From the NCBI GenBank assembly GCA_019694685.1, contig JAIBBM010000015.1:1-64000 (forward strand): a DNA stretch of 64,000 nucleotides, in the 5' to 3' direction. The notes under the pieces were generated by a model. The model had not been told where the DNA came from and did not search any database. It saw only the letters and a program-made list of their open reading frames with translations. Origin of the DNA: Leptospirales bacterium (GTDB lineage: Bacteria; Spirochaetota; Leptospiria; Leptospirales; Leptonemataceae). Positions within the stretch are counted from its first letter, which is position 1; each line of letters starts with the position of its first letter. The position numbers and the translations under genes are program-made. This document shows, in pieces, positions 1-64,000 of this stretch.

Positions 1-2
1 GC

Positions 3-92
3 TGTGGCCGTGCCCCAGAGGAAGTCAGATGCGAATTTGAATTTTTTCATTGTGAACCGCGAAGCTTTTCAAAAGGTAGGGTTGCCCGATGA
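3..92 (+). CDS. Possible 3' end of an upstream gene (partial)
   Basis: The frame beginning at base 3 stays open from the window edge to a TGA at 90-92, which overlaps the ATG at 89 in the ATGA arrangement used many times in this window. The translated tail is short and cysteine-containing and I do not recognise it. Frame 1 is also open from the edge, to a TGA at 172-174, so the assignment is uncertain. The argument for frame 3 is only the overlap style. Confidence 0.25.
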   Translation, partial: CGRAPEEVRCEFEFFHCEPRSFSKGRVAR

Positions 93-697
93 GTCAACCA
101 TTTATACGTATCGCGCTTGTTTCTGTGCTTTTTTTCGTGCATCCCGGTTTTTCGGAGAATCGCAAGGCGGATGAGGCGTCCTGCCGCGCTCTATATCTAA
201 AGCAAATCGAAGAGTTAGCTCAGACGCGCGATTTGTCCGCAGTCGGCATTGCAGAGCGCAAAGCGGAATTGCTGGATGAATCCACCGTTTCGAAGGCAGC
301 GCACGAGTGCATGGCGGGATATTCAGCAGACAGAGTAGCGTGCGAATTGAAGGGAGAATGCAAGTCGGCGGACCCTGACAGGCAACCAGAGAAAGATCCA
401 GCGGAAGACCAGACGAGCGATCCGGATCAAAACCCCGACAAAGTGGTTCCGTCTCCCATCGCAACGCAGGCGCAGTGCGCCCAGGCATATGATCATTTGC
501 TTTCTGTTTATACTACAGAAGAATTCAAGAAGAAGCCAGGAAGCGATCGCCTGATTCAGAACTGGAAGTCAGAAGTCTCGCGCAGATCCTTCGAGATGCG
601 ATGCACGAAAGTATTTCACAAGTCAGACATTGAATGCATCACCGGTTCGCGTGATCCGGACTACGTACGAGCCTGTTTGCTTTTAATTCCGGAATAG
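89..697 (+). CDS. Secreted protein with a duplicated cysteine domain
   Basis: Protein of 202 residues with an N-terminal signal peptide (hydrophobic residues 6-21, likely export to the periplasm or surface). I do not recognise the family. It contains two copies of one cysteine pattern: C32, C74, C85 and C130, C172, C183, each with spacing C-x41-C-x10-C, plus C91 and C196 near the end of each copy. The two halves are separated by an acidic, proline-rich linker at about 93-127 (DPD and DQNPD motifs). This looks like an internal domain duplication held by disulfides. It converges on the HAD gene with only 7 bases between the stops. Confidence 0.75.
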   Translation: MSQPFIRIALVSVLFFVHPGFSENRKADEASCRALYLKQIEELAQTRDLSAVGIAERKAELLDESTVSKAAHECMAGYSADRVACELKGECKSADPDRQPEKDPAEDQTSDPDQNPDKVVPSPIATQAQCAQAYDHLLSVYTTEEFKKKPGSDRLIQNWKSEVSRRSFEMRCTKVFHKSDIECITGSRDPDYVRACLLLIPE

Positions 698-704
698 GTT
701 CGCG

Positions 705-1577
705 CTATTCAATAGAGAGTGCCGGTATGATCCACCAGCCTTTCGATTCGCCGTGTTCGCGCAATTTCTGGTTTCCGCGGTCTACAAGCAAAGTGTGACG
801 TGCCTGGTCTAACATGGCCAGGTCCGTGAACGAATCTCCAGCTGCAAAATCAATGGGCCGATCTGTGATCTCTCTGAGCGCTTTGACTTTCCCGCTGTCG
901 AAAGTCATAGGCTCGATGATCTGAGGCATTAGAATTCCATTCGAAATGGCAAGACGCATGCCGCGTACATTTTGTTCATCGATTCCAAAAGCTTTATTTG
1001 CCGCATAACGGATGGTGCATTCGGGAGAAGCAGTGATCACGCGAACTTCCCAGCCTGCCTTCATGAGGCGAGCAGTCAGATTCTGGAACGTTCTTCTTAC
1101 TCGAATGCTGTTGTCTATTTCGCGTGCACCCAGGTTGAGCGGGGCGAGTCCAGGTAACTGGTTTTCTTCAAACACATGCCTTGCAATGCCCGCGAGTTCT
1201 TCTTCGGAGCTGCCACAGAAGATCGTGCAAGTCCAACGATAGGCGGCTTCCAGACCGGATTTTTCTGCAATCGATTCGTATGCTTCTATGAGGCCATGAG
1301 CGATCTTTTCATAACTGAAAGCGTCTTCCTGGTCTTTGTAAATCGCCCAGAGTCTTTTCCAGGTCTCCACATCTTCGTGCGGAATGCAGGGATGGTTCAG
1401 TTGTTGCCAGAATTCGGGAAGATCTCCCGCGATCAAACCCTGCATCAGTATGTAGTACATAACAGATTCGCCCAGGTCTCCCTGTATGAGAGTGTTATCG
1501 AAATCAAAGCATGCGAGTCCCGGGGGACCTGCGAGCATTTCTTCGAGCGAATCTAAGTTTGCTTGAGTCAGGATCAA
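705..1577 (-). CDS. HAD-superfamily phosphatase (SerB-like, HAD-IB)
   Basis: Predicted cytosolic phosphatase of 290 residues. Motif I is FDFDNTL with nucleophile D25 and acid D27; motif II is in VITAS; the lysine and the acidic motif appear near the C-terminus in SGKVKAL and AAGDSFTDLAML. This order and the long cap between motifs I and II fit the phosphoserine-phosphatase-like HAD-IB subfamily; the substrate cannot be read from sequence. The start used is a TTG at 1577 that overlaps the TGA of the upstream M23 gene; an ATG at 1538 would remove 13 residues and still leave motif I intact. It is the second gene of a leftward pair. Confidence 0.85.
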   Translation of the reverse strand: MILTQANLDSLEEMLAGPPGLACFDFDNTLIQGDLGESVMYYILMQGLIAGDLPEFWQQLNHPCIPHEDVETWKRLWAIYKDQEDAFSYEKIAHGLIEAYESIAEKSGLEAAYRWTCTIFCGSSEEELAGIARHVFEENQLPGLAPLNLGAREIDNSIRVRRTFQNLTARLMKAGWEVRVITASPECTIRYAANKAFGIDEQNVRGMRLAISNGILMPQIIEPMTFDSGKVKALREITDRPIDFAAGDSFTDLAMLDQARHTLLVDRGNQKLREHGESKGWWIIPALSIE

Positions 1578-2371
1578 GGGCCGGGTCGGCTCTGGCCAGG
1601 ATTCATTACTACGTTGTCCAGGCTCACTTCCTGAGAGAGCGCTTGCTGTGGCCCTTCGCGAACAACGAGATCAGGGCGAACGAGTCCAAACTGGATGAAA
1701 TCTTCCGGATCGAGTGGAACGTCCATGAAGCGAACTTCAAAATGAACATGAGGACCTGTAGAGCGGCCTGTTGAACCCGAATAGGCAACGATCTGCCCGC
1801 GATTGACATGCTCTCCTTCTGAAAGAAGGACCGCTGTGTTGTGCGCATACCAGGTAACATTCCCGTTTGCATGCTGAATGGCGACCGCCAGTCCAAGTCC
1901 GCCCATCCATCCTGCCCGTACCACGACTCCGGTATCTGCAGCCACAACGACCGTGTTGCGTGCGCATCCGAAATCCAGTCCGGGATGTCTTTCCCCGCCG
2001 CGATTTCCGTAGCGGGAAGTGTACACTGGAGTTTCGATGGGCCACATCAAGCGAGTAGGATCTACTTTCTGGATGCGTCTACCTTTGCCATCTGCTAGAA
2101 CCTGTTTGAGAACCGTTTCTGAATATGGAAAGAACATGTAGGATTGAGATGTGAACTTGCCGCCATTGAGGCTCAATACTTCTTCTTTTGAAGAACCGTA
2201 TTGTTTGAGCAGATATTCGAATGAGTCCTTGCCCGGGACGGTCCAGATGCCTGGCTTGCCGCGGAAGGTCTGGATAAATACGTTGTCCACTGCCACATCG
2301 ATGGATTCAGCGTGCAAAGCGGTGGAAACGAGGGCTGCAAAGAGCACAATGGTGAGTTTTTTTCTAATCAA
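1574..2371 (-). CDS. Secreted M23 (LytM-type) metallopeptidase
   Basis: Protein of 265 residues. Residues 1-21 form a signal peptide ending at ALHA. Residues about 47-85 (YLLKQYGSSKEEVLSLNGG) resemble a LysM peptidoglycan-binding module, and the peptidase domain follows at about 110-225. The M23 zinc ligands are visible: H129-x3-D133 (HPGLD) and H208-x-H210 (HVH), with H177 in YAHN. The likely role is cutting peptide crossbridges of peptidoglycan in the periplasm, or acting as an activator in cell separation. The four-base overlap with the HAD gene indicates one transcript; a shared function is not obvious. Confidence 0.9.
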   Translation of the reverse strand: MIRKKLTIVLFAALVSTALHAESIDVAVDNVFIQTFRGKPGIWTVPGKDSFEYLLKQYGSSKEEVLSLNGGKFTSQSYMFFPYSETVLKQVLADGKGRRIQKVDPTRLMWPIETPVYTSRYGNRGGERHPGLDFGCARNTVVVAADTGVVVRAGWMGGLGLAVAIQHANGNVTWYAHNTAVLLSEGEHVNRGQIVAYSGSTGRSTGPHVHFEVRFMDVPLDPEDFIQFGLVRPDLVVREGPQQALSQEVSLDNVVMNPGQSRPGP

Positions 2372-2438
2372 TGCAAAAAACCGGTGGATAGAACCTAATA
2401 TCGGCAGACTGGGTACTCAGTCGCAGTCAGGGAAGGCC

Positions 2439-2966
2439 ATGGGCAAGTACTTTTTTGCCCTCATTCTGGCCGTTCTGAGCTGTCAAAAGCATGTGGAAAC
2501 AGCAGAAGACATAAGTTTTGACGCAATGGCAACCGGGTTTGCCACCAGATTTGAGGTTCCGGAGATCCAGGCGTCCGATTTTCTCTCACGTAGTAGTTCC
2601 TACACCTTAGTCGATGCCCGCACACCAGAGGAGCAGAGCGTCTCCAGGATTCCAGGGGCGATTCTGGTGCGGCCGGACACAGACCCTGCCTCTATCCCCC
2701 ATCGCCCGGGGGAGAAACTGGTCGTTTACTGCGCCGGGGGATATCGCTCGGCGCGGCTGACCGCCAGGCTTCTCGAGGCGAAAGTGGACGCAGTGAATCT
2801 ACACGGTGGGATCATCGCATACGCAAATGCGGGCGGCAGCCTGGTAGATCCAGCTGGCAAACCAACCCATCGAGTCCACGGTTACAACAGCGCATTTGCC
2901 GCCTTCGTGAAGGCTCCAAATATCGGAGTTGTCGATCCGCCCGTTTCCACAAACAAGGCTCCATGA
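2439..2966 (+). CDS. Rhodanese-domain lipoprotein
   Basis: Protein of 175 residues. The ATG at 2439 is chosen because it starts a short lipoprotein signal: hydrophobic core then LAVLSC with C15 as the lipid-modified residue. The rhodanese domain spans about 45-150 and carries the active loop CAGGYRSA with C98 as the persulfide cysteine, so it should be catalytically competent, probably at the outer face of the inner membrane or the outer membrane. Its TGA overlaps the ATG of the class V aminotransferase at 2963, so the two are translationally coupled. The open frame continues upstream to 2151 but that part covers the start of the divergent M23 gene and its promoter region. Confidence 0.85.
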   Translation: MGKYFFALILAVLSCQKHVETAEDISFDAMATGFATRFEVPEIQASDFLSRSSSYTLVDARTPEEQSVSRIPGAILVRPDTDPASIPHRPGEKLVVYCAGGYRSARLTARLLEAKVDAVNLHGGIIAYANAGGSLVDPAGKPTHRVHGYNSAFAAFVKAPNIGVVDPPVSTNKAP

Positions 2967-4087
2967 TCTTTCTCAATCACTGCGGGATCAGTCGTATGCT
3001 CCCCGCGGCGGCGACAGCTGCCATGCATCAGATATCGCTGCAGGCGGAGAAAGGAGCGTTGATGTTTCGCGGCTGGACGGATCCGGTTCTGGGCGTGAAA
3101 GCTCATGCGGCCAGACTTCTGGACACTGAATCGACTAACATTAGTTATGTGAAGCATACGTCAGAAGGGCTCGGCCTGATTTCCGCGGGTTATCCTTTTG
3201 AGCCGGGTGATGAGATCATCAGTTATGTTCATGAATACCCATCGAATCACTATCCATGGCGGCTGGCGGAGAAAAGGGGAGCAAAACTCATTCTTGTACC
3301 CAATCGCACTTTCGGAGAGCTTGCAAATTCACCTGGCTTTCCCCAGACTCCTTGCGGCTTCTCTCTTGAGGACCTGGAAAGTCGCCTAACGTCCCGCACT
3401 CGAATTATTGCCGTAAGCCATGTTCAGTTTCCGACTGGCTTTGCATGCGATATAGCAAAGCTCGGAGAAATTGCGAAGAAAAGAAATATCGATCTGATCC
3501 TGGATTGCGCCCAGAGCCTGGGTGCCATGCCGATTTACCCGGAAAAAATGAACCTTGCGGCGATTGCTTCCTCTGGATGGAAATGGCTGCGCGGTCCTGT
3601 TGGAACGGGCTTGCTCTATACGTCTGCTTCATTTCGCGACAAGATCTCTGTTGTGATGGCAGGTGCCGATTTGATGAAGCAAGGAATGGATTACCTGGAT
3701 CATGCCTGGAATCCTTATTCAGATGCGCGCAAGTTTGAATACAGTACTCATGACTTTTCTGGATCCGCGGCGATCAGTGTTTGCCTGGAAGCGGCGGTTG
3801 CAGAGGGGATTGAAAGCATTTTCGGAAAGATTCAAAACCTGCATTCTGCTTTTCTGGACGCGCTCGATCAGAAGAAGATGATGCCTCTCCTCTATGCCAG
3901 AGAGAATCGATCTGGAATCCTATCTTTGATTCCGGCTAACGGTAAAACTGCAGATGAAAATGCAGCTGTTCTGGCAGACCAGGGAATTGTTGTGTCACCC
4001 CGGCACGGTTTTATTCGTATCGCGCCCCATCATGATAACTCGGTGGAAGACGTGGTGCAGGCCGCGCGAGCCCTGAACGCAGTTTGA
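2963..4087 (+). CDS. Class V aminotransferase-fold PLP enzyme
   Basis: Protein of 374 residues of the class V (cysteine desulfurase / kynureninase-like) PLP family. The cofactor sites are visible: D181 and Q184 in LDCAQSLG, and the Schiff-base lysine K207 in SSGWKWLRGPVGTGLLY. It lacks the N-terminal and cysteine-loop features I would expect of IscS or SufS, and begins with HCGISRMLP, closer to isopenicillin-N-epimerase-like members. The direct coupling to a rhodanese gene suggests sulfur chemistry, but the substrate is unknown; the rhodanese is exported while this enzyme has no signal peptide, which argues against direct partnership. Confidence 0.85.
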   Translation: MIFLNHCGISRMLPAAATAAMHQISLQAEKGALMFRGWTDPVLGVKAHAARLLDTESTNISYVKHTSEGLGLISAGYPFEPGDEIISYVHEYPSNHYPWRLAEKRGAKLILVPNRTFGELANSPGFPQTPCGFSLEDLESRLTSRTRIIAVSHVQFPTGFACDIAKLGEIAKKRNIDLILDCAQSLGAMPIYPEKMNLAAIASSGWKWLRGPVGTGLLYTSASFRDKISVVMAGADLMKQGMDYLDHAWNPYSDARKFEYSTHDFSGSAAISVCLEAAVAEGIESIFGKIQNLHSAFLDALDQKKMMPLLYARENRSGILSLIPANGKTADENAAVLADQGIVVSPRHGFIRIAPHHDNSVEDVVQAARALNAV

Positions 4088-4105
4088 TTTACGAGCGACT
4101 GCGGT

Positions 4106-5305
4106 TCAGCCCAGCCAGTCCGCTTCTCCCACAATTACAAACGCTTCCGCATGCACGAGTACTACAATGATGCGAGGGAATTCGGTCTGGATTGTGTAGT
4201 GGGGCTCTGTGATGAACCAGTCCTGGCTCTGGTATCTGCTGAGTGCAATGGCTCCCAGGAAATACGGTCTCCAGCTGATGTTGTGCGAAATGGCAGAATC
4301 GTCGCGCACCCAGCCGCCTGCCTCAATGCGAAATTCAGAAGTAAGCTGGTTTCCGTCCAAATCATAGATGGCAAGTCTGCTGATTTGATGCGGGAACTGT
4401 GAAAGAAGAGCAGCCAGGCTTTCGTTGAGGTTCTTTGCGTCCAGGTTTGAAGCGGCCGCTCTCATGGATCCAAGCAACTCGTCTCTGATCTGAAAGCCCT
4501 GAATGAGTTCTGCCACAGCAAATGCGCTGTGTTCCCGGATGACTCGATCCAGTAAGCCTGCGAACTGACCCTTTTCTTGAAAGGAAGCACGCGCTTCGCT
4601 GAACAGAAACCCCTGGAGGTATCGCGAACCCATGCGAAGGGCCATGAACAGTTCTTCTTCGCGTTCAATTCCTTCGAACAGCAAGGACGATCCAAGTCTG
4701 TGCGAAAGCGCAGAAACCGTCTGGAGTAATTGTCTGAATCCTATGTCTTCCAGGCTTGCGCGTAACAGTTGTAAGTCGACCTTGATGATATCCGGGCGAA
4801 TGAGTGCAATGCGATTGAGATCGCTCTGTCCTGCTCCCGCATCGTCCACTGCGATCTTCAAACCTTCTGATTTCAGATTCTGAACAATGGAAACCATCTG
4901 GTCAATGTCGCCCATGAATTCGTCTTCTGTGATTTCCAGAACGATGCGCGAAGGATCAATTTTTAGTTGATCGATTTTTCTTAAAATGCGAAAGCCCGCG
5001 CCTCCAGCTGCTTCTCCCAGAGTGTGCGGCATGATGTTCATAAATAGATCAGCCGCCGGATTTTCCACAAGTCGCTCCAGCGCCAGGTTTTGCAGAGAAG
5101 TATCCAGTTGAAAAAGTACTCTGCGATGATCTGGATTGTCTGCGTCCAGGCCATGGAAAATCGGACCAAGCGACTTGATTTCGCGCGACTGCGGATCTAT
5201 CATTCTTCCGAGAGATTCATACCCGCAGATGGCACGATCGTCGAGTCGGATGATAGGCTGGAAGTGAGGAATCAGTTCCAGTGAGTCAATGTCCGGGACA
5301 TTCAT
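4106..5305 (-). CDS. EAL-domain cyclic-di-GMP phosphodiesterase with C-terminal sensor domain
   Basis: Protein of 399 residues. Residues about 10-245 are an EAL domain with the catalytic set present: glutamate in ESLGR (EAL position), asparagine in LFMNIMP, glutamate in EITEDEF, the DD pair in VDDAGAG, lysine in IIKVD, glutamate in FEGIE and glutamine in YLQGFLF. DDAGAG replaces the usual DDFG, otherwise it looks active. Residues about 260-399 resemble the PAS/Cache-like domain found behind EAL in YkuI-type proteins, so a ligand or dimer signal may control activity. The stop of the upstream lipoprotein gene overlaps its ATG by four bases. Confidence 0.88.
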   Translation of the reverse strand: MNVPDIDSLELIPHFQPIIRLDDRAICGYESLGRMIDPQSREIKSLGPIFHGLDADNPDHRRVLFQLDTSLQNLALERLVENPAADLFMNIMPHTLGEAAGGAGFRILRKIDQLKIDPSRIVLEITEDEFMGDIDQMVSIVQNLKSEGLKIAVDDAGAGQSDLNRIALIRPDIIKVDLQLLRASLEDIGFRQLLQTVSALSHRLGSSLLFEGIEREEELFMALRMGSRYLQGFLFSEARASFQEKGQFAGLLDRVIREHSAFAVAELIQGFQIRDELLGSMRAAASNLDAKNLNESLAALLSQFPHQISRLAIYDLDGNQLTSEFRIEAGGWVRDDSAISHNISWRPYFLGAIALSRYQSQDWFITEPHYTIQTEFPRIIVVLVHAEAFVIVGEADWLG

Positions 5306-5790
5306 TTCATGGAACGCCGCGGGCCGTATTTGCTTCTGACAAAGGCGGCTACTTCTTCCTTTGTCTTCAGAGTGCGCAGCTTGCGGAAGTCCTGATCTGT
5401 CCAGGCCTTGAGTCCGAGTTTGAGAGCAGTCTCCGTGGAACCACCGATGTAGACCTCGTCATGTACCTGGGCTGGCGGACTGTCCAGACCGTAGTCTGAA
5501 AGTGCAACGTATCTGAGGTCCGGGTAATAGGTCCTACCTATGTCCATAACATCTGCTAGTTGATCCACTGGAAAGTTCACACCCAGCCACACGGCCGCGC
5601 TGGCATTGCTGGAGTAGGGAAGCGATCCTGGTGGTTCTGCCAGAACGTCCAGACCCAGGTCTCGGATCATGACACCGGCCCGGTTGACCTTTTCATGCCA
5701 GCTGAGGACTACTCTGGGCTTGTGCTTGTCTCGGATAGAGCCCAGACAAGCGGCTGTCAGGAAAAAGAGGACAGGCAACCAGATTTTCAT
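5302..5790 (-). CDS. Small lipoprotein upstream of the EAL gene
   Basis: Protein of 162 residues. The ATG at 5790 gives a clean lipoprotein signal with lipobox LTAAC at residues 10-14 region, whereas the longer open frame runs into the divergent CxxC-rhodanese gene. The mature part (VVLSWHEKVNRAGVMIRDLG and following) has no family I recognise; it contains SDYGLDSPP and a C-terminal basic stretch. It may bind a ligand outside the membrane and pair with the EAL protein, since the two are translationally coupled, but the EAL protein has no obvious membrane segment, so that is speculation. Confidence 0.7.
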   Translation of the reverse strand: MKIWLPVLFFLTAACLGSIRDKHKPRVVLSWHEKVNRAGVMIRDLGLDVLAEPPGSLPYSSNASAAVWLGVNFPVDQLADVMDIGRTYYPDLRYVALSDYGLDSPPAQVHDEVYIGGSTETALKLGLKAWTDQDFRKLRTLKTKEEVAAFVRSKYGPRRSMK

Positions 5791-5862
5791 TATACTTGAC
5801 GCGTAGTCATTCAGGGCCGTCCATAAACGCAAATCTAAATTTTCCGCCCTGAGGGAGGGACT

Positions 5863-6405
5863 ATGATCGCTGAAAAGCAAATCAACCAGCAAATGCAAAT
5901 GCAAGACATTATGAACATCTATCCGAGCGCCAAGCGTGCTTTGTTTCAGAAGTACCACATTGGCGGATGCTCTAGCTGCGGGTTTGCGCCTACGGACACT
6001 CTGGCAGAGGTTTTTGTGAAACACAATCGCCCTGCAGAAGTGGATGGCGCCATTGAGTGGATCTATGAAAGCGCTCGTGTGGACGAAGCCATGCAGATTG
6101 ATCCTCAGACTCTGAAGTCCGAGATGGATGCAGGAACTCCGTGGAAGCTGATTGATGTGCGCGATGAAATGGAAGCCGAAATCGTATCCATTCCCGGCTC
6201 AGAGCTCATTACGCGCGAAATGGCGTACGAGATTCTTCAAAAGTGGCCAAAGGATACAAAGATTGCATTCTACTGTCATACTGGAGTTCGCTCTCTGGAA
6301 GCTGCGTCGTATTTCAAAGGACATGGACTTCCCAATGTCAAGAGTCTGCGCGGTGGAGTAGATCGCTGGGCGGTTGAGATCGATACAAGCCTTCCTAGAT
6401 ACTGA
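5863..6405 (+). CDS. CxxC-domain fused to rhodanese
   Basis: Protein of 180 residues, no signal peptide. Residues about 10-75 form a small helical domain of the DUF1858 / hybrid-cluster-associated disulfide type, with C36-x2-C39 in GGCSSCGF. Residues about 78-175 are a rhodanese with catalytic C138 in FYCHTGVRS. A redox-active pair next to a persulfide cysteine suggests sulfur transfer or monothiol reduction in the cytosol. A strong AGGGAGGG ribosome site lies just before the ATG at 5863. Its TGA (6403-6405) overlaps the likely start of the RsmI-like gene. Confidence 0.88.
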   Translation: MIAEKQINQQMQMQDIMNIYPSAKRALFQKYHIGGCSSCGFAPTDTLAEVFVKHNRPAEVDGAIEWIYESARVDEAMQIDPQTLKSEMDAGTPWKLIDVRDEMEAEIVSIPGSELITREMAYEILQKWPKDTKIAFYCHTGVRSLEAASYFKGHGLPNVKSLRGGVDRWAVEIDTSLPRY

Positions 6406-7070
6406 TCTCGACACTTAGAGTTACAGGGATGCCCATCGGGCATCCCTCTGACATTACCCTTCGCGCTCTTGAGTCCTTTCGTGATGCGAATTTGATCTTC
6501 GTCGAAGATCCTTCTACAGTTTCGCGTCTTTTCAAAAAATGGGACGTGCCTTTCATTCGCGAACGCATTCGCGTACTCAACGAACACACCACAGCGGATG
6601 AATTAAATGACCTGGTCCGGGAAGCGGCAAACGTAGAACTCTCTGTGGTTGTTTCAGACGCGGGCATGCCCGTGTTTTGTGATCCGGGCGGAGACTTCAT
6701 GCGCCTGTGCGAAAAGGCGGGCATTCGAATCGAAATCGTTCCTGGTCCTACGGCTCTGACAAGCGCTCTTGTCCGAGCGGGAATCAATGGAGCTTTCTAC
6801 TTCGCAGGCTTCCCTCCAAGAAAATCAGAGGAGAGAGGCGGATTCTTCCGAAAACTGAATCAGATGACGGTACCAATCGTATTGTACGAAACTCCGTATC
6901 GTCTGGAAAAGATCCTCGGTGAAATCCAGAGACACTTCAGGCCGGATAAAAAAGTGATTGTCTGCGCCGGTTTGACATCGCCAGATGAAAGTATCGTCAC
7001 CTCGACAGTAGCAAATGCGGGTAAGATTCGCATCCAGTCAGCACCTCCGGTAATCATCATTGATGGCTGA
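6402..7070 (+). CDS. rsmI: RsmI-like tetrapyrrole-methylase-fold methyltransferase, apparent non-ATG start
   Basis: SAM-dependent methyltransferase of the YraL/RsmI type, which 2'-O-methylates C1402 of 16S rRNA. Family features: PIGHPSDITLRALE at the N-terminus (usual PIGNLxDITLRA), SDAGMPVFCDPG, VPGPTALTSALV, FAGFPPRK and LYETPYRL. The first ATG in frame (6429) would delete most of the first beta strand. The reading frame continues upstream as ISTLRVTGMPIG, the exact form of that strand, but between the stop at 6396 and 6429 the frame has no ATG, GTG or TTG; CTG at 6402 (or ATC/ATA next to it) must start it if the strand is translated. The protein also ends early (about 222 residues; usual near 280), lacking the C-terminal helical domain. 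Confidence 0.75.
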   Translation: MISTLRVTGMPIGHPSDITLRALESFRDANLIFVEDPSTVSRLFKKWDVPFIRERIRVLNEHTTADELNDLVREAANVELSVVVSDAGMPVFCDPGGDFMRLCEKAGIRIEIVPGPTALTSALVRAGINGAFYFAGFPPRKSEERGGFFRKLNQMTVPIVLYETPYRLEKILGEIQRHFRPDKKVIVCAGLTSPDESIVTSTVANAGKIRIQSAPPVIIIDG

Positions 7071-8130
7071 ATCTCTTCTAAAAAAACAGCGTCCGGCTAA
7101 AACACCAAAGCAGAGAGTGTTCGTGGCGGCGCTCCCGGGCGAAAGCGACCTACCTGCGTTTCTAGAAGGGCTCTACGCCACTCGACTGATACGCATGCGT
7201 CATCCTGACATTCGCACGATGCTCATTGTTGCTCCTGCGAATCGTGCACTTGCAGAAGAATGCGGGCTATTTGATGAGATCATCGATGCCGCGGGGGATC
7301 TGTCCACTTTGATACGGAACGTTCACGCGGACATTATCTATGTTCCTTCGGTTGATTTTCGCTTGAGCATGAAGCTGCTGTTTTCCGGATCCATTCGCAT
7401 TGCAGGAGGCGCTCGCCTTGGAAAATTCCTGCGTTTCTTTGATCTTCGCCGCGACGGCGAAAAGTTAAAGAAGGCCGGGCTGGACATGCTTCCGGAATCC
7501 GTTGGAATTTCATTTCGCAATGCCCCGCTCCCTGACGAGATGATTGTGTATGCCAGCCTCTTTGATGAGCACAATGTTTCCGGTAGCTGGCCTGTGGGTC
7601 ATGCAGCGCGCCTTTCTCGCCTGCTTTCTACGCTCGGGGCGAAGATGATCGTTCCACTCCCGGAAGAAAAATTCACTCGAACATTTACTCCGCTCCCTTC
7701 TTCGAACAGCCGTGAGTTTGCAAAAGACGTTCAGTATCTCAAGAAGTATGCACCCGAAATTCAGTTCGTATCTGCGAAGGAAATTCAAAAGAAAGCAGAA
7801 TGGATGAGAAAATCTTCTGCGATTGTGGCGCCGGCCGGGTCCGAGACTGTGTTTGCAGCACTTTTGCATCGCCCGGTTGTAACGTTACACGACATGCAAT
7901 CGCATAGAATGCTCGGCAAACCCGACGCCAGATCTCTGGGCCCGAGAACTGCGGATCCAGGAGTGCTGGGTTTGTTTACAAAAATCGCAGACTCTCTGGA
8001 CAGGCATCTCATGCCTCAAGTAGAGGAATGCATTGAAGATTGCCCGGCCTGCACGCATCTATCCTGCGTGGATACAATTTCGCCGGAAAGAGTTTTCGAA
8101 AACGTAAAACGAATTTTGATGCCTTACTGA
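7063..8130 (+). CDS. GT9-family (heptosyltransferase-like) glycosyltransferase
   Basis: Protein of 355 residues with the two-lobed organisation of ADP-heptose:LPS heptosyltransferases (GT9): an N-terminal Rossmann lobe (RVFVAALPGESDL, then HADIIYVPS, SIRIAGGAR) and a C-terminal lobe with SSAIVAPAGSETVFAALLHRP, where the donor site lies. A four-cysteine cluster C323, C327, C330 and C335 sits near the end. Probably acts at the cytosolic face of the inner membrane in lipopolysaccharide core assembly. ATG at 7063 overlaps the RsmI-like stop by eight bases; a TTG lies one codon earlier. Confidence 0.8.
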   Translation: MAESLLKKQRPAKTPKQRVFVAALPGESDLPAFLEGLYATRLIRMRHPDIRTMLIVAPANRALAEECGLFDEIIDAAGDLSTLIRNVHADIIYVPSVDFRLSMKLLFSGSIRIAGGARLGKFLRFFDLRRDGEKLKKAGLDMLPESVGISFRNAPLPDEMIVYASLFDEHNVSGSWPVGHAARLSRLLSTLGAKMIVPLPEEKFTRTFTPLPSSNSREFAKDVQYLKKYAPEIQFVSAKEIQKKAEWMRKSSAIVAPAGSETVFAALLHRPVVTLHDMQSHRMLGKPDARSLGPRTADPGVLGLFTKIADSLDRHLMPQVEECIEDCPACTHLSCVDTISPERVFENVKRILMPY

Positions 8131-8138
8131 GACGCTAG

Positions 8139-11117
8139 CTATTCGAGTATGCCGCCGGCGCTGGCGCGGCGGAAATATCCTGGTTCTTCTGTGCTTCGCG
8201 GAATTGGTCTATGCCAGGGTTCCACAATTCGATTCCCCGGAATATTGCGTCCGCTGTCCATACCAGGACCAAACGTTGTTTCGTAACCAAGATAGACCTG
8301 GTTTTCTCCCTCGCGGCCAAGACCTTTGACGAACGTTAGGCGGAATGGAGCGAGAGGAAGGTAGAGTGCTGTGATTCCAAACTGGAAGGTCACGCCCACG
8401 CTGCTTTTGTAGTCCCTCTGGTATGGAATTTTCTCAAAGGCGGCGCCCGCCTCATAAAACAGAGACATTCCAATATTGCGTAGTATGAAGTGCGGCATAG
8501 ATTCAGGAGACGCAGAAAGCCATGCAATTGGTAGACGATATTCATATGTCCATACAACGGCGCTCGTCGCGGTCGGGGAGCGGTCATAGGCGATCCCGCG
8601 TTGCAGTCTGCTCAGTCTGACTTTCTCTACCTCGCGATCTGGCCCGTAAGATGTGAATGCATAACCGCTAAGATAGTTTACGTGATGATCAAAGAAAGAC
8701 GGAAGATAGAGGGCAAGCCCGCCCTCCGCTGCACCGTAGTCAATGGGTCGCTGTGTTTGCGGATCGAGTTCTCTGCGCGAAGTTGTTTTGGAGTAGTAAT
8801 CTGTGAGTGCAAAAAAGCGAAAGCCCCTTTCCGGGCTCACTGATTCTGCAAACTCTTCTGTTCTGCCCAGAAGCATAGCAAATGAAGGACCGGATAGATT
8901 CAAGTCACGCGCGTCCATTTCCAACGTCCGAATCCTTCGCGCGTTTCGCATTTTGGTGGATGCATATCCAGGTAGGACCTGGAAGGAAACATACCTGCCC
9001 TCGAAAGTATATCGCAGGTATCCTCCCATACTCTCGACAAAAGAATACTGATCGTCACAAATGAAACGATTTGGATCTGATGGATTCAAGCATCCGGGCG
9101 CGCGATCTCTCTTCCAATAGTTTGTAGAATAAAAGCCGGAAAATCCTACAACGAACCGTGAGTAATCGTAGAAGGCCCAGGCATACGGGTCAGGCGCACC
9201 GGCCACAATACCTGCTGCCAGAACATGCCGCTCGAGCGGATCAAGCGCCGCCACCCCGAGCCCCAGTAGGCTGCCGCTTCCAAGCAAGCCGGCGAAGTAA
9301 GGGCGCATGGAAAGTGCTCCGTTGTAATCCGGATCTTCCGGCCAGTTCTGCGGTTGTCCGGGTAGAGGTGCTTCTGTTTCTGCTTCAAAGAATGACGATT
9401 CGTCTCCATGAGCGGCAAACAATCCAGATTTTTCCGCAAGCATGTGTTCGTACGAAATCTCGGCAACATCAAACCCCTTACCGTTATACGACAATGCATA
9501 CAGCGCAGATTCGGTAGGCACTGGATCAAAGAAGCCAGTGAGTGTGCGAGTGCGTTTCAGAATTTCTCCTGACGCGAGGTTTACGGAGTAGATGTTATAG
9601 ATTCCGTCAGCATCTGAAGAGAAGAAAAGTTGTTTTCCATCCTTAGAAAATCTGGGGCGAACTTTTGCTGCGGGACCGGCGGCCACAGTCTTGCAGTTGG
9701 ATGCCCTTGCATCGCATACAAGCACCACTCCCATCCCTGTTTCGTCTTTTCTGGCCACAAAAGCAAGTTGCTGCCCATCCGGAGAAACCGCAGGGAAACG
9801 CAGAATACCAGAAAAAGGAACATGAAATATGGTTTCTGGATCCTTTATTTCTTCATTTTTCCAGCTGGCGCGGATCAGTCGCCTTTCAAAGCGATCCTTT
9901 TCTATGTAGTACAAAGTATTTCCGTCTGGAGAGAAAAGGGGATCCACTACGCTCACGCCGGGGAGGAGTCGCGAAAACAGAACACTTCTGGCGTCATGAA
10001 GCTCCTGTCTGATTCCAAGCCCGGGGTAAAAGAAATGGTCTTCGCTTGCGAGAATCTGGCCGTTTCTTTCCGTCATTCCCTCCGACGTATAGGAAAGACG
10101 GATTCTCTCCGCTTCTGACCCCGGAATCAATCGAAACATGCCGGATGCACGAGCGCCGGGACGCGCGAAGTACAGAAGTCCCGTTTCTCCTTCTGTCAGG
10201 TGTTCCTTTGTTTCTCCGTCCTGCGTTAATAGTTTGTACTGCGTAAGACCTGCTGCCCTGAGCGATTCAATTTCTTTGCGCATCTCTTCTTCTTTTGAAG
10301 TGCGAAAATCACGGTAGAGCAGGTTGAAAGAGCGAATACGCATCGAGGAGAGTTTCATTTCCAGAAACCAGACAGGTGTTTCCTCTCTCCAAAATTTTCC
10401 GGCTTTTTCTGGTTCGGTCTTATGAAGATATTCCGCCATCATGGCGCCGTAGAGGTAGTAAGTTTGCCCATGCGGCCATCTGTGTGAGCCAGACATTGCT
10501 TCGCCAGCACCCGGGAACCGGTCTTCGAGTACTGCCGTGCGAACAATCATATGAGTCAGCGGATCGTGGAGTCTACCTTTCCCTTTCTGACTTTCTTCGT
10601 AGACCGCGTATCCTTCCTGTAAACCGATCGGGCCGATCAGGTTGGGAGGAAAGCCCAGTATAATTCGCATTGTGTACAGAAACGGCGTGTTGTAGTAGCG
10701 GAGTGTTAGAATGTGCGTGTATTCATGAGTGAAAAGAATTTCTGCCCATAAATCAAATCGCGCAAATTCTCCAGGTCTTGGATGATCCAGGAATAGATAA
10801 ACTCTGTCGAGACCAACCGGAGTGGCAAAAGCATTCACAAGATCTGTTGAAGTAACGAGTATCACATGGGTTTCTGTGGCTCCCGTTTGATATTTGGGAT
10901 CCAGCTTCGCGTGAACTTTTTCTGCAATGCCCGCCATGCGATGTGCAAGTTCTTCGTCTGCTTTCTGATAGTGGATGCGAAAGTGCGGAGTCGAATGAGT
11001 GCGCCAGTCTCCAAGACCCGGGGTGATCTGCGCGAACAGAGGAGAAACAAGAAGGAAAGTGATCGCTGTCGCAACAATCGGCGAAACAGAAGCGAGCGTT
11101 CTGAGCAGTGGGCGCAT
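8139..11117 (-). CDS. Large secreted protein: peptidase-MA-like, beta-propeller and C-terminal barrel
   Basis: Protein of about 992 residues. The ATG at 11117 is preferred because AAGGAG lies just upstream; a GTG at 11129 adds four residues. A signal peptide ends at LFAQ. The first domain has the gluzincin motif HEYTH (H131, H135), typical of peptidase-MA-like domains with an upstream FRIHY strand. Residues about 330-560 contain repeated SPDGNTLYYIEK, SPDGQQLAFVAR and SKDGKQLFFSSD motifs of TolB-like propeller blades. The last 380 residues are rich in alternating aromatic strands and end in a strand-like stretch, suggesting an outer-membrane barrel of the BamA/surface-antigen kind. Follows metG by a few bases in one operon. 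Confidence 0.75.
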   Translation of the reverse strand: MRPLLRTLASVSPIVATAITFLLVSPLFAQITPGLGDWRTHSTPHFRIHYQKADEELAHRMAGIAEKVHAKLDPKYQTGATETHVILVTSTDLVNAFATPVGLDRVYLFLDHPRPGEFARFDLWAEILFTHEYTHILTLRYYNTPFLYTMRIILGFPPNLIGPIGLQEGYAVYEESQKGKGRLHDPLTHMIVRTAVLEDRFPGAGEAMSGSHRWPHGQTYYLYGAMMAEYLHKTEPEKAGKFWREETPVWFLEMKLSSMRIRSFNLLYRDFRTSKEEEMRKEIESLRAAGLTQYKLLTQDGETKEHLTEGETGLLYFARPGARASGMFRLIPGSEAERIRLSYTSEGMTERNGQILASEDHFFYPGLGIRQELHDARSVLFSRLLPGVSVVDPLFSPDGNTLYYIEKDRFERRLIRASWKNEEIKDPETIFHVPFSGILRFPAVSPDGQQLAFVARKDETGMGVVLVCDARASNCKTVAAGPAAKVRPRFSKDGKQLFFSSDADGIYNIYSVNLASGEILKRTRTLTGFFDPVPTESALYALSYNGKGFDVAEISYEHMLAEKSGLFAAHGDESSFFEAETEAPLPGQPQNWPEDPDYNGALSMRPYFAGLLGSGSLLGLGVAALDPLERHVLAAGIVAGAPDPYAWAFYDYSRFVVGFSGFYSTNYWKRDRAPGCLNPSDPNRFICDDQYSFVESMGGYLRYTFEGRYVSFQVLPGYASTKMRNARRIRTLEMDARDLNLSGPSFAMLLGRTEEFAESVSPERGFRFFALTDYYSKTTSRRELDPQTQRPIDYGAAEGGLALYLPSFFDHHVNYLSGYAFTSYGPDREVEKVRLSRLQRGIAYDRSPTATSAVVWTYEYRLPIAWLSASPESMPHFILRNIGMSLFYEAGAAFEKIPYQRDYKSSVGVTFQFGITALYLPLAPFRLTFVKGLGREGENQVYLGYETTFGPGMDSGRNIPGNRIVEPWHRPIPRSTEEPGYFRRASAGGILE

Positions 11118-11133
11118 CTGCTCCTTCACCGGA

Positions 11134-13215
11134 TTACTTCAATCGATCGCCAGGCTTTGCCTGGCGGTGGGCCGTATAGAGAGTCAGTTCTGCGTCCTTT
11201 CCGGAGGCGAGTAACATGGCGCTTGAGATTCCGAATTTCATTTTTCGAGGAATGAGATTGGCAACGCACGCAACTGTGAGTCCAGTTAGATCTTCTGGTT
11301 TGTAAGCGGCGCGAATTCCGGCAAACACCTGGCGTGGTTCCGCTTCTCCCACGTCCAGTTCCACGCGGAGCAACTTGTCTGCACCTTCCACCAGCTCTGC
11401 ATGCAAAATTCTTCCCGCGCGCAGTTCTACTTTTTCCAGATCTTCTATGGAGATGAGTCCTGACTTTGCCTGGTCCCCAGCTTTTTCCGCAGGCTTTTCA
11501 GAGGCTTTGCTCTGTGATTTAGCGCCTGTTTCAGGTGCTGTTTTTTCCGCGGATGCGGCCGGCTTTTCTGCCGCCGCAAGTCTTGCTTCTTCTTCCAGCA
11601 TTGCGTCAAATACCTTTTCGTCCATTCTTCCCGCCAGATTTCTGTAGGGATGAATGATATGTTCCGAAGGGAGCTTCTGGTCTAGATTCTGGAAAGTAAT
11701 TTCTTCTTTTAGATTTAGCAAATTCTCCACGCCCCGAACAAAGGAAGGGACGACTGGCTTGAGTAGGCCCGCTAGAATTCGGGCAGAGTTCAATGCGTCT
11801 GTGACCACTTGACGGGCTTCTTCCGGGTTGGTTTTGATGGTCTTCCAGGGTTCTTTGCTGGCCACAAATCGATTGATGCTATCCGCAAAAGCAGAAATCT
11901 CTTTGATTGCCTTTGCATATTCCAGAGTGTCAAAGTGCTGTTTGACTTTATCTGCCGCGGCCATCCCTTCTTTCTTTAGAGCAGTGCCTTCTTTTGAAAT
12001 GGATTTTGAGAGTGTGGATCCAAGCTTTGGAAGGATGCCGCCGCATAACCGCGAGTAAATGTTTGTGATGTTTCCAACAATGTCTGCATTCCAGCGTGAA
12101 AGGAAATCGTCGCGTGAAAGATCCAGGTCATCGAGTCCCGGGCCAAGTTTAGACGCATAAAAATATCGTAGAGCCTCTGGCTCCATGTGCTTCAGATAAT
12201 TTTCAGCGCGAACCAGTGTGCCGCGGCTCTTGGACATCTTTTCCCCGTTTACAGTGAGAAAACCGTGCACATGAACGCGCGCCGGTTTTTGAAAACCGCC
12301 TGCTTCCAGAAGCGCGGGCCAGAATAGAGTATGAAAATAAACAATGTCCTTTCCAATGAAGTGATGGATCTCACCGGATCCGTCTTTCCAGAATTCATCC
12401 CAGCGCGAAGGATCGTTTTGATTAAAGAAATTGCGCGAAGAAGCCATGTAGCCAATGGGTGCATCCAGCCATACGTAAAAGAATTTATCTTTTTCACCGG
12501 GGATCGCAAAACCAAAGTAAGGCGCATCGCGCGAAATATCCCAATCGCGTAGGCCGTCTGTCAGCCATTCGTCCAGTTTTCTCTTGATTCCGGGAGATAC
12601 GCCTTTGCCCAGCCAGGTTTCGAGAAACTTCTGATAATCGCCAAGTTTAAAAAAGAGATGATCCGTTTCCTTGAGCACGGGCGTGTCTCCACTGACTGTG
12701 CTTTTTGGATCGATGAGGTCCGTGGGAGAGTAGGTAGAGCCACACACTTCGCAGGAATCTCCATACTGCTCCGGAGATTTGCACTTAGGACATGTACCTT
12801 TCACAAAACGATCTGGCAGAAACATTCCATCCACTTCGCTGTAGAGCTGGCGGATTGTTTTGCGAGCAATGTTGCCTTTCTTCTTTGCCGCCTCGTAGAT
12901 CAGCTCGGAAAACTCGCGATTTTCCGGGGCATTGGTTGTGTAATAGTTATCAAAATTTATAAAAAATCCATTAAAATCACGATAGTGCTGCTTCTGGATT
13001 TCTGCTGTGAATTCTTCCGGTGTTTTTCCCGCTTTTTTCGCGGCAATCATGATGGGTGTTCCATGAGTGTCATCTGCACAGAAATAGTACGCCTCATGGC
13101 CGCATAACTTCTGGAATCGAACCCAGATGTCCGTCTGGATGGTCTCTACCAGGTGGCCCAGGTGGATGGGGCCGTTTGCGTAAGGAAGTGCTGAAGTGAC
13201 GAGTAGTTTCCTCAC
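11134..13215 (-). CDS. metG: Methionyl-tRNA synthetase
   Basis: Class I aminoacyl-tRNA synthetase of 693 residues that charges tRNA-Met with methionine. The HIGH-type motif is PIHLGH at 16-21 and the KMSKS motif is at 326-330. A zinc knuckle is formed by C142, C145, C155 and C158. After an alanine/lysine/glutamate-rich linker at about 550-588 comes a tRNA-binding (Trbp111-like) domain at about 590-693, which supports dimerisation and tRNA binding. Full length and well conserved. Its ATG overlaps the stop of the tandem rhodanese gene, and the large secreted protein follows, so the essential gene is flanked by unrelated partners in one transcript. Confidence 0.97.
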   Translation of the reverse strand: MRKLLVTSALPYANGPIHLGHLVETIQTDIWVRFQKLCGHEAYYFCADDTHGTPIMIAAKKAGKTPEEFTAEIQKQHYRDFNGFFINFDNYYTTNAPENREFSELIYEAAKKKGNIARKTIRQLYSEVDGMFLPDRFVKGTCPKCKSPEQYGDSCEVCGSTYSPTDLIDPKSTVSGDTPVLKETDHLFFKLGDYQKFLETWLGKGVSPGIKRKLDEWLTDGLRDWDISRDAPYFGFAIPGEKDKFFYVWLDAPIGYMASSRNFFNQNDPSRWDEFWKDGSGEIHHFIGKDIVYFHTLFWPALLEAGGFQKPARVHVHGFLTVNGEKMSKSRGTLVRAENYLKHMEPEALRYFYASKLGPGLDDLDLSRDDFLSRWNADIVGNITNIYSRLCGGILPKLGSTLSKSISKEGTALKKEGMAAADKVKQHFDTLEYAKAIKEISAFADSINRFVASKEPWKTIKTNPEEARQVVTDALNSARILAGLLKPVVPSFVRGVENLLNLKEEITFQNLDQKLPSEHIIHPYRNLAGRMDEKVFDAMLEEEARLAAAEKPAASAEKTAPETGAKSQSKASEKPAEKAGDQAKSGLISIEDLEKVELRAGRILHAELVEGADKLLRVELDVGEAEPRQVFAGIRAAYKPEDLTGLTVACVANLIPRKMKFGISSAMLLASGKDAELTLYTAHRQAKPGDRLK

Positions 13216-14006
13216 TCCTCACCCCATACCCGAACGTGCTGTTTGGGAAGATCTGTCTTTCTCCACTCCATCCATGATCCGAGGTACACGCTAACCTGTC
13301 TGTAGCCACAGCGAGTGAGCACTAGAGCGGTGGTGCATGAACGAGCACCGTTGTAGTCGTAAATGACAGTTGGTCTTTCAGGAATGAGCCCGATGTCTCT
13401 GATTTGGGCCATCACCTCTTCGCGTGCGCGAAGCTTTCCTTCCGCGTCGTAGAGCATGAGCCAGTCCCAGTGAACACTTCCAGGTATGCGTCCGCAGATT
13501 CCACCAACATCTGGATTTGTCATGCGAGGCATTCTTCCTTCGTATTCTTCCATAGTCCTGCTGTCTATGAGCTGCACGCGAGTGAGATCTTTCTGGAGCT
13601 GGCTGATGGTTGTGAGAGATTTTACAGGGACTGCTTTTCCAGGAGGAGATGCGAGTTGTTCCTTTCCAGGTGCGCGCCACTCTTTTGGAAGATCGTCGAA
13701 CTTGTAAGCGAGCACTTTCGCATTCACTCCCATTCCAATGAGAATCCACGCGAGCCTGCATGCGTACATGCCTTCGCCTTCATCGAAGCAGATGACGGTA
13801 GACTTGCTCTCCGTCTTCTTTCTTACGTCTGCGAGAAATCCGCCGAGCTTCGCAAGCGAGCTTGCGCCGGATCCGTACGGTTTCTTGATAAAGCCGCAGC
13901 CAACTGCATCCTTGATCGAAGCGAGTTTGTATTGCTCTTCCGATCTGCAATCGAGATAGAGCGCGCCTGTTTCCAGGCTATCAGTGAGAAAATTCCAGCG
14001 AACCAA
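13212..14006 (-). CDS. Tandem rhodanese (sulfurtransferase-like), catalytic cysteine replaced
   Basis: Two rhodanese domains in the layout of thiosulfate/3-mercaptopyruvate sulfurtransferases. The first has LYLDCRSEEQY and VICFDEGEGMYACR; the second has QLIDSRTMEEYEG, GRIPGSVHWDW and VIYDYNGARSCTTA. In active enzymes the second loop begins with cysteine (pattern C-x-x-G-V-T-A-C); here the aligned residue is aspartate (D-Y-N-G-A-R-S-C), and the first domain lacks the cysteine too, as is normal. It is therefore probably not a classical sulfurtransferase. Start chosen at the TTG at 14006, with an AGGAAA site six bases upstream; a GTG at 14054 gives 16 more residues but has no spaced site. Confidence 0.8.
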   Translation of the reverse strand: MVRWNFLTDSLETGALYLDCRSEEQYKLASIKDAVGCGFIKKPYGSGASSLAKLGGFLADVRKKTESKSTVICFDEGEGMYACRLAWILIGMGVNAKVLAYKFDDLPKEWRAPGKEQLASPPGKAVPVKSLTTISQLQKDLTRVQLIDSRTMEEYEGRMPRMTNPDVGGICGRIPGSVHWDWLMLYDAEGKLRAREEVMAQIRDIGLIPERPTVIYDYNGARSCTTALVLTRCGYRQVSVYLGSWMEWRKTDLPKQHVRVWGEE

Positions 14007-14081
14007 TCTGTTTCCTTTTTCTTGATACAGGAATTTGCTTTCAAAAAGAAGCACTCCCTTTTTTAGAATTAAAAAAATCCT

Positions 14082-15173
14082 ATGACCAAAAAAAAATTCC
14101 TGGGCTGGATTGCGAACGCGATTCTGCTTTGCGGTTTTCCGTTGTTCGCGGAAGATCTAGTGCAAGTTGCTTCCGGTTTCAAGGATCCCACGCAGGTCGT
14201 ATTTTCGCGCCGCGCGGGTATGTGCGTCGTAGAGCAGCGCGGCATCATCACATGCTCTGGCAAACCGTATCTTGATTTGACTTCCACTGTTCGCTCCGGC
14301 GGCGAGATGGGCCTTCTTTCCATGGCTTTTGCGCCTGATTTCGAGAAATCGCAGTCTTCCTGGGTCTACGTGAACTACACCTCGGGCAATCCCCTCTGGA
14401 CCAATGTGGCTGCGATTCCGGTTCGAGGGAGCCCGGAACCGGACAAAAAGCGAGTGATTCTAAGATTCGCTCAACCCTTCAACAACCACAACGGTGGACT
14501 CTTGCCCTTTGGACCGGACGGTTCTCTTTTCATTGGCACAGGGGATGGCGGATCGGCGGGGGACCCCTACAACAATGCGCAGAGGAGGGACAATTACCTG
14601 GGCAAGATTTTAAGAATCATTCCGACCCCCGAAGGTATGAGTTCCTACATCATTCCAAAAGACAATCCATTCGTCGGGAAGGGCGGATTGCCTGAGATTT
14701 TTGTTTTTGGGCTGCGCAATCCGTGGAGATTCAGCATTGCGCCAGACGGTTTGATCTATGCCGGAGACGTTGGACAGGATCGACGCGAGGAAGTGAGTGT
14801 GATTCGGCCTGGAGACAATCTGGGTTGGAACATCATGGAGGCAGATATTTGCTTTCGGCCGAATTGCAGCTCTGTAGGAACTGTGACACCCATTCACAGT
14901 TACGGAAGAGACGAAGGATTCAGCATCACGGGCGGCTACTTATATAGAGGAAGATCCATTCGTAGGCTCAAGGGATGCTACGTTTACGGCGATTTTGGAT
15001 CCGGCGTGATCCGCGCATTCCCTGTGGACCGCGGTCGAAAGACCGGCGATGTATTTACAGTCGCGAAACTGCGCGGCAACATATCCAGCTTTGGCGAAGA
15101 CGAGGCTGGTGAACTTTACGTGGTCGACTATCGCTCTGGATCGATTCTCAAAATCATTTCGCAAGAGAAATGA
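14082..15173 (+). CDS. Secreted PQQ-type glucose/sorbosone dehydrogenase family protein
   Basis: Protein of 363 residues with a signal peptide ending near PLFAED. The six-bladed propeller family of soluble aldose dehydrogenases (GSDH) is recognisable from GEMGLLSMAFAPDF, HNGGLLPFGPDGSLFIGTGD, NNAQRRDNYLGKILRIIP, VFGLRNPWRFS and AGDVGQDRREEV. The GDGG and GLRNPWRF motifs carry calcium and cofactor contacts in characterised members. Likely oxidises sugars in the periplasm if PQQ is available; no PQQ genes are in this window. Divergent from the tandem rhodanese gene. The 3' end overlaps the end of the convergent CBS gene by 20 bases. Confidence 0.9.
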   Translation: MTKKKFLGWIANAILLCGFPLFAEDLVQVASGFKDPTQVVFSRRAGMCVVEQRGIITCSGKPYLDLTSTVRSGGEMGLLSMAFAPDFEKSQSSWVYVNYTSGNPLWTNVAAIPVRGSPEPDKKRVILRFAQPFNNHNGGLLPFGPDGSLFIGTGDGGSAGDPYNNAQRRDNYLGKILRIIPTPEGMSSYIIPKDNPFVGKGGLPEIFVFGLRNPWRFSIAPDGLIYAGDVGQDRREEVSVIRPGDNLGWNIMEADICFRPNCSSVGTVTPIHSYGRDEGFSITGGYLYRGRSIRRLKGCYVYGDFGSGVIRAFPVDRGRKTGDVFTVAKLRGNISSFGEDEAGELYVVDYRSGSILKIISQEK

Positions 15174-15555
15174 ACGCGCGAAGTACATCCGTGTAGCTTA
15201 GAATTCCCGCCAGTTTTCCGTCCTCTACCACTGGAAGCGCCCCCACGCGAAGAGATAGGAATAATTCGGCGGCAGATTTCAGAGAATCACCCGCAGAAAC
15301 GCTTCGCACAGTCGCAGTCATCACATCTTTCACGAGAACGTGCTGCTCTCCTTGAACGCTCGTTTCAAGGATTTCCATGGCGCACTGTATGTTGCGCAAA
15401 TCACGATCTGATAGAATTCCCACCAGATTGCGCGACGCGTCCACTACAGGGAGATGCCTGAACCTTTCCACGTCAAAAACCTCTCCGACTCTGGAGAGGG
15501 GATCATCTGCTCTCACTGTGACGGGGTCTTTCGTCATGTAGTCCTGGACAATCAT
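15154..15555 (-). CDS. CBS-domain pair protein
   Basis: Protein of 133 residues made only of two CBS motifs (about 1-58 and 70-130), seen in IVQDYMTKDPVTVRADDPL with LPVVDASRNLVGILSDRDL, and VKDVMTATVRSVSAGDSL with LPVVEDGKLAGILSYTDV. Such stand-alone pairs bind adenine nucleotides and regulate other proteins, but the partner cannot be told from the sequence. Cytosolic. Overlaps the 3' end of the sugar dehydrogenase gene. Confidence 0.93.
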   Translation of the reverse strand: MIVQDYMTKDPVTVRADDPLSRVGEVFDVERFRHLPVVDASRNLVGILSDRDLRNIQCAMEILETSVQGEQHVLVKDVMTATVRSVSAGDSLKSAAELFLSLRVGALPVVEDGKLAGILSYTDVLRAFISLAK

Positions 15556-15601
15556 AATGCTTGAATATGCGCGGCTTTCTCTCTGTCAAGCTATGGGCGC
15601 G

Positions 15602-17470
15602 TCATCGCGCAAAATCAATTCGCATAGAAAAACCCGCGGTTAGACTGCTGTATCGCACTTTCGCAGGGGAGCGGGCCAGCATTGGATTGCTCGTATACAG
15701 ACCGGGCAGGATGACTCCTGCGAGAACGGCTGCGGGATCACTGGAGTAGTCCAGGCCAAACAAAGTCGTCTTTGACTCCTTGAATGTTCCGGAATCTCCG
15801 GAATAGTCCAGGCGAAAGTAATATTTTTCAAGTATTCGTATGAACAACCCGGCGGTCAAAACAAGACCTGATTCCGTACCCCTCTGATCCACGCTCGGAA
15901 GAGCGATCTGGCCGGTGCCAGGAGTGAATGTGAAAAATCGACCCAGCCCGATTGCTTTCGCGCTGAGATTCCCTCTCATACTGTACACTTCTATAGACGT
16001 GCGCAATCCCCACGATTGACCGAGCTCGAGTCCTCCCCCGGCATACAATCCACGCATGAGTGTGGACGCTTTTTCTCCCGAGAGGAGAGTTGGGACCGTC
16101 GACTGACCGGGAAGAATGCTGTTCTGGATGGTTTCTCCGGCAACGTTATGCGCTCTTCTCTGACCACCTCCCAGCACAAACACGTCCAGGAAATCCTTTC
16201 GCACAAGGCTATACTCAGTGCCAATTTTTACCTCGTTGAATTGCTCCGTGGTGCCTGTAAATGCACCGTAGACTACACCCAGGCTTGCTCCAGGTGGCCC
16301 GGCGATTCCAGCCCCGTACTCAAGCCGATCTATGCGCTTGTTCTTGAATCGTTCTACATCGAATACAAAGCGCCACATGCCTATTCCGTAAAGCAGGTGC
16401 AGCGAGCCGCCTTTGTGAGATCCGGCCTGAAATGGGTTGGATGCGTTTGCCTCGCTTGCGCTGGTTTGATCGCTTGTGAAACCGGATGCTCCGTGGATCC
16501 CGGAAATGGAACGTAGTCCTGAACTTGAAGAGCTGGATGAACTGGAAGAACTTGAGTCAGATGAAGTGGATGCCGAATATCTGGTTCTCAAACCATATCC
16601 GCCTGTAAAACGGGAATAGGATTCGATATTGTAGAGTGCGTTTGCACCTGCACTTGTTTTCGAAGCTCCTTTTCCTATGGCGATTCCGAAAAGAAGATAG
16701 TTAGGATTCTTTATTTTCTGCTCTGCGGCGATTTTCGCGTCTTCGATTCGTTTTTGTTCAGCCGCCTCTCTTTCTTTCTTCTGGCGAACCTCTTCTTCAA
16801 TTTTGGCCAGACGTGCCTGCTCTGCTGCTTCCTTTTGCTTTTTCTCCGCCTCTATTCTGGCGAGTCGTTCCGCTTCTTCCTGTTTCTTTCTTTCTTCTTC
16901 GAGTCTTGCCGCTTCGAGCTTATCCGCTTGTTTCTTCTCTTCCGCGCGTTTTTCTGCTTCCCTCTTTTCTGTTTCGCGCTTTTCCGCTTCCAGTTTTTCG
17001 TCTGCCGCTTTTTTCTCTTCCGCTAGTTTCTGTTCCGCCAGTTTCCTATCCTCTTCCTCCTTTTTCTCTCGCATCGCGCGCTCCCGCTCTCTCTTTGCCT
17101 GTTCCTGTTTGAGTCTCTCTTTGCGCGCCAGTTCCTGTTTCTCTTTTTCTTTCTGGATTTGCTGGAGTCTTTGTCTTTCCGCTTCTGCCTTTTTTGCTTT
17201 CTCTTTTTGCTCTTTTTCCTTTTCCTCTTTTGCGATTTCAGCTTCGTTGTCTTGCTTCTTTGCGTCTGGCTTCTGCAGCGGAGAATAGCTGATTCGTTTC
17301 ACCAGATTCTTTTGTAGAACGATTGTTTTGTCTGCAGTTTGCAGGTGGACTACATCGGCATCTTGATAAACAATCAAGCCCTCGATCTTCTGGCCATTTT
17401 TCAGTAGAATTGTATCCGCAAGAACCGACGAGGAAATCAGGAGCAGTGTGCAAATCAGCAAGCGTGCCAT
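15602..17470 (-). CDS. Exported coiled-coil protein with outer-membrane barrel
   Basis: Protein of 622 residues. Signal peptide MARLLICTLLLISSSVLA, then an SH3-like beta segment (ILLKNGQKIEGLIVYQDAD) to about residue 52. Residues about 65-255 are an almost uninterrupted charged coiled coil of K, E, A and R repeats, as in TolA. A short transition precedes a serine run (about 12 consecutive serines) near residue 305. The remaining about 290 residues alternate hydrophobic and polar with many aromatic and glycine residues and end in SMRIDFAR, the style of a beta-barrel C-terminus. The layout suggests a periplasm-spanning helix attached to an outer-membrane barrel. The base composition of the coiled coil is biased, which also creates long open frames on the other strand that are not genes. 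Confidence 0.8.
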   Translation of the reverse strand: MARLLICTLLLISSSVLADTILLKNGQKIEGLIVYQDADVVHLQTADKTIVLQKNLVKRISYSPLQKPDAKKQDNEAEIAKEEKEKEQKEKAKKAEAERQRLQQIQKEKEKQELARKERLKQEQAKRERERAMREKKEEEDRKLAEQKLAEEKKAADEKLEAEKRETEKREAEKRAEEKKQADKLEAARLEEERKKQEEAERLARIEAEKKQKEAAEQARLAKIEEEVRQKKEREAAEQKRIEDAKIAAEQKIKNPNYLLFGIAIGKGASKTSAGANALYNIESYSRFTGGYGLRTRYSASTSSDSSSSSSSSSSSSGLRSISGIHGASGFTSDQTSASEANASNPFQAGSHKGGSLHLLYGIGMWRFVFDVERFKNKRIDRLEYGAGIAGPPGASLGVVYGAFTGTTEQFNEVKIGTEYSLVRKDFLDVFVLGGGQRRAHNVAGETIQNSILPGQSTVPTLLSGEKASTLMRGLYAGGGLELGQSWGLRTSIEVYSMRGNLSAKAIGLGRFFTFTPGTGQIALPSVDQRGTESGLVLTAGLFIRILEKYYFRLDYSGDSGTFKESKTTLFGLDYSSDPAAVLAGVILPGLYTSNPMLARSPAKVRYSSLTAGFSMRIDFAR

Positions 17471-17581
17471 AGGAAGCTTCTTGTGGATGGTCCCTGTATG
17501 TGCAATCAGAATGCACGGACGGACCTATGACTTTTCTTATGATTGGGCTTGCCTTTGTGCGGGTTGGTTCCTCAGTCGGGC

Positions 17582-18346
17582 ATGCTGGATTTAGAAATCA
17601 AAGACGGAATTGCACGCATCACCATGAACCGGGCGCCTCTCAATGCGCTGAATCCCGAATTGATTTCGCAGATGCGAAAAACCCTGGCGGACCTCGCGAA
17701 GAATCGGGAATGCAGAGCACTCCTGATTGATTCTGCAATTGATTCATTCTTTTCAAACGGGTTGGATCCAGAAGCAATGCTTGCCCTGGACGTTCCCGGT
17801 CGCGCGGACGTTTTTCGAAGTTTTCTTTCTCTGGCCCGGGATCTTTATGCCTTCCCGGCTCCTACTCTTTCTGCCATTGCGGGTCATGCAATGGCGGGTG
17901 GCGCTGTGATTGGAATTGCAACGGACTTTCGCTTTCTGGCGGAAGGCAAATATTCTTACTGTTTCTCTGAAGTGAAAGTTGGTCTGACGATTCCGGAGTT
18001 TCTCCTGGAGATGATTTCGCAGGTAACGGGCCCGCATCATTTGCGATCTCTGGCCATGCTTGCAGAACGCTTTCGTCCTGAGGAGTGTCTGGCCATGGGC
18101 CTTGCGGATAAGATTGTGCCCAGGGAAAACCTCCTCATTGAGTCCAGAAAATACCTTTTGTCCCTTTCAGATCGCCCTCTTTCCAGCATGCGGTCCGTGA
18201 AAGAGAACATGCACGCGGGCACTCTGGCCAGGATCGACAGGTTTCTAGAAAGTCAGGAGGACACTTTCTTTCAGTTCCTTGGAGCGAATTTTGAGGAAGG
18301 ATTGAAAGCGGTACTGGAGAGAAGGCGTCCGCAGTTTACGGATTAG
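17582..18346 (+). CDS. Enoyl-CoA hydratase/isomerase (crotonase) family protein
   Basis: Protein of 254 residues. The ATG at 17582 (MLDLEIKDGIARITMNRAP) matches the family start; upstream codons do not fit. Crotonase features: APLNALNPELI, GLDPEAML, then the oxyanion-hole region AIAGHAMAGGAVIGIATDFRF and FSEVKVGLTIPEF. Likely acts on acyl-CoA substrates in fatty-acid or amino-acid degradation, but the position of acidic catalytic residues is not typical of hydratases, so the exact reaction is open. Divergent from the coiled-coil protein gene. Confidence 0.87.
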   Translation: MLDLEIKDGIARITMNRAPLNALNPELISQMRKTLADLAKNRECRALLIDSAIDSFFSNGLDPEAMLALDVPGRADVFRSFLSLARDLYAFPAPTLSAIAGHAMAGGAVIGIATDFRFLAEGKYSYCFSEVKVGLTIPEFLLEMISQVTGPHHLRSLAMLAERFRPEECLAMGLADKIVPRENLLIESRKYLLSLSDRPLSSMRSVKENMHAGTLARIDRFLESQEDTFFQFLGANFEEGLKAVLERRRPQFTD

Positions 18347-18352
18347 TTGAGA

Positions 18353-18769
18353 CTATTTAACAATTACGTTTTGTGCGCGGATCCATTCCTGAAGCACATT
18401 GATGTCATAGTCGTTGTCAAAAATGCGCTTTTCTCCGCCGTTGAGTGTTATGATCACGAGGCGAATTTGTCCGCTCTTTGATTCCACGGATTCGTAATTC
18501 TGGATGATGTTCACATTCACGGAGTGAAACGATCCGGAGGAGGTCATGACCGTTTTTCCGGCTGTTCTGGTGTGCGTGAACATGGCGCTGTACTTGTGAA
18601 TCAGGTCCATATCTCGCTGGTTGTCTATGCGAAGGTTGCTTCCATCCACAAATTCCAGCATATAATGGAGAGTTCTGCCCTGGCCGTCCGTGACTGGAGT
18701 GGCCGCGCGCAATGCAAATGGGTTCACCAGCATGGAACCTTCGCTCATGGTGAATTCAACGAATGTCAT
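18353..18769 (-). CDS. Conserved hypothetical protein
   Basis: Protein of 138 residues, no signal peptide or membrane segment, not recognised. It is beta-rich with short strands (LHYMLEFVDGSNLRID, RLVIITLNGGEKRIFDND) that look like a small ligand-binding or PilZ-like sheet, but no motif supports a name. It lies tail to tail with the crotonase gene (6 bases apart) and head to head with the FIST gene, with 78 bases between the starts. Confidence 0.65.
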   Translation of the reverse strand: MTFVEFTMSEGSMLVNPFALRAATPVTDGQGRTLHYMLEFVDGSNLRIDNQRDMDLIHKYSAMFTHTRTAGKTVMTSSGSFHSVNVNIIQNYESVESKSGQIRLVIITLNGGEKRIFDNDYDINVLQEWIRAQNVIVK

Positions 18770-18847
18770 ACTTCAGCGCCCGCTTTTCCTCCGGTTTATG
18801 GAATGAGGGCTTGACGGGAATCAAAATTTTTAGCAACCCTGTTTTCC

Positions 18848-19990
18848 ATGATTCAAGCTGCTGTGGGTTACAGCGACGACGTCGATTCTGCGGACGCCAT
18901 GCGCGAGGCGATTGCTCAATGCAGGGCCCAGATGCAGGCTCCTCCTAAAGCAGCGTTTTTGTTTGCATCTTATGAGCAGGATCATGACGCGCTTCTTGCG
19001 GAATTCAATCGCGCCTTTCCGGGGCTTCCACTCATCGGAGGCACGTCCACAGCACAGATCACTTCCTCCGGCAGATATGCGGAAGATTCTGTTGCGTTGA
19101 TCCTTTTTGCATCGGACGATGTTGAGTTCGGAATCGGACTGGGGCGAAACTTATCTGTAGATCCACTTCGTGCAGCGCGGGAAGCAGTTCAGCAGGCAAA
19201 ATCGAATTTGAGCGCTCCACCAACTCTTGCGATTGCATTTCCTGAGAGTCTAACAACGAGCGGTGAGCGAATCATAGAAGGACTCAAGGCAGAACTGGGA
19301 ACTGCGTTTCCAATTTTTGGCGGAACCACTTCTGATTCTCACACTGGAAAAGGAACCTTTCAGTATTTTCGCACAGAGCGTCTGACTGATTCACTTCCCG
19401 TCCTTCTTCTATCTGGCAATGTGCGATTCAGTTTCGCTGTGCGAAGCGGCTACAAGCCAATTGGAAAAAAGCGCACAGCCACGAAAGTAAAAGGAAATCG
19501 CGTGTATGAACTGGACGGAGAATCTCTCCTGGATCTCTACCAGAAATATCTGGGAGACATCAATCTGGTGTCGCCTGAATATCCTCTCGCGGTGTTTGAA
19601 AACGGCAGCGATCAATTCTATTTGCGCACTTCTCAATTCTTCGATGCGAAAGACGGCTGCGTGATTTTTGATGGCGACATTCCAGAAGGGGCGGTGATGC
19701 AGTTTACGGATGGAACTAGAAGCGATTTGCTGGATGCCGCAGGATCCGCCGTTCGCTCCGCCATACAAGCGTTTCCGGGTCAACCGCGCGTTGCTCTCAT
19801 TTTCTCTTGCGCTACACGGGTTCTTACTCTGGGCACGAAGGTCAAAGAGGAGTATGCAGTTCTGGATAGTGTTCGTCCGGGCGGATGCTGCGCCGGCGGA
19901 TTTTACGTCTATGGGGAAATCGCTCCGCTTGAGCGAGGTGGTCCCACTTGCTTCCACAATGCTACATTTGTTACTCTTCTTCTGGGGTAG
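18848..19990 (+). CDS. FIST-domain (FIST_N/FIST_C) sensory protein
   Basis: Protein of 380 residues without signal peptide or transmembrane segments. The N-terminal FIST region is seen in AAFLFASYEQDHDALLAEF, GLPLIGGTSTAQITSSGRY and AFPIFGGTTSDSH; the C-terminal FIST_C region ends in RVALIFSCATRVLTLGTKV and PGGCCAGGFYVYGEIAPL. FIST domains are thought to sense small ligands and usually sit at the N-terminus of signalling proteins. Here the protein ends after FIST_C and a class III cyclase gene starts four bases later, so the sensor and output are split between two genes. Confidence 0.92.
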   Translation: MIQAAVGYSDDVDSADAMREAIAQCRAQMQAPPKAAFLFASYEQDHDALLAEFNRAFPGLPLIGGTSTAQITSSGRYAEDSVALILFASDDVEFGIGLGRNLSVDPLRAAREAVQQAKSNLSAPPTLAIAFPESLTTSGERIIEGLKAELGTAFPIFGGTTSDSHTGKGTFQYFRTERLTDSLPVLLLSGNVRFSFAVRSGYKPIGKKRTATKVKGNRVYELDGESLLDLYQKYLGDINLVSPEYPLAVFENGSDQFYLRTSQFFDAKDGCVIFDGDIPEGAVMQFTDGTRSDLLDAAGSAVRSAIQAFPGQPRVALIFSCATRVLTLGTKVKEEYAVLDSVRPGGCCAGGFYVYGEIAPLERGGPTCFHNATFVTLLLG

Positions 19991-19993
19991 ATC

Positions 19994-20941
19994 ATGATCG
20001 ATGTGAACGCAGACAGGATCAGACGCAAAGACCTCATCAAGTTGGTGAAAGAAGTTTCGCGTCTTGAGAGGAAGCTTGCGCGAGAACAGAACAATCGCAC
20101 CAGAACAGAGGCAACCAAAGATAAGCTTCAGGTATTGATGAAGCAGATTCATCTGGAAATAGAAGAATCACACGCTGAAATACAAAAGAAGAATCATGAG
20201 CTCGAAATTCTTTACGCGGATCTTGAAAAAGAGAAAAAGAAGTCAGACGACCTACTTCTCAATATCCTTCCGGAGGAAGTGGCGGATGAATTGAAACGTT
20301 CCGGAGTCGTTGCTCCTCAACACTTTGACTCTGTGAGTGTGCTGTTTACTGATTTCAAGGGATTCACTCAGGCGTCCGAACACCTTGCTCCTTCTCAAAT
20401 CGTAGCAGAGCTGGATGCATGCTTCACCGCATTTGATGAAATCATTGAAAGACACGGTCTTGAAAAACTCAAAACCATTGGAGACAGCTACATGTGTGCG
20501 GGTGGAATTCCAAACGAAGCTCCCACACATCCAATCGACACGATGCTCGCCGCGCTTGAGATTCGTGACTACATGAATCGTTTGAAGATCCAGAGAATTG
20601 AAGAAGGACTTCCTTACTGGGAGCTGCGTATTGGGATACACGTGGGACCGCTCGTCGCAGGCGTGATTGGAAGACGCAAGTTTGCCTACGACATCTGGGG
20701 CGATACAGTCAACACTGCGTCGCGCATGGAGTCCTCTGGCCTGCCAGGAATGGTCAACGTATCGGCGGCCCTCGAGCAGGCAGTGTCGCCTTACTTTCAG
20801 ACTTCGCTACGCGGAAAGATCCCTGCCAAGAACAAAGGGGAAATCGAAATGCACTTTGTGCATCGTTTGAAACCAGAGTATTCGTCGGATCCTGCAGGAA
20901 TTCATCCAAATCGCAAGGTAGTCTGTTACCGCCTTTCCTGA
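19994..20941 (+). CDS. Class III adenylate cyclase with N-terminal coiled coil
   Basis: Protein of 315 residues. Residues about 10-90 form a coiled coil (VSRLERKLAREQNN, EILYADLEKEKKKSDDLL) leading into the usual LLNILPEEVADEL linker. The cyclase homology domain at about 108-290 has the complete set: metal-binding D120 and D164, adenine-selecting K160 and D233, and transition-state N240 and R244. The K/D pair predicts ATP as substrate. The gene follows the FIST gene by three bases between stop and ATG, which suggests that the FIST protein controls cAMP production, as in fused FIST-cyclase proteins elsewhere. Confidence 0.93.
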   Translation: MIDVNADRIRRKDLIKLVKEVSRLERKLAREQNNRTRTEATKDKLQVLMKQIHLEIEESHAEIQKKNHELEILYADLEKEKKKSDDLLLNILPEEVADELKRSGVVAPQHFDSVSVLFTDFKGFTQASEHLAPSQIVAELDACFTAFDEIIERHGLEKLKTIGDSYMCAGGIPNEAPTHPIDTMLAALEIRDYMNRLKIQRIEEGLPYWELRIGIHVGPLVAGVIGRRKFAYDIWGDTVNTASRMESSGLPGMVNVSAALEQAVSPYFQTSLRGKIPAKNKGEIEMHFVHRLKPEYSSDPAGIHPNRKVVCYRLS

Positions 20942-21015
20942 GTCGATCCAGGGTCCTGTTTTGGCTTTCCCGCCTGGCTCCTTACAAAAAACTGGCTCCG
21001 GTTCACTCTTTTTAT

Positions 21016-22368
21016 ATGAAACAGCCGATGGTTAAGATGATGCGTCACGCACGCGCTATCATTTCTCGTAGATCTGCCAGAGTGGTGTTCGGGGGCCTTG
21101 GCCTTGCCGGCGCTGTACTGGCTTTCGGAGTTTTTGCCCAGGCCCCGGGCAAAGGATCGGATCGGGGCGCAGAGCAGCTTCTGCGCAATATGGGTGGGGA
21201 CGTTGGACAGGATCTGGATCCCATGATTCCAGCTCCAGGAAAAGACCTGACCCCTGATTTTGGCGCTCTCGAGCGCGAACGTCAGGATGCAAAAGGCACA
21301 GTCATCCGCAATCGCAAGCAGGACCAGGTAGCCACTGCCGGTGACAAAAATCGGCCAGAGCGCGACCGCGTACGCAAGGACAAAGGGACAACCCAGAAGA
21401 AGAAAGATGACCAGAAGCCAGTGGCACTCGCCGAAGAGCGTGCTTTGCCAGGGTTTCCAACGAATCTCGATCCAACTCCGAATCCAGGTTTCACGCACGA
21501 TGCCCCTTCTTTTTATCGCGGAATTTATCTGACCAATGAAGTCATCCGAATTCCTTCCATGTACGAACCCTGGCTGAAAGCAGCCCATGATGCAGGCCTC
21601 AACACACTCGTCATTGATGTTCAACTCGTTGGGAAAGATCACAAGGCCATCGAAAGGCTTCCGCCCGAAGCGTTCATGAAACTTGCAAAATCTTATGGTT
21701 TTTACATGGTGGCCAGAGTCGTTTGCTTCCAGGGCGGGCTTGAGACATATCCTCCTTCTATGGCGCTTCTCGATTCCGTTCTCAGGACTGCGGAAAATGC
21801 AGCCAGAATGGGCTTCATGGAAGTGCAGCTGGATTATATTCGTTTCGCGGACAATCGCAATCTTGGATATGTGACTCTCAATCAGCGCTATCGCATGATC
21901 GCCGGGATTCTTCGCATGGCAACCGACAGGCTTCGCCCGTACGGAATTCGCGTGGGCGCAGACGTATTCGGAAGAATCGTGTTCAACAACGACGATATCA
22001 TTGGCCAGAAAGTGGAACTGTTCTCCCAGCACCTGGACACATTGTATCCAATGCTCTATCCTTCTCATTTCTACGGAGAGCTCGACAGACGTAAGTATCC
22101 TTACAAGACCATCTACGAAGGCGTAAAAGCATCCCGCGCTCGCTCGGGCAACACCAGGATCGTCGCATACATCCAGGGCTTTCCTATGCGAGTGCACGAA
22201 TCCGGTCTCAGCCTCAATGACTATATCAAAGACCAGATCAAGGCTTCCGAGGATTGCGGCGGAGATGGCTTCATTGTATGGCATGCGGCCAACCAGTACG
22301 GTCCTTTCTTCGCCGCCTATGCGGCCTATCAGAAGGAAAAAGCGGCCAGGCTCGCATCGGGTAAATAG
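21016..22368 (+). CDS. Secreted DUF4015 glycoside-hydrolase-like protein
   Basis: Protein of 450 residues. A signal segment at about 22-42 (GGLGLAGAVLAFGVFAQ) precedes a low-complexity charged linker at about 45-145 (KDKGTTQKKKDDQKP). The catalytic domain at about 165-440 has the DUF4015 signature: RGIYLTNEVI, LNTLVIDVQLVGKDH, MVARVVCFQ, GFMEVQLDYIRFAD and GFIVWHAANQYG, a TIM-barrel relative of GH families with D/E in strand ends. Probably a periplasmic or surface polysaccharide enzyme; no substrate can be inferred. An equally long open frame on the opposite strand covers the same region and is treated as an artefact. Confidence 0.88.
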   Translation: MKQPMVKMMRHARAIISRRSARVVFGGLGLAGAVLAFGVFAQAPGKGSDRGAEQLLRNMGGDVGQDLDPMIPAPGKDLTPDFGALERERQDAKGTVIRNRKQDQVATAGDKNRPERDRVRKDKGTTQKKKDDQKPVALAEERALPGFPTNLDPTPNPGFTHDAPSFYRGIYLTNEVIRIPSMYEPWLKAAHDAGLNTLVIDVQLVGKDHKAIERLPPEAFMKLAKSYGFYMVARVVCFQGGLETYPPSMALLDSVLRTAENAARMGFMEVQLDYIRFADNRNLGYVTLNQRYRMIAGILRMATDRLRPYGIRVGADVFGRIVFNNDDIIGQKVELFSQHLDTLYPMLYPSHFYGELDRRKYPYKTIYEGVKASRARSGNTRIVAYIQGFPMRVHESGLSLNDYIKDQIKASEDCGGDGFIVWHAANQYGPFFAAYAAYQKEKAARLASGK

Positions 22369-22414
22369 GCACAATACTGCTTGAAATTCTGATCAGTCAT
22401 GTTTGAGTCACGCC

Positions 22415-23242
22415 ATGCCGTCGGACAAATACATACCGATTGAGTCTGTAGAAGACATTGATGTATTGAAGCTTTCGCCTCGCGACCTCGATAAGCGGTA
22501 CATCGATCGCAACGGCAACCGTTATGCGCTTCGCTTCAACATGAAGACAAGGCGCCCCGAAGTAATTCAAATTGTATCCAACAGGCTTGAGGCAAGAAGG
22601 TTGCAACAAACCATTTTGTTAGAAAAGCGCAAACCGGAAAAGTCGCAGGCCACCACAGCTGAATCTGTGAGTCTTCCGCCGCCCGTGTTTGTCCCGGACG
22701 AAGAAGCATTTCACGAAAGCAGATTTGTGGACGAGTGTGTCTCGGAATTGCCAAAGTTAAAGGAAAGCCAGCAGGCATCGGTTGCGAAGATTCGCCAGTC
22801 GCGGGTATTTGAAACTGTACAATCCGCAGAATTCCTGGACCTCATGCGCGATATTGAAAGGGACGCATGGCGCAAGACAGATGAGAACGTGCAGCAATGT
22901 AGAGAATGGATTTCGCGTCCGCCTTCTTTGCACGCCGCACTCATTCGCGTACAGCCTGACAAGAGAAAGATTCTAGATTCGATTCCAGACGATCCAGTGA
23001 AGCTCGAAGCCATGCGAAGATGGGAATGGCAGGATCGCCTTACAGACAGTTTTACGAGACTCAATGACTTTGCAGTAAGACTCAAGCAGATGCTCGCTTC
23101 TGTTTCAGATGAGGAGCTGCTTAAAGTTCCCCAGAACCAGCGTCAGTTCTTTAAAGATTCCGGTGCGAGTCTGGATATCATTCAGGATGCATGTGAAGAG
23201 AAGCTGGCTCGACTGGATGTCTGGCGTAAGCGCTTTCTTTGA
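22415..23242 (+). CDS. Conserved hypothetical protein
   Basis: Protein of 275 residues from the ATG at 22415 (a TTG at 22403 is possible). No signal peptide. The first 60 residues form a beta-containing segment (LKLSPRDLDKRYIDRNGNRYAL), followed by a proline-rich spacer near 90 and a largely helical C-terminal half with many charged residues. I do not recognise it. The N-terminal block could be a PilZ-like or adaptor fold, but no motif supports that. It starts 46 bases after the DUF4015 gene and may share its transcript. Confidence 0.7.
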   Translation: MPSDKYIPIESVEDIDVLKLSPRDLDKRYIDRNGNRYALRFNMKTRRPEVIQIVSNRLEARRLQQTILLEKRKPEKSQATTAESVSLPPPVFVPDEEAFHESRFVDECVSELPKLKESQQASVAKIRQSRVFETVQSAEFLDLMRDIERDAWRKTDENVQQCREWISRPPSLHAALIRVQPDKRKILDSIPDDPVKLEAMRRWEWQDRLTDSFTRLNDFAVRLKQMLASVSDEELLKVPQNQRQFFKDSGASLDIIQDACEEKLARLDVWRKRFL

Positions 23243-23259
23243 TTTTCGCGCAGACCTGG

Positions 23260-23862
23260 TTAGCTGGCTGGCTGGCCTGTGATTTTTGCGCTGAGCCTGG
23301 ATTTCGATTCTTCGCTGATGCATTCTCCCTGTTGCTGCAGGAAAAATCTATCCTTCGCAGTATCCTCTTCGCTCTTGATCGTTCCGCGAAGGATACTGAT
23401 TCCTTCTTCTGCGAAAATGCGTGTGATGTGAAATAGCAGACCAGTGCGATTCTGGCTGGTGATGTTGAACTCGGTTACTTTTCTATCCGGAATATCGCGG
23501 AAGGTGATTTCTGGAAGAGCTTCGAAGAGAAAGCGAATGTCCGGTGGATTGATATTGCGTTCGCGCAGTAAATCGTCCGGGTCTTTTTCATTTCGAATGA
23601 GAGTCTCCATGAGAACTCCCACTCGTGCCGAATAGTACGCGAAACTTGTCTCTCCGTCTGAAGAAGGGCGTAGTAGAAAAGTATCATCTGCGTATTCTTC
23701 TCCGTGTTCGTGAGCTGTATCCACTGTTCCCGATACAATGTCCAGACCCAGGACGTAGATAGCAGCTGTCAGGCGATAGAGGGTACCCACTCGCGTTACC
23801 GGTGTTTTGATTCGAATTTCAAAAATGTGTTCGGACAGGGCAGTCCAGGAAAAAGAGATCAT
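23260..23862 (-). CDS. Tandem ACT-domain protein (GlnD C-terminus-like)
   Basis: Protein of about 200 residues. Two ACT domains are visible: HIFEIRIKTPVTRVGTLYRL...VLGLDIVSG at about 12-75 and TEFNITSQNRTGLLFHITRI with FAEEGISILRGTIKSEED at about 128-180. The second resembles the ACT domains at the end of PII uridylyltransferase (GlnD), but no nucleotidyltransferase or HD domain is present. It may bind an amino acid and regulate metabolism. ATG at 23862 is used because it begins at the first ACT strand; a TTG at 23904 gives 14 more residues. The gene ends 17 bases from the convergent hypothetical gene. Confidence 0.78.
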   Translation of the reverse strand: MISFSWTALSEHIFEIRIKTPVTRVGTLYRLTAAIYVLGLDIVSGTVDTAHEHGEEYADDTFLLRPSSDGETSFAYYSARVGVLMETLIRNEKDPDDLLRERNINPPDIRFLFEALPEITFRDIPDRKVTEFNITSQNRTGLLFHITRIFAEEGISILRGTIKSEEDTAKDRFFLQQQGECISEESKSRLSAKITGQPAS

Positions 23863-23913
23863 TCCGGTTGCCTGTGAATATACGTGCGGAAGCACGCCCG
23901 TCAATCCAAAAAG

Positions 23914-24807
23914 CTATTTCTTCTTTTTAGAGTCGCTCTTTTGATGATCCAGCACGTCCTGTAGCCATTGCGAGAACAGGTCTGGATTCAGATCTTTGCC
24001 AATGATCTTTTCTTGCGTCTTGCCAATTTGTAGATCGAGATCCTGTTCAAGAGATAGACGATTCGCAAAATCAACAAGCTCTCTGCCCAAGAGTTTTTCC
24101 AGTTCTCTCCAGTTCAGAGAAAGGATTCCACCTTTCAAAGATGCGAATAGAAGAGCACCTCTTGCGCGAAGTTCAAATTCGCCTGTGCTTTCTTTGACGA
24201 TCCATTCGCCGACTCCGTCCATTGCCTGACAGATCTTCCAGATTACCTGAATGGATTTTTTGCGATCGTTCTTGCCGCGTCCTTCTTTGTCTGATCTTTC
24301 GAGGAATGCTTTGAGATCCGCGGTTTTGTAACCGGTATCCCCTGAACGATTCTTCTCATCCTCCCACCAGGGAGTGAATTTCTTTCCTTCCAGGAGTGCC
24401 TGCAGTCCTGGAAGGGCCTGCTGCCAGATGTTTTCCTGGAGATTTCGCTCCTCTTCGTCTGACCAGCCGTCGTGATTCATCTCGATCTGGATGCCCTGGC
24501 CTGTGCTTCCGCGTGCCGCGCCCAGATCTGTGATTTCGTAGGTGATGACTGTTTCGGGAACATCGCGCTTCCAGTCTGCGCCTCTCCACGTAAATCGGAT
24601 GAGTCTGTATTTATCTTCCTGGAGAATTTTCATCTCCATGTCTTTTCCATTCAATTGTGAGACAATGTTGCGTGACATGATGACGCGGGGCGCCCACCAT
24701 TTTCGCAATTCCGTCTGGGAGGTGATCGCGCGATGAGCGGCCTGCGGCGTGGAGGCCAGCTGAACGGCAATTTGAATGGGCTGGATATGATCTCTGCGCA
24801 AGTTCAT
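23914..24807 (-). CDS. SRPBCC (AHSA1-like) domain protein with helical extension
   Basis: Protein of 297 residues. The start at 24807 has a GGGGAAGAAG site just upstream; the longer frame overlaps the divergent lipoprotein gene. Residues about 5-140 form a START/AHSA1-like (SRPBCC) fold: VQLASTPQAAHRAITSQTEL, KWWAPRVIM, RLIRFTWRGADW and GLQALLEGK. The next about 150 residues are charged and helical (KTADLKAFLERSDKEGRGK), with a lysine tail. SRPBCC proteins bind hydrophobic ligands; the function of the extension is unknown. The ACT gene ends just after it, so these two may form an operon. Confidence 0.75.
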   Translation of the reverse strand: MNLRRDHIQPIQIAVQLASTPQAAHRAITSQTELRKWWAPRVIMSRNIVSQLNGKDMEMKILQEDKYRLIRFTWRGADWKRDVPETVITYEITDLGAARGSTGQGIQIEMNHDGWSDEEERNLQENIWQQALPGLQALLEGKKFTPWWEDEKNRSGDTGYKTADLKAFLERSDKEGRGKNDRKKSIQVIWKICQAMDGVGEWIVKESTGEFELRARGALLFASLKGGILSLNWRELEKLLGRELVDFANRLSLEQDLDLQIGKTQEKIIGKDLNPDLFSQWLQDVLDHQKSDSKKKK

Positions 24808-24847
24808 TTTCTTCTTCCCCTGAAAGAAAGAGAGAGTTCCATACGCT

Positions 24848-25768
24848 ATGCGAAGCGTACTGCATGCTAGGATTTTTTCTGTTTGCGCGGGGATGTTTTT
24901 CATATCCGCCTGTGCCGGCCCGCCGGCCAGTCCGCCTCGCTTCACTTTCCCTTTTTTAAAGGAACCAGGGTTTCAGGGCAGGGCGGAGATCGCCATTTAT
25001 GATGCCTCTGTGGTCCGATACGGGCAGCCCAGAAGCGCAGAACTGGTTTTGATCACGGTGGCAGAGCCTATGGACGCAAAACAGAGGGTCAAATCAGACA
25101 AACCGGGCCCGGACATTGTGTACGCGCTCAAGCAGAATCAGGCGCTCAATTTTCAGACCGGCGTTTATCCATATCACTATCTGAATTCCCTCTTCTGGCA
25201 GATCGACAACGGGCGCCTTCTGAAAGCTGCCATGACTTCGCAGGAATGGTGCGGCACTACCACCAAGGTTCTCCTTCCTCAGGGCGGGCTGGATCGACTC
25301 ATGTATCATTCTTACTGGGACAATGAAGCAGATGGAGAAATGGTTCTCGTTCGACCGGACGTGCAACACCCCGATCGCGCTATTCTGTACGATGAGTTGC
25401 CTCTGATTGTGCGGACGCCGGAAGCAGAACACTATCGCAAGCTGCAGGTATTTCCTCTTTTGATGTCGTCGCAAGTCACAAAGCCAGACTGGGATATCTA
25501 CGGAGAAAAAAGAAGTCCGGCATATGAACCGGGAACACTTGAGCCCGAGTCTGTTGATTTTATGGCGATGGGAGTTTTGCGCAAGGCTCGCAAGATCACC
25601 GTTCGCAGCGGCCCTGGACTTAAACTTGTAGATGAGTATTTTGTGGAGCAGAATCCTGCAAGGACTCTCCTTGGATGGAATCGTCACGATGGAGCTCACT
25701 TTGTACTACGTAAGATCTCCTATGCTGAGTACTGGAAACTGAATAAACCAGGCGATACTCTGCCCTGA
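24848..25768 (+). CDS. Lipoprotein of the EWCG-motif family
   Basis: Protein of 306 residues. Signal peptide with lipobox FISAC (C22). The mature part contains AIYDASVVRYGQPRSAELVL, NFQTGVYPYHYLNSLFW and SQEWCGTTTKV, followed by a HSYWDNEADGEMVL region. From memory these features match lipoproteins found in Bacteroidetes and spirochaetes that have been mislabelled as septum formation inhibitor Maf; it is not Maf. The role is unknown. The EWCG motif and conserved YPYHY could be a metal or substrate site. Divergent from the SRPBCC gene with 40 bases between starts. Confidence 0.78.
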   Translation: MRSVLHARIFSVCAGMFFISACAGPPASPPRFTFPFLKEPGFQGRAEIAIYDASVVRYGQPRSAELVLITVAEPMDAKQRVKSDKPGPDIVYALKQNQALNFQTGVYPYHYLNSLFWQIDNGRLLKAAMTSQEWCGTTTKVLLPQGGLDRLMYHSYWDNEADGEMVLVRPDVQHPDRAILYDELPLIVRTPEAEHYRKLQVFPLLMSSQVTKPDWDIYGEKRSPAYEPGTLEPESVDFMAMGVLRKARKITVRSGPGLKLVDEYFVEQNPARTLLGWNRHDGAHFVLRKISYAEYWKLNKPGDTLP

Positions 25769-26089
25769 TGTTTTTCACCTGGCGCTGAGACTGAACGTTC
25801 ACAAATTCCGAATCATTGAATGAACGTCTTGAATCTGGTAATGAACAGCATATCAGTTTACAAAAACTGAAAATAGTTTATAAAACTTTGCGTATTGCTT
25901 GATCGCAAATGCGCACGCTGAGATTGCGGTTGTGAAATGAGTTCACGATCGATTTCAATTTTCAAGACTGCAATGGCTCTGGTAGTCTGCTCATGTACGC
26001 TTTCTCTGTCGTGCACAGATAGTAAAACACAAGAACTCAAATTGCACTTCAACCTACTGAGTTGGTTTTGCTATTTTTGGAGGATTTTT
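25769..26089. other. Intergenic region of 321 bases (AT-rich)
   Basis: This is the only stretch over 300 bases without a gene. It contains two small perfect palindromes, TGAACGTTCA at 25792-25801 and TCATTGAATGA at 25813-25823, a promoter-like pair at 25857-25884, and a GGAGG ribosome site at 26079-26083 before the GTG of the barrel gene. The open frame from 25937 into the barrel gene contains a second hydrophobic segment but no better start. I see no small RNA fold. Confidence 0.5.
25857..25884 (+). promoter_or_regulatory. Sigma70-like promoter upstream of the barrel gene
   Basis: TTTACA (five of six matches to TTGACA) and TATAAA (five of six to TATAAT) separated by 16 bases. They would give a leader of about 200 bases before the GTG at 26090. 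The palindromes TGAACGTTCA and TCATTGAATGA just upstream are possible operator sites. Prediction by eye only. Confidence 0.4.
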
Positions 26090-27172
26090 GTGACTAGAAT
26101 TGCTGTCATATCTACTTTGTTCTTAACGTTATTCGCTATTCCGGTATTTGCGGAAGATCACCGATTCCTGGTCCGTGGAGATGCGGCGCTTGGATCTATT
26201 TCCAATGCAGAAGCGGCCGAAGATGATTACTTCTATCCGCTCAACAACGCAATCGCAGGTAGTTTGACCATACCTTCTACGACGCCCTCCTACAAATGTC
26301 CCGCAAGTTTGAAACCCAGGATGTTTGAAACACCCGAGGGTTCTCAGGAGCGTAAGGACGGGTGCAGAAGTATGGCCAGTGGAGTGCGAGCCGAGTACCG
26401 TTTCCAGAACATGGTTCGCGTCTTTTATGATCGCTTCAGCTTACCCAACGCAAGCTACAGCACCAACTTCAATACTCCGGTTTTTGCTCCGGGTGTGAAT
26501 GGCGTTTCGCAGCTGCAATTTGGCTATAACAAAAGGGAAGGACGTACGCGAGGAGGTGTTGGTTTCTACTACCCGGTCCTTGAGAAACTTCACATTGGCG
26601 TGCACATAGCTCAGGAAAAGAATTTTATGCACTTTGGGGTAACCCCTGCATCCTACACTCTGTACAGAGTAGGGAATTCTTCTCTCAGCGGACTTGTGGC
26701 TGGAGCGGGGATTCGCGAACTGCAGACGCGTGGAGCAACGCCGGGTGCGGGCATTGAGTTTGATCCAATGGAATACTTTGGTATATCTCTTGAGTATGAT
26801 CGCATCCGCCAACGCGGTAGCTATAGCGACAATCGCGTCAGCGGCGCCGCGAGTTCTACAGCTGGCATTCTCTCCATAGGCAACCCTGTGATTGAAACAA
26901 TCCAGGCCGGTCTCACGCACTCCGGTTATGAAGCAGGTCTGGATCTGCGATTCGGCAAGGGTCGGCCAATTGCGTTCTATCTGGGAGGTTCGCAGCGAAA
27001 GTACGTAAGGAGCTATCAGTCTTATTTTTATACAACGAACAGTACGTTTCTTGCCGGTCCAACCATTACGGTTTTGAACAACCTGTATCTCGCAGGCCTG
27101 TATACCTCTCATCGTTTTATTCAAAATGAAAACCTGTTTCATTTCAAGATGGAGCTGGGTCTGGGCTTTTGA
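26090..27172 (+). CDS. Outer-membrane beta-barrel protein
   Basis: Protein of 360 residues. Start chosen at the GTG at 26090: GGAGG lies six bases upstream and the N-terminus VTRIAVISTLFLTLFAIPVFAED is a perfect signal peptide, while the upstream ATG frame has a second hydrophobic stretch. The rest alternates short aromatic strands and turns (GVGFYYPVLEKLHIGVHIAQ, GYEAGLDLRFGKG) and ends in KMELGLGF with a terminal phenylalanine, the classic barrel end. Four cysteines are few and early. Likely a porin-like or surface protein; no exact family. Confidence 0.8.
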   Translation: MTRIAVISTLFLTLFAIPVFAEDHRFLVRGDAALGSISNAEAAEDDYFYPLNNAIAGSLTIPSTTPSYKCPASLKPRMFETPEGSQERKDGCRSMASGVRAEYRFQNMVRVFYDRFSLPNASYSTNFNTPVFAPGVNGVSQLQFGYNKREGRTRGGVGFYYPVLEKLHIGVHIAQEKNFMHFGVTPASYTLYRVGNSSLSGLVAGAGIRELQTRGATPGAGIEFDPMEYFGISLEYDRIRQRGSYSDNRVSGAASSTAGILSIGNPVIETIQAGLTHSGYEAGLDLRFGKGRPIAFYLGGSQRKYVRSYQSYFYTTNSTFLAGPTITVLNNLYLAGLYTSHRFIQNENLFHFKMELGLGF

Positions 27173-27176
27173 TTCG

Positions 27177-27204
27177 TTCGCGGAGTCCGGATGGCCTCCG
27201 CGAA
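27177..27204 (+). terminator. Hairpin after the barrel gene
   Basis: Stem TTCGCGGAG / CTCCGCGAA (9 pairs) with a 10-base loop directly downstream of the stop codon. There is no run of thymines after it, so intrinsic termination is uncertain. It could protect the 3' end of the transcript. Confidence 0.4.
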
Positions 27205-27271
27205 GCACTCGCTTCCCTGGTCTTGTTTTCGCTTGCCTACAGCACTTTCGGCTGTTTCCTGGCATAAGGCC

Positions 27272-28408
27272 ATGAGAAGATTCGATCCTAAATACTTTTT
27301 ATTATTCGCGCTGGCAACCTGTTCTCCGCAGGCGCAGCCCGGTTCATCCGGAGATGCTCCAGCCACGTCGCACTACAACGATGTAGCCAGATACCTGGCG
27401 GGTCTTCCTATAGAGAATCCTTCTGCGGAAGTTCGCAAAGCAATCGAGACGCCTCTATATAAGAACCACGTGGCTCTGATGAATCAATCCTGGAGCGCCA
27501 TTGAGCAAACCAGTCTGATTCCCATGCGCGAATGGAAGAAACAGAACCTGACGGACGCGTGCGAAGAAAGGCTGGCATTCTATCCTCTCTCCGGTGCCGA
27601 TTTTGGGAATTTCTATACCATGCTGCCGGATTGTAAGAACTATTTAATGATTGGTCTGGAAGACGCGGGCTCTGTTCCAGAGCCATTTCAGTTGAATGAT
27701 GCGCAGCTTGCCAGCGGCCTGGGTCAGCTCGAACGAATGGTGGGACAAATTTCCATTCGCAATTATTTCTGGACAGAGTCCATGAAAACTGAAACAGCGA
27801 ACGCCTACCTCGAAGGAGTGACTCCTGCGATTCTCGTTTTTGCATCCAGACTTGGTTTGAACATTCGCAACATTGAATCCGTTCAGGTAAATGACGAAGG
27901 AAAAGTCGTTGTAACCCGAGCTGTGCCAAAGGATCAGAGACTCAAAACTTTGAGCGGAATTCGCATAACGTTCCGCGCACCTGGAGACAAAGAAGATCGT
28001 ACTCTTCAATTCCTGCGGATTCGGATTGGACCTGCGGCAGGTAGCGATACAGCGCCCGAAGGAAAATTCTTCAAACAGTACGGCGACTTTATCACCATGT
28101 TCAAATCCGCAGAATACTTGATGCACTTTAAACTCGGCGAAGAGTTTCGTAGCTTTGTACTGCAGCGCAGTCGTCTGGTGATTCAAGATGATTCTGGCAT
28201 TCCTTATGACAAATTCACTCCAGAGTGGACCATCAAATGCTTTGGCGACTATGTTCATCCATATCCGCTGGTGCAGTACACTCCTCAGGTGCAGCCGGGT
28301 CTGGCCGCTGCATTCGCGAAGGAACGCTATCCTCTTCCCTTTCCGTTCGGATACGGGTTTTACCAGGGAAAAGGTAAGTCCAATCTAGTGATCGCTCGCA
28401 AGAAGTAG
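27272..28408 (+). CDS. Conserved lipoprotein of unknown function
   Basis: Protein of 378 residues. ATG at 27272 gives an n-region MRRFDPKYF and lipobox LATC with a lipid cysteine at residue 17. I do not recognise the mature part, which contains RYLAGLPIENPS, a helical core (WSAIEQTSLIPMREWKK) and strand-rich C-terminal half ending in basic residues. It has few cysteines and looks like a globular periplasmic-facing or surface lipoprotein. It follows the barrel gene with a hairpin in between, and precedes the MFS gene. Confidence 0.7.
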   Translation: MRRFDPKYFLLFALATCSPQAQPGSSGDAPATSHYNDVARYLAGLPIENPSAEVRKAIETPLYKNHVALMNQSWSAIEQTSLIPMREWKKQNLTDACEERLAFYPLSGADFGNFYTMLPDCKNYLMIGLEDAGSVPEPFQLNDAQLASGLGQLERMVGQISIRNYFWTESMKTETANAYLEGVTPAILVFASRLGLNIRNIESVQVNDEGKVVVTRAVPKDQRLKTLSGIRITFRAPGDKEDRTLQFLRIRIGPAAGSDTAPEGKFFKQYGDFITMFKSAEYLMHFKLGEEFRSFVLQRSRLVIQDDSGIPYDKFTPEWTIKCFGDYVHPYPLVQYTPQVQPGLAAAFAKERYPLPFPFGYGFYQGKGKSNLVIARKK

Positions 28409-28489
28409 AAAAAAACGCGCCATCGCCTGGGCAAATGCATGGCGTTCTCTCCCTTCTTTATGTTCTTGTAACAAATCCCAGGAGATCTC

Positions 28490-29731
28490 ATGCAAAGTTC
28501 GGCTCCTTCCGACACATTTTCGCCTTACCAGAAATTCATCATCGTCACCATCGCAGTTCTACAGTTCACAGTAATTCTTGATTTCATGGTTCTCTCACCT
28601 CTCAGCGCGCTCCTGCTGAAAGAGTTACAGGTCACAACCACTCAATTCGGGCTCGTCGTTTCCGCCTACGCGTTCAGCGCGTTCGCGTCTGGGATCGCCG
28701 CGGCGGGATTCGCAGACAAATTTGATCGTAAGAGATTGTTACTGTTCTTCTATATTGGGTTTTTGATCGGCACGCTGATGTGTGGACTGGCACCGGATTA
28801 CTATTCACTCCTGGTCGCACGAATCGTTACGGGACTATTCGGTGGAGTTCTTGGTTCTATCGGTGGAGCCATCGTAACGGATTTGTTTCCCATGTCTGCT
28901 CGCGGAAGAGTGATGGGCGTAGTTCAGATGGCTTTCGCCGTCAGTCAGGTGTTCGGTATTCCAGTCGGATTACTTCTCGCCAATCAGTTTGGATGGCACG
29001 CTCCTTTTCTGATGATCGTTGGTTTTAGTTCTGTTGTGGGTGTAGTAATTTTCACATTCATGCGACCCGTGAGGGATCACCTGCATCTGAACCTGGGCAG
29101 GCATCCCATGCTTCACCTCTGGAAGACTGTAACTCAGTGGCCATACATCAAAGCATTCCTCGCTACCACATTGATGACGACCGGTGGCTTCATGCTCATG
29201 CCATTTGGTGCTGCATTCTCTGTTCACAACCTGGGAATTACAAATGACCAGCTCCCCATTCTGTACGCGATCACCGGAGTGTTTTCCATGATCTTCGGTC
29301 CAATCATCGGAAGACTCAGCGATCGCGTGGGAAAATATCCCGTATTTGCGGCAGGATCGCTTTTGACCATGATCATGGTAGCCATCTATACTCAAAGAGG
29401 TATCACTCCGTTCTGGTTTGTCATCGTGCTGAATGTTCTTCTTTTCGCAGGGATTTCTTCGCGCATGATTTCGTCTATGGCTCTCATGTCCGCTGTTCCT
29501 GAACCACATGATAGAGGTGCGTTCATGAGCATCAATTCATCCGTGCAGCAGCTTTCCGGAGGGGTGGCCTCTGCGATTGCCGGAACTATTGTGATGCAAA
29601 CCAGAAGCGGACTCATTGAGCACTATGATGTGCTGGGTTATGTGGTCATAGTTGCCATTGCGATTACGATTGCGATGATGTACTGGATCAATCTACAAAT
29701 TGCAGATAAACAAGCGGCGCACGCGCGTTAG
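28490..29731 (+). CDS. MFS transporter (AraJ / drug-efflux type)
   Basis: Membrane protein of 413 residues with 12 predicted hydrophobic segments. The loop between segments 2 and 3 has GFADKFDRKRLLL, the MFS motif GxxxDRxGRRx in slightly altered form, and SMSARGRVMGVVQMAFAVSQ resembles the family's motif C/LFP region. Such proteins export sugars or drugs by proton antiport. No regulator is adjacent. AGGAG occurs just before the ATG at 28490. Confidence 0.9.
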   Translation: MQSSAPSDTFSPYQKFIIVTIAVLQFTVILDFMVLSPLSALLLKELQVTTTQFGLVVSAYAFSAFASGIAAAGFADKFDRKRLLLFFYIGFLIGTLMCGLAPDYYSLLVARIVTGLFGGVLGSIGGAIVTDLFPMSARGRVMGVVQMAFAVSQVFGIPVGLLLANQFGWHAPFLMIVGFSSVVGVVIFTFMRPVRDHLHLNLGRHPMLHLWKTVTQWPYIKAFLATTLMTTGGFMLMPFGAAFSVHNLGITNDQLPILYAITGVFSMIFGPIIGRLSDRVGKYPVFAAGSLLTMIMVAIYTQRGITPFWFVIVLNVLLFAGISSRMISSMALMSAVPEPHDRGAFMSINSSVQQLSGGVASAIAGTIVMQTRSGLIEHYDVLGYVVIVAIAITIAMMYWINLQIADKQAAHAR

Positions 29732-29748
29732 GCGAACAGCGGTCTGAC

Positions 29749-29767
29749 GCGCCTTCCAGGGAGGCGC
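29749..29767. terminator. Hairpin between convergent genes
   Basis: GCGCCT / AGGCGC stem with a 7-base loop, located between the ends of the MFS gene and the convergent small gene. Suggests a bidirectional terminator, though no thymine run is present. Confidence 0.4.
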
Positions 29768-29786
29768 TCACTGCCGCCGCAGTTGT

Positions 29787-30203
29787 TCACCAGGGCTTTT
29801 GCAATAGCTGCTCCACTTCTTCTTTAAAGTTCATGGAAGAACGCAATTCAATCGGAAGCCGATCTACCTCGAGATACCCCAGGAGATCGATTGATTTTTG
29901 CAGACACGCAACTCCTTCCGGATCTTTGATCGATACACGCGCTTCCCCCTCTGCTTTCAGAAGAAGAGCAGTCATGGCAAGTGTGGTGTAATCCCCTTCC
30001 TGCCTGGCATTTAGAATCGATGCGAGTGAAGCAGCAGTCAGGCTCTTGATGAGCTCAGGCGGCAGCCCCGTGAAATGTCTCAGGCCATTTTCCGTTTCCA
30101 TGAGAATCACTTCCGGATCTGTTTTTGCTTTGAGTCCAGCCAGACGCGCCAGGAGCACCATGAATTGCTGGATCATGCGGATGAAGTAGTCGCGGTGATA
30201 CAT
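29787..30203 (-). CDS. Small hypothetical protein (DUF6483-like)
   Basis: Protein of 138 residues, mainly helical, no signal peptide. It starts YHRDYFIRMIQQFMVLLARLAGL, similar to a family of short bacterial proteins listed as DUF6483 (from memory). It ends just before the hairpin and its ATG follows the EamA gene by 34 bases. Function unknown. Confidence 0.55.
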   Translation of the reverse strand: MYHRDYFIRMIQQFMVLLARLAGLKAKTDPEVILMETENGLRHFTGLPPELIKSLTAASLASILNARQEGDYTTLAMTALLLKAEGEARVSIKDPEGVACLQKSIDLLGYLEVDRLPIELRSSMNFKEEVEQLLQKPW

Positions 30204-30237
30204 ACTCCGGATTCTCCAGCGGCATGGCCGACTAACG

Positions 30238-30651
30238 TTAGATGATCACCACAATGGTCCCTGCAATAATCAAAGCGGCCCCGAGAGCCACCTTCCAGGT
30301 GATTGCTTCTCCAAGGAAGAGTGCGGAAAGAACAATCACGATCGCGAGGCTGAGTTTATCAATGGGCGCCACCTGAGAAACTTTTCCCATTTGCATGGCG
30401 CGAAAGTAAAAGAGCCAGGAGAATCCGGTGGCCAGGCCAGAAAGCACCAGAAACAGGATGGCACTTCGATCCAGATTCACAATGCCGTCTAACTTCCCGC
30501 GAAACCATGCGATGCTCCAGGCCAGCACCAGGATCACCACTGTGCGAATGGCTGTGGCCAGATCGCTGTCCACCTTGCTCATCCCAAGTTTTGCAAAAAT
30601 GGCAACGAGCGCCGCAAAGAAGGCGGAGAGAAGCGCGTAGGTGATCCACAT
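30238..30651 (-). CDS. EamA/DMT-family small transporter
   Basis: Protein of 137 residues with about five hydrophobic segments, corresponding to a single EamA repeat, half the usual drug/metabolite transporter. Visible signature: LSAFFAALVAIFAKLGM, FSWLFYFRAMQMGKVSQVAPIDKLSLAIV and LFLGEAITW. Such single-repeat proteins form dimers to make a transporter. The downstream UspA-like gene starts 15 bases upstream of this frame, on the same strand. Confidence 0.85.
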   Translation of the reverse strand: MWITYALLSAFFAALVAIFAKLGMSKVDSDLATAIRTVVILVLAWSIAWFRGKLDGIVNLDRSAILFLVLSGLATGFSWLFYFRAMQMGKVSQVAPIDKLSLAIVIVLSALFLGEAITWKVALGAALIIAGTIVVII

Positions 30652-30666
30652 AAGTTTGGCCGTGGA

Positions 30667-31107
30667 TCAAGTGTCAGAACGAACAGTCAACACGGGGCAA
30701 TGGGCATGTCTCAGTACCTGTTCTGCGGTGCTTCCAAGAAGCAATCTGCCCACACCTGTGCGTCCATGAGTTCCCATCACAATGAGATCCGCTTTTTGTT
30801 CGTCTGCGTATCGAATGATTTCTGTTTCTTCTACGCCGCGTCGCACAACCAGTTGAGGATCTTTTGCGAATTTTACTTTCTTCGCAACTTTGTGCAGTTC
30901 TTCTTTTGCCGCTTTTTCTAGATCCACATACATGGCCGGATACCAGTTCATCACCGCCGCGGCGTCTGCATAGGCCACCATATCATAGATCACGTGAAGG
31001 ATCTGCAGCTGTGAGTTGAACTTGTCTGCGATTTCGTCTGCGACGTGGAGAGCGTGCAGGGAGCTTTCTGAAAAGTCCGTTGGAAAGATGATATTCTTAA
31101 AGCGCAT
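30667..31107 (-). CDS. Universal stress protein UspA family
   Basis: Protein of 146 residues. Start at 31107 has GGAGG five bases upstream; a TTG at 31119 is less likely. Alpha/beta fold with the ATP-binding motif GTHGRTGVGRLLLGSTAEQVL (G-x2-G-x9-G-S/T) and terminal HCPVLTV. Likely a soluble stress sensor or regulator that binds ATP. Its upstream region includes a strong palindrome at 31132-31160. Confidence 0.94.
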   Translation of the reverse strand: MRFKNIIFPTDFSESSLHALHVADEIADKFNSQLQILHVIYDMVAYADAAAVMNWYPAMYVDLEKAAKEELHKVAKKVKFAKDPQLVVRRGVEETEIIRYADEQKADLIVMGTHGRTGVGRLLLGSTAEQVLRHAHCPVLTVRSDT

Positions 31108-31131
31108 GGTGGCCTCCAAATGTAAGCTTAG

Positions 31132-31160
31132 TCTACCATGCCCGGATCGGGCAAGGTAGA
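31132..31160. promoter_or_regulatory. Imperfect palindrome upstream of uspA
   Basis: TCTACC A TGCCCG GAT CGGGCA A GGTAGA: two 6-base arm pairs broken by one mismatch. It sits 25 bases upstream of the UspA start and 55 bases past the end of the beta-lactamase-fold gene. It could be a regulator site or a terminator hairpin for the upstream gene; there is no thymine run on the minus strand. Confidence 0.45.
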
Positions 31161-31214
31161 TTTGCTGTCACTGAAGCCCTATGACTTTTGTCAGGATGGC
31201 CGGAAGTGTGGAAA

Positions 31215-32597
31215 TTAGCGCGGAAAACGGCGTTCGTAGTAGCCGCCAGGTGTATTGAGCCCGGCTACCTGACCATTTTTCCAGACGAATTCATGAGGCA
31301 TGGCATTGCCGTCTCCTGTGAATTCGTACTGTGAAATGGGAGCAAGCACTCGCTCATCCTGATACATTTTGCGTACAATATTCTTGCCCTGCACTGCGAT
31401 GCGAAGTACTGCTCCGTCGCTATTTGCATACTGCCCGCTGTACAAATTCAGAATGCCCGCATCTGGCTGAGTAGGTCTTGCCTCTAGATCTTCCGATGGC
31501 CCCATATAAGCGACGGCACGCCGGCCGTGTCCTACGGTCATTCCCATGAATTCAGTGGCCGCGTCCGAGCGATAGAAAGGCGGATTGGACATAGTTACGA
31601 AAAACATTTTTCGCGTTGGATAGATGCGAAGGTCCGTAAGCATGTTGAACCATACTCCAGGATGATACGCTTCTACGACTCGCCCGTGGGCCACGTTTAC
31701 TTTCCAACCCATCGCGTAGTAGGACATGTTTTCTGAAACTGGAATGTGCGGTGGAGGGAGAAACATCTCACGAATCAATTCAGGAGAAAGCACTTCCATC
31801 CCTTCGTATCTTCCCCAGCTCAGAAGCATCTTCGCGAAGTGCGAAAGATCTTCTGCGGTGCTTGTGATTCCGGATGCGCCTGACATCACTCCCGCAGCCC
31901 TTGAGTTTTTCATTTTCAGTGGCCCAAACAGATTTTCCTGCATGAACGCGGCGAAAGTCATTCCTGTGACTCTCTCTACAATGAAGCCCAGCAGTTCGTA
32001 GTTGGAGTTGGAATACTCATGATGCATGCCTGCAGGATACATCTGGCGCGGCATGAAGAAACCTTCCACTCCAGAAGGAACCATGGGCGATCTGCCAGCA
32101 TACGGAATGCCGGATGTTTGCTGAAGTAGATTGCGAATCGTGATCGGAGCGCTGCCAAGTTCATGTCTTTCCATCCGGAATTCTGGCAAATAGCGAGACA
32201 CTGGATCGTCCAGGCGGAGTTTGCCTTGATCTACAAGAATCAGAATACCTGTTGCAGTGATTGGCTTTGTCAAAGAAGCAAGCGTCATGGGAGTGTTTCT
32301 GTCCATTCCCTGGGTTGCTTCTACGATTGGATCTTTTTCGTGGACATTGTTTACAATGACCAGTCCATTGGGGAGTGCGGGTCTGCCTGCGCGGCTGTGA
32401 ACAAAATCGCGCAGAGTGTCCTGAATGTTGCGGAGACGTTTTTTGGCCCATTCAGAGGGGCTAGCCTCTTGCATGATGAGCTCCACACCCGGAATTCCTT
32501 CCACCTGGTGGGAGAAGCCTGGTCCGCGGATTCCTGGTACTACAAAAAGAATACCCAGGAAGGCGAAACCTGCGATGCGTATATGCCGAAATGTCAT
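31215..32597 (-). CDS. Serine hydrolase, class C beta-lactamase fold (exported)
   Basis: Protein of 460 residues with an N-terminal hydrophobic export segment (FAFLGILFVVPGI). The penicillin-recognising fold is seen from nucleophile S108 and K111 in SLTK, Y193 and N195 in YSNSN, and HPG for the KTG position. The long C-terminal beta extension (LNLYSGQYANSDGAVLRIAV) is typical of family members that act on peptides or esters, not antibiotics. Divergent from a related gene, start to start 31 bases. Confidence 0.9.
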   Translation of the reverse strand: MTFRHIRIAGFAFLGILFVVPGIRGPGFSHQVEGIPGVELIMQEASPSEWAKKRLRNIQDTLRDFVHSRAGRPALPNGLVIVNNVHEKDPIVEATQGMDRNTPMTLASLTKPITATGILILVDQGKLRLDDPVSRYLPEFRMERHELGSAPITIRNLLQQTSGIPYAGRSPMVPSGVEGFFMPRQMYPAGMHHEYSNSNYELLGFIVERVTGMTFAAFMQENLFGPLKMKNSRAAGVMSGASGITSTAEDLSHFAKMLLSWGRYEGMEVLSPELIREMFLPPPHIPVSENMSYYAMGWKVNVAHGRVVEAYHPGVWFNMLTDLRIYPTRKMFFVTMSNPPFYRSDAATEFMGMTVGHGRRAVAYMGPSEDLEARPTQPDAGILNLYSGQYANSDGAVLRIAVQGKNIVRKMYQDERVLAPISQYEFTGDGNAMPHEFVWKNGQVAGLNTPGGYYERRFPR

Positions 32598-32628
32598 TAG
32601 AACCTCATTTGCCCCATTTTATTATCGG

Positions 32629-34038
32629 ATGAACGCTTTTCCCTCGAAGAGAGGGCATTTTTTTCAAATTGCCCCAGTTTTCAAGCACCTTTTGGCGGCA
32701 GCCACGACTGCTCTGGTCGTCATTTGTTCTGGCTGCCAGACGCCAGAAATCGAGGAAGTGCCATTTGGCCCAGAAAATCCTGAGAGAATCGCCCAAATCC
32801 AGGGTCAGCTGGAGAGCTTTCTGGCCTACTGGAGGGCCCGCGGACAGTTCTATGGGATGACGGTCGGGGTGGTCAAGGCAGACAAACTTGTCTACAAGCA
32901 CGAGACCGGCATGACCCAGGACAGAAAATACGCGCTCGGGTCGATCACGAAGATCTTCACTGCCACCGCAGTCATGAAGCTCGTGGAGGAGGGGGCGGTG
33001 GACCTCGATGCGCCGCTCACCGATTATATGGAAGTTCGCATTGAGAGGCCCGAACTTTCCTCCAGGCCAGTGACGATTCGGCATTTGCTTTCGCACACTT
33101 CTGGGATGCCAGACCTTCGCTACTTTCATCCTGAGTTGATTGCATCTCCGGAACTGCCCTTTCGCATTCCGCCGCAGATCGTTCCTGCGGGGATGCACTA
33201 TCGATATTCTAACACCGGCTTTATGATCCTCGGGGAAATGGTTTCGCGCAGAAGCGGAAAGCCCATGGATCAATTCATGCGCGAAGAGATCTTTGAGCCA
33301 CTCGAGATGCGCCAGACCAAGACATCGCAGCTTACCGGAGCGTCTGGAGTGGCCACGACGATTGAAGATTTATCGCATTTCGCCATGATGTATTTGAATC
33401 ACGGGAAATATGGGGGCAAAACTATATTATCTGAAGAGACAGTGAATCGAATGCTCACGCAGCCGGTTTATTATCCTCCTGCTGAATTTCAGGAATATTG
33501 CGGGCTCGGGTGGAGAGTGAAGAGAGGGCCAAAGGGAGTTGTTACCTTCTTCCATATTGGTGGAGCAGACTACATTGCCGCCTGGCTTCAATTGTTTCCA
33601 AGATATCGCATGGCGATTCTGTATCTGGGTGATCCTCCAAAGTACGACGACTACACAATGGGAATGCTTCTGGCACTTCAGGCAAAGTTAGGCGATCTTG
33701 CAACCGCATATGCCGGAGCGGACACTCCTCTGTATTTATTCAAAGCAACTCCGCCACCGCCTGAAGTTTTTGAAACCTACCCTGGAACATACATCAACGT
33801 GCTCACTGGAAGAGAGGCTGTTGTGACTGCGAAGAACGATGTGCTTTTTTTCTCTCGCGCGGGCACGTATGCTTATCCTCTGGGCACTCAGACCAATCAT
33901 GTTTTTACAGGCGGATTTCAGGACCTGTCCCACGATTTTGTACACGAGCCCGGCACCAACAAGTTGCTTGGGATTGCAGCCTATGACGGATACTACGTTC
34001 GCAAGCCCCCTGAAGACACAGATACGCCACAGAAATAG
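32629..34038 (+). CDS. Serine hydrolase lipoprotein, class C beta-lactamase fold
   Basis: Protein of 469 residues. Start at ATG 32629 avoids the overlap with the divergent paralogue; it gives an export segment and a CSGC lipobox with C36. Catalytic set: S105 and K108 in SITK, YSN in YRYSNTGFM, and HIGG. Sequence similarity with the gene at 31215 is visible along the whole length (HLLSHTSGMP versus NLLQQTSGIP, GASGVATTIEDLSHFA versus GASGITSTAEDLSHFA), so they are duplicates. Probably a cell-wall or lipid hydrolase at the surface. Confidence 0.9.
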   Translation: MNAFPSKRGHFFQIAPVFKHLLAAATTALVVICSGCQTPEIEEVPFGPENPERIAQIQGQLESFLAYWRARGQFYGMTVGVVKADKLVYKHETGMTQDRKYALGSITKIFTATAVMKLVEEGAVDLDAPLTDYMEVRIERPELSSRPVTIRHLLSHTSGMPDLRYFHPELIASPELPFRIPPQIVPAGMHYRYSNTGFMILGEMVSRRSGKPMDQFMREEIFEPLEMRQTKTSQLTGASGVATTIEDLSHFAMMYLNHGKYGGKTILSEETVNRMLTQPVYYPPAEFQEYCGLGWRVKRGPKGVVTFFHIGGADYIAAWLQLFPRYRMAILYLGDPPKYDDYTMGMLLALQAKLGDLATAYAGADTPLYLFKATPPPPEVFETYPGTYINVLTGREAVVTAKNDVLFFSRAGTYAYPLGTQTNHVFTGGFQDLSHDFVHEPGTNKLLGIAAYDGYYVRKPPEDTDTPQK

Positions 34039-34095
34039 ATTTCCTGTTTTCGAAATGAGGCGACAGCCTGCTTCCTTTGAAAAGTCTGGAACGGT

Positions 34096-34665
34096 ATGAT
34101 TGAGATCGTGGCGGGCACAAACCGGCCCGGATCAAAAACAATTCAGCTGGCTCAAATCATCCGCGGTCTATACGACCTCGCTGGCGCGCCATCGCAGATT
34201 CTGGATATTGCCTCACTTCCAGTTGAGATTTACCAGCCCGCATCCTACAAAACAAAGCCGGCCGCATTTGCTCCCTTCCAGGAAAGAATTCTGGCATGCA
34301 AAGGAATTCACATGGTGGTTCCGGAATACAACGGATCTTTCCCCGGCGCTCTCAAATACTTCATTGATATGCTGAAATTTCCGGAGAGCCTGGAACACAG
34401 ACCCATTGCCTACACCGGTCTTGCGGATGGGCTCTGGGGTGGGTTTCGCGCAGTGGAACAGCTACAAATGGTTTGCAACTATCGCAACGCCTACGGCCTT
34501 CCCGAGAGAGTCTGGTTTCCGCACATAGGGAAGAAAATGCAGGACAATCGTATCACAGATGAATTCCTCTTTGGCCTCCTTCGCGACCAGGTAGAGAGAT
34601 TCATAAAGTTTGCAAACCATCATGAGAAAGAAGCGGTACATTCCATTCCAAACAAGAGCGCATAA
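34096..34665 (+). CDS. NADPH-dependent FMN reductase-type flavoprotein
   Basis: Protein of 189 residues with a flavodoxin-like fold. AGTNRPGSKT at the N-terminus is the phosphate-binding loop for FMN; VPEYNGSFPGALKYFIDML is the family signature; TGLADGLWGGFRA follows. Likely reduces FMN or quinones with NAD(P)H in the cytosol. It lies three bases from purB and probably shares its transcript. Confidence 0.92.
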   Translation: MIEIVAGTNRPGSKTIQLAQIIRGLYDLAGAPSQILDIASLPVEIYQPASYKTKPAAFAPFQERILACKGIHMVVPEYNGSFPGALKYFIDMLKFPESLEHRPIAYTGLADGLWGGFRAVEQLQMVCNYRNAYGLPERVWFPHIGKKMQDNRITDEFLFGLLRDQVERFIKFANHHEKEAVHSIPNKSA

Positions 34666-34668
34666 CGT

Positions 34669-35958
34669 ATGATAGATCGCTATTCAAATCCAGAGATTTC
34701 CAGGATCTGGGAACTCGACAATAAATATCGCATATGGCTGGATGTGGAGCTGGCGGTCACGCGAGCTCTTCACAAGCGAGGCCAGGTTCCGGATCAAGAC
34801 TGGAAGGAAATTCAACAGAAGGCCGGCTTTGATACTGCGAAGATCCTTGAGATTGAAGAAGTAGTCCAGCATGACGTCATTGCATTTCTAACAAACGTAA
34901 AGGATCACATTGGAGAGGCAGGAAGACATCTTCACTATGGAATGACTTCGTCTGATCTCGGAGACACAGCGTTGTCCCTGCAGATGGTGCAGGCCGCTGA
35001 CATTTTACTCAAGCGAGTCGATGAACTCGTAGACACTGCCAGGACTCTCGCCATTCGACACAAGAACCAGGTGATGATTGGTAGAACCCATGGAATTCAT
35101 GGAGAGCCAACCACGCTCGGATTGAAGTTTGCGCTCTTCTATGAAGAGATGAAGCGCAATCGCGCACGCCTGCTTCGCGCGCGCGAAGAGGTAGCGGTTG
35201 GAAAAATGTCAGGAGCAGTTGGAACATTTTCTGCCAATGATCCTGAAATAGAAGAAGAAGTGCTCGCAGATCTTGGCCTTAAGCCAGATCCAATTTCTAC
35301 TCAGGTTATCAGTCGCGATCGCCATGCTTACTTTCAGTCTGTGCTCGCAGTGATTGCGGGGAGTCTCGATCGGATGGCGCAAGAAGTCAGGTTGCTCCAG
35401 AAGACAGAAACGCGCGAAGTGGAAGAGCCTTTCAGAGCAGGACAAAAAGGGTCGAGTGCCATGCCTCACAAGCGCAATCCCGTAGTATGCGAAAGGATTT
35501 GCGGACTCGCGCGTGTCATTCAATCCAATGCGATGGCAGGATATCGGAATATGCCTTTGTGGCATGAGCGCGATATATCTCATTCCAGCGCCGAGAGAGT
35601 GATTCTTCCTGACAGCACCATCGCACTGGAATACATTCTTGGCAAAATGAAGTTCGTTCTGGATGGACTTCACATTTATCCGGATGCGATGCAGCGTGAT
35701 CTTGAGCTCACACGTGGACTCATCTATTCCCAGAGACTTCTTCTTGCTCTTGTGGATTCAGGAATGCAGAGAGAAGAGGCCTATACTCTGGTGCAGTCTG
35801 CGAGTATGAAGGTATGGGCCACTCCTGGACTTACTTTGCGCAATGCTGTCACGGAGGCGGGGGCCAGGCTTTCGGATGAGAAAATGGCGGAAGTTTTTGC
35901 TCCAGAGTATTTCCTGAGAAACGTCGATTTCATTTACAGAAGACTCGGCCTGTCCTGA
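34669..35958 (+). CDS. purB: Adenylosuccinate lyase
   Basis: Protein of 429 residues that cleaves adenylosuccinate and SAICAR in purine synthesis. Signature GSSAMPHKRNPV near residue 263 and the conserved HYGMTSSDLGDTALSLQ and GRTHGIHGEPTTLG blocks are present. Full length. Followed eight bases later by dinB on the same strand, so they may be one transcript. Confidence 0.96.
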   Translation: MIDRYSNPEISRIWELDNKYRIWLDVELAVTRALHKRGQVPDQDWKEIQQKAGFDTAKILEIEEVVQHDVIAFLTNVKDHIGEAGRHLHYGMTSSDLGDTALSLQMVQAADILLKRVDELVDTARTLAIRHKNQVMIGRTHGIHGEPTTLGLKFALFYEEMKRNRARLLRAREEVAVGKMSGAVGTFSANDPEIEEEVLADLGLKPDPISTQVISRDRHAYFQSVLAVIAGSLDRMAQEVRLLQKTETREVEEPFRAGQKGSSAMPHKRNPVVCERICGLARVIQSNAMAGYRNMPLWHERDISHSSAERVILPDSTIALEYILGKMKFVLDGLHIYPDAMQRDLELTRGLIYSQRLLLALVDSGMQREEAYTLVQSASMKVWATPGLTLRNAVTEAGARLSDEKMAEVFAPEYFLRNVDFIYRRLGLS

Positions 35959-35966
35959 ACTAGGTC

Positions 35967-37139
35967 GTGGCCGCTCGACTCATTGCGCATGTGGATATGG
36001 ATGCGTTCTATGCTGCCGTAGAGCAGATGGATCATCCGGAACTGCGAGGAAAACCGGTTGCGGTGGGCCCGGATCCGAAGGGTGGAAAAGGCAGAGGAGT
36101 CATCACCACTGCAAGTTATGAAGCCAGAAAGTTTGGGATACGTTCTGCCATGCCTGTCTCAACCGCATACCGCCTCTGTCCACACGCGATTTTCGTTCCT
36201 CCTCGATTCAAACGTTATGCGGAATTGTCTGCCATTGTAATGGAGTGCCTGGGCGAGTTTTCTCCTCTGGTAGAAACAGTTAGTATTGATGAAGCGTTTC
36301 TGGACTGCACGGGGACAGAGAGTTTGTTTGGGTCCCCATCCGAGCTCGGGAGAAAGATCAAAGCTCGCATTCGCGAGCGAACCGGTCTTACAGCCAGTGC
36401 CGGGATGGCCGGTTGTAAGTCTGTTGCGAAGGTTGCCTCTGATTTACAGAAACCGGATGGTCTAACGATTGTTCCGGAAGGCGGGGAAAAGGCGTTCCTT
36501 GCTCCGCTTCCTATCGAGAAATTATGGGGTGTGGGTGCGCGCACTGCGGAGAGACTGCGCTCTCTGGGATATGCGAAGGTAGACGATATCGCACGAGTGC
36601 CGCGCGAAGAGATGGAAAGACTCTTCGGAAAATGGGGGGCACATATACACGATATGGCAAGCGCCATTGATCCTAGGCCAGTGGCTCCAGGCTGGCAAAG
36701 AAAATCCATTAGCGAAGAAGTTACTCTCGAAGAAGATAGCTCGGATCAGGAATTTTTGCGCGATATGCTCTCTGAGATCGCGGAGAGTCTGTCCCAGAAA
36801 ATGATCGGAGAGGAGATCCGCGGCAGGACTTTGCATTTTAAGATTCGCCTCACAGGTTTTGAAACTCACACTCGTAGTAGAACTTTGAAATCATACGTGC
36901 ACGACATGAAGACTCTGCGCGACTTTTCCTGGGAAGAGCTTGCGAACTTCGATCGAGGCGGGCGAGCGGTCCGTCTGATCGGAATTGGAGTTTCCGAGTT
37001 ACTTCGCGAAGGTGATGAGGAGCAACTGGATCTGTTTTCAGCGCGAAAGAGGCCGGATGAGAAGGTGGATCGATTGATTTTTGAAATGCAGGAGAAGTTT
37101 GGCGGTCGCGTAAAGCGAGCCAGTCGTTCAAAATCATGA
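35967..37139 (+). CDS. dinB: DNA polymerase IV (Y-family, translesion)
   Basis: Protein of 390 residues with GTG start at 35967. Family motifs: HVDMDAFYAAVEQ with a metal-binding aspartate, VSIDEAFLD with the second acid, then GVGARTAERL helix-hairpin-helix. C-terminal QLDLF is a sliding-clamp binding motif. It copies damaged DNA with low fidelity. The last four bases overlap the ATG of the HDAC-like gene. Confidence 0.96.
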   Translation: MAARLIAHVDMDAFYAAVEQMDHPELRGKPVAVGPDPKGGKGRGVITTASYEARKFGIRSAMPVSTAYRLCPHAIFVPPRFKRYAELSAIVMECLGEFSPLVETVSIDEAFLDCTGTESLFGSPSELGRKIKARIRERTGLTASAGMAGCKSVAKVASDLQKPDGLTIVPEGGEKAFLAPLPIEKLWGVGARTAERLRSLGYAKVDDIARVPREEMERLFGKWGAHIHDMASAIDPRPVAPGWQRKSISEEVTLEEDSSDQEFLRDMLSEIAESLSQKMIGEEIRGRTLHFKIRLTGFETHTRSRTLKSYVHDMKTLRDFSWEELANFDRGGRAVRLIGIGVSELLREGDEEQLDLFSARKRPDEKVDRLIFEMQEKFGGRVKRASRSKS

Positions 37140-38032
37140 AGTTCTATTTCAGCGACAGGTACAACGTTCCTTTGCCTGCGAATCACACGTTTCCAATGCA
37201 AAAATACTTTCTCCTGAGAAAGATGCTTCTTGAGCGAAAGATTGTATCGGAGTCTGAATTGATCGAATCTTCTCCCGTGCGCGCAGACGATCTGGTTCTG
37301 GCTCATTCAGCGGACTACGTTCAATCCATTCTGCTTGGAACCGTAAGCGCGGACGTGATGAGACGAATTGGTTTTCCCTGGAGCGAAGATCTGGTTGTGC
37401 GCGCACTTGCGGCGGCCGGTGGCACAATGAGCGCGGCGCAGAGCGCATTGGAGGATGGATTTTCCGGAAATTTGGCGGGAGGAACGCATCATGCGCACAG
37501 AGCGGAAGGGGAAGGCTACTGCATTTTCAATGACTTTGCCATCGCCATCAGGCATCTCATACAGAACGGAAAAATCGAGCGAGCCGCCATAGTGGATCTG
37601 GATGTTCACCAGGGAAATGGAAATGCGTCCATACTCGGTGGGCGAGATGATATATACATACTTAGTATCCAGGGAGAACGAAATTTTCCTTTTCGCCGCG
37701 TGGATTCCACTGTGGACGTGGATTTACCGGACGGTACAAGCGATTTTCTCTATCTGGAGACCCTTTCCAAATTCTTGCCCGCGGTGTTTGAGTTTAAGCC
37801 AGACATTGTCTTTTATCAGGCCGGTGTGGATCCGCTGAAAGAAGACAGGCTTGGCAGGCTCGCTCTTTCCCTCGAGGGTTTGATCCAGCGCGATAGAATG
37901 GTTTTTGAGCAGGCAAAGTCTGCGGGTGTCCCCGTGTGTCTGGCGATTGGTGGTGGGTATGCTCTTCCAGTCGAACTGACGGTGACGGCTCATGCCAATA
38001 CGTTTGCGGCGGCGCGTTCCGTATTTGGTTGA
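37136..38032 (+). CDS. Histone deacetylase / acetoin-utilisation superfamily protein
   Basis: Protein of 298 residues with the arginase/deacetylase fold. Zinc and catalytic residues are recognisable in GGTHHAHRAEGEGYC (paired histidines) and DLDVHQGNGN (aspartates and histidine). Family members remove acetyl groups from lysines or polyamines. Coupled to dinB by a four-base overlap, which may only reflect tight gene packing. Confidence 0.92.
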   Translation: MKFYFSDRYNVPLPANHTFPMQKYFLLRKMLLERKIVSESELIESSPVRADDLVLAHSADYVQSILLGTVSADVMRRIGFPWSEDLVVRALAAAGGTMSAAQSALEDGFSGNLAGGTHHAHRAEGEGYCIFNDFAIAIRHLIQNGKIERAAIVDLDVHQGNGNASILGGRDDIYILSIQGERNFPFRRVDSTVDVDLPDGTSDFLYLETLSKFLPAVFEFKPDIVFYQAGVDPLKEDRLGRLALSLEGLIQRDRMVFEQAKSAGVPVCLAIGGGYALPVELTVTAHANTFAAARSVFG

Positions 38033-38062
38033 CGATTGCTTTCCTGAAGGAACTTTTCGTCC

Positions 38063-38899
38063 GTGCAAAGTTATCTGATCATTGGTGGAAACAGCGTTGC
38101 CGGGCAGGGAAGCGTGCAGGCAATTCGAAACTTCGAATCAAACGCGATCGTGCACGCAACCACATCCACTGCAAAACAGGCAGACGATTCTTCCGGGATT
38201 GCGGAAGCAGACAAAACGTTATACGGCATTGATTTGAGCAAACCAGAAACGCTCGACTTGATTCCAGCTGAGAAATACAAGATGATCATCTTTACTCCCG
38301 CCTTCGGGCCCATTGGTTATCCGATCGCTTCAACACCCGAGTCGGACGTAAAGGAAGCGCTCCGATTTTCCTATCACCCTATGGTAGAACTTTCTAATCG
38401 TCTGAATCCGGATCTGACTATAGGGTTCACCGCTTTTTACTGGCTGCCTCATACTTTATCCGCATATGGAAGCATGGCTTATGCAAAGATTGCGCAGGAA
38501 ATTCTGGCAGTGGAAAATTCGAATCATTTTCGCATGATTCGCGCCGGATCTTTCGTGAGCAAGGCTACGAGGGGTATTGGACTTCTCTTGCAAAGAGCCT
38601 TGCGCGATACACCGCACGCGGCGATTCGAGATCTGGGTGAGAAATGGAAGGCGTCTGGAAAGAAATTCGCCGATTTCTTTTTTGATTATGCATGCGAATG
38701 CGAAAAGGAAGCGTTTGGTGCCGGCTTTGACAGACCGCACAGACAGACAAATCAGTCTGACATTGAAAGAGGAGTCAGTATGGTTTTGAAAGGAGACACA
38801 GCTCCCATCATCAATGTGCTGGGAGACTGGACCTGGACAGACGATAAACTAAAACCTTTGCCGGCAGACTTTCGTCTGAATGTGAGAGAACTACTATGA
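38063..38899 (+). CDS. SDR-like NAD(P)-binding protein
   Basis: Protein of 278 residues from a GTG at 38063. N-terminal IIGGNSVAGQGSVQAI looks like an altered Rossmann glycine loop, and YGSMAYAKIAQE contains Y-x3-K as in short-chain dehydrogenases. The usual asparagine-glycine motif is not clear, so catalysis may differ. Probably cytosolic. Overlaps the next gene by four bases. Confidence 0.7.
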   Translation: MQSYLIIGGNSVAGQGSVQAIRNFESNAIVHATTSTAKQADDSSGIAEADKTLYGIDLSKPETLDLIPAEKYKMIIFTPAFGPIGYPIASTPESDVKEALRFSYHPMVELSNRLNPDLTIGFTAFYWLPHTLSAYGSMAYAKIAQEILAVENSNHFRMIRAGSFVSKATRGIGLLLQRALRDTPHAAIRDLGEKWKASGKKFADFFFDYACECEKEAFGAGFDRPHRQTNQSDIERGVSMVLKGDTAPIINVLGDWTWTDDKLKPLPADFRLNVRELL

Positions 38900-39393
38900 A
38901 GCTTTCTATGACCACGAAATTGATTTTCATCGCGATCTTTCTGGCTGCCATTCCCCTGAGCGCGGCCAAACCTTCTTTTCTGGCGGACTACAATACCACC
39001 ACCCTGAAGGTTCACATTGAGGATCGCAACATCCGCGTAACTCGGATCGAACAGAAGTTTGATAACCCTGCCAGTGCCGTTCCCTCTTCGCAGAGTGCTG
39101 CTGTATCTACGGGGATGATTTCAGAAGCGCAATTGCGCAGTCTTCGCCGATTGATTCTGGCCAACGGTTTCTTGCGATTGAAAGAAGCCTATGGTGCACC
39201 TGCGAAGGAGAGGTTCTACCCCTATAGCATAGAAGTGCTCGTAGATGGACGCAAAAAGAAAGTTCTATTTAGAAGCAATCCATCGTTTGAAAAACAACCA
39301 AAGCCTTTCGCAGAGATTGAGAAAATGCTCACAGAGCTTGGCAAAGAAGCGCGAAATCCAGAGCCAGCTGCCACTGACTCCACAGGAAAATGA
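38896..39393 (+). CDS. Exported hypothetical protein
   Basis: Protein of 165 residues with signal peptide MKLSMTTKLIFIAIFLAAIPLSAA. The mature part contains TTTLKVHIEDRNIRVTRIEQ and a basic C-terminal half, no cysteines, no recognised family. The SDR-like gene is coupled upstream. Confidence 0.65.
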   Translation: MKLSMTTKLIFIAIFLAAIPLSAAKPSFLADYNTTTLKVHIEDRNIRVTRIEQKFDNPASAVPSSQSAAVSTGMISEAQLRSLRRLILANGFLRLKEAYGAPAKERFYPYSIEVLVDGRKKKVLFRSNPSFEKQPKPFAEIEKMLTELGKEARNPEPAATDSTGK

Positions 39394-39437
39394 TTTTTGC
39401 TTGCCCGATCTGAAAAGGGCAGGCTAGCTGCCCGGTC

Positions 39438-39926
39438 ATGCATCCAAATGAAGCCCTTCTCGAAAAATTCTATTCTGCGTTTCAAAAAAGGGACGCAGCT
39501 ACGATGAATTCCTGCTACCACGAAGACGTGGAATTCTGGGATCCTGTCTTTCATGATCTGAAAGGATGGAAAGCGCGCGCCATGTGGTCCATGCTCACAG
39601 AGCGGGCCGCTCCGGATTTCAAACTCACTTTCAGTGGAATCAAAGCAGATGATAACGGTGGCGTCGCTCACTGGGAACCTACGTATGCCTTCTCTAAGAC
39701 GGGCAATCTGGTTCACAACATCATAGATGCGAAATTCGAATTCAGGGATGGCAAGATCATCAAGCATCGCGATTCTTTTGATTTGTGGAGATGGGCCGGT
39801 CAGGCTCTGGGTGCGTCTGGCAAATTTCTGGGCTGGACTCCCATGGTTCAAAACAAGATTCGCGGAGAAGCGGCCACTGGTCTGGAAATGTTTATCAAAC
39901 GCAAGAAGCTTGGTCCTGGTAAATAA
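39438..39926 (+). CDS. SnoaL/NTF2-like protein
   Basis: Protein of 162 residues with the cone-shaped NTF2-like fold: LLEKFYSAFQKRDAATMNSCYHEDVEFWDPVF and following GGVAHWEPTYAF. Family members include small-molecule isomerases and hydrolases; the pocket residues are not enough to infer a substrate. It is followed by a strong terminator. Confidence 0.82.
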   Translation: MHPNEALLEKFYSAFQKRDAATMNSCYHEDVEFWDPVFHDLKGWKARAMWSMLTERAAPDFKLTFSGIKADDNGGVAHWEPTYAFSKTGNLVHNIIDAKFEFRDGKIIKHRDSFDLWRWAGQALGASGKFLGWTPMVQNKIRGEAATGLEMFIKRKKLGPGK

Positions 39927-39942
39927 CAGTTCCGATAAATGG

Positions 39943-39971
39943 AGGCCGGACACACGCTCCGGCCTTTTCTT
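39943..39971 (+). terminator. Rho-independent terminator
   Basis: Stem AGGCCGGA / TCCGGCCT with a 7-base loop followed by TTTTCTT. Placed right after the SnoaL-like gene and before tldD, whose ATG at 39978 comes just after the thymine tract. The clearest terminator in the window. Confidence 0.8.
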
Positions 39972-39977
39972 GTTCAA

Positions 39978-41381
39978 ATGATTCATCCACGGTTCGGCAT
40001 CAGCGTTGAGGAAGCGCGTCGCATTCTTTCGGAAGGCCTTTCGCGCGGGGGATCGTATGCGGATCTCTATTTCGAAGAGCGCAGATCTTCCTCCGTAGTT
40101 CTAGAAGATAGCATTATAAAATCTGCAGGCCGCGGTATCACTACGGGCGCCGGGGTTCGCGTGCTCAAAGGCGATCAATCAGGTTATGCGTTCAGCGAGG
40201 ATCTGACAGTAGAGAGCTTGATTCGCGCGGCGCGCACAGCAGCCGCCATTGCAGATGCGAATAGCTCGATTCAAATTGCGCCTGCATTTGAAGGAAGCAA
40301 AAGGAATTTGTATCCTGCCTCCGCCGAATCCACGCTGGAAGAAAAAATCAAAATCTTGCGCGATGCAGATAGTGCGGCCCGTGCCTTTGATCCATCCATT
40401 GAAAAAGTCAGCGCCAGCATTTCAGATGAAATCCAAACCATTAGCTGCATCACCTCAGAGGGAAAGGTGTTCGGCGATGTGCGACCCATGGTCATTCTTC
40501 GCGTGTCCTGCATTGCGCAAAAAAATGGAAAGCGTCAGACAGGAAGCGATTCTGCAGGCGGTCGTTTTGGTCTTGAATATTTTTCTGAGCGTAGAACGGC
40601 CGCGGACATTGCGAAGGAAGCAGCACGCCTTGCAGTTCTGAATCTAAATGCGGAAGATGCTCCTGCAGGTCCAATGGAAGTTGTGCTTGGCCCGGCGGAA
40701 AGCGGTGTTTTACTTCACGAAGCGGTGGGTCACGGGCTGGAAGCAGACTTTAATAGAAAGAATTTGTCCAATTACTCCAATCGAATCGGAGAGCGAGTCG
40801 CATCTGAGCACTGCACGATAGTGGATGAAGGACTTTTTTCCAACATGCGCGGAAGTATCAACGTAGACGATGAAGGAAACGAACCTTCTAGCGCGGTGCT
40901 GATTGAGGACGGAATTCTGCGCGGATACATCAACGATCGCATGAGCGCGGAAATTCTGAAAACAGCGCCAACCGGGAATGGTCGGCGCGAAAGCTACCGC
41001 TGCCTCCCGATGCCTCGCATGACCAATACGTACATGCGTCCCGGTGCACACGATCCAGGGGAAATACTTTCTACAGTAAAACGCGGAATCTATGCGAAGA
41101 GATTTGGCGGGGGGCAGGTGGACATCACCAAGGGCGATTTTGTTTTCTCCGTTCTCGAAAGCTATCTCATTGAAGACGGAAAGATCACACGTCCTCTCAA
41201 AGGCGTAACGTTGATTGGAAACGGGCCGGATGTTATGACAAAGGTAGTCATGGTTGGAAACGACCTTACGTTTACAGAAGGTGGGTGGACTTGCGGAAAA
41301 GACGGCCAATCTGTTCCTGTGGGCATGGGGATTCCCACATGCAAAGTCTCTGAAATTACCGTTGGTGGTTCGCGCGTATGA
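39978..41381 (+). CDS. tldD: TldD-family metalloprotease
   Basis: Protein of 467 residues, start at ATG 39978 after the terminator. The metal-binding motif is HEAVGH in LLHEAVGHGLEADF. Together with TldE it forms a protease that cleaves short unstructured peptides and matures modified peptides in other bacteria. Ends in ATGA overlap with tldE. Confidence 0.95.
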   Translation: MIHPRFGISVEEARRILSEGLSRGGSYADLYFEERRSSSVVLEDSIIKSAGRGITTGAGVRVLKGDQSGYAFSEDLTVESLIRAARTAAAIADANSSIQIAPAFEGSKRNLYPASAESTLEEKIKILRDADSAARAFDPSIEKVSASISDEIQTISCITSEGKVFGDVRPMVILRVSCIAQKNGKRQTGSDSAGGRFGLEYFSERRTAADIAKEAARLAVLNLNAEDAPAGPMEVVLGPAESGVLLHEAVGHGLEADFNRKNLSNYSNRIGERVASEHCTIVDEGLFSNMRGSINVDDEGNEPSSAVLIEDGILRGYINDRMSAEILKTAPTGNGRRESYRCLPMPRMTNTYMRPGAHDPGEILSTVKRGIYAKRFGGGQVDITKGDFVFSVLESYLIEDGKITRPLKGVTLIGNGPDVMTKVVMVGNDLTFTEGGWTCGKDGQSVPVGMGIPTCKVSEITVGGSRV

Positions 41382-42754
41382 CGACGCAAGTTCAAGATCG
41401 TTTTCAAATAGATTCGCTTTCTCTCGCAGACGATGTGGTGCGAGAAGTCATGAAGCTTGGCGCAGATGCCTGTGATGTAGTCGTTTCTGAGGGAGCGGAT
41501 TTCAGTGTCCAGGTGAGGCTTGGCAGAATTGAAAAACTCGAGGAGTCCATTTCGCGCGGCCTGGGCATTCGTGTTTTCAAAGACGGCGCCGTTGGACTTG
41601 TCCACACTACTGATTTCGCAGATAAATCTATCAAAGAACTTGTGAAAGACGCAATTGCAATCGCTCGCGTATCGGATCGTGACGCGGCCAATGGACTTGC
41701 ACCGCGCGAACTACTTGGTCGCTACGCAGGCAAACTCAATATTTACGATCCGTCCATCAGTGCGATTTCTCCTGCGCGAAAAATCGAAATGGCGCGTGCA
41801 TGCGAAGACGCGGGCCTGGCACTGGATCCCAGGATCAGGAACTCCGATGGCGCATCATGGTTTGATGCGGAAGGCAGATTCACCCTGGCTACTTCCGACG
41901 GTTTTCGCGGTCAATATGCCGGAACCACTGCTGGAATTTCTGCCTCACTTCTGGCAGAAGAAGACGGCGTGAAACAAACGGACTCCTGGTATTCGTATGA
42001 TCGCTTTGTTTCGAGACTGGATACTCCGGAGGCGGTTGGAAAAGAAGCGGCCAGGAGAACTGTGGCAAGGCTGGGATCGAGGAAAGTGAAATCACAGACC
42101 GCAGCTCTTGTAGTGGATCCTCTGGTTTCGCGTAGATTTGTAAGCATGATTTTCGGAGCTGCGAGCGGCGGAAGTATCTATCGCAAATCTTCCTTCCTGT
42201 TGGATCGACTGGGCACGGTGATTGCCGCGCCAGGAGTCACGATAGACGACGATGCAACTCTGGAGGATGGCCCGGCTTCGCGTCCCTTTGATGGGGAAGG
42301 ACTTCCGGGACGGAGACTCAGACTCGTGGAGAACGGAACGTTAGGCGAAATTCCGTGCGAGTCCTATTTCGCGCGCAAGCTTGGTCGCAGTCCAACCGGA
42401 AACGCAGTCCGCGGGTATGCTTCCGGTCCGGCGGCTGGAAGCACCAATCTATTCATGCAGCCAGGGTCAGACAGTCCATCGGATATCATTCGTTCGGTTA
42501 AGAACGGTCTTTACTTGAATTCTCTTATGGGAATGGGTTTTAACGGAGTAACGGGAGATCTATCGCAAGGAGCTTCTGGATACTGGATTGAAAATGGAGA
42601 AATTGCGTTTCCAGTTCAAGAGATCACGATAGCCGGCAATTTTCTCGATATGCTTGCCGGCATCGAGCGAATTGGAAATGATCTGAGCTTTAAAATGGGA
42701 TCCACGGCGGCTCCCACTTTGTTGATCAGAGAAATTACAATCGGCGGTAGTTGA
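41378..42754 (+). CDS. tldE: TldE/PmbA-family partner protein
   Basis: Protein of 458 residues. Lacks the HExxxH motif, as expected of the structural partner, and shows the family ends RFVSMIFGAASGGSIYRKSS and GATDPTLLIREITIGGS-like segment (APTLLIREITIGGS). Forms a heterodimer with TldD, to which it is coupled. No peptide-modification substrate gene is adjacent. Confidence 0.94.
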   Translation: MTTQVQDRFQIDSLSLADDVVREVMKLGADACDVVVSEGADFSVQVRLGRIEKLEESISRGLGIRVFKDGAVGLVHTTDFADKSIKELVKDAIAIARVSDRDAANGLAPRELLGRYAGKLNIYDPSISAISPARKIEMARACEDAGLALDPRIRNSDGASWFDAEGRFTLATSDGFRGQYAGTTAGISASLLAEEDGVKQTDSWYSYDRFVSRLDTPEAVGKEAARRTVARLGSRKVKSQTAALVVDPLVSRRFVSMIFGAASGGSIYRKSSFLLDRLGTVIAAPGVTIDDDATLEDGPASRPFDGEGLPGRRLRLVENGTLGEIPCESYFARKLGRSPTGNAVRGYASGPAAGSTNLFMQPGSDSPSDIIRSVKNGLYLNSLMGMGFNGVTGDLSQGASGYWIENGEIAFPVQEITIAGNFLDMLAGIERIGNDLSFKMGSTAAPTLLIREITIGGS

Positions 42755-42755
42755 C

Positions 42756-43514
42756 CTATTTTCTTTTATCAAAGACCTGCACGTCTTTGATTTTCGTATT
42801 TCCGTTTCCTGCGGCGATGATCTTGTCTAGAACTTCAAAATCAGAAGCCTCTAGCTGACCAAACACTGTGTGCAGACCGTTGAGGTGCGGTGTCTCTACC
42901 TGATTGATGAAAAACTGCGATCCATTTGTGTTTGGACCTGCATTTGCCATGGCAACCGCACCTCTGATTGCTTTGCGCGATGGCAGAGAATCCTGATATT
43001 TGTAGCCGCTTTTTTCTAGAACTTCTGCCACTGTCATTTCTCCAATCTTGCGAACTTCCGCTTCAAACTGCGCTCTTTTTGCATTCAGTTGCGATTGTGA
43101 AGTGATATCCAGGTTTTTTACAGCGAGCTGCTGGGCCTGTCTGCCATATTCTGGTGCATCTTTTACTTTGATTTTGTCAAGGCCAAGAGCCTTCGGGTTG
43201 ATTTCATCTTCGAATTGATATCCGGGTCCGCCCGATCCTGTTCCGGTAGGATCTCCTGTTTGTGCCATAAAATCAGGAATCACGCGATGAAACACAATCC
43301 CTTTGTAGAATCCTTTTTGCGCGAGGTCTGCGAAGTTCTTCACAGTCTTTGGCGCCGCATCCGGGAACAATTCAATTGTAAGAGAACCCTGTGTCGTATC
43401 AATGACTGCAAACATTCCAGGCCGCGATGGCAGCTTAGCTTCCATGCGCGCACAAAATAAAATTGAGAAGAAGGATGTCGCGATGAGCGCGACAGAGCGA
43501 ATATTTTTCAACAT
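42756..43514 (-). CDS. Exported peptidyl-prolyl isomerase, cyclophilin type, with insertion
   Basis: Protein of 252 residues. Start 43514 gives an export segment SVALIATSFFSILFC, which may be a lipobox. The cyclophilin core is split: VIDTTQGSLTIELFPDAAP through GPGYQFEDEI, then an insertion of about 75 residues (NPKALGLDKIKVKDAPEYGR onwards), then AVAMANAGPNTNGSQFFINQ with GLHTVFGQL. The catalytic FHRV and NGSQFFI motifs are intact, so it should isomerise prolines in the periplasm. Confidence 0.9.
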   Translation of the reverse strand: MLKNIRSVALIATSFFSILFCARMEAKLPSRPGMFAVIDTTQGSLTIELFPDAAPKTVKNFADLAQKGFYKGIVFHRVIPDFMAQTGDPTGTGSGGPGYQFEDEINPKALGLDKIKVKDAPEYGRQAQQLAVKNLDITSQSQLNAKRAQFEAEVRKIGEMTVAEVLEKSGYKYQDSLPSRKAIRGAVAMANAGPNTNGSQFFINQVETPHLNGLHTVFGQLEASDFEVLDKIIAAGNGNTKIKDVQVFDKRK

Positions 43515-43543
43515 AATGAAAAATCGATTCTGGTTCGAGGCTG

Positions 43544-44530
43544 TCAAGGATTGTCGAACACGCAATTCGGATTCCCGGTTTGTAGACCGGGACGTGCCTG
43601 GTCCAGCTGCTGGAGGATCAGAGGAGAATGCGGAAAGCCAGGTTGCACTTCTTCAATCACAAGAAATGAAAGATCGAACTTGCTCGAGCAATACAGTGCG
43701 ATTTGCATGAGCCTTCCGCTCTGCGGGTTTTTAAATCCAAACACGAGTCCTTGAAGTTCCACACCTGAAAAACTCAGACTGTCTCTTCGCGGCGGAGTCA
43801 AAGATTCAGCAGTTCCTGATAGATTCATTCCTCCCAGAAGGAAGGATATCTTTTCCCCTGTTTCTTTGTGGGTCATTTCAAACGGAATGAGACCTGGAGG
43901 CGAAATGCCACCTCCCGGCGAGAGCACGCCAAGTGCATTGCCCGGAATCCACTCCATGTTCACGTCGTGCGAAACTTTCATTTCCGGAAGAATTGCAAAT
44001 TCAAGAATCGGGTTGTTTCCGCGCAGGATCGTCCATTTCCCGTCTTTGACTTCCTCATGCATCGCACCTGTCTCATGCTTATCCATGAGCCATGCGACCG
44101 TGCGAAACTCCGCGAGCAAAATCCCATGCGCTCCCGCGAATAGAATGAAGATGAGCAGGCCATAGTAGATGACGTAGAATGCGCCGGGCCTTTTGTCTGC
44201 GATCGCAAGAACCATGAAGGCGAAGACGCATATCAACAGCACCGCGCTCCACCAGGGTAGGCCCAGGAAAAGATACAGAATGGTAAGTGTAAGGGCGGAA
44301 ACAATGAGTTCTATCCAGTGATTGTGGATTGAATTGAATCGCCGGAGGATGCGCGGAATGGTGAGCCGGAGGATGAGGTAGGCAATCAATGCTGCCGGAA
44401 TCCAGAGAATCAAGAGCCAGAGGATGGGCAGGCTTCTTAGAAACGCGAGTTGCCCCAGAGCAACGGCGATTCCCAGGCTTTCAGCCGGATGAGCTGTGAT
44501 CAGCCGGAGCCATTGTCGCAAAGTGCGCAT
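43544..44530 (-). CDS. Membrane protein of unknown function
   Basis: Protein of 328 residues with four to five hydrophobic segments in the first 150 residues and a soluble, beta-rich C-terminal part (about 175-328) that is probably outside. I do not recognise it; the N-terminal arrangement resembles ResB-like cytochrome biogenesis proteins only in style. Its 3' end is 29 bases from the cyclophilin start, same strand. Confidence 0.65.
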   Translation of the reverse strand: MRTLRQWLRLITAHPAESLGIAVALGQLAFLRSLPILWLLILWIPAALIAYLILRLTIPRILRRFNSIHNHWIELIVSALTLTILYLFLGLPWWSAVLLICVFAFMVLAIADKRPGAFYVIYYGLLIFILFAGAHGILLAEFRTVAWLMDKHETGAMHEEVKDGKWTILRGNNPILEFAILPEMKVSHDVNMEWIPGNALGVLSPGGGISPPGLIPFEMTHKETGEKISFLLGGMNLSGTAESLTPPRRDSLSFSGVELQGLVFGFKNPQSGRLMQIALYCSSKFDLSFLVIEEVQPGFPHSPLILQQLDQARPGLQTGNPNCVFDNP

Positions 44531-44623
44531 CTAATCCCGAAAAACAATCTGGTTCCTCCTTGCATCTTAAAATTTGCATCAGTTTTGATTTGTGGAAAAC
44601 GACAGGCTGCGATTTCTGGCATT

Positions 44624-44947
44624 GTGCACGCTGAAATCCACAAAGACGGGACCACCTTAATCCTGCGCGCCGTGTATCCGCGTCTGGACGGGGGCAACCA
44701 TCTGCTCAATGCACTCAAGTCTGGCCCGTGGCTGGAAGGGGACGTTGAGGCAGTGGAGATTGATTTTGGCGATGTAGAATACCTCAATTCGCTCGGGATT
44801 ACAGAACTTGTGACCATCCACAGACTGGTGCAGGAGCAGACGCGCGGGAAAACAAGGTTTCGTTTCTTCAATGTGGACCGCAAGATTCGTACGATTCTTG
44901 AGCTTGTGGAAGTTCAAAAGATTGCTGAAATCGTTCCGAGACCTTAA
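44624..44947 (+). CDS. STAS-domain (anti-sigma antagonist-like) protein
   Basis: Protein of 107 residues from the GTG at 44624. STAS features: TTLILRAVYPRL, VEAVEIDFGDVEYLNSLGITEL with the S-L-G position for phosphorylation, and a terminal helix RKIRTILELVEVQKIAEIV. Likely a partner in a serine-kinase/phosphatase signalling switch; no kinase is adjacent. Confidence 0.8.
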   Translation: MHAEIHKDGTTLILRAVYPRLDGGNHLLNALKSGPWLEGDVEAVEIDFGDVEYLNSLGITELVTIHRLVQEQTRGKTRFRFFNVDRKIRTILELVEVQKIAEIVPRP

Positions 44948-45653
44948 ATTCAGCCTTTTTCCCTTAATAATTGCAGTTGTAGGAGCTCCTACATCTTGTG
45001 CGAGCTCCCAGATCTGGCAAAGAGAACAGACTTTGTTCGGGTTTGATGTGGCCGGGCCAGTCAATGCGCGAACAAGGGAGAACCTCGAAACACTCGCCCG
45101 GACGCGGGAAGCCTGGGCCAGGTTTTTTCCAAAAAGAGAGGGGATCCGGATCCAGATGCACGCTGGAATGATGCTTCCCGGCGCGTACGATTCATCCGCA
45201 GACATTGCCTACTTGAACCCGCAGTTTGATCAAGACAGCTTTCGCCATGAACTGGCGCATGCTTTGATCTGGCGCAACGCAGGTGACGTTCCCTACTGGT
45301 ACCAGGAAGGAGCAGCGTACTTTTTGCAGTCTGCGGGAGAAGCCAGATGCGGCGGAACTGTGATGCTTTCCAAAAAGATGGCAGAGCGCGCGCTTGGTAG
45401 GATCCAATCGAAACAAGACGCTCTCCCCTGGGATGCAGTCGATCTGGGAGATCGCTCCAGTGCCCTGGACACAGCGGCATTGTCCGCTGCATTCTTCTTG
45501 TTTGCATGGAGCAAGCGCGATCTGGAAGGACTCCTGAAGACGCCGCCGCAGATGAAGGGTCCACCACCCTGGCTCAATGATCACGCCGACTTCGAAAAAT
45601 CTTTTCGCGCGTTTCTTGAAACGGGACTCTCCAAGCCTGTCCCGGGTTGCTGA
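44922..45653 (+). CDS. Lipoprotein with peptidase-MA-like zinc motif
   Basis: Protein of about 243 residues from TTG 44922, which has GGAAG upstream and yields a clean signal peptide with lipobox APTSC; an ATG at 44871 gives 17 more residues. The mature part has the zinc motif HELAHAL in SFRHELAHALIW and EGAAYFLQ, as in gluzincin (peptidase-MA-like) proteins. It lies 4 bases from the end of the convergent rmuC gene. The palindrome at 44978-44993 falls in its signal-peptide codons. Confidence 0.7.
   Translation: MLKSFRDLKFSLFPLIIAVVGAPTSCASSQIWQREQTLFGFDVAGPVNARTRENLETLARTREAWARFFPKREGIRIQMHAGMMLPGAYDSSADIAYLNPQFDQDSFRHELAHALIWRNAGDVPYWYQEGAAYFLQSAGEARCGGTVMLSKKMAERALGRIQSKQDALPWDAVDLGDRSSALDTAALSAAFFLFAWSKRDLEGLLKTPPQMKGPPPWLNDHADFEKSFRAFLETGLSKPVPGC
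44978..44993. repeat. Perfect palindrome TGTAGGAGCTCCTACA
   Basis: A perfect 16-base palindrome. It is the best copy of the recurring word GTAGGA-NN-TCCTAC described in the findings. Here it encodes V-G-A-P-T in the lipoprotein signal peptide. Confidence 0.7.
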
Positions 45654-45657
45654 TGAA

Positions 45658-46953
45658 CTATTTCAAGCCGAGTAGTTCCTGGGATTCATCTCCGTTCATT
45701 TCTATTTCGGATCCACCTTCGTCCAGGCGAAGTCTGCCTGCCTGACCCAGACGTTTTTGAATTTTATCAGCGCGCCCCCTGGCGCTCTCTATGCTATCCG
45801 TTGCTTCTTGAAGTTTCTTTTGCGTTTTGTCGAGTAACGTCCCGAATTTGCTAAATTCATGCTGGACCTGTTCCAGTAGCTTCCACGCTTCGCTGGACCT
45901 TTTTTGAATCGCGAGCGTGCGAAAGCCCATTTGAAAAGCATTCAGAAGGGCGGCCAGTGTAGTGGGTCCTGCAATGGCGATGCGGTAGTCCGACTGGATG
46001 CTCGAAGCGAGCCCGGGCCTTCGAATGACTTCTGCGTACAGACCTTCTGTTGGAAGGAACAGGATCGCATAATCGGTAGTATGCGGAGGTTCAATGTATT
46101 TCTCTGCGATTTCCTTCGCGGATTTTTTGATGAACGCTTCCAGTTCTCTCGATGCTTTTTCTGCAAGTTCGACGTCAGCTTTTTCCTGCGCGTCACCCAG
46201 CCTTTCAAACAATTCTTGAGGAAATTTGGAGTCCACCGGAAGCCACATGACTTCATCGCGAATAGGAATCTTAATTGCGAATTCTACAAATTCTGTTCCA
46301 CCGCTTCTGGTTCGCACATTCTTCTGGTACTGATCCGGTGATAAGATTTGTTCCAATAAAAGTGATAGCTGAATTTCTCCCCAGGTGCCCCGTGTTTTCA
46401 CATTCGTGAGAACTTTCTTGAGGTCTCCCACTCCAATCGCCAGATTTTGCATTTCTCCGAGGCCTTTGTGTACCTGATCGAGTCTGTCGCTGACCACTCG
46501 GAATGATTCACTGAGCCGTCTTTCGAGAGTGGACTGAAGCTTCTCGTCCACAGTGGCACGCATTTGATCTAGCTTCTTTACGTTTTCTTCCTGGAGCGCG
46601 CGCAATCGCTCTTCCACTGCTTTGCGCATTGTATCGAGACTCTGCAGTTGCAACCGCGACATTTCTGTAAGTCGGGTTCCACTTGAGTCTGTGGTTTTCT
46701 GGAGAGTGGTCTGGATTTCTTCGCGACCAGTTTTTGCGAGGATGGAATTCTCCTGGCGGCTGCGCGCCGCTTCCTCGCGAAGAGTTCGCTCCAGCTTTTC
46801 TATGAGGCGATCCTGAGCGTCGAGGCGAACGAGGATTTCGCGGTCCGGTCCGTGCTGATCTGCTTTGCGAAGAAACGTGAGTAGAACGAGCAGTAGAATT
46901 CCGCAAGTGGCCAGAACGTTAAAAACGATGAGAAGTTCGGTCATGGTCAGCAT
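45658..46953 (-). CDS. rmuC: DNA recombination protein RmuC
   Basis: Protein of 431 residues. N-terminal membrane segment LLIVFNVLATCGILLLVLL, long coiled coil at about 35-190, then the RmuC nuclease-like domain (KTRGTWGEIQLSLLLEQIL, DSKFPQELF, YIEPPHTTDYAILFLPTEGLYAE). Thought to limit DNA inversion at short repeats. Converges on the lipoprotein gene. Confidence 0.95.
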   Translation of the reverse strand: MLTMTELLIVFNVLATCGILLLVLLTFLRKADQHGPDREILVRLDAQDRLIEKLERTLREEAARSRQENSILAKTGREEIQTTLQKTTDSSGTRLTEMSRLQLQSLDTMRKAVEERLRALQEENVKKLDQMRATVDEKLQSTLERRLSESFRVVSDRLDQVHKGLGEMQNLAIGVGDLKKVLTNVKTRGTWGEIQLSLLLEQILSPDQYQKNVRTRSGGTEFVEFAIKIPIRDEVMWLPVDSKFPQELFERLGDAQEKADVELAEKASRELEAFIKKSAKEIAEKYIEPPHTTDYAILFLPTEGLYAEVIRRPGLASSIQSDYRIAIAGPTTLAALLNAFQMGFRTLAIQKRSSEAWKLLEQVQHEFSKFGTLLDKTQKKLQEATDSIESARGRADKIQKRLGQAGRLRLDEGGSEIEMNGDESQELLGLK

Positions 46954-47035
46954 GATACCGTGTCACTGTGTCAGAAATGATCGTTTTTCATATTTTTTTT
47001 GAACGAGAACGTAGTTTTTTTTGTCCATTCTTCGT

Positions 47036-47836
47036 ATGTGGAGAGATCCAAGACACTATCAACTGGGCGCGCTTTATTCTTTGTTTCTATATGGTGCCTT
47101 TGCGCTGGGGTTTGATGTTAAGCCGTTGCATGTGGTTTTGACGATCGCAACTGCGGTGACTACTCAGGTGCTTTTCAGTTGGATTTTTCGAGTCCCTGTG
47201 GAGCTGCGAAGTGCTCTGATTACATCTTGTTCTCTCTGTCTTTTGCTTCGCTCCAGTGTCTGGTGGGTTCCAGTGTTTGCCGCCTTTGTGGCGATGGGAA
47301 GCAAGTTCGTGCTCCGGTGGAACGGAAAACACATCTTCAATCCAGCGAATGGTGCAATCATTCTGTGCTTGCTCGTGTTTGACAACGCGTGGGTTTCACC
47401 GGGCCAATGGGGCAACACAGCTTTCTTCGGATTCCTGTTTGCATGTCTTGGCGGGCTCGTTGTCATGCGTGCGAAACGTGCGGACGTAAGTCTTGCATTC
47501 CTATTCTTTTACTCCGCGATGATTTTCGCAAGGTCTCTGTATCTGGGTGAGCCAATGACGATTCCGATCCACAGACTGGAAAGCGGCGCCCTTCTTTTGT
47601 TTACATTCTTTATGATTTCAGATCCGAAAACAACGCCCAATTCTCGCGTTGCCAGAATTCTATACGCGTTTCTGGTTGCCGCGGGAGCATACTACGTGAC
47701 TTTTAAGATGTTTCGCACGAACGGTCTTCTCTGGTCGCTTGTGATCGTTTCGCTTCTGGTGCCATTCATGGATTTGCTATTTCGCGGTGAGATTTACCAA
47801 TGGAGAAAGAAAGATGAAGTTCAGTTCAGCAGTTAA
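47036..47836 (+). CDS. RnfD/NqrB-like membrane protein
   Basis: Protein of 266 residues with nine or so hydrophobic segments. Visible signature: GKHIFNPANGAIILCLL and LESGALLLFTFFMISDPKTTP, which match the RnfD/NqrB family. The threonine that carries covalent FMN in RnfD is replaced here (SGALLL), so flavin attachment is unlikely. ATG at 47036 used; a TTG at 47021 is possible. It overlaps the DUF2330 gene by 23 bases, and the two are likely coupled. Confidence 0.8.
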   Translation: MWRDPRHYQLGALYSLFLYGAFALGFDVKPLHVVLTIATAVTTQVLFSWIFRVPVELRSALITSCSLCLLLRSSVWWVPVFAAFVAMGSKFVLRWNGKHIFNPANGAIILCLLVFDNAWVSPGQWGNTAFFGFLFACLGGLVVMRAKRADVSLAFLFFYSAMIFARSLYLGEPMTIPIHRLESGALLLFTFFMISDPKTTPNSRVARILYAFLVAAGAYYVTFKMFRTNGLLWSLVIVSLLVPFMDLLFRGEIYQWRKKDEVQFSS

Positions 47837-49124
47837 GTATTCCACCGTCGCCCTTGCGATTGTTACTTCTGTGGAAGTTGTGTACGCGTTTTGCGGCTTC
47901 TATGTGGCGAAAGCGGACACGAAGTTGTTCAATCAGGCGTCGAGCGTGGTGCTGGTTCGCGACGGAGATAGAACGGTTCTTACTATGTCCAATGACTTTC
48001 AGGGAGACCCGAAGGAATTTGCACTTGTGGTTCCAGTTCCTACGTTTCTTGAGAGAGGCCAGATCAATGTAGGCGATCCCGCCGTCATCGCTCATGTAGA
48101 TGCGTTCACTTCCCCAAGGCTGGTGGAGTATTTTGATTCTGATCCATGCATGGTTGAATATGAACGCGATGACGTGCGAAGAGCAGAAGTGCCGTCCGCA
48201 AATACGCAAGGACCTGGAAGACACAACGACCTGGGTGTAAAGGTCGAGGCTAAGTATACCGTGGGAGAATACGATATTCTGATTCTATCCGCGAAGGAAA
48301 GCGGCGGTCTCGAAACCTGGCTGAAGCAGAACGGATATAAAATTCCACCCGGCGCCTCAGAGGTCCTGGGAAGCTACATCAAGCAAAATATGAGGTTCTT
48401 TGTTGCGAAGGTGAATTTGAAGGAGAAAGCAAAGACCGGATTTACATACCTTCGTCCGCTTCAGATTGCATTCGAATCGCCTAAATTCATGCTCCCGATC
48501 CGACTGGGCACCGTGAATGCAAATGGGCCACAGGAATTGTTCGTTTTCGCAATCACAAAGCAGGGGCGCATTGAAACCACGAACTATCGCACAGTCCGAC
48601 TTCCTACTGATATCAATGTGCCGGAATATGTAAAAAGCGAATTTGCCGATTTCTATAAGTCCATGTTTGCTGAAATGGTTCGCAAAGAAGACATGCGCGC
48701 GGTTTTTCTTGAGCATGCGTGGGATATGAGCTGGTGCGATCCATGTGCCGCCGATCCTCTCTCTCCCGCAGAGCTGAAAAAACTTGGAGTATTCTGGGTG
48801 AAGGAATCCGAGGGTGGGGCTGTTCCTGCCTTTGTGACTCGGCTGCATGTCCGCTACGACCGTGCGCATTTTCCGGAGGACCTGGTATTCCAACAAACGG
48901 GTGATAAGGCGAACTTTCAAGCTCGCTATATTATGCAGCATCCGTTTAAAGGTGCCACCTCTTGCCCGGCAGGAGAGCGTTACAAATCACAGCTCGTCGT
49001 TCGTCAGAATCAGGAAGCTGAGAACCTTGCAAAGCTCACCGGTTGGGATATAGAAGCGATTCGCAAGAAGATCGGTATCATGAAGGCGACAGAGAGAAAA
49101 TGGTGGCAGAATCTCTGGGATTAA
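47814..49124 (+). CDS. Exported DUF2330 protein
   Basis: Protein of 436 residues from the ATG at 47814 with GGAGAAAGA upstream. Signal peptide ends near VYAFCGF. The DUF2330 start is clear: FCGFYVAKADTKLFNQAS and VLVRDGDRTVLTMSNDFQGDPKEFALVVPVP. The family is widespread and nearly always encoded beside an RnfD-like gene; the biochemical role is unknown. Six cysteines in the mature part (e.g. WCDPCA) suggest disulfides. Confidence 0.88.
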   Translation: MKFSSAVKYSTVALAIVTSVEVVYAFCGFYVAKADTKLFNQASSVVLVRDGDRTVLTMSNDFQGDPKEFALVVPVPTFLERGQINVGDPAVIAHVDAFTSPRLVEYFDSDPCMVEYERDDVRRAEVPSANTQGPGRHNDLGVKVEAKYTVGEYDILILSAKESGGLETWLKQNGYKIPPGASEVLGSYIKQNMRFFVAKVNLKEKAKTGFTYLRPLQIAFESPKFMLPIRLGTVNANGPQELFVFAITKQGRIETTNYRTVRLPTDINVPEYVKSEFADFYKSMFAEMVRKEDMRAVFLEHAWDMSWCDPCAADPLSPAELKKLGVFWVKESEGGAVPAFVTRLHVRYDRAHFPEDLVFQQTGDKANFQARYIMQHPFKGATSCPAGERYKSQLVVRQNQEAENLAKLTGWDIEAIRKKIGIMKATERKWWQNLWD

Positions 49125-49136
49125 TCATCCCGGAGC

Positions 49137-50486
49137 ATGCGCACTTTATACATTGAATGCGTCTCCGGAATTGCCGGAGACATGTTCGCGTCTGCGTTTC
49201 TGGACGCTGGATTGATTTCGCGACAAGAAGTGGAGGATCTTCCTCGAAGGATCGGTTGGCCAGATGTAAAGATAGAGGTCAGTTCAGTGGTGCGCGCCAC
49301 CATGAAAGCTACATCGATCGATGTATCGGCGCAGGGCGAATCGTGGAAGCAATCGCTCAAAGAATCCGCGAGCGCCCCCATACCCTCGGGCAAGATAGAA
49401 ATTCGCGGCAAAGCTCACGAGGCAACACATTCGCTTTCAGCCCGCCCGGTTCATTCAGATGGGGGGGCGGGTTCTCCACTGCACAATCATATGCACGGAG
49501 ATTCGCATGGACATACTCATGGCCATTCGCACGGGGGCACTCACGCAAATGCAGACGGATGGCATACGCAATATGCGGATCTGGATCGATTCCTGGCCAC
49601 GCGCGACCTACCGATAGGCGTCATTGAGAAGGCTCGTAGCATCTTTTATAACCTTGGGCGGGCGGAAGCGGAAGCTCATGGGATGGCAATCGAATACGTA
49701 GCATTCCACGAAGTGGGCGCTTACGACAGCATCATCGATGTGCTTCTGGCAGCCATTTGTATAGACCGTATTGGAGTGGATCAAGTGGAATGTTCGTCCA
49801 TACCGGTAGGACGCGGGATGATTCAAATCGCTCATGGTTTGCAGCCTGTGCCTCCACCGGCCAGTGCGAATCTTCTTCGCGGTATGCCAGTGGCTCCCGT
49901 TCCGATTGCCATTCAGAAAGAAAATGTGGAGCTTGCGACGCCTACGGGGCTTGCGATTTTGAAAACCCTGGAACCCCGCTTTCGCTGGGATTGGCCGAGC
50001 GGAATTCTGGAGAACGCGGGAATGGGTGCCGGGCATATGGACTTTCCTGGTTTTCCAAACGTCGTTCGCATTGGTGTGTTTTCTAGTGGTGTTGCGGCCG
50101 ATTCTTCCAACTATGCGAAGGAGACAGTATGCCAGCTAACGTTTAATGTGGACGATCAAACGGGAGAGGAAACCGGACGATTCATTGATCGCGCAATGAA
50201 GGAAGGTGCGCTGGACATTCAGGTGATACCTGCGACCGGAAAGAAGGGCAGACCTTCTATGGTGATTCAATTGCTTGCACGTGAAGAACAAAAGGACAGG
50301 ATGATCGATCTTGTCCTTCGCAGCACACGTTCCTTTGGTGTTAGGGTGGAAAAGGTTGAGCGTTATAGATTGGAGACCCGGTTTGAAGAGCGGGACGTGC
50401 AGGGTAGTAAAGTAAAGTATAGAATCGGAACGAACCTGGCTGGAGCATTCATAAAAGAAAAGCCGGAGTTTGACGACCTGCCGTAG
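49137..50486 (+). CDS. larC: LarC nickel-insertion protein
   Basis: Protein of 449 residues that inserts nickel into the pincer cofactor of lactate racemase. Family features: CVSGIAGDMFASAFLDAG, His-rich segment 116-143 (HNHMHGDSHGHTHGHSH), FHEVGAYDSIIDVL and ELATPTGLAILKTL. It is one continuous gene, not split by a frameshift as in some lactobacilli. No larA, larB or larE in this window. Confidence 0.93.
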   Translation: MRTLYIECVSGIAGDMFASAFLDAGLISRQEVEDLPRRIGWPDVKIEVSSVVRATMKATSIDVSAQGESWKQSLKESASAPIPSGKIEIRGKAHEATHSLSARPVHSDGGAGSPLHNHMHGDSHGHTHGHSHGGTHANADGWHTQYADLDRFLATRDLPIGVIEKARSIFYNLGRAEAEAHGMAIEYVAFHEVGAYDSIIDVLLAAICIDRIGVDQVECSSIPVGRGMIQIAHGLQPVPPPASANLLRGMPVAPVPIAIQKENVELATPTGLAILKTLEPRFRWDWPSGILENAGMGAGHMDFPGFPNVVRIGVFSSGVAADSSNYAKETVCQLTFNVDDQTGEETGRFIDRAMKEGALDIQVIPATGKKGRPSMVIQLLAREEQKDRMIDLVLRSTRSFGVRVEKVERYRLETRFEERDVQGSKVKYRIGTNLAGAFIKEKPEFDDLP

Positions 50487-50494
50487 TTCAGCAT

Positions 50495-51376
50495 ATGCGG
50501 GAGTACTTCTATAGAATTGATTCGCGTGGGCGAGTGATTCATGACGGCACGGAGATTTCGGATGAAGGATTTCTCAATTTCTTCTTCGAGAGACTGCGCG
50601 ACAACGATACGGGACTCCACAGTGATTTTTCATTTGTCTCTCCTTGCGGCAATGAAATGAATTTCATAAAGCCAGATCTTTTTCCGATCGTTTTTTCAAA
50701 ACGATCCGGAGATCGTCTCTTCTATGCGCCCGGTCTTTCTGTTGCACTCGATCTAAATAGGATGCGATATTCTGAGAAGCTGATCCTTCATCCTGCGCCG
50801 ATTGGCACCTTTGGGTTGTTAGGCGCTGATCTTGCGCTCGAATTTGGCCGGGATATCGAACCATGGGGTCCGTTTCTGTCCTATCGCGTTGGACGGTCGC
50901 CTCCTGCCATGGCAGATTCAATGTTTGTGATCGAGCCTCTGGAGCGATCGGCAGGGACCGAACACCTCGAGATCATTCGGTCAGATCCTTCGGTTCAATG
51001 CTTTGGATGCGGCGGTGCAAACGCAGCTGGATTGGCGTTGCCTTTCATCTTTGATCCGCGAGCCAACACTGCGCGAAGCTGGTTTAAGCCTCCAGCCTGG
51101 ATGGCCGGGCATCCGTCCTGGATGCACGGCGGTTTCATAAGTCTACTGCTGGATGAGGTTTGCGCGAAGGTGCTTCGCGGATTGCAGAGAAAGGGAGCGA
51201 CGGTCGAGCTCAATGTTGCGTTCCGTAAACCCGTGCCGCTGGGGCATGAGATTGAACTGCTGGCCAAACTCGAAACCATAGAAGGTAGAAGGATTCGGGT
51301 GCAGGGTTCCATCCTCGCCGAAGGGCATGTGCGAGCAGAAGCTCAGGCTCTTTTCGTGGAGTTGCTCAGCGCCTGA
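50495..51376 (+). CDS. Fusion of UPF0598 (DUF4505) domain and hotdog thioesterase
   Basis: Protein of 293 residues. Residues 1 to about 140 match UPF0598, the family of human C8orf82: REYFYRIDSRGRV, SFVSPCGNEMNFIKPDLFPIVF and KLILHPAPIGTFGLLGADLALEF. Residues about 160-293 form a hotdog-fold thioesterase: CFGCGGANAAGLAL, then the HGG motif in WMHGGFISLLLDEV. The N-terminal domain has no known function; fusion to a thioesterase suggests acyl-CoA or acyl-thioester chemistry. Nine bases follow the larC stop. Confidence 0.85.
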   Translation: MREYFYRIDSRGRVIHDGTEISDEGFLNFFFERLRDNDTGLHSDFSFVSPCGNEMNFIKPDLFPIVFSKRSGDRLFYAPGLSVALDLNRMRYSEKLILHPAPIGTFGLLGADLALEFGRDIEPWGPFLSYRVGRSPPAMADSMFVIEPLERSAGTEHLEIIRSDPSVQCFGCGGANAAGLALPFIFDPRANTARSWFKPPAWMAGHPSWMHGGFISLLLDEVCAKVLRGLQRKGATVELNVAFRKPVPLGHEIELLAKLETIEGRRIRVQGSILAEGHVRAEAQALFVELLSA

Positions 51377-52005
51377 CGGATTGCTTTTTCTGCTTTGGCG
51401 ATATTCATATCCAGCGAGTCTGTTGCGGCGATTCTAATCAACGTGGGACCCGCCTGCTCTTGTGCTACTTCCTGTAGGATCTCCTCATAGTTCGAGTGGA
51501 TCCTGTGCAATTCGTGGCTGGTTTCAAATATTTCGAGTTTTTCTCTGGTAGCGCTCACTCGGGCCAGGGCATCTTCGGGCGATATATCGAGATAGATGAG
51601 GACGTCCGGCTGTCGGAATTGATTCGTCTGGGAATGTAGGATCTCCTTCGCGTTCAGTTTTCCGGCGGATCCCTGGTAGGCCGCTGTTGAGTAAAGATAC
51701 CGATCCAGGAGAACGATCTCGCCTCTAGCCAGAGCAGGATTGATATTCGTTTCCAGGTCGATCCTTCTGTCTGCGCCGAACATTTCGAGCCACGCCTCCT
51801 GGGGCAGCGGTGAATGGTCCGTTAGATGCCTGCGTATGAGCAACCCGGATGCGAGTTTCGTGGGCTCGCATAGCGAAAGGACCGCATGATCCACCAGGGC
51901 TTTCCCGAGTCCAGTTACAAGAGTGCTCTTTCCCGATCCGTCAATCCCCTCTACGACTACAAACAACCCTGGCACAGGAGTGATTTGTGGAATAGAGCAG
52001 GGCAC
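51343..52005 (-). CDS. tmk: Thymidylate kinase
   Basis: Protein of 220 residues that phosphorylates dTMP to dTDP. P-loop EGIDGSGKSTL at 19-29, LDRYLYSTAAYQGSAGKL with the DRY motif, and the lid near RVSATREKLE. GTG start at 52005. Its end overlaps the tail of the fusion gene by 34 bases. It is the first gene of the segment rich in the GTAGGA word (copies at 51473 and 51635). Confidence 0.94.
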   Translation of the reverse strand: MPCSIPQITPVPGLFVVVEGIDGSGKSTLVTGLGKALVDHAVLSLCEPTKLASGLLIRRHLTDHSPLPQEAWLEMFGADRRIDLETNINPALARGEIVLLDRYLYSTAAYQGSAGKLNAKEILHSQTNQFRQPDVLIYLDISPEDALARVSATREKLEIFETSHELHRIHSNYEEILQEVAQEQAGPTLIRIAATDSLDMNIAKAEKAIRQALSNSTKRA

Positions 52006-52067
52006 TCAAGCGTTTTTGGCGGAAAGTGTTTGACTGCAGATCGTTCCGCACCGACGAACAGAAAGTC

Positions 52068-53378
52068 ATGAGACTTATGGGACGCATTTATCAGGTGATT
52101 TTCTGCCTTGTAGGCCTGGCCAATTTCGCGCTGGTTTTGTTTGATGCTACCTATTTGTGGAAACTTCCCTATACTCGTTTGACTGCTCGCGACCTGTACC
52201 TGGCTCACGCCCCCGATCTTGTTCGACGTTATGATCCGGTGAAAGGAATCGATGCGCATCGTTTTACAACCGCTTACCTGGCCCAGGCGGATCACGCCTT
52301 CGAGTTGTCCCAGGCCGGAAATTACAAAGATGCAGAAAAGGTGTACGCCGACCTGGCGGCCATGAGCCGCGAAGTGATTGATCAGCGTCCCGGATTCAGT
52401 CACTTCAGCATTGCGGAAAAAGATGGTACTTTGCAAGTAATCAAGAACGCGATGCGCGGTCACTTTGGCATTGAGTCTGCCAAGGACTCATTTGCGCGCT
52501 ACTGGTCCAGGGAGAATCTGGCACTCGATCGGATTGCAGCCGAGAAAGGGTTCTTCGACAGAGAAATTCGACCCTTGATGGCCCAGAACTATTTCAGATG
52601 GATCGACGAAGACGGTGAGATGCGCGATTACTTCTATAGGATCGATCTCTGGTTTGTGGCATTCTTCCTGGTCGATTTTCTGGCGCGCTGGGTGATTGCG
52701 ATTCGCCTGGGTCGTCATCGCAAATGGTACATGTTCCCGGTTCGCCATGGCGTTGAGATTTTCAATCTGGTTCCTCCCCATCATGCAGTGTGGATGAGGC
52801 TCCTTCGTGCCATTCCATTGTATTTGAGAATGAAAAAAGCCGGGATGATACCGGGCGAAGGCATCATGCCGGAGATCCTACATGACAACGCCGCCTTGAT
52901 CGCAGAGGAGATTTCCGGGCTCGTTCTTGTAAATATCCTTGATCAGCTGGCTGTTATGGTTCGAGATGCAAACCCCTCAGGAATCGTCCAGAGCGAGGTT
53001 GCTCAGGTGACGAAAGACCTTCTGGATTCTCAACTTGACCGCATAGCGGACACGGTCGTCCCCGATGTTGAGCCCCAGATTACCGGCCTTGTGATTCATT
53101 CCGTGTATCAGGCTATGGGGCCCTATTTGCGTACGCCTCTTGGCCCTGCGATTCGACTGGGCATGTATGCGGTGGAAGCCGCCATCAAGGACGGTTTGCG
53201 GTCGGCTCTGGTGAGCCAGGATGGTCGCGAGCAAATGAAAGGTATCCTTCGTAAATTCTTGAGCGAGGGGACGACCGAATTGACCGCCTCAGAAAACCTC
53301 GCTGTGATTCAAAACCAGTCTTCCATTCTTCTGGATCGAATCAAGCATGAGGTCCTACGCAGCCTTGACGAAGGGTGA
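52068..53378 (+). CDS. Membrane protein of unknown function
   Basis: Protein of 436 residues from ATG 52068. One hydrophobic segment at about 6-26 and another at about 192-212 (LWFVAFFLVDFLARWVIAI) followed by the basic WYMFPVRHGVEIFNLVPP and RLLRAIPLYLRMKKAG, a layout reminiscent of cyanobacterial ion-channel-like membrane proteins. The C-terminal 180 residues are helical and soluble. No catalytic motif. Divergent from tmk with 62 bases between starts. Confidence 0.7.
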   Translation: MRLMGRIYQVIFCLVGLANFALVLFDATYLWKLPYTRLTARDLYLAHAPDLVRRYDPVKGIDAHRFTTAYLAQADHAFELSQAGNYKDAEKVYADLAAMSREVIDQRPGFSHFSIAEKDGTLQVIKNAMRGHFGIESAKDSFARYWSRENLALDRIAAEKGFFDREIRPLMAQNYFRWIDEDGEMRDYFYRIDLWFVAFFLVDFLARWVIAIRLGRHRKWYMFPVRHGVEIFNLVPPHHAVWMRLLRAIPLYLRMKKAGMIPGEGIMPEILHDNAALIAEEISGLVLVNILDQLAVMVRDANPSGIVQSEVAQVTKDLLDSQLDRIADTVVPDVEPQITGLVIHSVYQAMGPYLRTPLGPAIRLGMYAVEAAIKDGLRSALVSQDGREQMKGILRKFLSEGTTELTASENLAVIQNQSSILLDRIKHEVLRSLDEG

Positions 53379-53422
53379 TTTTGGATTTTCGATAGCGCGG
53401 GTTATCGGGCAATGGCCATTCA

Positions 53423-54772
53423 ATGCAGATGGACCTTCCCTCGAAGCCGTACTATGTGCGACTGCCGGATCTTGACTTCTTTGATCTTTTTCTCAAGATT
53501 GATCAGGCCTACGAGCATTGCTTCTTACTAGAGTCATTGGGGGAATGGACCGCTGATTCACGTTACTCGGTGATAGGGTTTGACCCGGACCAGACGCTAC
53601 GGGGTACGCCCGACGGTCTGTTTGTGGGAAACCAGCTGATTCCGTCGGAGAACCCATACCGATTGTTGAAGGAGTTCCTACCGGCCGGCATTATTTCGCG
53701 CAATTACTGCGGGGGCCTGGTTGGCTACATCGGCTACGATGCAACAAAGTTTTTCGAGCCTTCTCTTGATTTAACCCCACATCCAGATTTTGATTCTTTC
53801 GTTTTCGGCGTCTTTACAGACGGGCTCATACATGACTCGATGACGGGTGAGACATTCTATTTCTACTACCGTAAAGATCGCTCTTCGCAGATTCTTGAGC
53901 TACTTGGTTCTGGCAACCGCTCCCTTTCGGCACGGGTAGTGTCTCTCGGAGACGCGGTTGATCAAGCGACGCATGCCGCAATGGTTGCCGAGACCAAGGA
54001 GGAGATCCTACGCGGGAATACCTTTCAATGTCAGATTGGCTTCCGATCGGACTTTGAATTGAAAGGGGATGCACTGGCTGTTTACCGCATCCTCCGAACC
54101 GTCAATCCTTCCCCACACATGTTCTATCTCAAAGCTGATGGGAGGACTTTGCTTGGAGCGAGTCCCGAGCTTGCGTTCCGGCTGCGTCAGGGAGAAATGG
54201 AAACATTTCCTCTGGCAGGAACCACGCGGCGGGGATCCTTTGACGAAGAGGACCGTCGGCTCGCTCGCGGACTCTTGAATGATCCAAAAGAAATCGCAGA
54301 ACACAACATGCTTGTGGATTTGCATAGAAACGATCTGGGTCGCGTAGCTCGCCCCGGGACCGTTAAAGTGCGGCGCCTAATGGATATTAAACGTTTCAGT
54401 CATGTGCAGCATATTTCGAGTGAGGTGGTCGGAATCATCTCGCGTCAGCATGATATGTTCTCGGGACTTGCTTCAGTCTTTCCCGCTGGAACGCTGTCTG
54501 GTGCTCCGAAAATCGAATCTATGAAAATCATAGAGCGGATCGAAGCGGATCCTCGCGGACCGTACGGAGGAGCGGTTGGACACTTTGGATTCAACGGTGA
54601 CTGTACATTTGCAATTCCTATTCGTTCCCTTTTCCTTCGCGGCGATCGGGGTTTTCTCCGGGCTTCAGGAGGAATTGTTTTTGATTCTACTCCAGAGGGA
54701 GAATATGCCGAAATTCAGGCCAAGCTGGCGAGTATGCGCAAAGCACTGGCCCCTTTTATGGTCCAGGTATGA
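53423..54772 (+). CDS. trpE: Anthranilate synthase component I
   Basis: Chorismate-binding protein of 449 residues. LLESLGEW at about 33-40 is the tryptophan-site motif. The catalytic PLAGTTRRG has alanine where aminodeoxychorismate synthase PabB has lysine, so anthranilate synthase is favoured. SRE and the metal site appear in FPAGTLSGAPKIESMKIIE. Its TGA overlaps the ATG of trpG. No other trp genes follow. Confidence 0.93.
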   Translation: MQMDLPSKPYYVRLPDLDFFDLFLKIDQAYEHCFLLESLGEWTADSRYSVIGFDPDQTLRGTPDGLFVGNQLIPSENPYRLLKEFLPAGIISRNYCGGLVGYIGYDATKFFEPSLDLTPHPDFDSFVFGVFTDGLIHDSMTGETFYFYYRKDRSSQILELLGSGNRSLSARVVSLGDAVDQATHAAMVAETKEEILRGNTFQCQIGFRSDFELKGDALAVYRILRTVNPSPHMFYLKADGRTLLGASPELAFRLRQGEMETFPLAGTTRRGSFDEEDRRLARGLLNDPKEIAEHNMLVDLHRNDLGRVARPGTVKVRRLMDIKRFSHVQHISSEVVGIISRQHDMFSGLASVFPAGTLSGAPKIESMKIIERIEADPRGPYGGAVGHFGFNGDCTFAIPIRSLFLRGDRGFLRASGGIVFDSTPEGEYAEIQAKLASMRKALAPFMVQV

Positions 54773-55383
54773 AAGTCCTCATTATTGATAACTATGATTC
54801 CTTCACATACAATCTGTTCCAAATCGCTGCAGAAGCTTTGGAGGAGTCTTCCTCGCAGCTGGATGTTGTTCGAAATGATGAACTAACTGAGGAAGAGATT
54901 AGACGTAGGAACTACGACCGAATCATTCTCTCGCCAGGACCAGGCAGCCCCGATGATCCGGCATATTTCGGAGTGTGCGCTGCGGTTCTCACATCAATCG
55001 GCCAAGTTGTTCCGATTCTGGGCGTCTGTCTCGGGATGCAAGGACTCGCGCATTATTACGGAGGCAAGGTCGTACGCGCACAGATCCCGATGCACGGTAA
55101 GGTGTCTCCCATCGAGCATGATTCCCGCGGAGTTTTCGCCGATCTGCCACAGGGACTATCAGCGATGAGATATCATTCTCTAGTCGTGGAGGAGGCGTCA
55201 TTGCCAGACTGTTTCGAACTCACCGCTCGTGCTGTGGATGGAGCAAGGGAGTTAATGGGGATTCGCCACAAGACGTTACCTCTGGAAGGTATTCAGTTTC
55301 ATCCGGAGTCATTTGCTACTGAAGGCGGGATTCGGATGATCGAAAATTTTCTCTTTCGGCCGGAACGATCCGGGTCTACCTAA
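54769..55383 (+). CDS. trpG: Anthranilate synthase component II (glutamine amidotransferase)
   Basis: Protein of 204 residues that feeds ammonia from glutamine to TrpE. Nucleophile C87 in LGVCLGMQG; catalytic His and Glu in QFHPESFATEGG. Could also serve folate synthesis as PabA, as in several bacteria with a single copy. Coupled to trpE. Confidence 0.93.
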   Translation: MKVLIIDNYDSFTYNLFQIAAEALEESSSQLDVVRNDELTEEEIRRRNYDRIILSPGPGSPDDPAYFGVCAAVLTSIGQVVPILGVCLGMQGLAHYYGGKVVRAQIPMHGKVSPIEHDSRGVFADLPQGLSAMRYHSLVVEEASLPDCFELTARAVDGARELMGIRHKTLPLEGIQFHPESFATEGGIRMIENFLFRPERSGST

Positions 55384-55394
55384 CCTTCGAAAAT

Positions 55395-55901
55395 GTGCGT
55401 TCACAGTCTGGCCATACTTTTGGACACTCATCAGCAGATACCGCTTTGCCAAATCGCAGTTCACCCTGCACCCTGATTCTTTCGTTCCGCCTGCGTACCT
55501 TCTTGATTCGTTCCATTCGCTCCAGTGCGCTGACCCCGAGCGAATGGTTTGAGCGTCTGATCTTCAGGTTTCAACAAAGACTTCCCTCATTGATTGCACG
55601 GGTAAGGCAAAGACCGCGCACTAGGTATCAGCCATCCTCCTCGGATTTGACACGATGGAATTTTCGCATACACACGCGGGTCTGGCTTCAGCTCAAAGTC
55701 CTTGCCCGTGGCATGAACATATCCATATGTTTTCTAGTGAGTATACTTTTGTCGCTCGTTCTTGAACTTGGTTCCACGACTGGCAATTGGAAGGTGAAGC
55801 CGTCCGTTGCAATACGATTGGAAGAGCGGCTCGTTATGTCTGTTGGCCGGATTGTTCGGAGGTTGTGGGTGGAAAAGAGACTTAACGTTGATACAAGTTA
55901 A
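55395..55901 (+). CDS. DUF1564-like small protein
   Basis: Open frame of 168 codons from a GTG. The middle part TRYQPSSSDLTRWNFRIHTRVW and following LARGMNISICFLVSILL agree in pattern (YQ, L-x-R-x-NFR, W, then N-x-S-x-C) with the leptospiral family DUF1564 as I remember it. The N-terminus is arginine/serine-rich and atypical, so the gene may be degraded. It ends inside the last bases of the convergent serine hydrolase gene. This is a main support for assigning the window to Leptospirales. Confidence 0.5.
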   Translation: MRSQSGHTFGHSSADTALPNRSSPCTLILSFRLRTFLIRSIRSSALTPSEWFERLIFRFQQRLPSLIARVRQRPRTRYQPSSSDLTRWNFRIHTRVWLQLKVLARGMNISICFLVSILLSLVLELGSTTGNWKVKPSVAIRLEERLVMSVGRIVRRLWVEKRLNVDTS

Positions 55902-57129
55902 AGAATTCTTCAACCTCGAGAGGCTGATCTTGCCGCTCATTCTGTGATCTGAGTAGTTGCTGCCCAAGGGTCGCCAGGAAGGGCAAGCCAAGGTCTTTGT
56001 AGTGATGATCTTCATCATTCGCAGAGCGGGCGTAGTTCACATAGAGCGTTACCGTCACGAGCAACGTTCGCTTGCTTTCTCGATCAATCAAGAGAGCCGA
56101 GTCCGTCAGGAATCCGAGAGCCTTTCCGACTTTGTTGAAAATCGAAAACTTTTTCGGCAATCGTTCTCTACTTCCGCCCATGACTAGATACTTACTCGTG
56201 CAGCCCTGATGATCTTGCTCGTCAAAATCAAGATCCGTATCCTCCGGCATTGTTGACATAGCTTTAAGGAGAAGCGTTCTGCTCTCATCGTTGAGGGCAA
56301 ACGTGGCCGATGATGGTAGGAGCTCCGGCAAAACCGCCGCCGTTGTGAGGCGATGAAGCTCGGGAATGGAGAGGAAGCTTCTCTCCGTGCCATCGTAGCC
56401 GTGAACAATATCCATACCCTCGAGATGATTTGTGTAGTGTTCGGTGGTAACGCGAGGTTCCTGCCGCAAGAGGGTTTCGCCTTCCGGAGATTCGAAGTCT
56501 ACTCCGTTGTAGTGCCGGTTTTCTTCCATACTGCATTTGGCGGCGAGCCGATGTGTTACCTGCCCCGTTTTGTACCCGCGCATGCGCAGTCCGGCCACGA
56601 TTGAGTCTTGTCCCAGAAAGGAATAAAGGCGGTCGAATGCTTCATTTTCGCTCACCGCGAACATCGCAAGAATGTCGCGGCGGATCGTTGATGGTCCAAG
56701 ATCCTCCTGCTGGCAATCTCCAGGCTCAAGTCGGTACGATGTGTCCAGATTGATGCCCGGAATTCCTATCTTTTGCACTTTCTCGAGTGCAAGGAGTGCG
56801 ACCGGGAGCTTAACCAGACTGGCGGGGTAAAAGTATTCCTGTTCTCGCAAACGGTAGGAATGCAGGATCGGTTTTAGTGTTCGTCCATCACGCTGGAACT
56901 CGGTCACCAGGATTTGCAGTCGATGTTGATCCGGAGTCTGCAGGATTCTTTGAAAAGGTAGGAACTCCGGCCGGCTCAGCAGATTGCGCAAATAGGTTGA
57001 ATCATTTCGCGGCATGGAATCGGTTCGATAGATTGGATGTGCCATGCAAGCAGAATACCCCAGGACCATAACGTGAATCCATCGGCGCATATACGTCATT
57101 GCGGAAAAAAAACTGAACCCCGCAAGCAT
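55882..57129 (-). CDS. Serine hydrolase, class A beta-lactamase-like
   Basis: Protein of 415 residues. Start at ATG 57129 has GGAGGG six bases upstream. Export segment with GYSAC near residue 28 may be a lipobox. Active-site set: S104 and K107 in SLVK, S160-E-N162 in place of SDN, and KVG for KTG. Such proteins include carboxypeptidases and inactive homologues; resistance is not implied. Divergent from the papain gene with 50 bases between starts. Confidence 0.85.
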   Translation of the reverse strand: MLAGFSFFSAMTYMRRWIHVMVLGYSACMAHPIYRTDSMPRNDSTYLRNLLSRPEFLPFQRILQTPDQHRLQILVTEFQRDGRTLKPILHSYRLREQEYFYPASLVKLPVALLALEKVQKIGIPGINLDTSYRLEPGDCQQEDLGPSTIRRDILAMFAVSENEAFDRLYSFLGQDSIVAGLRMRGYKTGQVTHRLAAKCSMEENRHYNGVDFESPEGETLLRQEPRVTTEHYTNHLEGMDIVHGYDGTERSFLSIPELHRLTTAAVLPELLPSSATFALNDESRTLLLKAMSTMPEDTDLDFDEQDHQGCTSKYLVMGGSRERLPKKFSIFNKVGKALGFLTDSALLIDRESKRTLLVTVTLYVNYARSANDEDHHYKDLGLPFLATLGQQLLRSQNERQDQPLEVEEFFNLYQR

Positions 57130-57179
57130 CTCTTGCCCTCCAACGCAGGGTATTCATCCTTCGCGCACGGAGTTTTATC

Positions 57180-59612
57180 ATGCGTCTTCTAGTATTGGTT
57201 TTTTCTGTAGTCGTTCTCGTTCCGGGTTTGACTCGGGCTGAGGAGCCGTTCAATCCCAGGGACGTACAATCTAGCACGTGCTCGGGCGAAGGGTTTAATT
57301 GTGGCTTTGTTCCCGCCGGGGCAGAGGAGCAGCGCGCAATTCCGGAGGCTCCCTATGTCGCCATGCGCGGGCTGCCTTCCAGTGTCGATCTTAGTCCGCG
57401 AATGCCACCTCCTGGCAATCAGGGTCAGCAGAACAGCTGTGTTGCGTGGGCGTCGGCTTACGCCGTAAAGTCATATCAGGAACAAATTGAAAGAAACTGG
57501 GGATACGATTCTCCAGTCGGAGGCGGAAAGGGCGAAAAAGTTTTCTCTCCTGCCTTCATTTACAATCAGATCAATCGCGGCCAGGATAAAGGGTCTTATA
57601 TCAAAGATGCAATGAATTTGTTTGTCCAGCAGGGGGCCGCTCCGTGGTCGGCTATGCCGTACACTTCGAAGGATTACAGGGCTCAACCATCTGCAGAGGC
57701 CCGGAATATCGCAAGCAGGTACCGTGCTAAAGGCTACTTTCAGGTTCGTTATGATGATCTTACCCGCATCAAGACAGAACTCTACAAAGGAAATCCGCTA
57801 GTGTTTGGGATGCCAATTGATGACGCCTTCTACAAGCTAAGAGGGAGCGACGTTTATGATAAGCAGGGTGGATCCGTGCACGGGGGCCATGCCATGGCCA
57901 TTGTCGGCTATGATGATTCCAAGACCAGCTCTTCAGGTGATGTCGGTGCATTCAAGATAATCAATTCGTGGGGCACGGGTTGGGGAGACAAAGGATACGG
58001 TTGGATTTCCTATCGTATGTTCATGAGCCTTGCGCCTCAGATTCTGGGTATGAATGACATGCAGGAATCTCAGCCCAACAATCCGCAGCAACCTGTGCAG
58101 CCATCGCCCGCCGTTGTTGAACAGGAAGCAGGTGTAAGAGCTCCTACACAGGTCAAAGCAACTGCCGGCACCTATGCCGACAAGGTCGTCGTAAGCTGGT
58201 CTACTGTGAAAAGTGCAGCCGCCTACAAAGTATATCGCGCAAACGCGTCGGATCCGGGGAACTTCGAAGAACTTGCAGATGCCGAAACCAATCAGTACAG
58301 TGATACGGATGTACAGGTAGATATCGCCTATCGTTATAAGATTGTTTCTGTTGGGGAGGAGAATGAGTCCGAGCTCAATGATTCGCCGGTGGCGGAAGGT
58401 TTTGCACGCAAGCAGCAACAACAGGCTGCGCCCGCTCAGGTTATCGGGTTGATTGGAGATGTCGATTCGTCCGGTTCGCGTGTTGTTTTGAAATGGGAAG
58501 CGACGGCCGGCGCGCGCTCCTACCAGGTTGCATCTTATCGCGAGGCAGATAAGAAGTGGGTCATTATTGCCAGCCCCTCTACGAATACTTACACGGACGT
58601 TTCGCCCAAAACTCAGAATCGATACGCAGTTCGCGGGGTTGGCCAAGCTGCCGGCAAATGGAGTAATACCATTGCAGTTCAGCTCGGCGGCGGTGAAAAC
58701 GAGGTGCCTGCCGCTCCTGCTGGCCTGCAGGCTTCTATGGGGACATACCGTGATAAGATCATCGTTCAATGGAACAGCACACCGGGTGCTCGCAAATATG
58801 AGGTGTACCGCTATGATCCGAAAAGCCAGGACTGGGAGGGTCCGGTTGAAGTGACTGCTGCCAGGCTTGAAGATAACCATGAAAGCGTGAAGAGCGGGAA
58901 AATCTACGCCTATGTGGTAACTGCCATCAATGCGGCTGGTACAAGCGACTATTCCGCTCCCGTGATGGGTCGAGCCAATCCGAACTTACAAAGGGCAGGA
59001 GCGGCCCTTGCGCCTCCGTCCAATGTTCGATCGTCCATCAACGAAGCAGCCGGGACAGTGACCATTGCCTGGGATGCGGTCCCGAAGAGTGATGAGTACT
59101 ATGTCTTCCGTAAGAAAAGGGGAGATAAGAAGTTTGAGTTTGTAGGAAGTGTTACCGCGCCTACATACTCCGAGAAGATACCGGGTAAACCGGGTGAAAT
59201 GTATCTCTATACGGTCCATAGTAAGCCGGCCCTCGGCGAGGAGTCCGTAGACTCAGCCATTGTGTCGGGCTTCATCAATGTCAAAAGGCAATCCGCGAAG
59301 CACCGCCTTCTCCCAGGCATGGGAATCGAGAAGTTTAGCGGAAAGTGGAAAGGACAGTACTGGGACGGTCGATCCGCACCGCAATCAGTCGCCATGGATA
59401 TCAGCGCGGACGGCGCAGACTACACCGTTCAATTCAGTCTTGGCAATCAGGTGAAATCGATCAAAGGACAGTTCCCTGCGGGAGCAAGTTCTCTATCGGT
59501 GGCAGGTTTCCAGATGCAATTGATAGGGAGGGAAGGCGATCTTGCAAGAATTGACGTGGGCCCATCCGTGCTTACAGACGAAATCACCCTCACTGTACAG
59601 AGACTGAAATAG
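57180..59612 (+). CDS. Exported papain-family protease with four FN3 domains
   Basis: Protein of 810 residues. Signal peptide 1-20. C1A papain domain at about 65-290 with oxyanion Q81, nucleophile C87, H237 in GGHAMAIVGYDD and N262 in INSWGTGWGD, so likely active. Then four FN3-like modules at about 321-408, 418-500, 503-593 and 600-690 (each with the KxYRxxx core, e.g. AYKVYRANA, YEVYRYDPK), and a C-terminal beta domain of about 95 residues with no recognised family. A palindrome copy sits at 58133. Probably surface or secreted. Confidence 0.93.
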   Translation: MRLLVLVFSVVVLVPGLTRAEEPFNPRDVQSSTCSGEGFNCGFVPAGAEEQRAIPEAPYVAMRGLPSSVDLSPRMPPPGNQGQQNSCVAWASAYAVKSYQEQIERNWGYDSPVGGGKGEKVFSPAFIYNQINRGQDKGSYIKDAMNLFVQQGAAPWSAMPYTSKDYRAQPSAEARNIASRYRAKGYFQVRYDDLTRIKTELYKGNPLVFGMPIDDAFYKLRGSDVYDKQGGSVHGGHAMAIVGYDDSKTSSSGDVGAFKIINSWGTGWGDKGYGWISYRMFMSLAPQILGMNDMQESQPNNPQQPVQPSPAVVEQEAGVRAPTQVKATAGTYADKVVVSWSTVKSAAAYKVYRANASDPGNFEELADAETNQYSDTDVQVDIAYRYKIVSVGEENESELNDSPVAEGFARKQQQQAAPAQVIGLIGDVDSSGSRVVLKWEATAGARSYQVASYREADKKWVIIASPSTNTYTDVSPKTQNRYAVRGVGQAAGKWSNTIAVQLGGGENEVPAAPAGLQASMGTYRDKIIVQWNSTPGARKYEVYRYDPKSQDWEGPVEVTAARLEDNHESVKSGKIYAYVVTAINAAGTSDYSAPVMGRANPNLQRAGAALAPPSNVRSSINEAAGTVTIAWDAVPKSDEYYVFRKKRGDKKFEFVGSVTAPTYSEKIPGKPGEMYLYTVHSKPALGEESVDSAIVSGFINVKRQSAKHRLLPGMGIEKFSGKWKGQYWDGRSAPQSVAMDISADGADYTVQFSLGNQVKSIKGQFPAGASSLSVAGFQMQLIGREGDLARIDVGPSVLTDEITLTVQRLK
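58133..58148. repeat. Copy of TGTAGGANNTCCTACA with one mismatch
   Basis: TGTAAGAGCTCCTACA, encoding V-R-A-P-T at the start of the first FN3 module. One mismatch to the palindrome at 44978. Confidence 0.55.
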
Positions 59613-59621
59613 CCGGAGCGG

Positions 59622-59639
59622 AGCGCCCTTAGGGGCGCT
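59622..59639. terminator. Hairpin between convergent genes
   Basis: AGCGCCC / GGGCGCT with loop TTAG, perfect 7-base stem, between the papain gene end and the FAD oxidase end (its last base pairs are part of the oxidase stop). Probably a shared terminator; no thymine run is present. Confidence 0.55.
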
Positions 59640-60726
59640 AGCTGTTGGGATGGATTTTTTCCCCTCGTGTGACTCGGGCTGCGATTGCTTCGGCGAGTGA
59701 AGGGGCAGATGTCAGTCCGGGGCTTTCAATGCCAAGCATGTGGATGACTCTGTCTGGATTTTCAAGAATCACAAAGTCTCTCTGGGGGATCCCGTTAATG
59801 AATAGCCGGGGTCGGAGTCCAGCATACCCAGGTTCGAGATCCGCCTCCTCGTACCCTTCTAGAATCCGGCTTAGTGATAGGTAGAATTCACGCCTACTTG
59901 CTGTTATGCGATAGTCTTTTTTGTTTTCTGCCCATATCGAATTTGGGCCTGCATACGCGTCGCCATTGAGGTGAAAGGTATAGTGCACACCGAGAGCAGT
60001 TGAATCCAGAAGAGGCAATGGATACACTAGCTTCGGATACGGGAGTTGTTTCCTGAGTCGAAAATACTCGCCTCGATTTGGTCTGATCTCGTAACCGGAT
60101 ACGCCAGCCCACCCCGCCACAGTGTCCGAATCAAGGCCTGCGGCATTTACAATCCAGTCGCACGTAATCTCTTCATGATGGGCCGTCCGCATGAGACGAG
60201 TTACGATTCGGCCATGGTCAATCTCGGTTACGGTCCGCCCCAGGAGAAACAAGGCTCCGTTTGCCTCTGCTTGAGCACGGACAGCGCTCAAATAGGCAGG
60301 AGCATCGACGACTCCGGTTTTAGACGAATGAAGAGCGCGGCTTCCGCGAACCCCGATGTAGTTCCTACCGGGTTGAGAGATGATCGAAAGTCCTTCCGCC
60401 CCACAGCGTTTTGCGTTTTCCAGAAGTGTGATCAGGCGAGGCTCGTCGTCTTTTTCTCCGACCACAAGTTTTCCGCAGATCGTGAACGGAACTCTGTGTT
60501 TTTGTAGGAACTCCTCGGTGAGGTTTCGTCCGCGCTGGCAGTGGATTGCTTTGAGGCTGCCCGGGTCATAGTAGATTCCTGCATGCAGGACGCCGGAGTT
60601 CCTACCAGATATTCCGTCTCCTGGCTTATTTGAGGCATCGAAAACGGCCACGGACAAACCCGCACGAGCAAGCGCCAGGGCGACCCAGGAACCGATGATC
60701 CCCGCACCAATGACGACGGCGTCCAA
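59638..60726 (-). CDS. lhgO: FAD-dependent oxidoreductase, L-2-hydroxyglutarate oxidase type
   Basis: Protein of 362 residues from a TTG. DAVVIGAGIIGSWVALALARAG is the FAD-binding GxGxxG; SGRNSGVLHAGIYYDPGS is typical of the LhgO family, which oxidises L-2-hydroxyglutarate; a related D-amino acid oxidase role is possible. It starts two bases after the stop of the UXS gene and shares its transcript. Confidence 0.85.
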   Translation of the reverse strand: MDAVVIGAGIIGSWVALALARAGLSVAVFDASNKPGDGISGRNSGVLHAGIYYDPGSLKAIHCQRGRNLTEEFLQKHRVPFTICGKLVVGEKDDEPRLITLLENAKRCGAEGLSIISQPGRNYIGVRGSRALHSSKTGVVDAPAYLSAVRAQAEANGALFLLGRTVTEIDHGRIVTRLMRTAHHEEITCDWIVNAAGLDSDTVAGWAGVSGYEIRPNRGEYFRLRKQLPYPKLVYPLPLLDSTALGVHYTFHLNGDAYAGPNSIWAENKKDYRITASRREFYLSLSRILEGYEEADLEPGYAGLRPRLFINGIPQRDFVILENPDRVIHMLGIESPGLTSAPSLAEAIAARVTRGEKIHPNS

Positions 60727-60728
60727 AG

Positions 60729-61658
60729 CTAAACGTGGCTTCGGAAGTATGCTATGGTTCTGGCCAGTCCCTCGGCCAGAGGCACTCTGGTTTCATAGGA
60801 GATGAGCTTCCTTGCCAGAGTTAGATCCGGCCGGCGACGAACAGGATCGTCAGAGGGGAGAGGATGGTACACGAGCTTCGATTTCGAACCAGTCATGTCC
60901 AGAACCATCTCGGCCAGCTGTTTCACGGTGAATTCTCCGTCATTTCCAAGGTTCACAGGGCCCATTTGTCCCTCGCACTCCATGAAATTTGTGATTCCGC
61001 CGACCAGATCATCCACGTAGCAGAACGACCGGGTTTGTGAGCCGTCTCCATACATGGTGATGTCCGTTCCGGCCAGTGCCTGAACAATAAAATTCGATAC
61101 GACTCTACCGTCTCGCGGGTCCATCCGAGGTCCGTAAGTGTTAAAGATCCTGATCACGCGAATGTCGACGCCGTGAAAGCGGTGATAGTCAAAACACAAA
61201 GTTTCTGCCGCCCGCTTTCCCTCGTCGTAACATGCGCGGATTCCAATCGGATTGACACTTCCCCTGTACGATTCGGGCTGCGGATGAATTTCTGGATCCC
61301 CATACACCTCTGAAGTGCTTGCCTGCAGAAGTCTGGCACCTGTCCTCTTCGCGATCCCGAGGAGGTTCATTGTCCCGAGGACTGACGTTTTCATGGTGCG
61401 AATAGGGTTTGCCTGGTAGTGGACGGGGCTGGCGGGGCAGGCCATGTTGAAGATATAGTCCACGTCCAGCCGGATTGGATCAACGATGTCATGGCGAATC
61501 ACTTCGAAGCGCTTGTTCCCTATCAGGTGTTCAACATTGGCGATGCTGCCGGTCTGGAAATTATCGAGACAGAGTACATGATGTCCCTTGGCCAGCATGG
61601 TCTCGCAGAGATGCGATCCAATGAATCCGGCACCGCCGGCAACGAGAGTGGTTTTCAC
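60729..61658 (-). CDS. UDP-glucuronate decarboxylase (UXS-like epimerase)
   Basis: Protein of 309 residues from [18 protein letters not shown] for NAD, then [44 protein letters not shown] and the Y-x3-K in [13 protein letters not shown]. These match UDP-xylose synthase, which makes UDP-xylose for surface polysaccharide. The enzyme is cytosolic. Confidence 0.9.
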
Positions 61659-61667
61659 GGAACCGAT

Positions 61668-62621
61668 TTAGCGCGGAGCGGGGGCGTGTAAATTCTTATC
61701 TTTCTCAATTTCCGCCCGAAGTGCGAGCAGCTCCGCCATATCATGGTTCGGGATCGGTTGTACCTGGTTCTTGGACGCAGGCGATGTGTTGCCCGGAGCC
61801 GTCGGGGCCGCTTGAGCAATCGGGGCGGCGATATCAGGGGCAGGGGCCGCATTCGCCGGCGCTCCCGCGGCAGTGAGCGGGGAGGAAGCCCCTGTAGGAA
61901 CTCCTACAGGTTCGGGAGCAGGAGCCGGGGCGGGCGCTGGCGGCATAATGATGATAGAACCGAGCGCTGCCCAAATGATCCCGAGAATCACCAGAATCCA
62001 CAACCCGCACGTTACCATGCTCAGCATCTGAAGGGATGCAGATAGTTGTAGTTTTGATTTGAGATACCTGGCCAGGATTCCGGCGTCCGTCTGTCGCGCG
62101 TCGCGAGTGAAATCAAGCAAATCGAAGACACTATACCAGATGAAAACAGTTCCTACAATGAGGAGTCCGTTTCGCGCATAGCGGTCGCCGAGGCTTGCGG
62201 CAAAAAGCAAAGTCAGGGACCAGCCCAGACCACTATTGAATCCGAGACTGCCGGGAGCTGTGAACAGGACGGTCATGTAGAGGATCAGTCCAGCAAATAT
62301 GCAGAGAGACAATCGCTCAAAGCTCTCCACCAGGCCGCGTCGCAATAGAAGTGCGCCAGTTGTAGTAGTTCCTACATATCCAGCCGACACACTGAAGATC
62401 ACCCCCCACGTCCCCTTCAGGTTTCTTACGAGCGTCTCGCCTGCTTCCCCCGGGTGCAGAATGATCCGATCAATCGTCGCGCCAGCAGCCATTGCAGAAA
62501 TACCATGCCACATCTCATGAACCAGTACGACCAGCAGCTTGAAGGGCAGAATGACCCTCGTATCCCAGAACGCCGTTAGAAGCACAGCAGTGATGAGTGC
62601 GATCCAGACTCCGGACTTCAC
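61668..62621 (-). CDS. Membrane metalloprotease, M50B-like
   Basis: Protein of 317 residues from GTG. HEMWHGISAMAAG is the zinc HExxH inside a hydrophobic helix; several more membrane segments follow; an aspartate region is at WYSVFDLLDF, the family's second motif. The C-terminal part (about 230-300) is rich in proline and alanine. Contains palindrome copies at 61892 and 62361. Located just before UXS. Confidence 0.85.
   Translation of the reverse strand: MKSGVWIALITAVLLTAFWDTRVILPFKLLVVLVHEMWHGISAMAAGATIDRIILHPGEAGETLVRNLKGTWGVIFSVSAGYVGTTTTGALLLRRGLVESFERLSLCIFAGLILYMTVLFTAPGSLGFNSGLGWSLTLLFAASLGDRYARNGLLIVGTVFIWYSVFDLLDFTRDARQTDAGILARYLKSKLQLSASLQMLSMVTCGLWILVILGIIWAALGSIIIMPPAPAPAPAPEPVGVPTGASSPLTAAGAPANAAPAPDIAAPIAQAAPTAPGNTSPASKNQVQPIPNHDMAELLALRAEIEKDKNLHAPAPR
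61892..61909. repeat. CTGTAGGA-AC-TCCTACAG inverted repeat
   Basis: Eight-base arms around AC, inside the M50 gene, encoding V-G-V-P-T on the minus strand. The longest-armed copy of the recurring word. Confidence 0.65.
62361..62376. repeat. TGTAGTAGTTCCTACA copy
   Basis: Inverted repeat with one changed arm base, also inside the M50 gene. The same 15-base core GTAGTAGTTCCTACA occurs at 2590-2604 in the rhodanese lipoprotein gene. Confidence 0.55.
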
Positions 62622-62634
62622 CCTACATTTTCGG

Positions 62635-64000
62635 TCATTCTGTGCGGTCGGATTTCAGATATTCAAGAAGAGCCCGAATATCGGGGCCGGGGGAGAAACG
62701 ATTTTCGAGGTAATCCAGAGTCTTCTGGCGCCAGTCGGGGAGCTCCAGGTTGTGCCTGGAAACGAAAAGCCTTCTGATCGGACGAAGCGAGTCCAGTTCG
62801 ACGTATCTGTCCTGTGCATCCTGTGATATAATACTGGCCACTTCCCCTTCGCTGCCATAGGTTTTGTGAAGATAAGGCATGAGCTCGTCGAGCCAGATCA
62901 GACCGCGGTTGTTTCTTTCCACGTAGTCGATTGCCTTTTGCGCTCTGGCCGGAATTGCTGCGTGCTTAGCCTTCGCACCAGAAGCATCCGTTGTATTCTT
63001 TGATTTGTCCGATTTTCTTCTTCCAAATTCACCAAACCCCAGAAGTTTCAAAATCCAGTTTGTAAGTCTTTCAATCCATCCAACGGACTTAGGCTTTTGT
63101 ACTTTTTGAGTGTGATCTTCCCATTCGCGAATGGCGCGAGATAGTTCCAGTTGATCATCCACAAGCTTCTTCGGGTCGCTTGATTTTACGCTGATTAGAA
63201 AATCATAAATCCCGCGCGGGTAGCCGTTTTCTTTGGCCACTGCGTGAAAGAATGTTCTTCTTTCCGGATTTTGCACAAATGCACCTGGTAGATTTGCTCT
63301 GAACAAAACAAACGATTGTTCATGCGGTCCACTTCCGCGTCGTTCGGTGAAGAATGCAAGTTCCGCGTTGGATTTCAGAATGCTCATCAATGCAGCTGCC
63401 GCAGCGCCTGTATCCGGAAACAGGGTGCGCGCGTCATCGGGCATGGATGACACTAGATCATGTGCATCCAGCAGGAGGGGATCAAAGCGATTGTTCAGCG
63501 AAGATATCAGCTTTTGCGCAACTCCTCCGAGTATCATTTCTCTTCTCATTCGCGTGGATAACACAAGCAACTCTATGATCCCTTTGAGCTCGCTTAGAAA
63601 TTCCCTTCCCCTGGGCCAATGCTCTTCGTCATAGAAAGAGGCGTGCGCCGAAATGATATGGATGAGTTCCATTGGATCGGCGTATTCCGCTCTCTGCGCG
63701 TCTTCGTCCATCCCGACGATGAGTATTGCCCTGCAGGCTTCGCAATAGAGATCATGGATATAATCCAGTTCAGAGCGTCCTGCGATTCCTGGCGCTGGAA
63801 TCGCAGGTGTGAGCACGTGAAACTCATCGGACAGTTGAGTCAGAATAGGACGCTGCATGCGATTGCGAAGGTATTCAGCAATGTCCGCGGGAGGTGGGTA
63901 ACTTTCCTCAAGAAACCCGTTTGCTTCCGGCTTTCGCGTCAAGAGATAGAAGATGCCCTGCTTGAGTTCCTTGAGAGGTTTGATGTCTTGATCCAGAAAG
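62635..64000 (-). CDS. Hypothetical protein, 5' end beyond window (partial)
   Basis: The frame ending at 62635 is open through the right edge of the window; upstream of the first possible start (TTG 63942) codons continue as QDIKPLKELKQGIFYLLTRK without a stop. The visible 455 residues are helical (PRGREFLSELKGIIELLVLS) with a lysine-rich linker near residue 315-330 and a short C-terminal domain with two copies of a W/D-rich segment. I do not recognise it. Cytosolic as far as visible. Confidence 0.75.
   Translation of the reverse strand, partial: FLDQDIKPLKELKQGIFYLLTRKPEANGFLEESYPPPADIAEYLRNRMQRPILTQLSDEFHVLTPAIPAPGIAGRSELDYIHDLYCEACRAILIVGMDEDAQRAEYADPMELIHIISAHASFYDEEHWPRGREFLSELKGIIELLVLSTRMRREMILGGVAQKLISSLNNRFDPLLLDAHDLVSSMPDDARTLFPDTGAAAAALMSILKSNAELAFFTERRGSGPHEQSFVLFRANLPGAFVQNPERRTFFHAVAKENGYPRGIYDFLISVKSSDPKKLVDDQLELSRAIREWEDHTQKVQKPKSVGWIERLTNWILKLLGFGEFGRRKSDKSKNTTDASGAKAKHAAIPARAQKAIDYVERNNRGLIWLDELMPYLHKTYGSEGEVASIISQDAQDRYVELDSLRPIRRLFVSRHNLELPDWRQKTLDYLENRFSPGPDIRALLEYLKSDRTE

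Follow-up and report, generated by a model that had tools for sequence, protein, structure and literature searches.

A DUF4505 (UPF0598) domain fused to a hotdog thioesterase domain is conserved in a genus of Leptospirales and in Kapaibacteria/Ignavibacteria

The window, i.e. the whole stretch of 64,000 nucleotides analyzed here, encodes a protein in which a DUF4505 domain (DUF4505 presumably being the Pfam name of UPF0598) is joined to a hotdog thioesterase domain (Table 1). Both parts are known; their combination, new when judged apart from the architecture lists of domain databases, is conserved. The earlier note on this DNA had named a fusion unique to one assembly, or the absence of a UPF0598 profile match, as grounds for refuting its reading; the profile match is present, and 33 distinct fused proteins with both domains intact occur in two phyla. 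Taken as a whole, we tentatively read the protein as a possible soluble two-domain acyl-CoA thioesterase that carries a putative N-terminal binding module for CoA-type ligands.

Two domains in one protein

A protein of these two domains had been proposed at 50495-51376 from the letters and the open reading frames, and a Pfam search with hmmscan confirms it, both domains scoring above their curated cut-offs. DUF4505 (PF14956) matches residues 1-118 (E 7.7e-17) with 62.1 bits against a cut-off of 27.3, i.e. 35 bits in excess, and 4HBT (PF03061) matches residues 210-278 (E 4.7e-7) with 30.5 bits against 20.6. In a search of NCBIfam with the fusion protein no model was hit at its cut-off. The earlier note had assigned the N-terminal 140 residues to UPF0598; the Pfam match covers 118 residues rather than 140, although the modelled fold runs to about residue 148. 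The structure prediction that the earlier note had called for yielded a single AlphaFold model with both domains confidently folded (mean pLDDT 92.8 and pTM 0.84 for the full protein; pLDDT about 95 across residues 1-130), and the homologous standalone DUF4505 domain of L033 reaches a pLDDT of 95.4.

Table 1. Features of the fusion gene with their positions in the window and, in brackets, residues of the encoded protein
Feature	Position	Strand	Basis
DUF4505-hotdog fusion gene	50495..51376	+	ATG start, 293 aa; ORF list, Pfam, fused orthologs in sister species
DUF4505 domain	50495..50893 (residues 1-133)	+	PF14956; AlphaFold; DUF1285-like fold (homologous standalone protein)
SPCGNEMN motif, most conserved DUF4505 stretch	50639..50662 (residues 49-56)	+	S, C, G, E and N invariant (21-sequence alignment)
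Linker with strand at residues 142-148	50894..50989 (residues 134-165)	+	pLDDT dip to 67 (131-140); length varies in alignment
Hotdog thioesterase domain	50990..51361 (residues 166-289)	+	PF03061; Foldseek to 2ov9 and THEM4
CFGCG motif	50999..51013 (residues 169-173)	+	Both Cys invariant in 17 aligned fused proteins
HGG...D active-site segment, H211-D220	51125..51154	+	H211, L217 and D220 invariant, G212/G213 nearly so (alignment)
T236, Thr on strand after central helix	51200..51202	+	Nearly invariant; alignment with THEM4

Standalone and fused DUF4505 domains have in common an R-x-Y-[FY]-Y start and the S-x-C-G-x-E-x-N motif, as seen in alignments; the latter is altered or lost in L068, L069, L078, L084 and L086. 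Three of these are fused proteins that combine an intact hotdog domain with a DUF4505 motif that is either altered (SPSGYEIN in L078) or lost (L084 and L086). Mean pairwise identity amounts to 53% in the DUF4505 half compared with 46% in the hotdog half; the DUF4505 domain, being at least as conserved as its partner, is therefore under constraint.

In the hotdog half, the CFGCG and HGG features are present where the earlier note had placed them. HGG occupies residues 211-213 (51125-51133); D220 (51152-51154), nine residues after the histidine, completes the HGG-x6-D pattern as its acidic residue. The HGG...D segment aligns with HGGAIATMID of THEM4, and T236 aligns with the threonine in the TANLNINYKRP segment of the same protein. 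The human acyl-CoA thioesterases THEM4 and THEM5 reside in mitochondria, and the THEM4 structure 4gah has been solved with an undecan-2-one-CoA inhibitor. Foldseek comparison of the hotdog half ranks RHA08564 (2ov9, E 1.7e-10) first, followed by THEM4 (E 3.0e-10), THEM5 and then PaaI-like proteins; 539 matches have an E value up to 0.001, and those listed are hotdog proteins. The designation "PaaI-type" holds at the level of the superfamily, with RHA08564 and THEM4/THEM5 rather than PaaI itself as closest solved relatives; for the PaaI model TIGR00369 of NCBIfam the score is 14.3 bits against a cut-off of 36.6.

Distribution, origin and gene neighborhoods

Each of the three species in the window's genus (Leptospirales) has the fusion, with the gene for thymidylate kinase (tmk) as neighbor every time, and the orthologs in both other species are likewise fused and exhibit 49-52% identity with the protein from the window. 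The window genome, a 4.3-Mb draft, contains a single DUF4505 gene. Together with 30 proteins from Kapaibacteria/Ignavibacteria, these three make up the 33 distinct intact fusions, all with HGG...D kept; occurrence in three species and in a second phylum excludes an assembly artefact. Fused proteins are intact down to about 36% identity with the window protein, with catalytic residues retained.

Within the sampled phylum, DUF4505 is absent from 378 of 393 genomes. Twelve further genomes of the window's family contain the domain without a hotdog partner, as a standalone protein of about 150-190 aa in 11 cases and fused to a GNAT acetyltransferase in one. In the latter (L031:7847-8833, genome G006), a single open reading frame encodes both DUF4505 (Pfam E 3e-18) and GNAT (E 5e-16); GNAT enzymes typically use acetyl-CoA. 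A profile scan of genome contigs revealed DUF4505 outside the phylum as well, namely in Kapaibacteria, in Ignavibacteria and in MAGs related to them. When the search was conducted class-wide, 28 of 294 genomes contained the domain. Both domains are encoded with intact HGG...D in 26 of them; one of the remaining two proteins is truncated by a contig end and the other, L057, has a degenerate hotdog. This last gene (also L037:5013-5867, from Kapaibacterium SKYG35) encodes an intact DUF4505 domain, and its hotdog half has kept its length, lost HGG and most sequence similarity and gives no Pfam thioesterase match. One MAG labelled Bradyrhizobiaceae (L055, JAGFIZ010000017.1) features the fusion in a Kapaibacteria neighborhood and groups with that class; its label looks wrong. 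A contig search with the full fusion protein as query gave no matches, in contrast to the DUF4505 domain profile, which did find homologs; plasmid records contained no DUF4505 match at E 1e-5. Nearly all genomes of the relatives hold several hotdog proteins, and counting these is uninformative.

A tree of the hotdog domains, calculated for the 33 distinct intact fusions and nine standalone Leptospirales hotdogs, splits every fused hotdog from the standalone ones (support 90/91). Judged by these sequences, a single fusion event is favored, and the recurrence of the fusion is to be understood as conservation across two phyla, not as repeated invention. A first tree had made inter-phylum transfer seem likely; under a better model, a single clade of all Leptospirales is rejected neither for the DUF4505 half (p-AU 0.47) nor for the hotdog half (p-AU 0.43). 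These values are compatible both with vertical inheritance and loss of the hotdog in relatives and with transfer from the Kapaibacteria side to the window's genus.

In the window, the fusion gene overlaps tmk tail to tail (51343-51376), and larC (49137-50486) ends 8 bp upstream, an arrangement that looks co-transcribed. We rejected larC as a functional clue, since both congeneric species lack it at this locus. The same holds true for the entire region 47021-50486, which comprises genes for an RnfD-like protein, a DUF2330 protein and LarC and is missing here in the two sister species. On the other side, a 450-aa predicted protein (52026-53378, + strand) that matches neither Pfam nor NCBIfam is conserved throughout the three species. 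The main Kapaibacteria clade has argS and rsfS directly upstream of the fusion, with a metallophosphatase gene as a further neighbor; dtd resides beside the fusion in five basal Kapaibacteria loci, and a nicotinate phosphoribosyltransferase gene in L037. The standalone DUF4505 genes of the window's family are accompanied by genes for rhodanese, lipoprotein-like and glycosyltransferase-like proteins, the last two having been named by eye.

Possible functions of the DUF4505 domain

Foldseek comparison of the homologous standalone DUF4505 model gave two matches with probability 1.00, both to DUF1285 (2ra9 at E 5.9e-7, 2re3 at E 7.1e-6); the next match has an E value of 0.25, leaving DUF1285 as the only confident one. 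The relation surfaced by structure comparison only: a search of PDB sequences with the DUF4505 profile gave no match, DUF1285 (PF06938) is not among the hmmscan matches of the fusion protein, and a profile-profile comparison of the two families is collinear and, by itself, weak (probability 11%, E 0.003). The SPCGxEMN motif does not occur in the aligned DUF1285 sequences. We know of no ligand for any member of the DUF1285/UPF0598 superfamily. The fold match independently supports a 2010 review (PMC2954204), which stated on the basis of personal communications that UPF0598 and DUF1285 belong, along with a third family, to one superfamily. The authors of the DUF1285 crystal structures proposed that a nucleotide-type ligand occupies a conserved cleft between the domains, and they observed that most DUF1285 genes have Nudix genes beside them (PMC2954208).

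In the alphaproteobacteria examined, these Nudix neighbors appear to be CoA pyrophosphatases. Of 26 plasmid records with DUF1285, 17 have a CoA pyrophosphatase gene directly beside it (Rhizobiaceae, Methylobacterium, Tistrella, Sphingomonas and Azospirillum); the exceptions are Paracoccus (5) and Acinetobacter (4). On plasmids from Sphingomonas and Rhizobium (L089 and L090), the two cases with annotation, the genes for DUF1285, CoA pyrophosphatase and CCA tRNA nucleotidyltransferase follow each other in this order with 4-bp overlaps, and the linkage of DUF1285 and Nudix genes may stem from one ancestral alphaproteobacterial operon including the tRNA nucleotidyltransferase. In Acinetobacter, DUF1285 is transcribed divergently from the gene for ETF-ubiquinone oxidoreductase, the system that accepts electrons when acyl-CoA is dehydrogenated. 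A search of the relatives with PF06938 returned DUF1285-like proteins below the threshold and one barely above the cut-off. L099-L106 from the window's order make up a separate DUF1285-like family of about 160-200 aa that mostly scores below the Pfam cut-off, with a weak DUF2946 match in two of them; their neighbors are a FliM-like gene, a conserved uncharacterized protein or an acyl-CoA dehydrogenase (G021).

The thioesterase and GNAT fusion partners and the CoA pyrophosphatase neighbor all use CoA, and on these grounds DUF4505 is proposed as a putative binder of CoA or acyl-CoA, each of the three associations being weak when taken singly. We infer acyl-CoA hydrolysis from established hotdog chemistry and CoA binding by the N-terminal domain purely from guilt by association; the hotdog superfamily also includes proteins other than acyl-CoA thioesterases. 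The C-terminal domain, of the THEM4/PaaI class, would hydrolyze acyl-CoA as a hotdog dimer or tetramer, with the H211-G212-G213 helix binding the thioester carbonyl, T236 opposite to it, and D220 serving as nucleophile or general base that attacks the thioester or activates water. The DUF4505 domain would accommodate CoA, acyl-CoA or a CoA-derived nucleotide in the cleft of its DUF1285 fold and, by sensing the ligand or holding the CoA moiety, might determine which substrates the attached thioesterase takes or how active it is, or might feed it. The suggestion in the earlier note that UPF0598 may act on acyl-thioesters or guide a thioesterase is indirectly supported by the GNAT fusion in one genome, the DUF1285 fold and the adjacency of DUF1285 genes to CoA pyrophosphatase, and is still putative. 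In favor of the reading as a whole we count the Pfam matches of both domains, the conserved catalytic motif, the acyl-CoA thioesterases among the best solved hotdog relatives, the confident match to DUF1285 only, the published ligand prediction (PMC2954208), the CoA pyrophosphatase and Acinetobacter neighbors, the GNAT fusion and the constraint on the DUF4505 half; against it we count that neither the standalone DUF4505 genes of the window's family nor the Kapaibacteria fusions have CoA genes beside them, that the GNAT fusion stems from one genome, that the Nudix linkage may go back to one operon, that the profile-profile score is weak and that either domain can decay without the other (L037, L086).

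DUF4505 could instead be a passive oligomerization or docking module that places the thioesterase near a partner complex and binds no small molecule. Accessory domains are frequent on hotdog thioesterases, DUF4505 itself is devoid of a conserved CoA gene neighborhood, and the two domains have decayed independently, as the loss of the hotdog in L037 and of the DUF4505 motif in L086 indicates that their coupling is not absolute. Still, we consider a mere docking role rather unlikely, given that the DUF4505 half is more conserved than the enzyme half, that the domain persists on its own, as a protein of about 160 aa, in 11 relatives and that in one genome it is fused to another class of CoA-using enzyme (GNAT).

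It is improbable, in our estimation, that DUF4505 is itself an enzyme or provides a metal or thiol site on S-x-C-G-x-E-x-N, in which case the fusion would be a two-step enzyme and DUF4505 would act on a substrate or product of the thioesterase, e.g. CoA or the freed acid. Consecutive steps are often joined by fusions, and Cys51, Glu54 and Asn56 belong to the few residues that are invariant from standalone proteins of Leptospirales to fused ones of Kapaibacteria. However, L078 has another residue in place of the cysteine and L084 and L086 have lost the motif, and yet these proteins persist; furthermore, the authors of the DUF1285 study saw no strictly conserved residues in the cleft and argued against catalysis (PMC2954208).

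A role in tRNA or translation quality control, with an aminoacyl thioester or aminoacyl-tRNA being hydrolyzed instead of a lipid acyl-CoA, appears very unlikely. It would fit argS and rsfS upstream of the fusion in the main Kapaibacteria clade, dtd in the five basal loci and the CCA tRNA nucleotidyltransferase gene following those for DUF1285 and CoA pyrophosphatase, but such neighborhoods are not conserved beyond those clades, the window's genus having tmk, plus larC in the window species only, and the closest hotdog structures are acyl-CoA thioesterases. Least probable of all is an uninformative fusion, i.e. two unrelated genes joined once by chance and then inherited, because the single origin favored by the trees (90/91, no repeated invention) has to be set against 33 intact proteins in two phyla that keep their catalytic residues to about 36% identity and against a second, different DUF4505 fusion that likewise involves a CoA-using enzyme class, GNAT.

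C8orf82 and comparison with known systems

UPF0598 has been described as a metazoan family (PMC2954204), and its human member C8orf82 appears in the mitochondrial matrix list of a mitochondrial proteome study (PMC7066081). Literature on C8orf82, UPF0598, DUF4505, CG30010 and F59C6.12 yielded no function. With the bacterial THEM4-like fusion serving as a Rosetta stone, a pairing of C8orf82 with a thioesterase is predicted. By analogy, the DUF1285/UPF0598 fold might be a general CoA or acyl-CoA binder, and C8orf82 might bind such ligands and work with a matrix thioesterase, e.g. THEM4 or THEM5, a generalization that we regard as doubtful. C8orf82 belongs to the "dark" proteome of human mitochondria, and the clues from the fusion and from DUF1285 make its function testable; the open question is narrowed to a cheap test, namely binding of CoA or acyl-CoA by the DUF4505 domain.

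Among known systems, THEM4 and THEM5 (4ae8, 4gah, 4ae7) are the closest characterized hotdog structures and align in HGG-x6-D and the Thr strand, but identity is 20-23%, and at the N-terminus they have something other than DUF4505. RHA08564 from Rhodococcus (2ov9) is the top structural match for the hotdog half and the Shewanella hotdog protein 2prx has a CxGCG motif; unlike the fusion protein, both are without a DUF4505 domain. DUF1285 (PF06938/PF21028; 2ra9, 2re3) shares its fold with DUF4505 at a Foldseek probability of 1.00 and differs from the DUF4505 domain of the fusion in the missing Pfam match, the weak profile-profile score and the absent motif. C8orf82/UPF0598 (PF14956), finally, is a metazoan family in the literature, whereas here the domain is bacterial and fused to a hotdog thioesterase.
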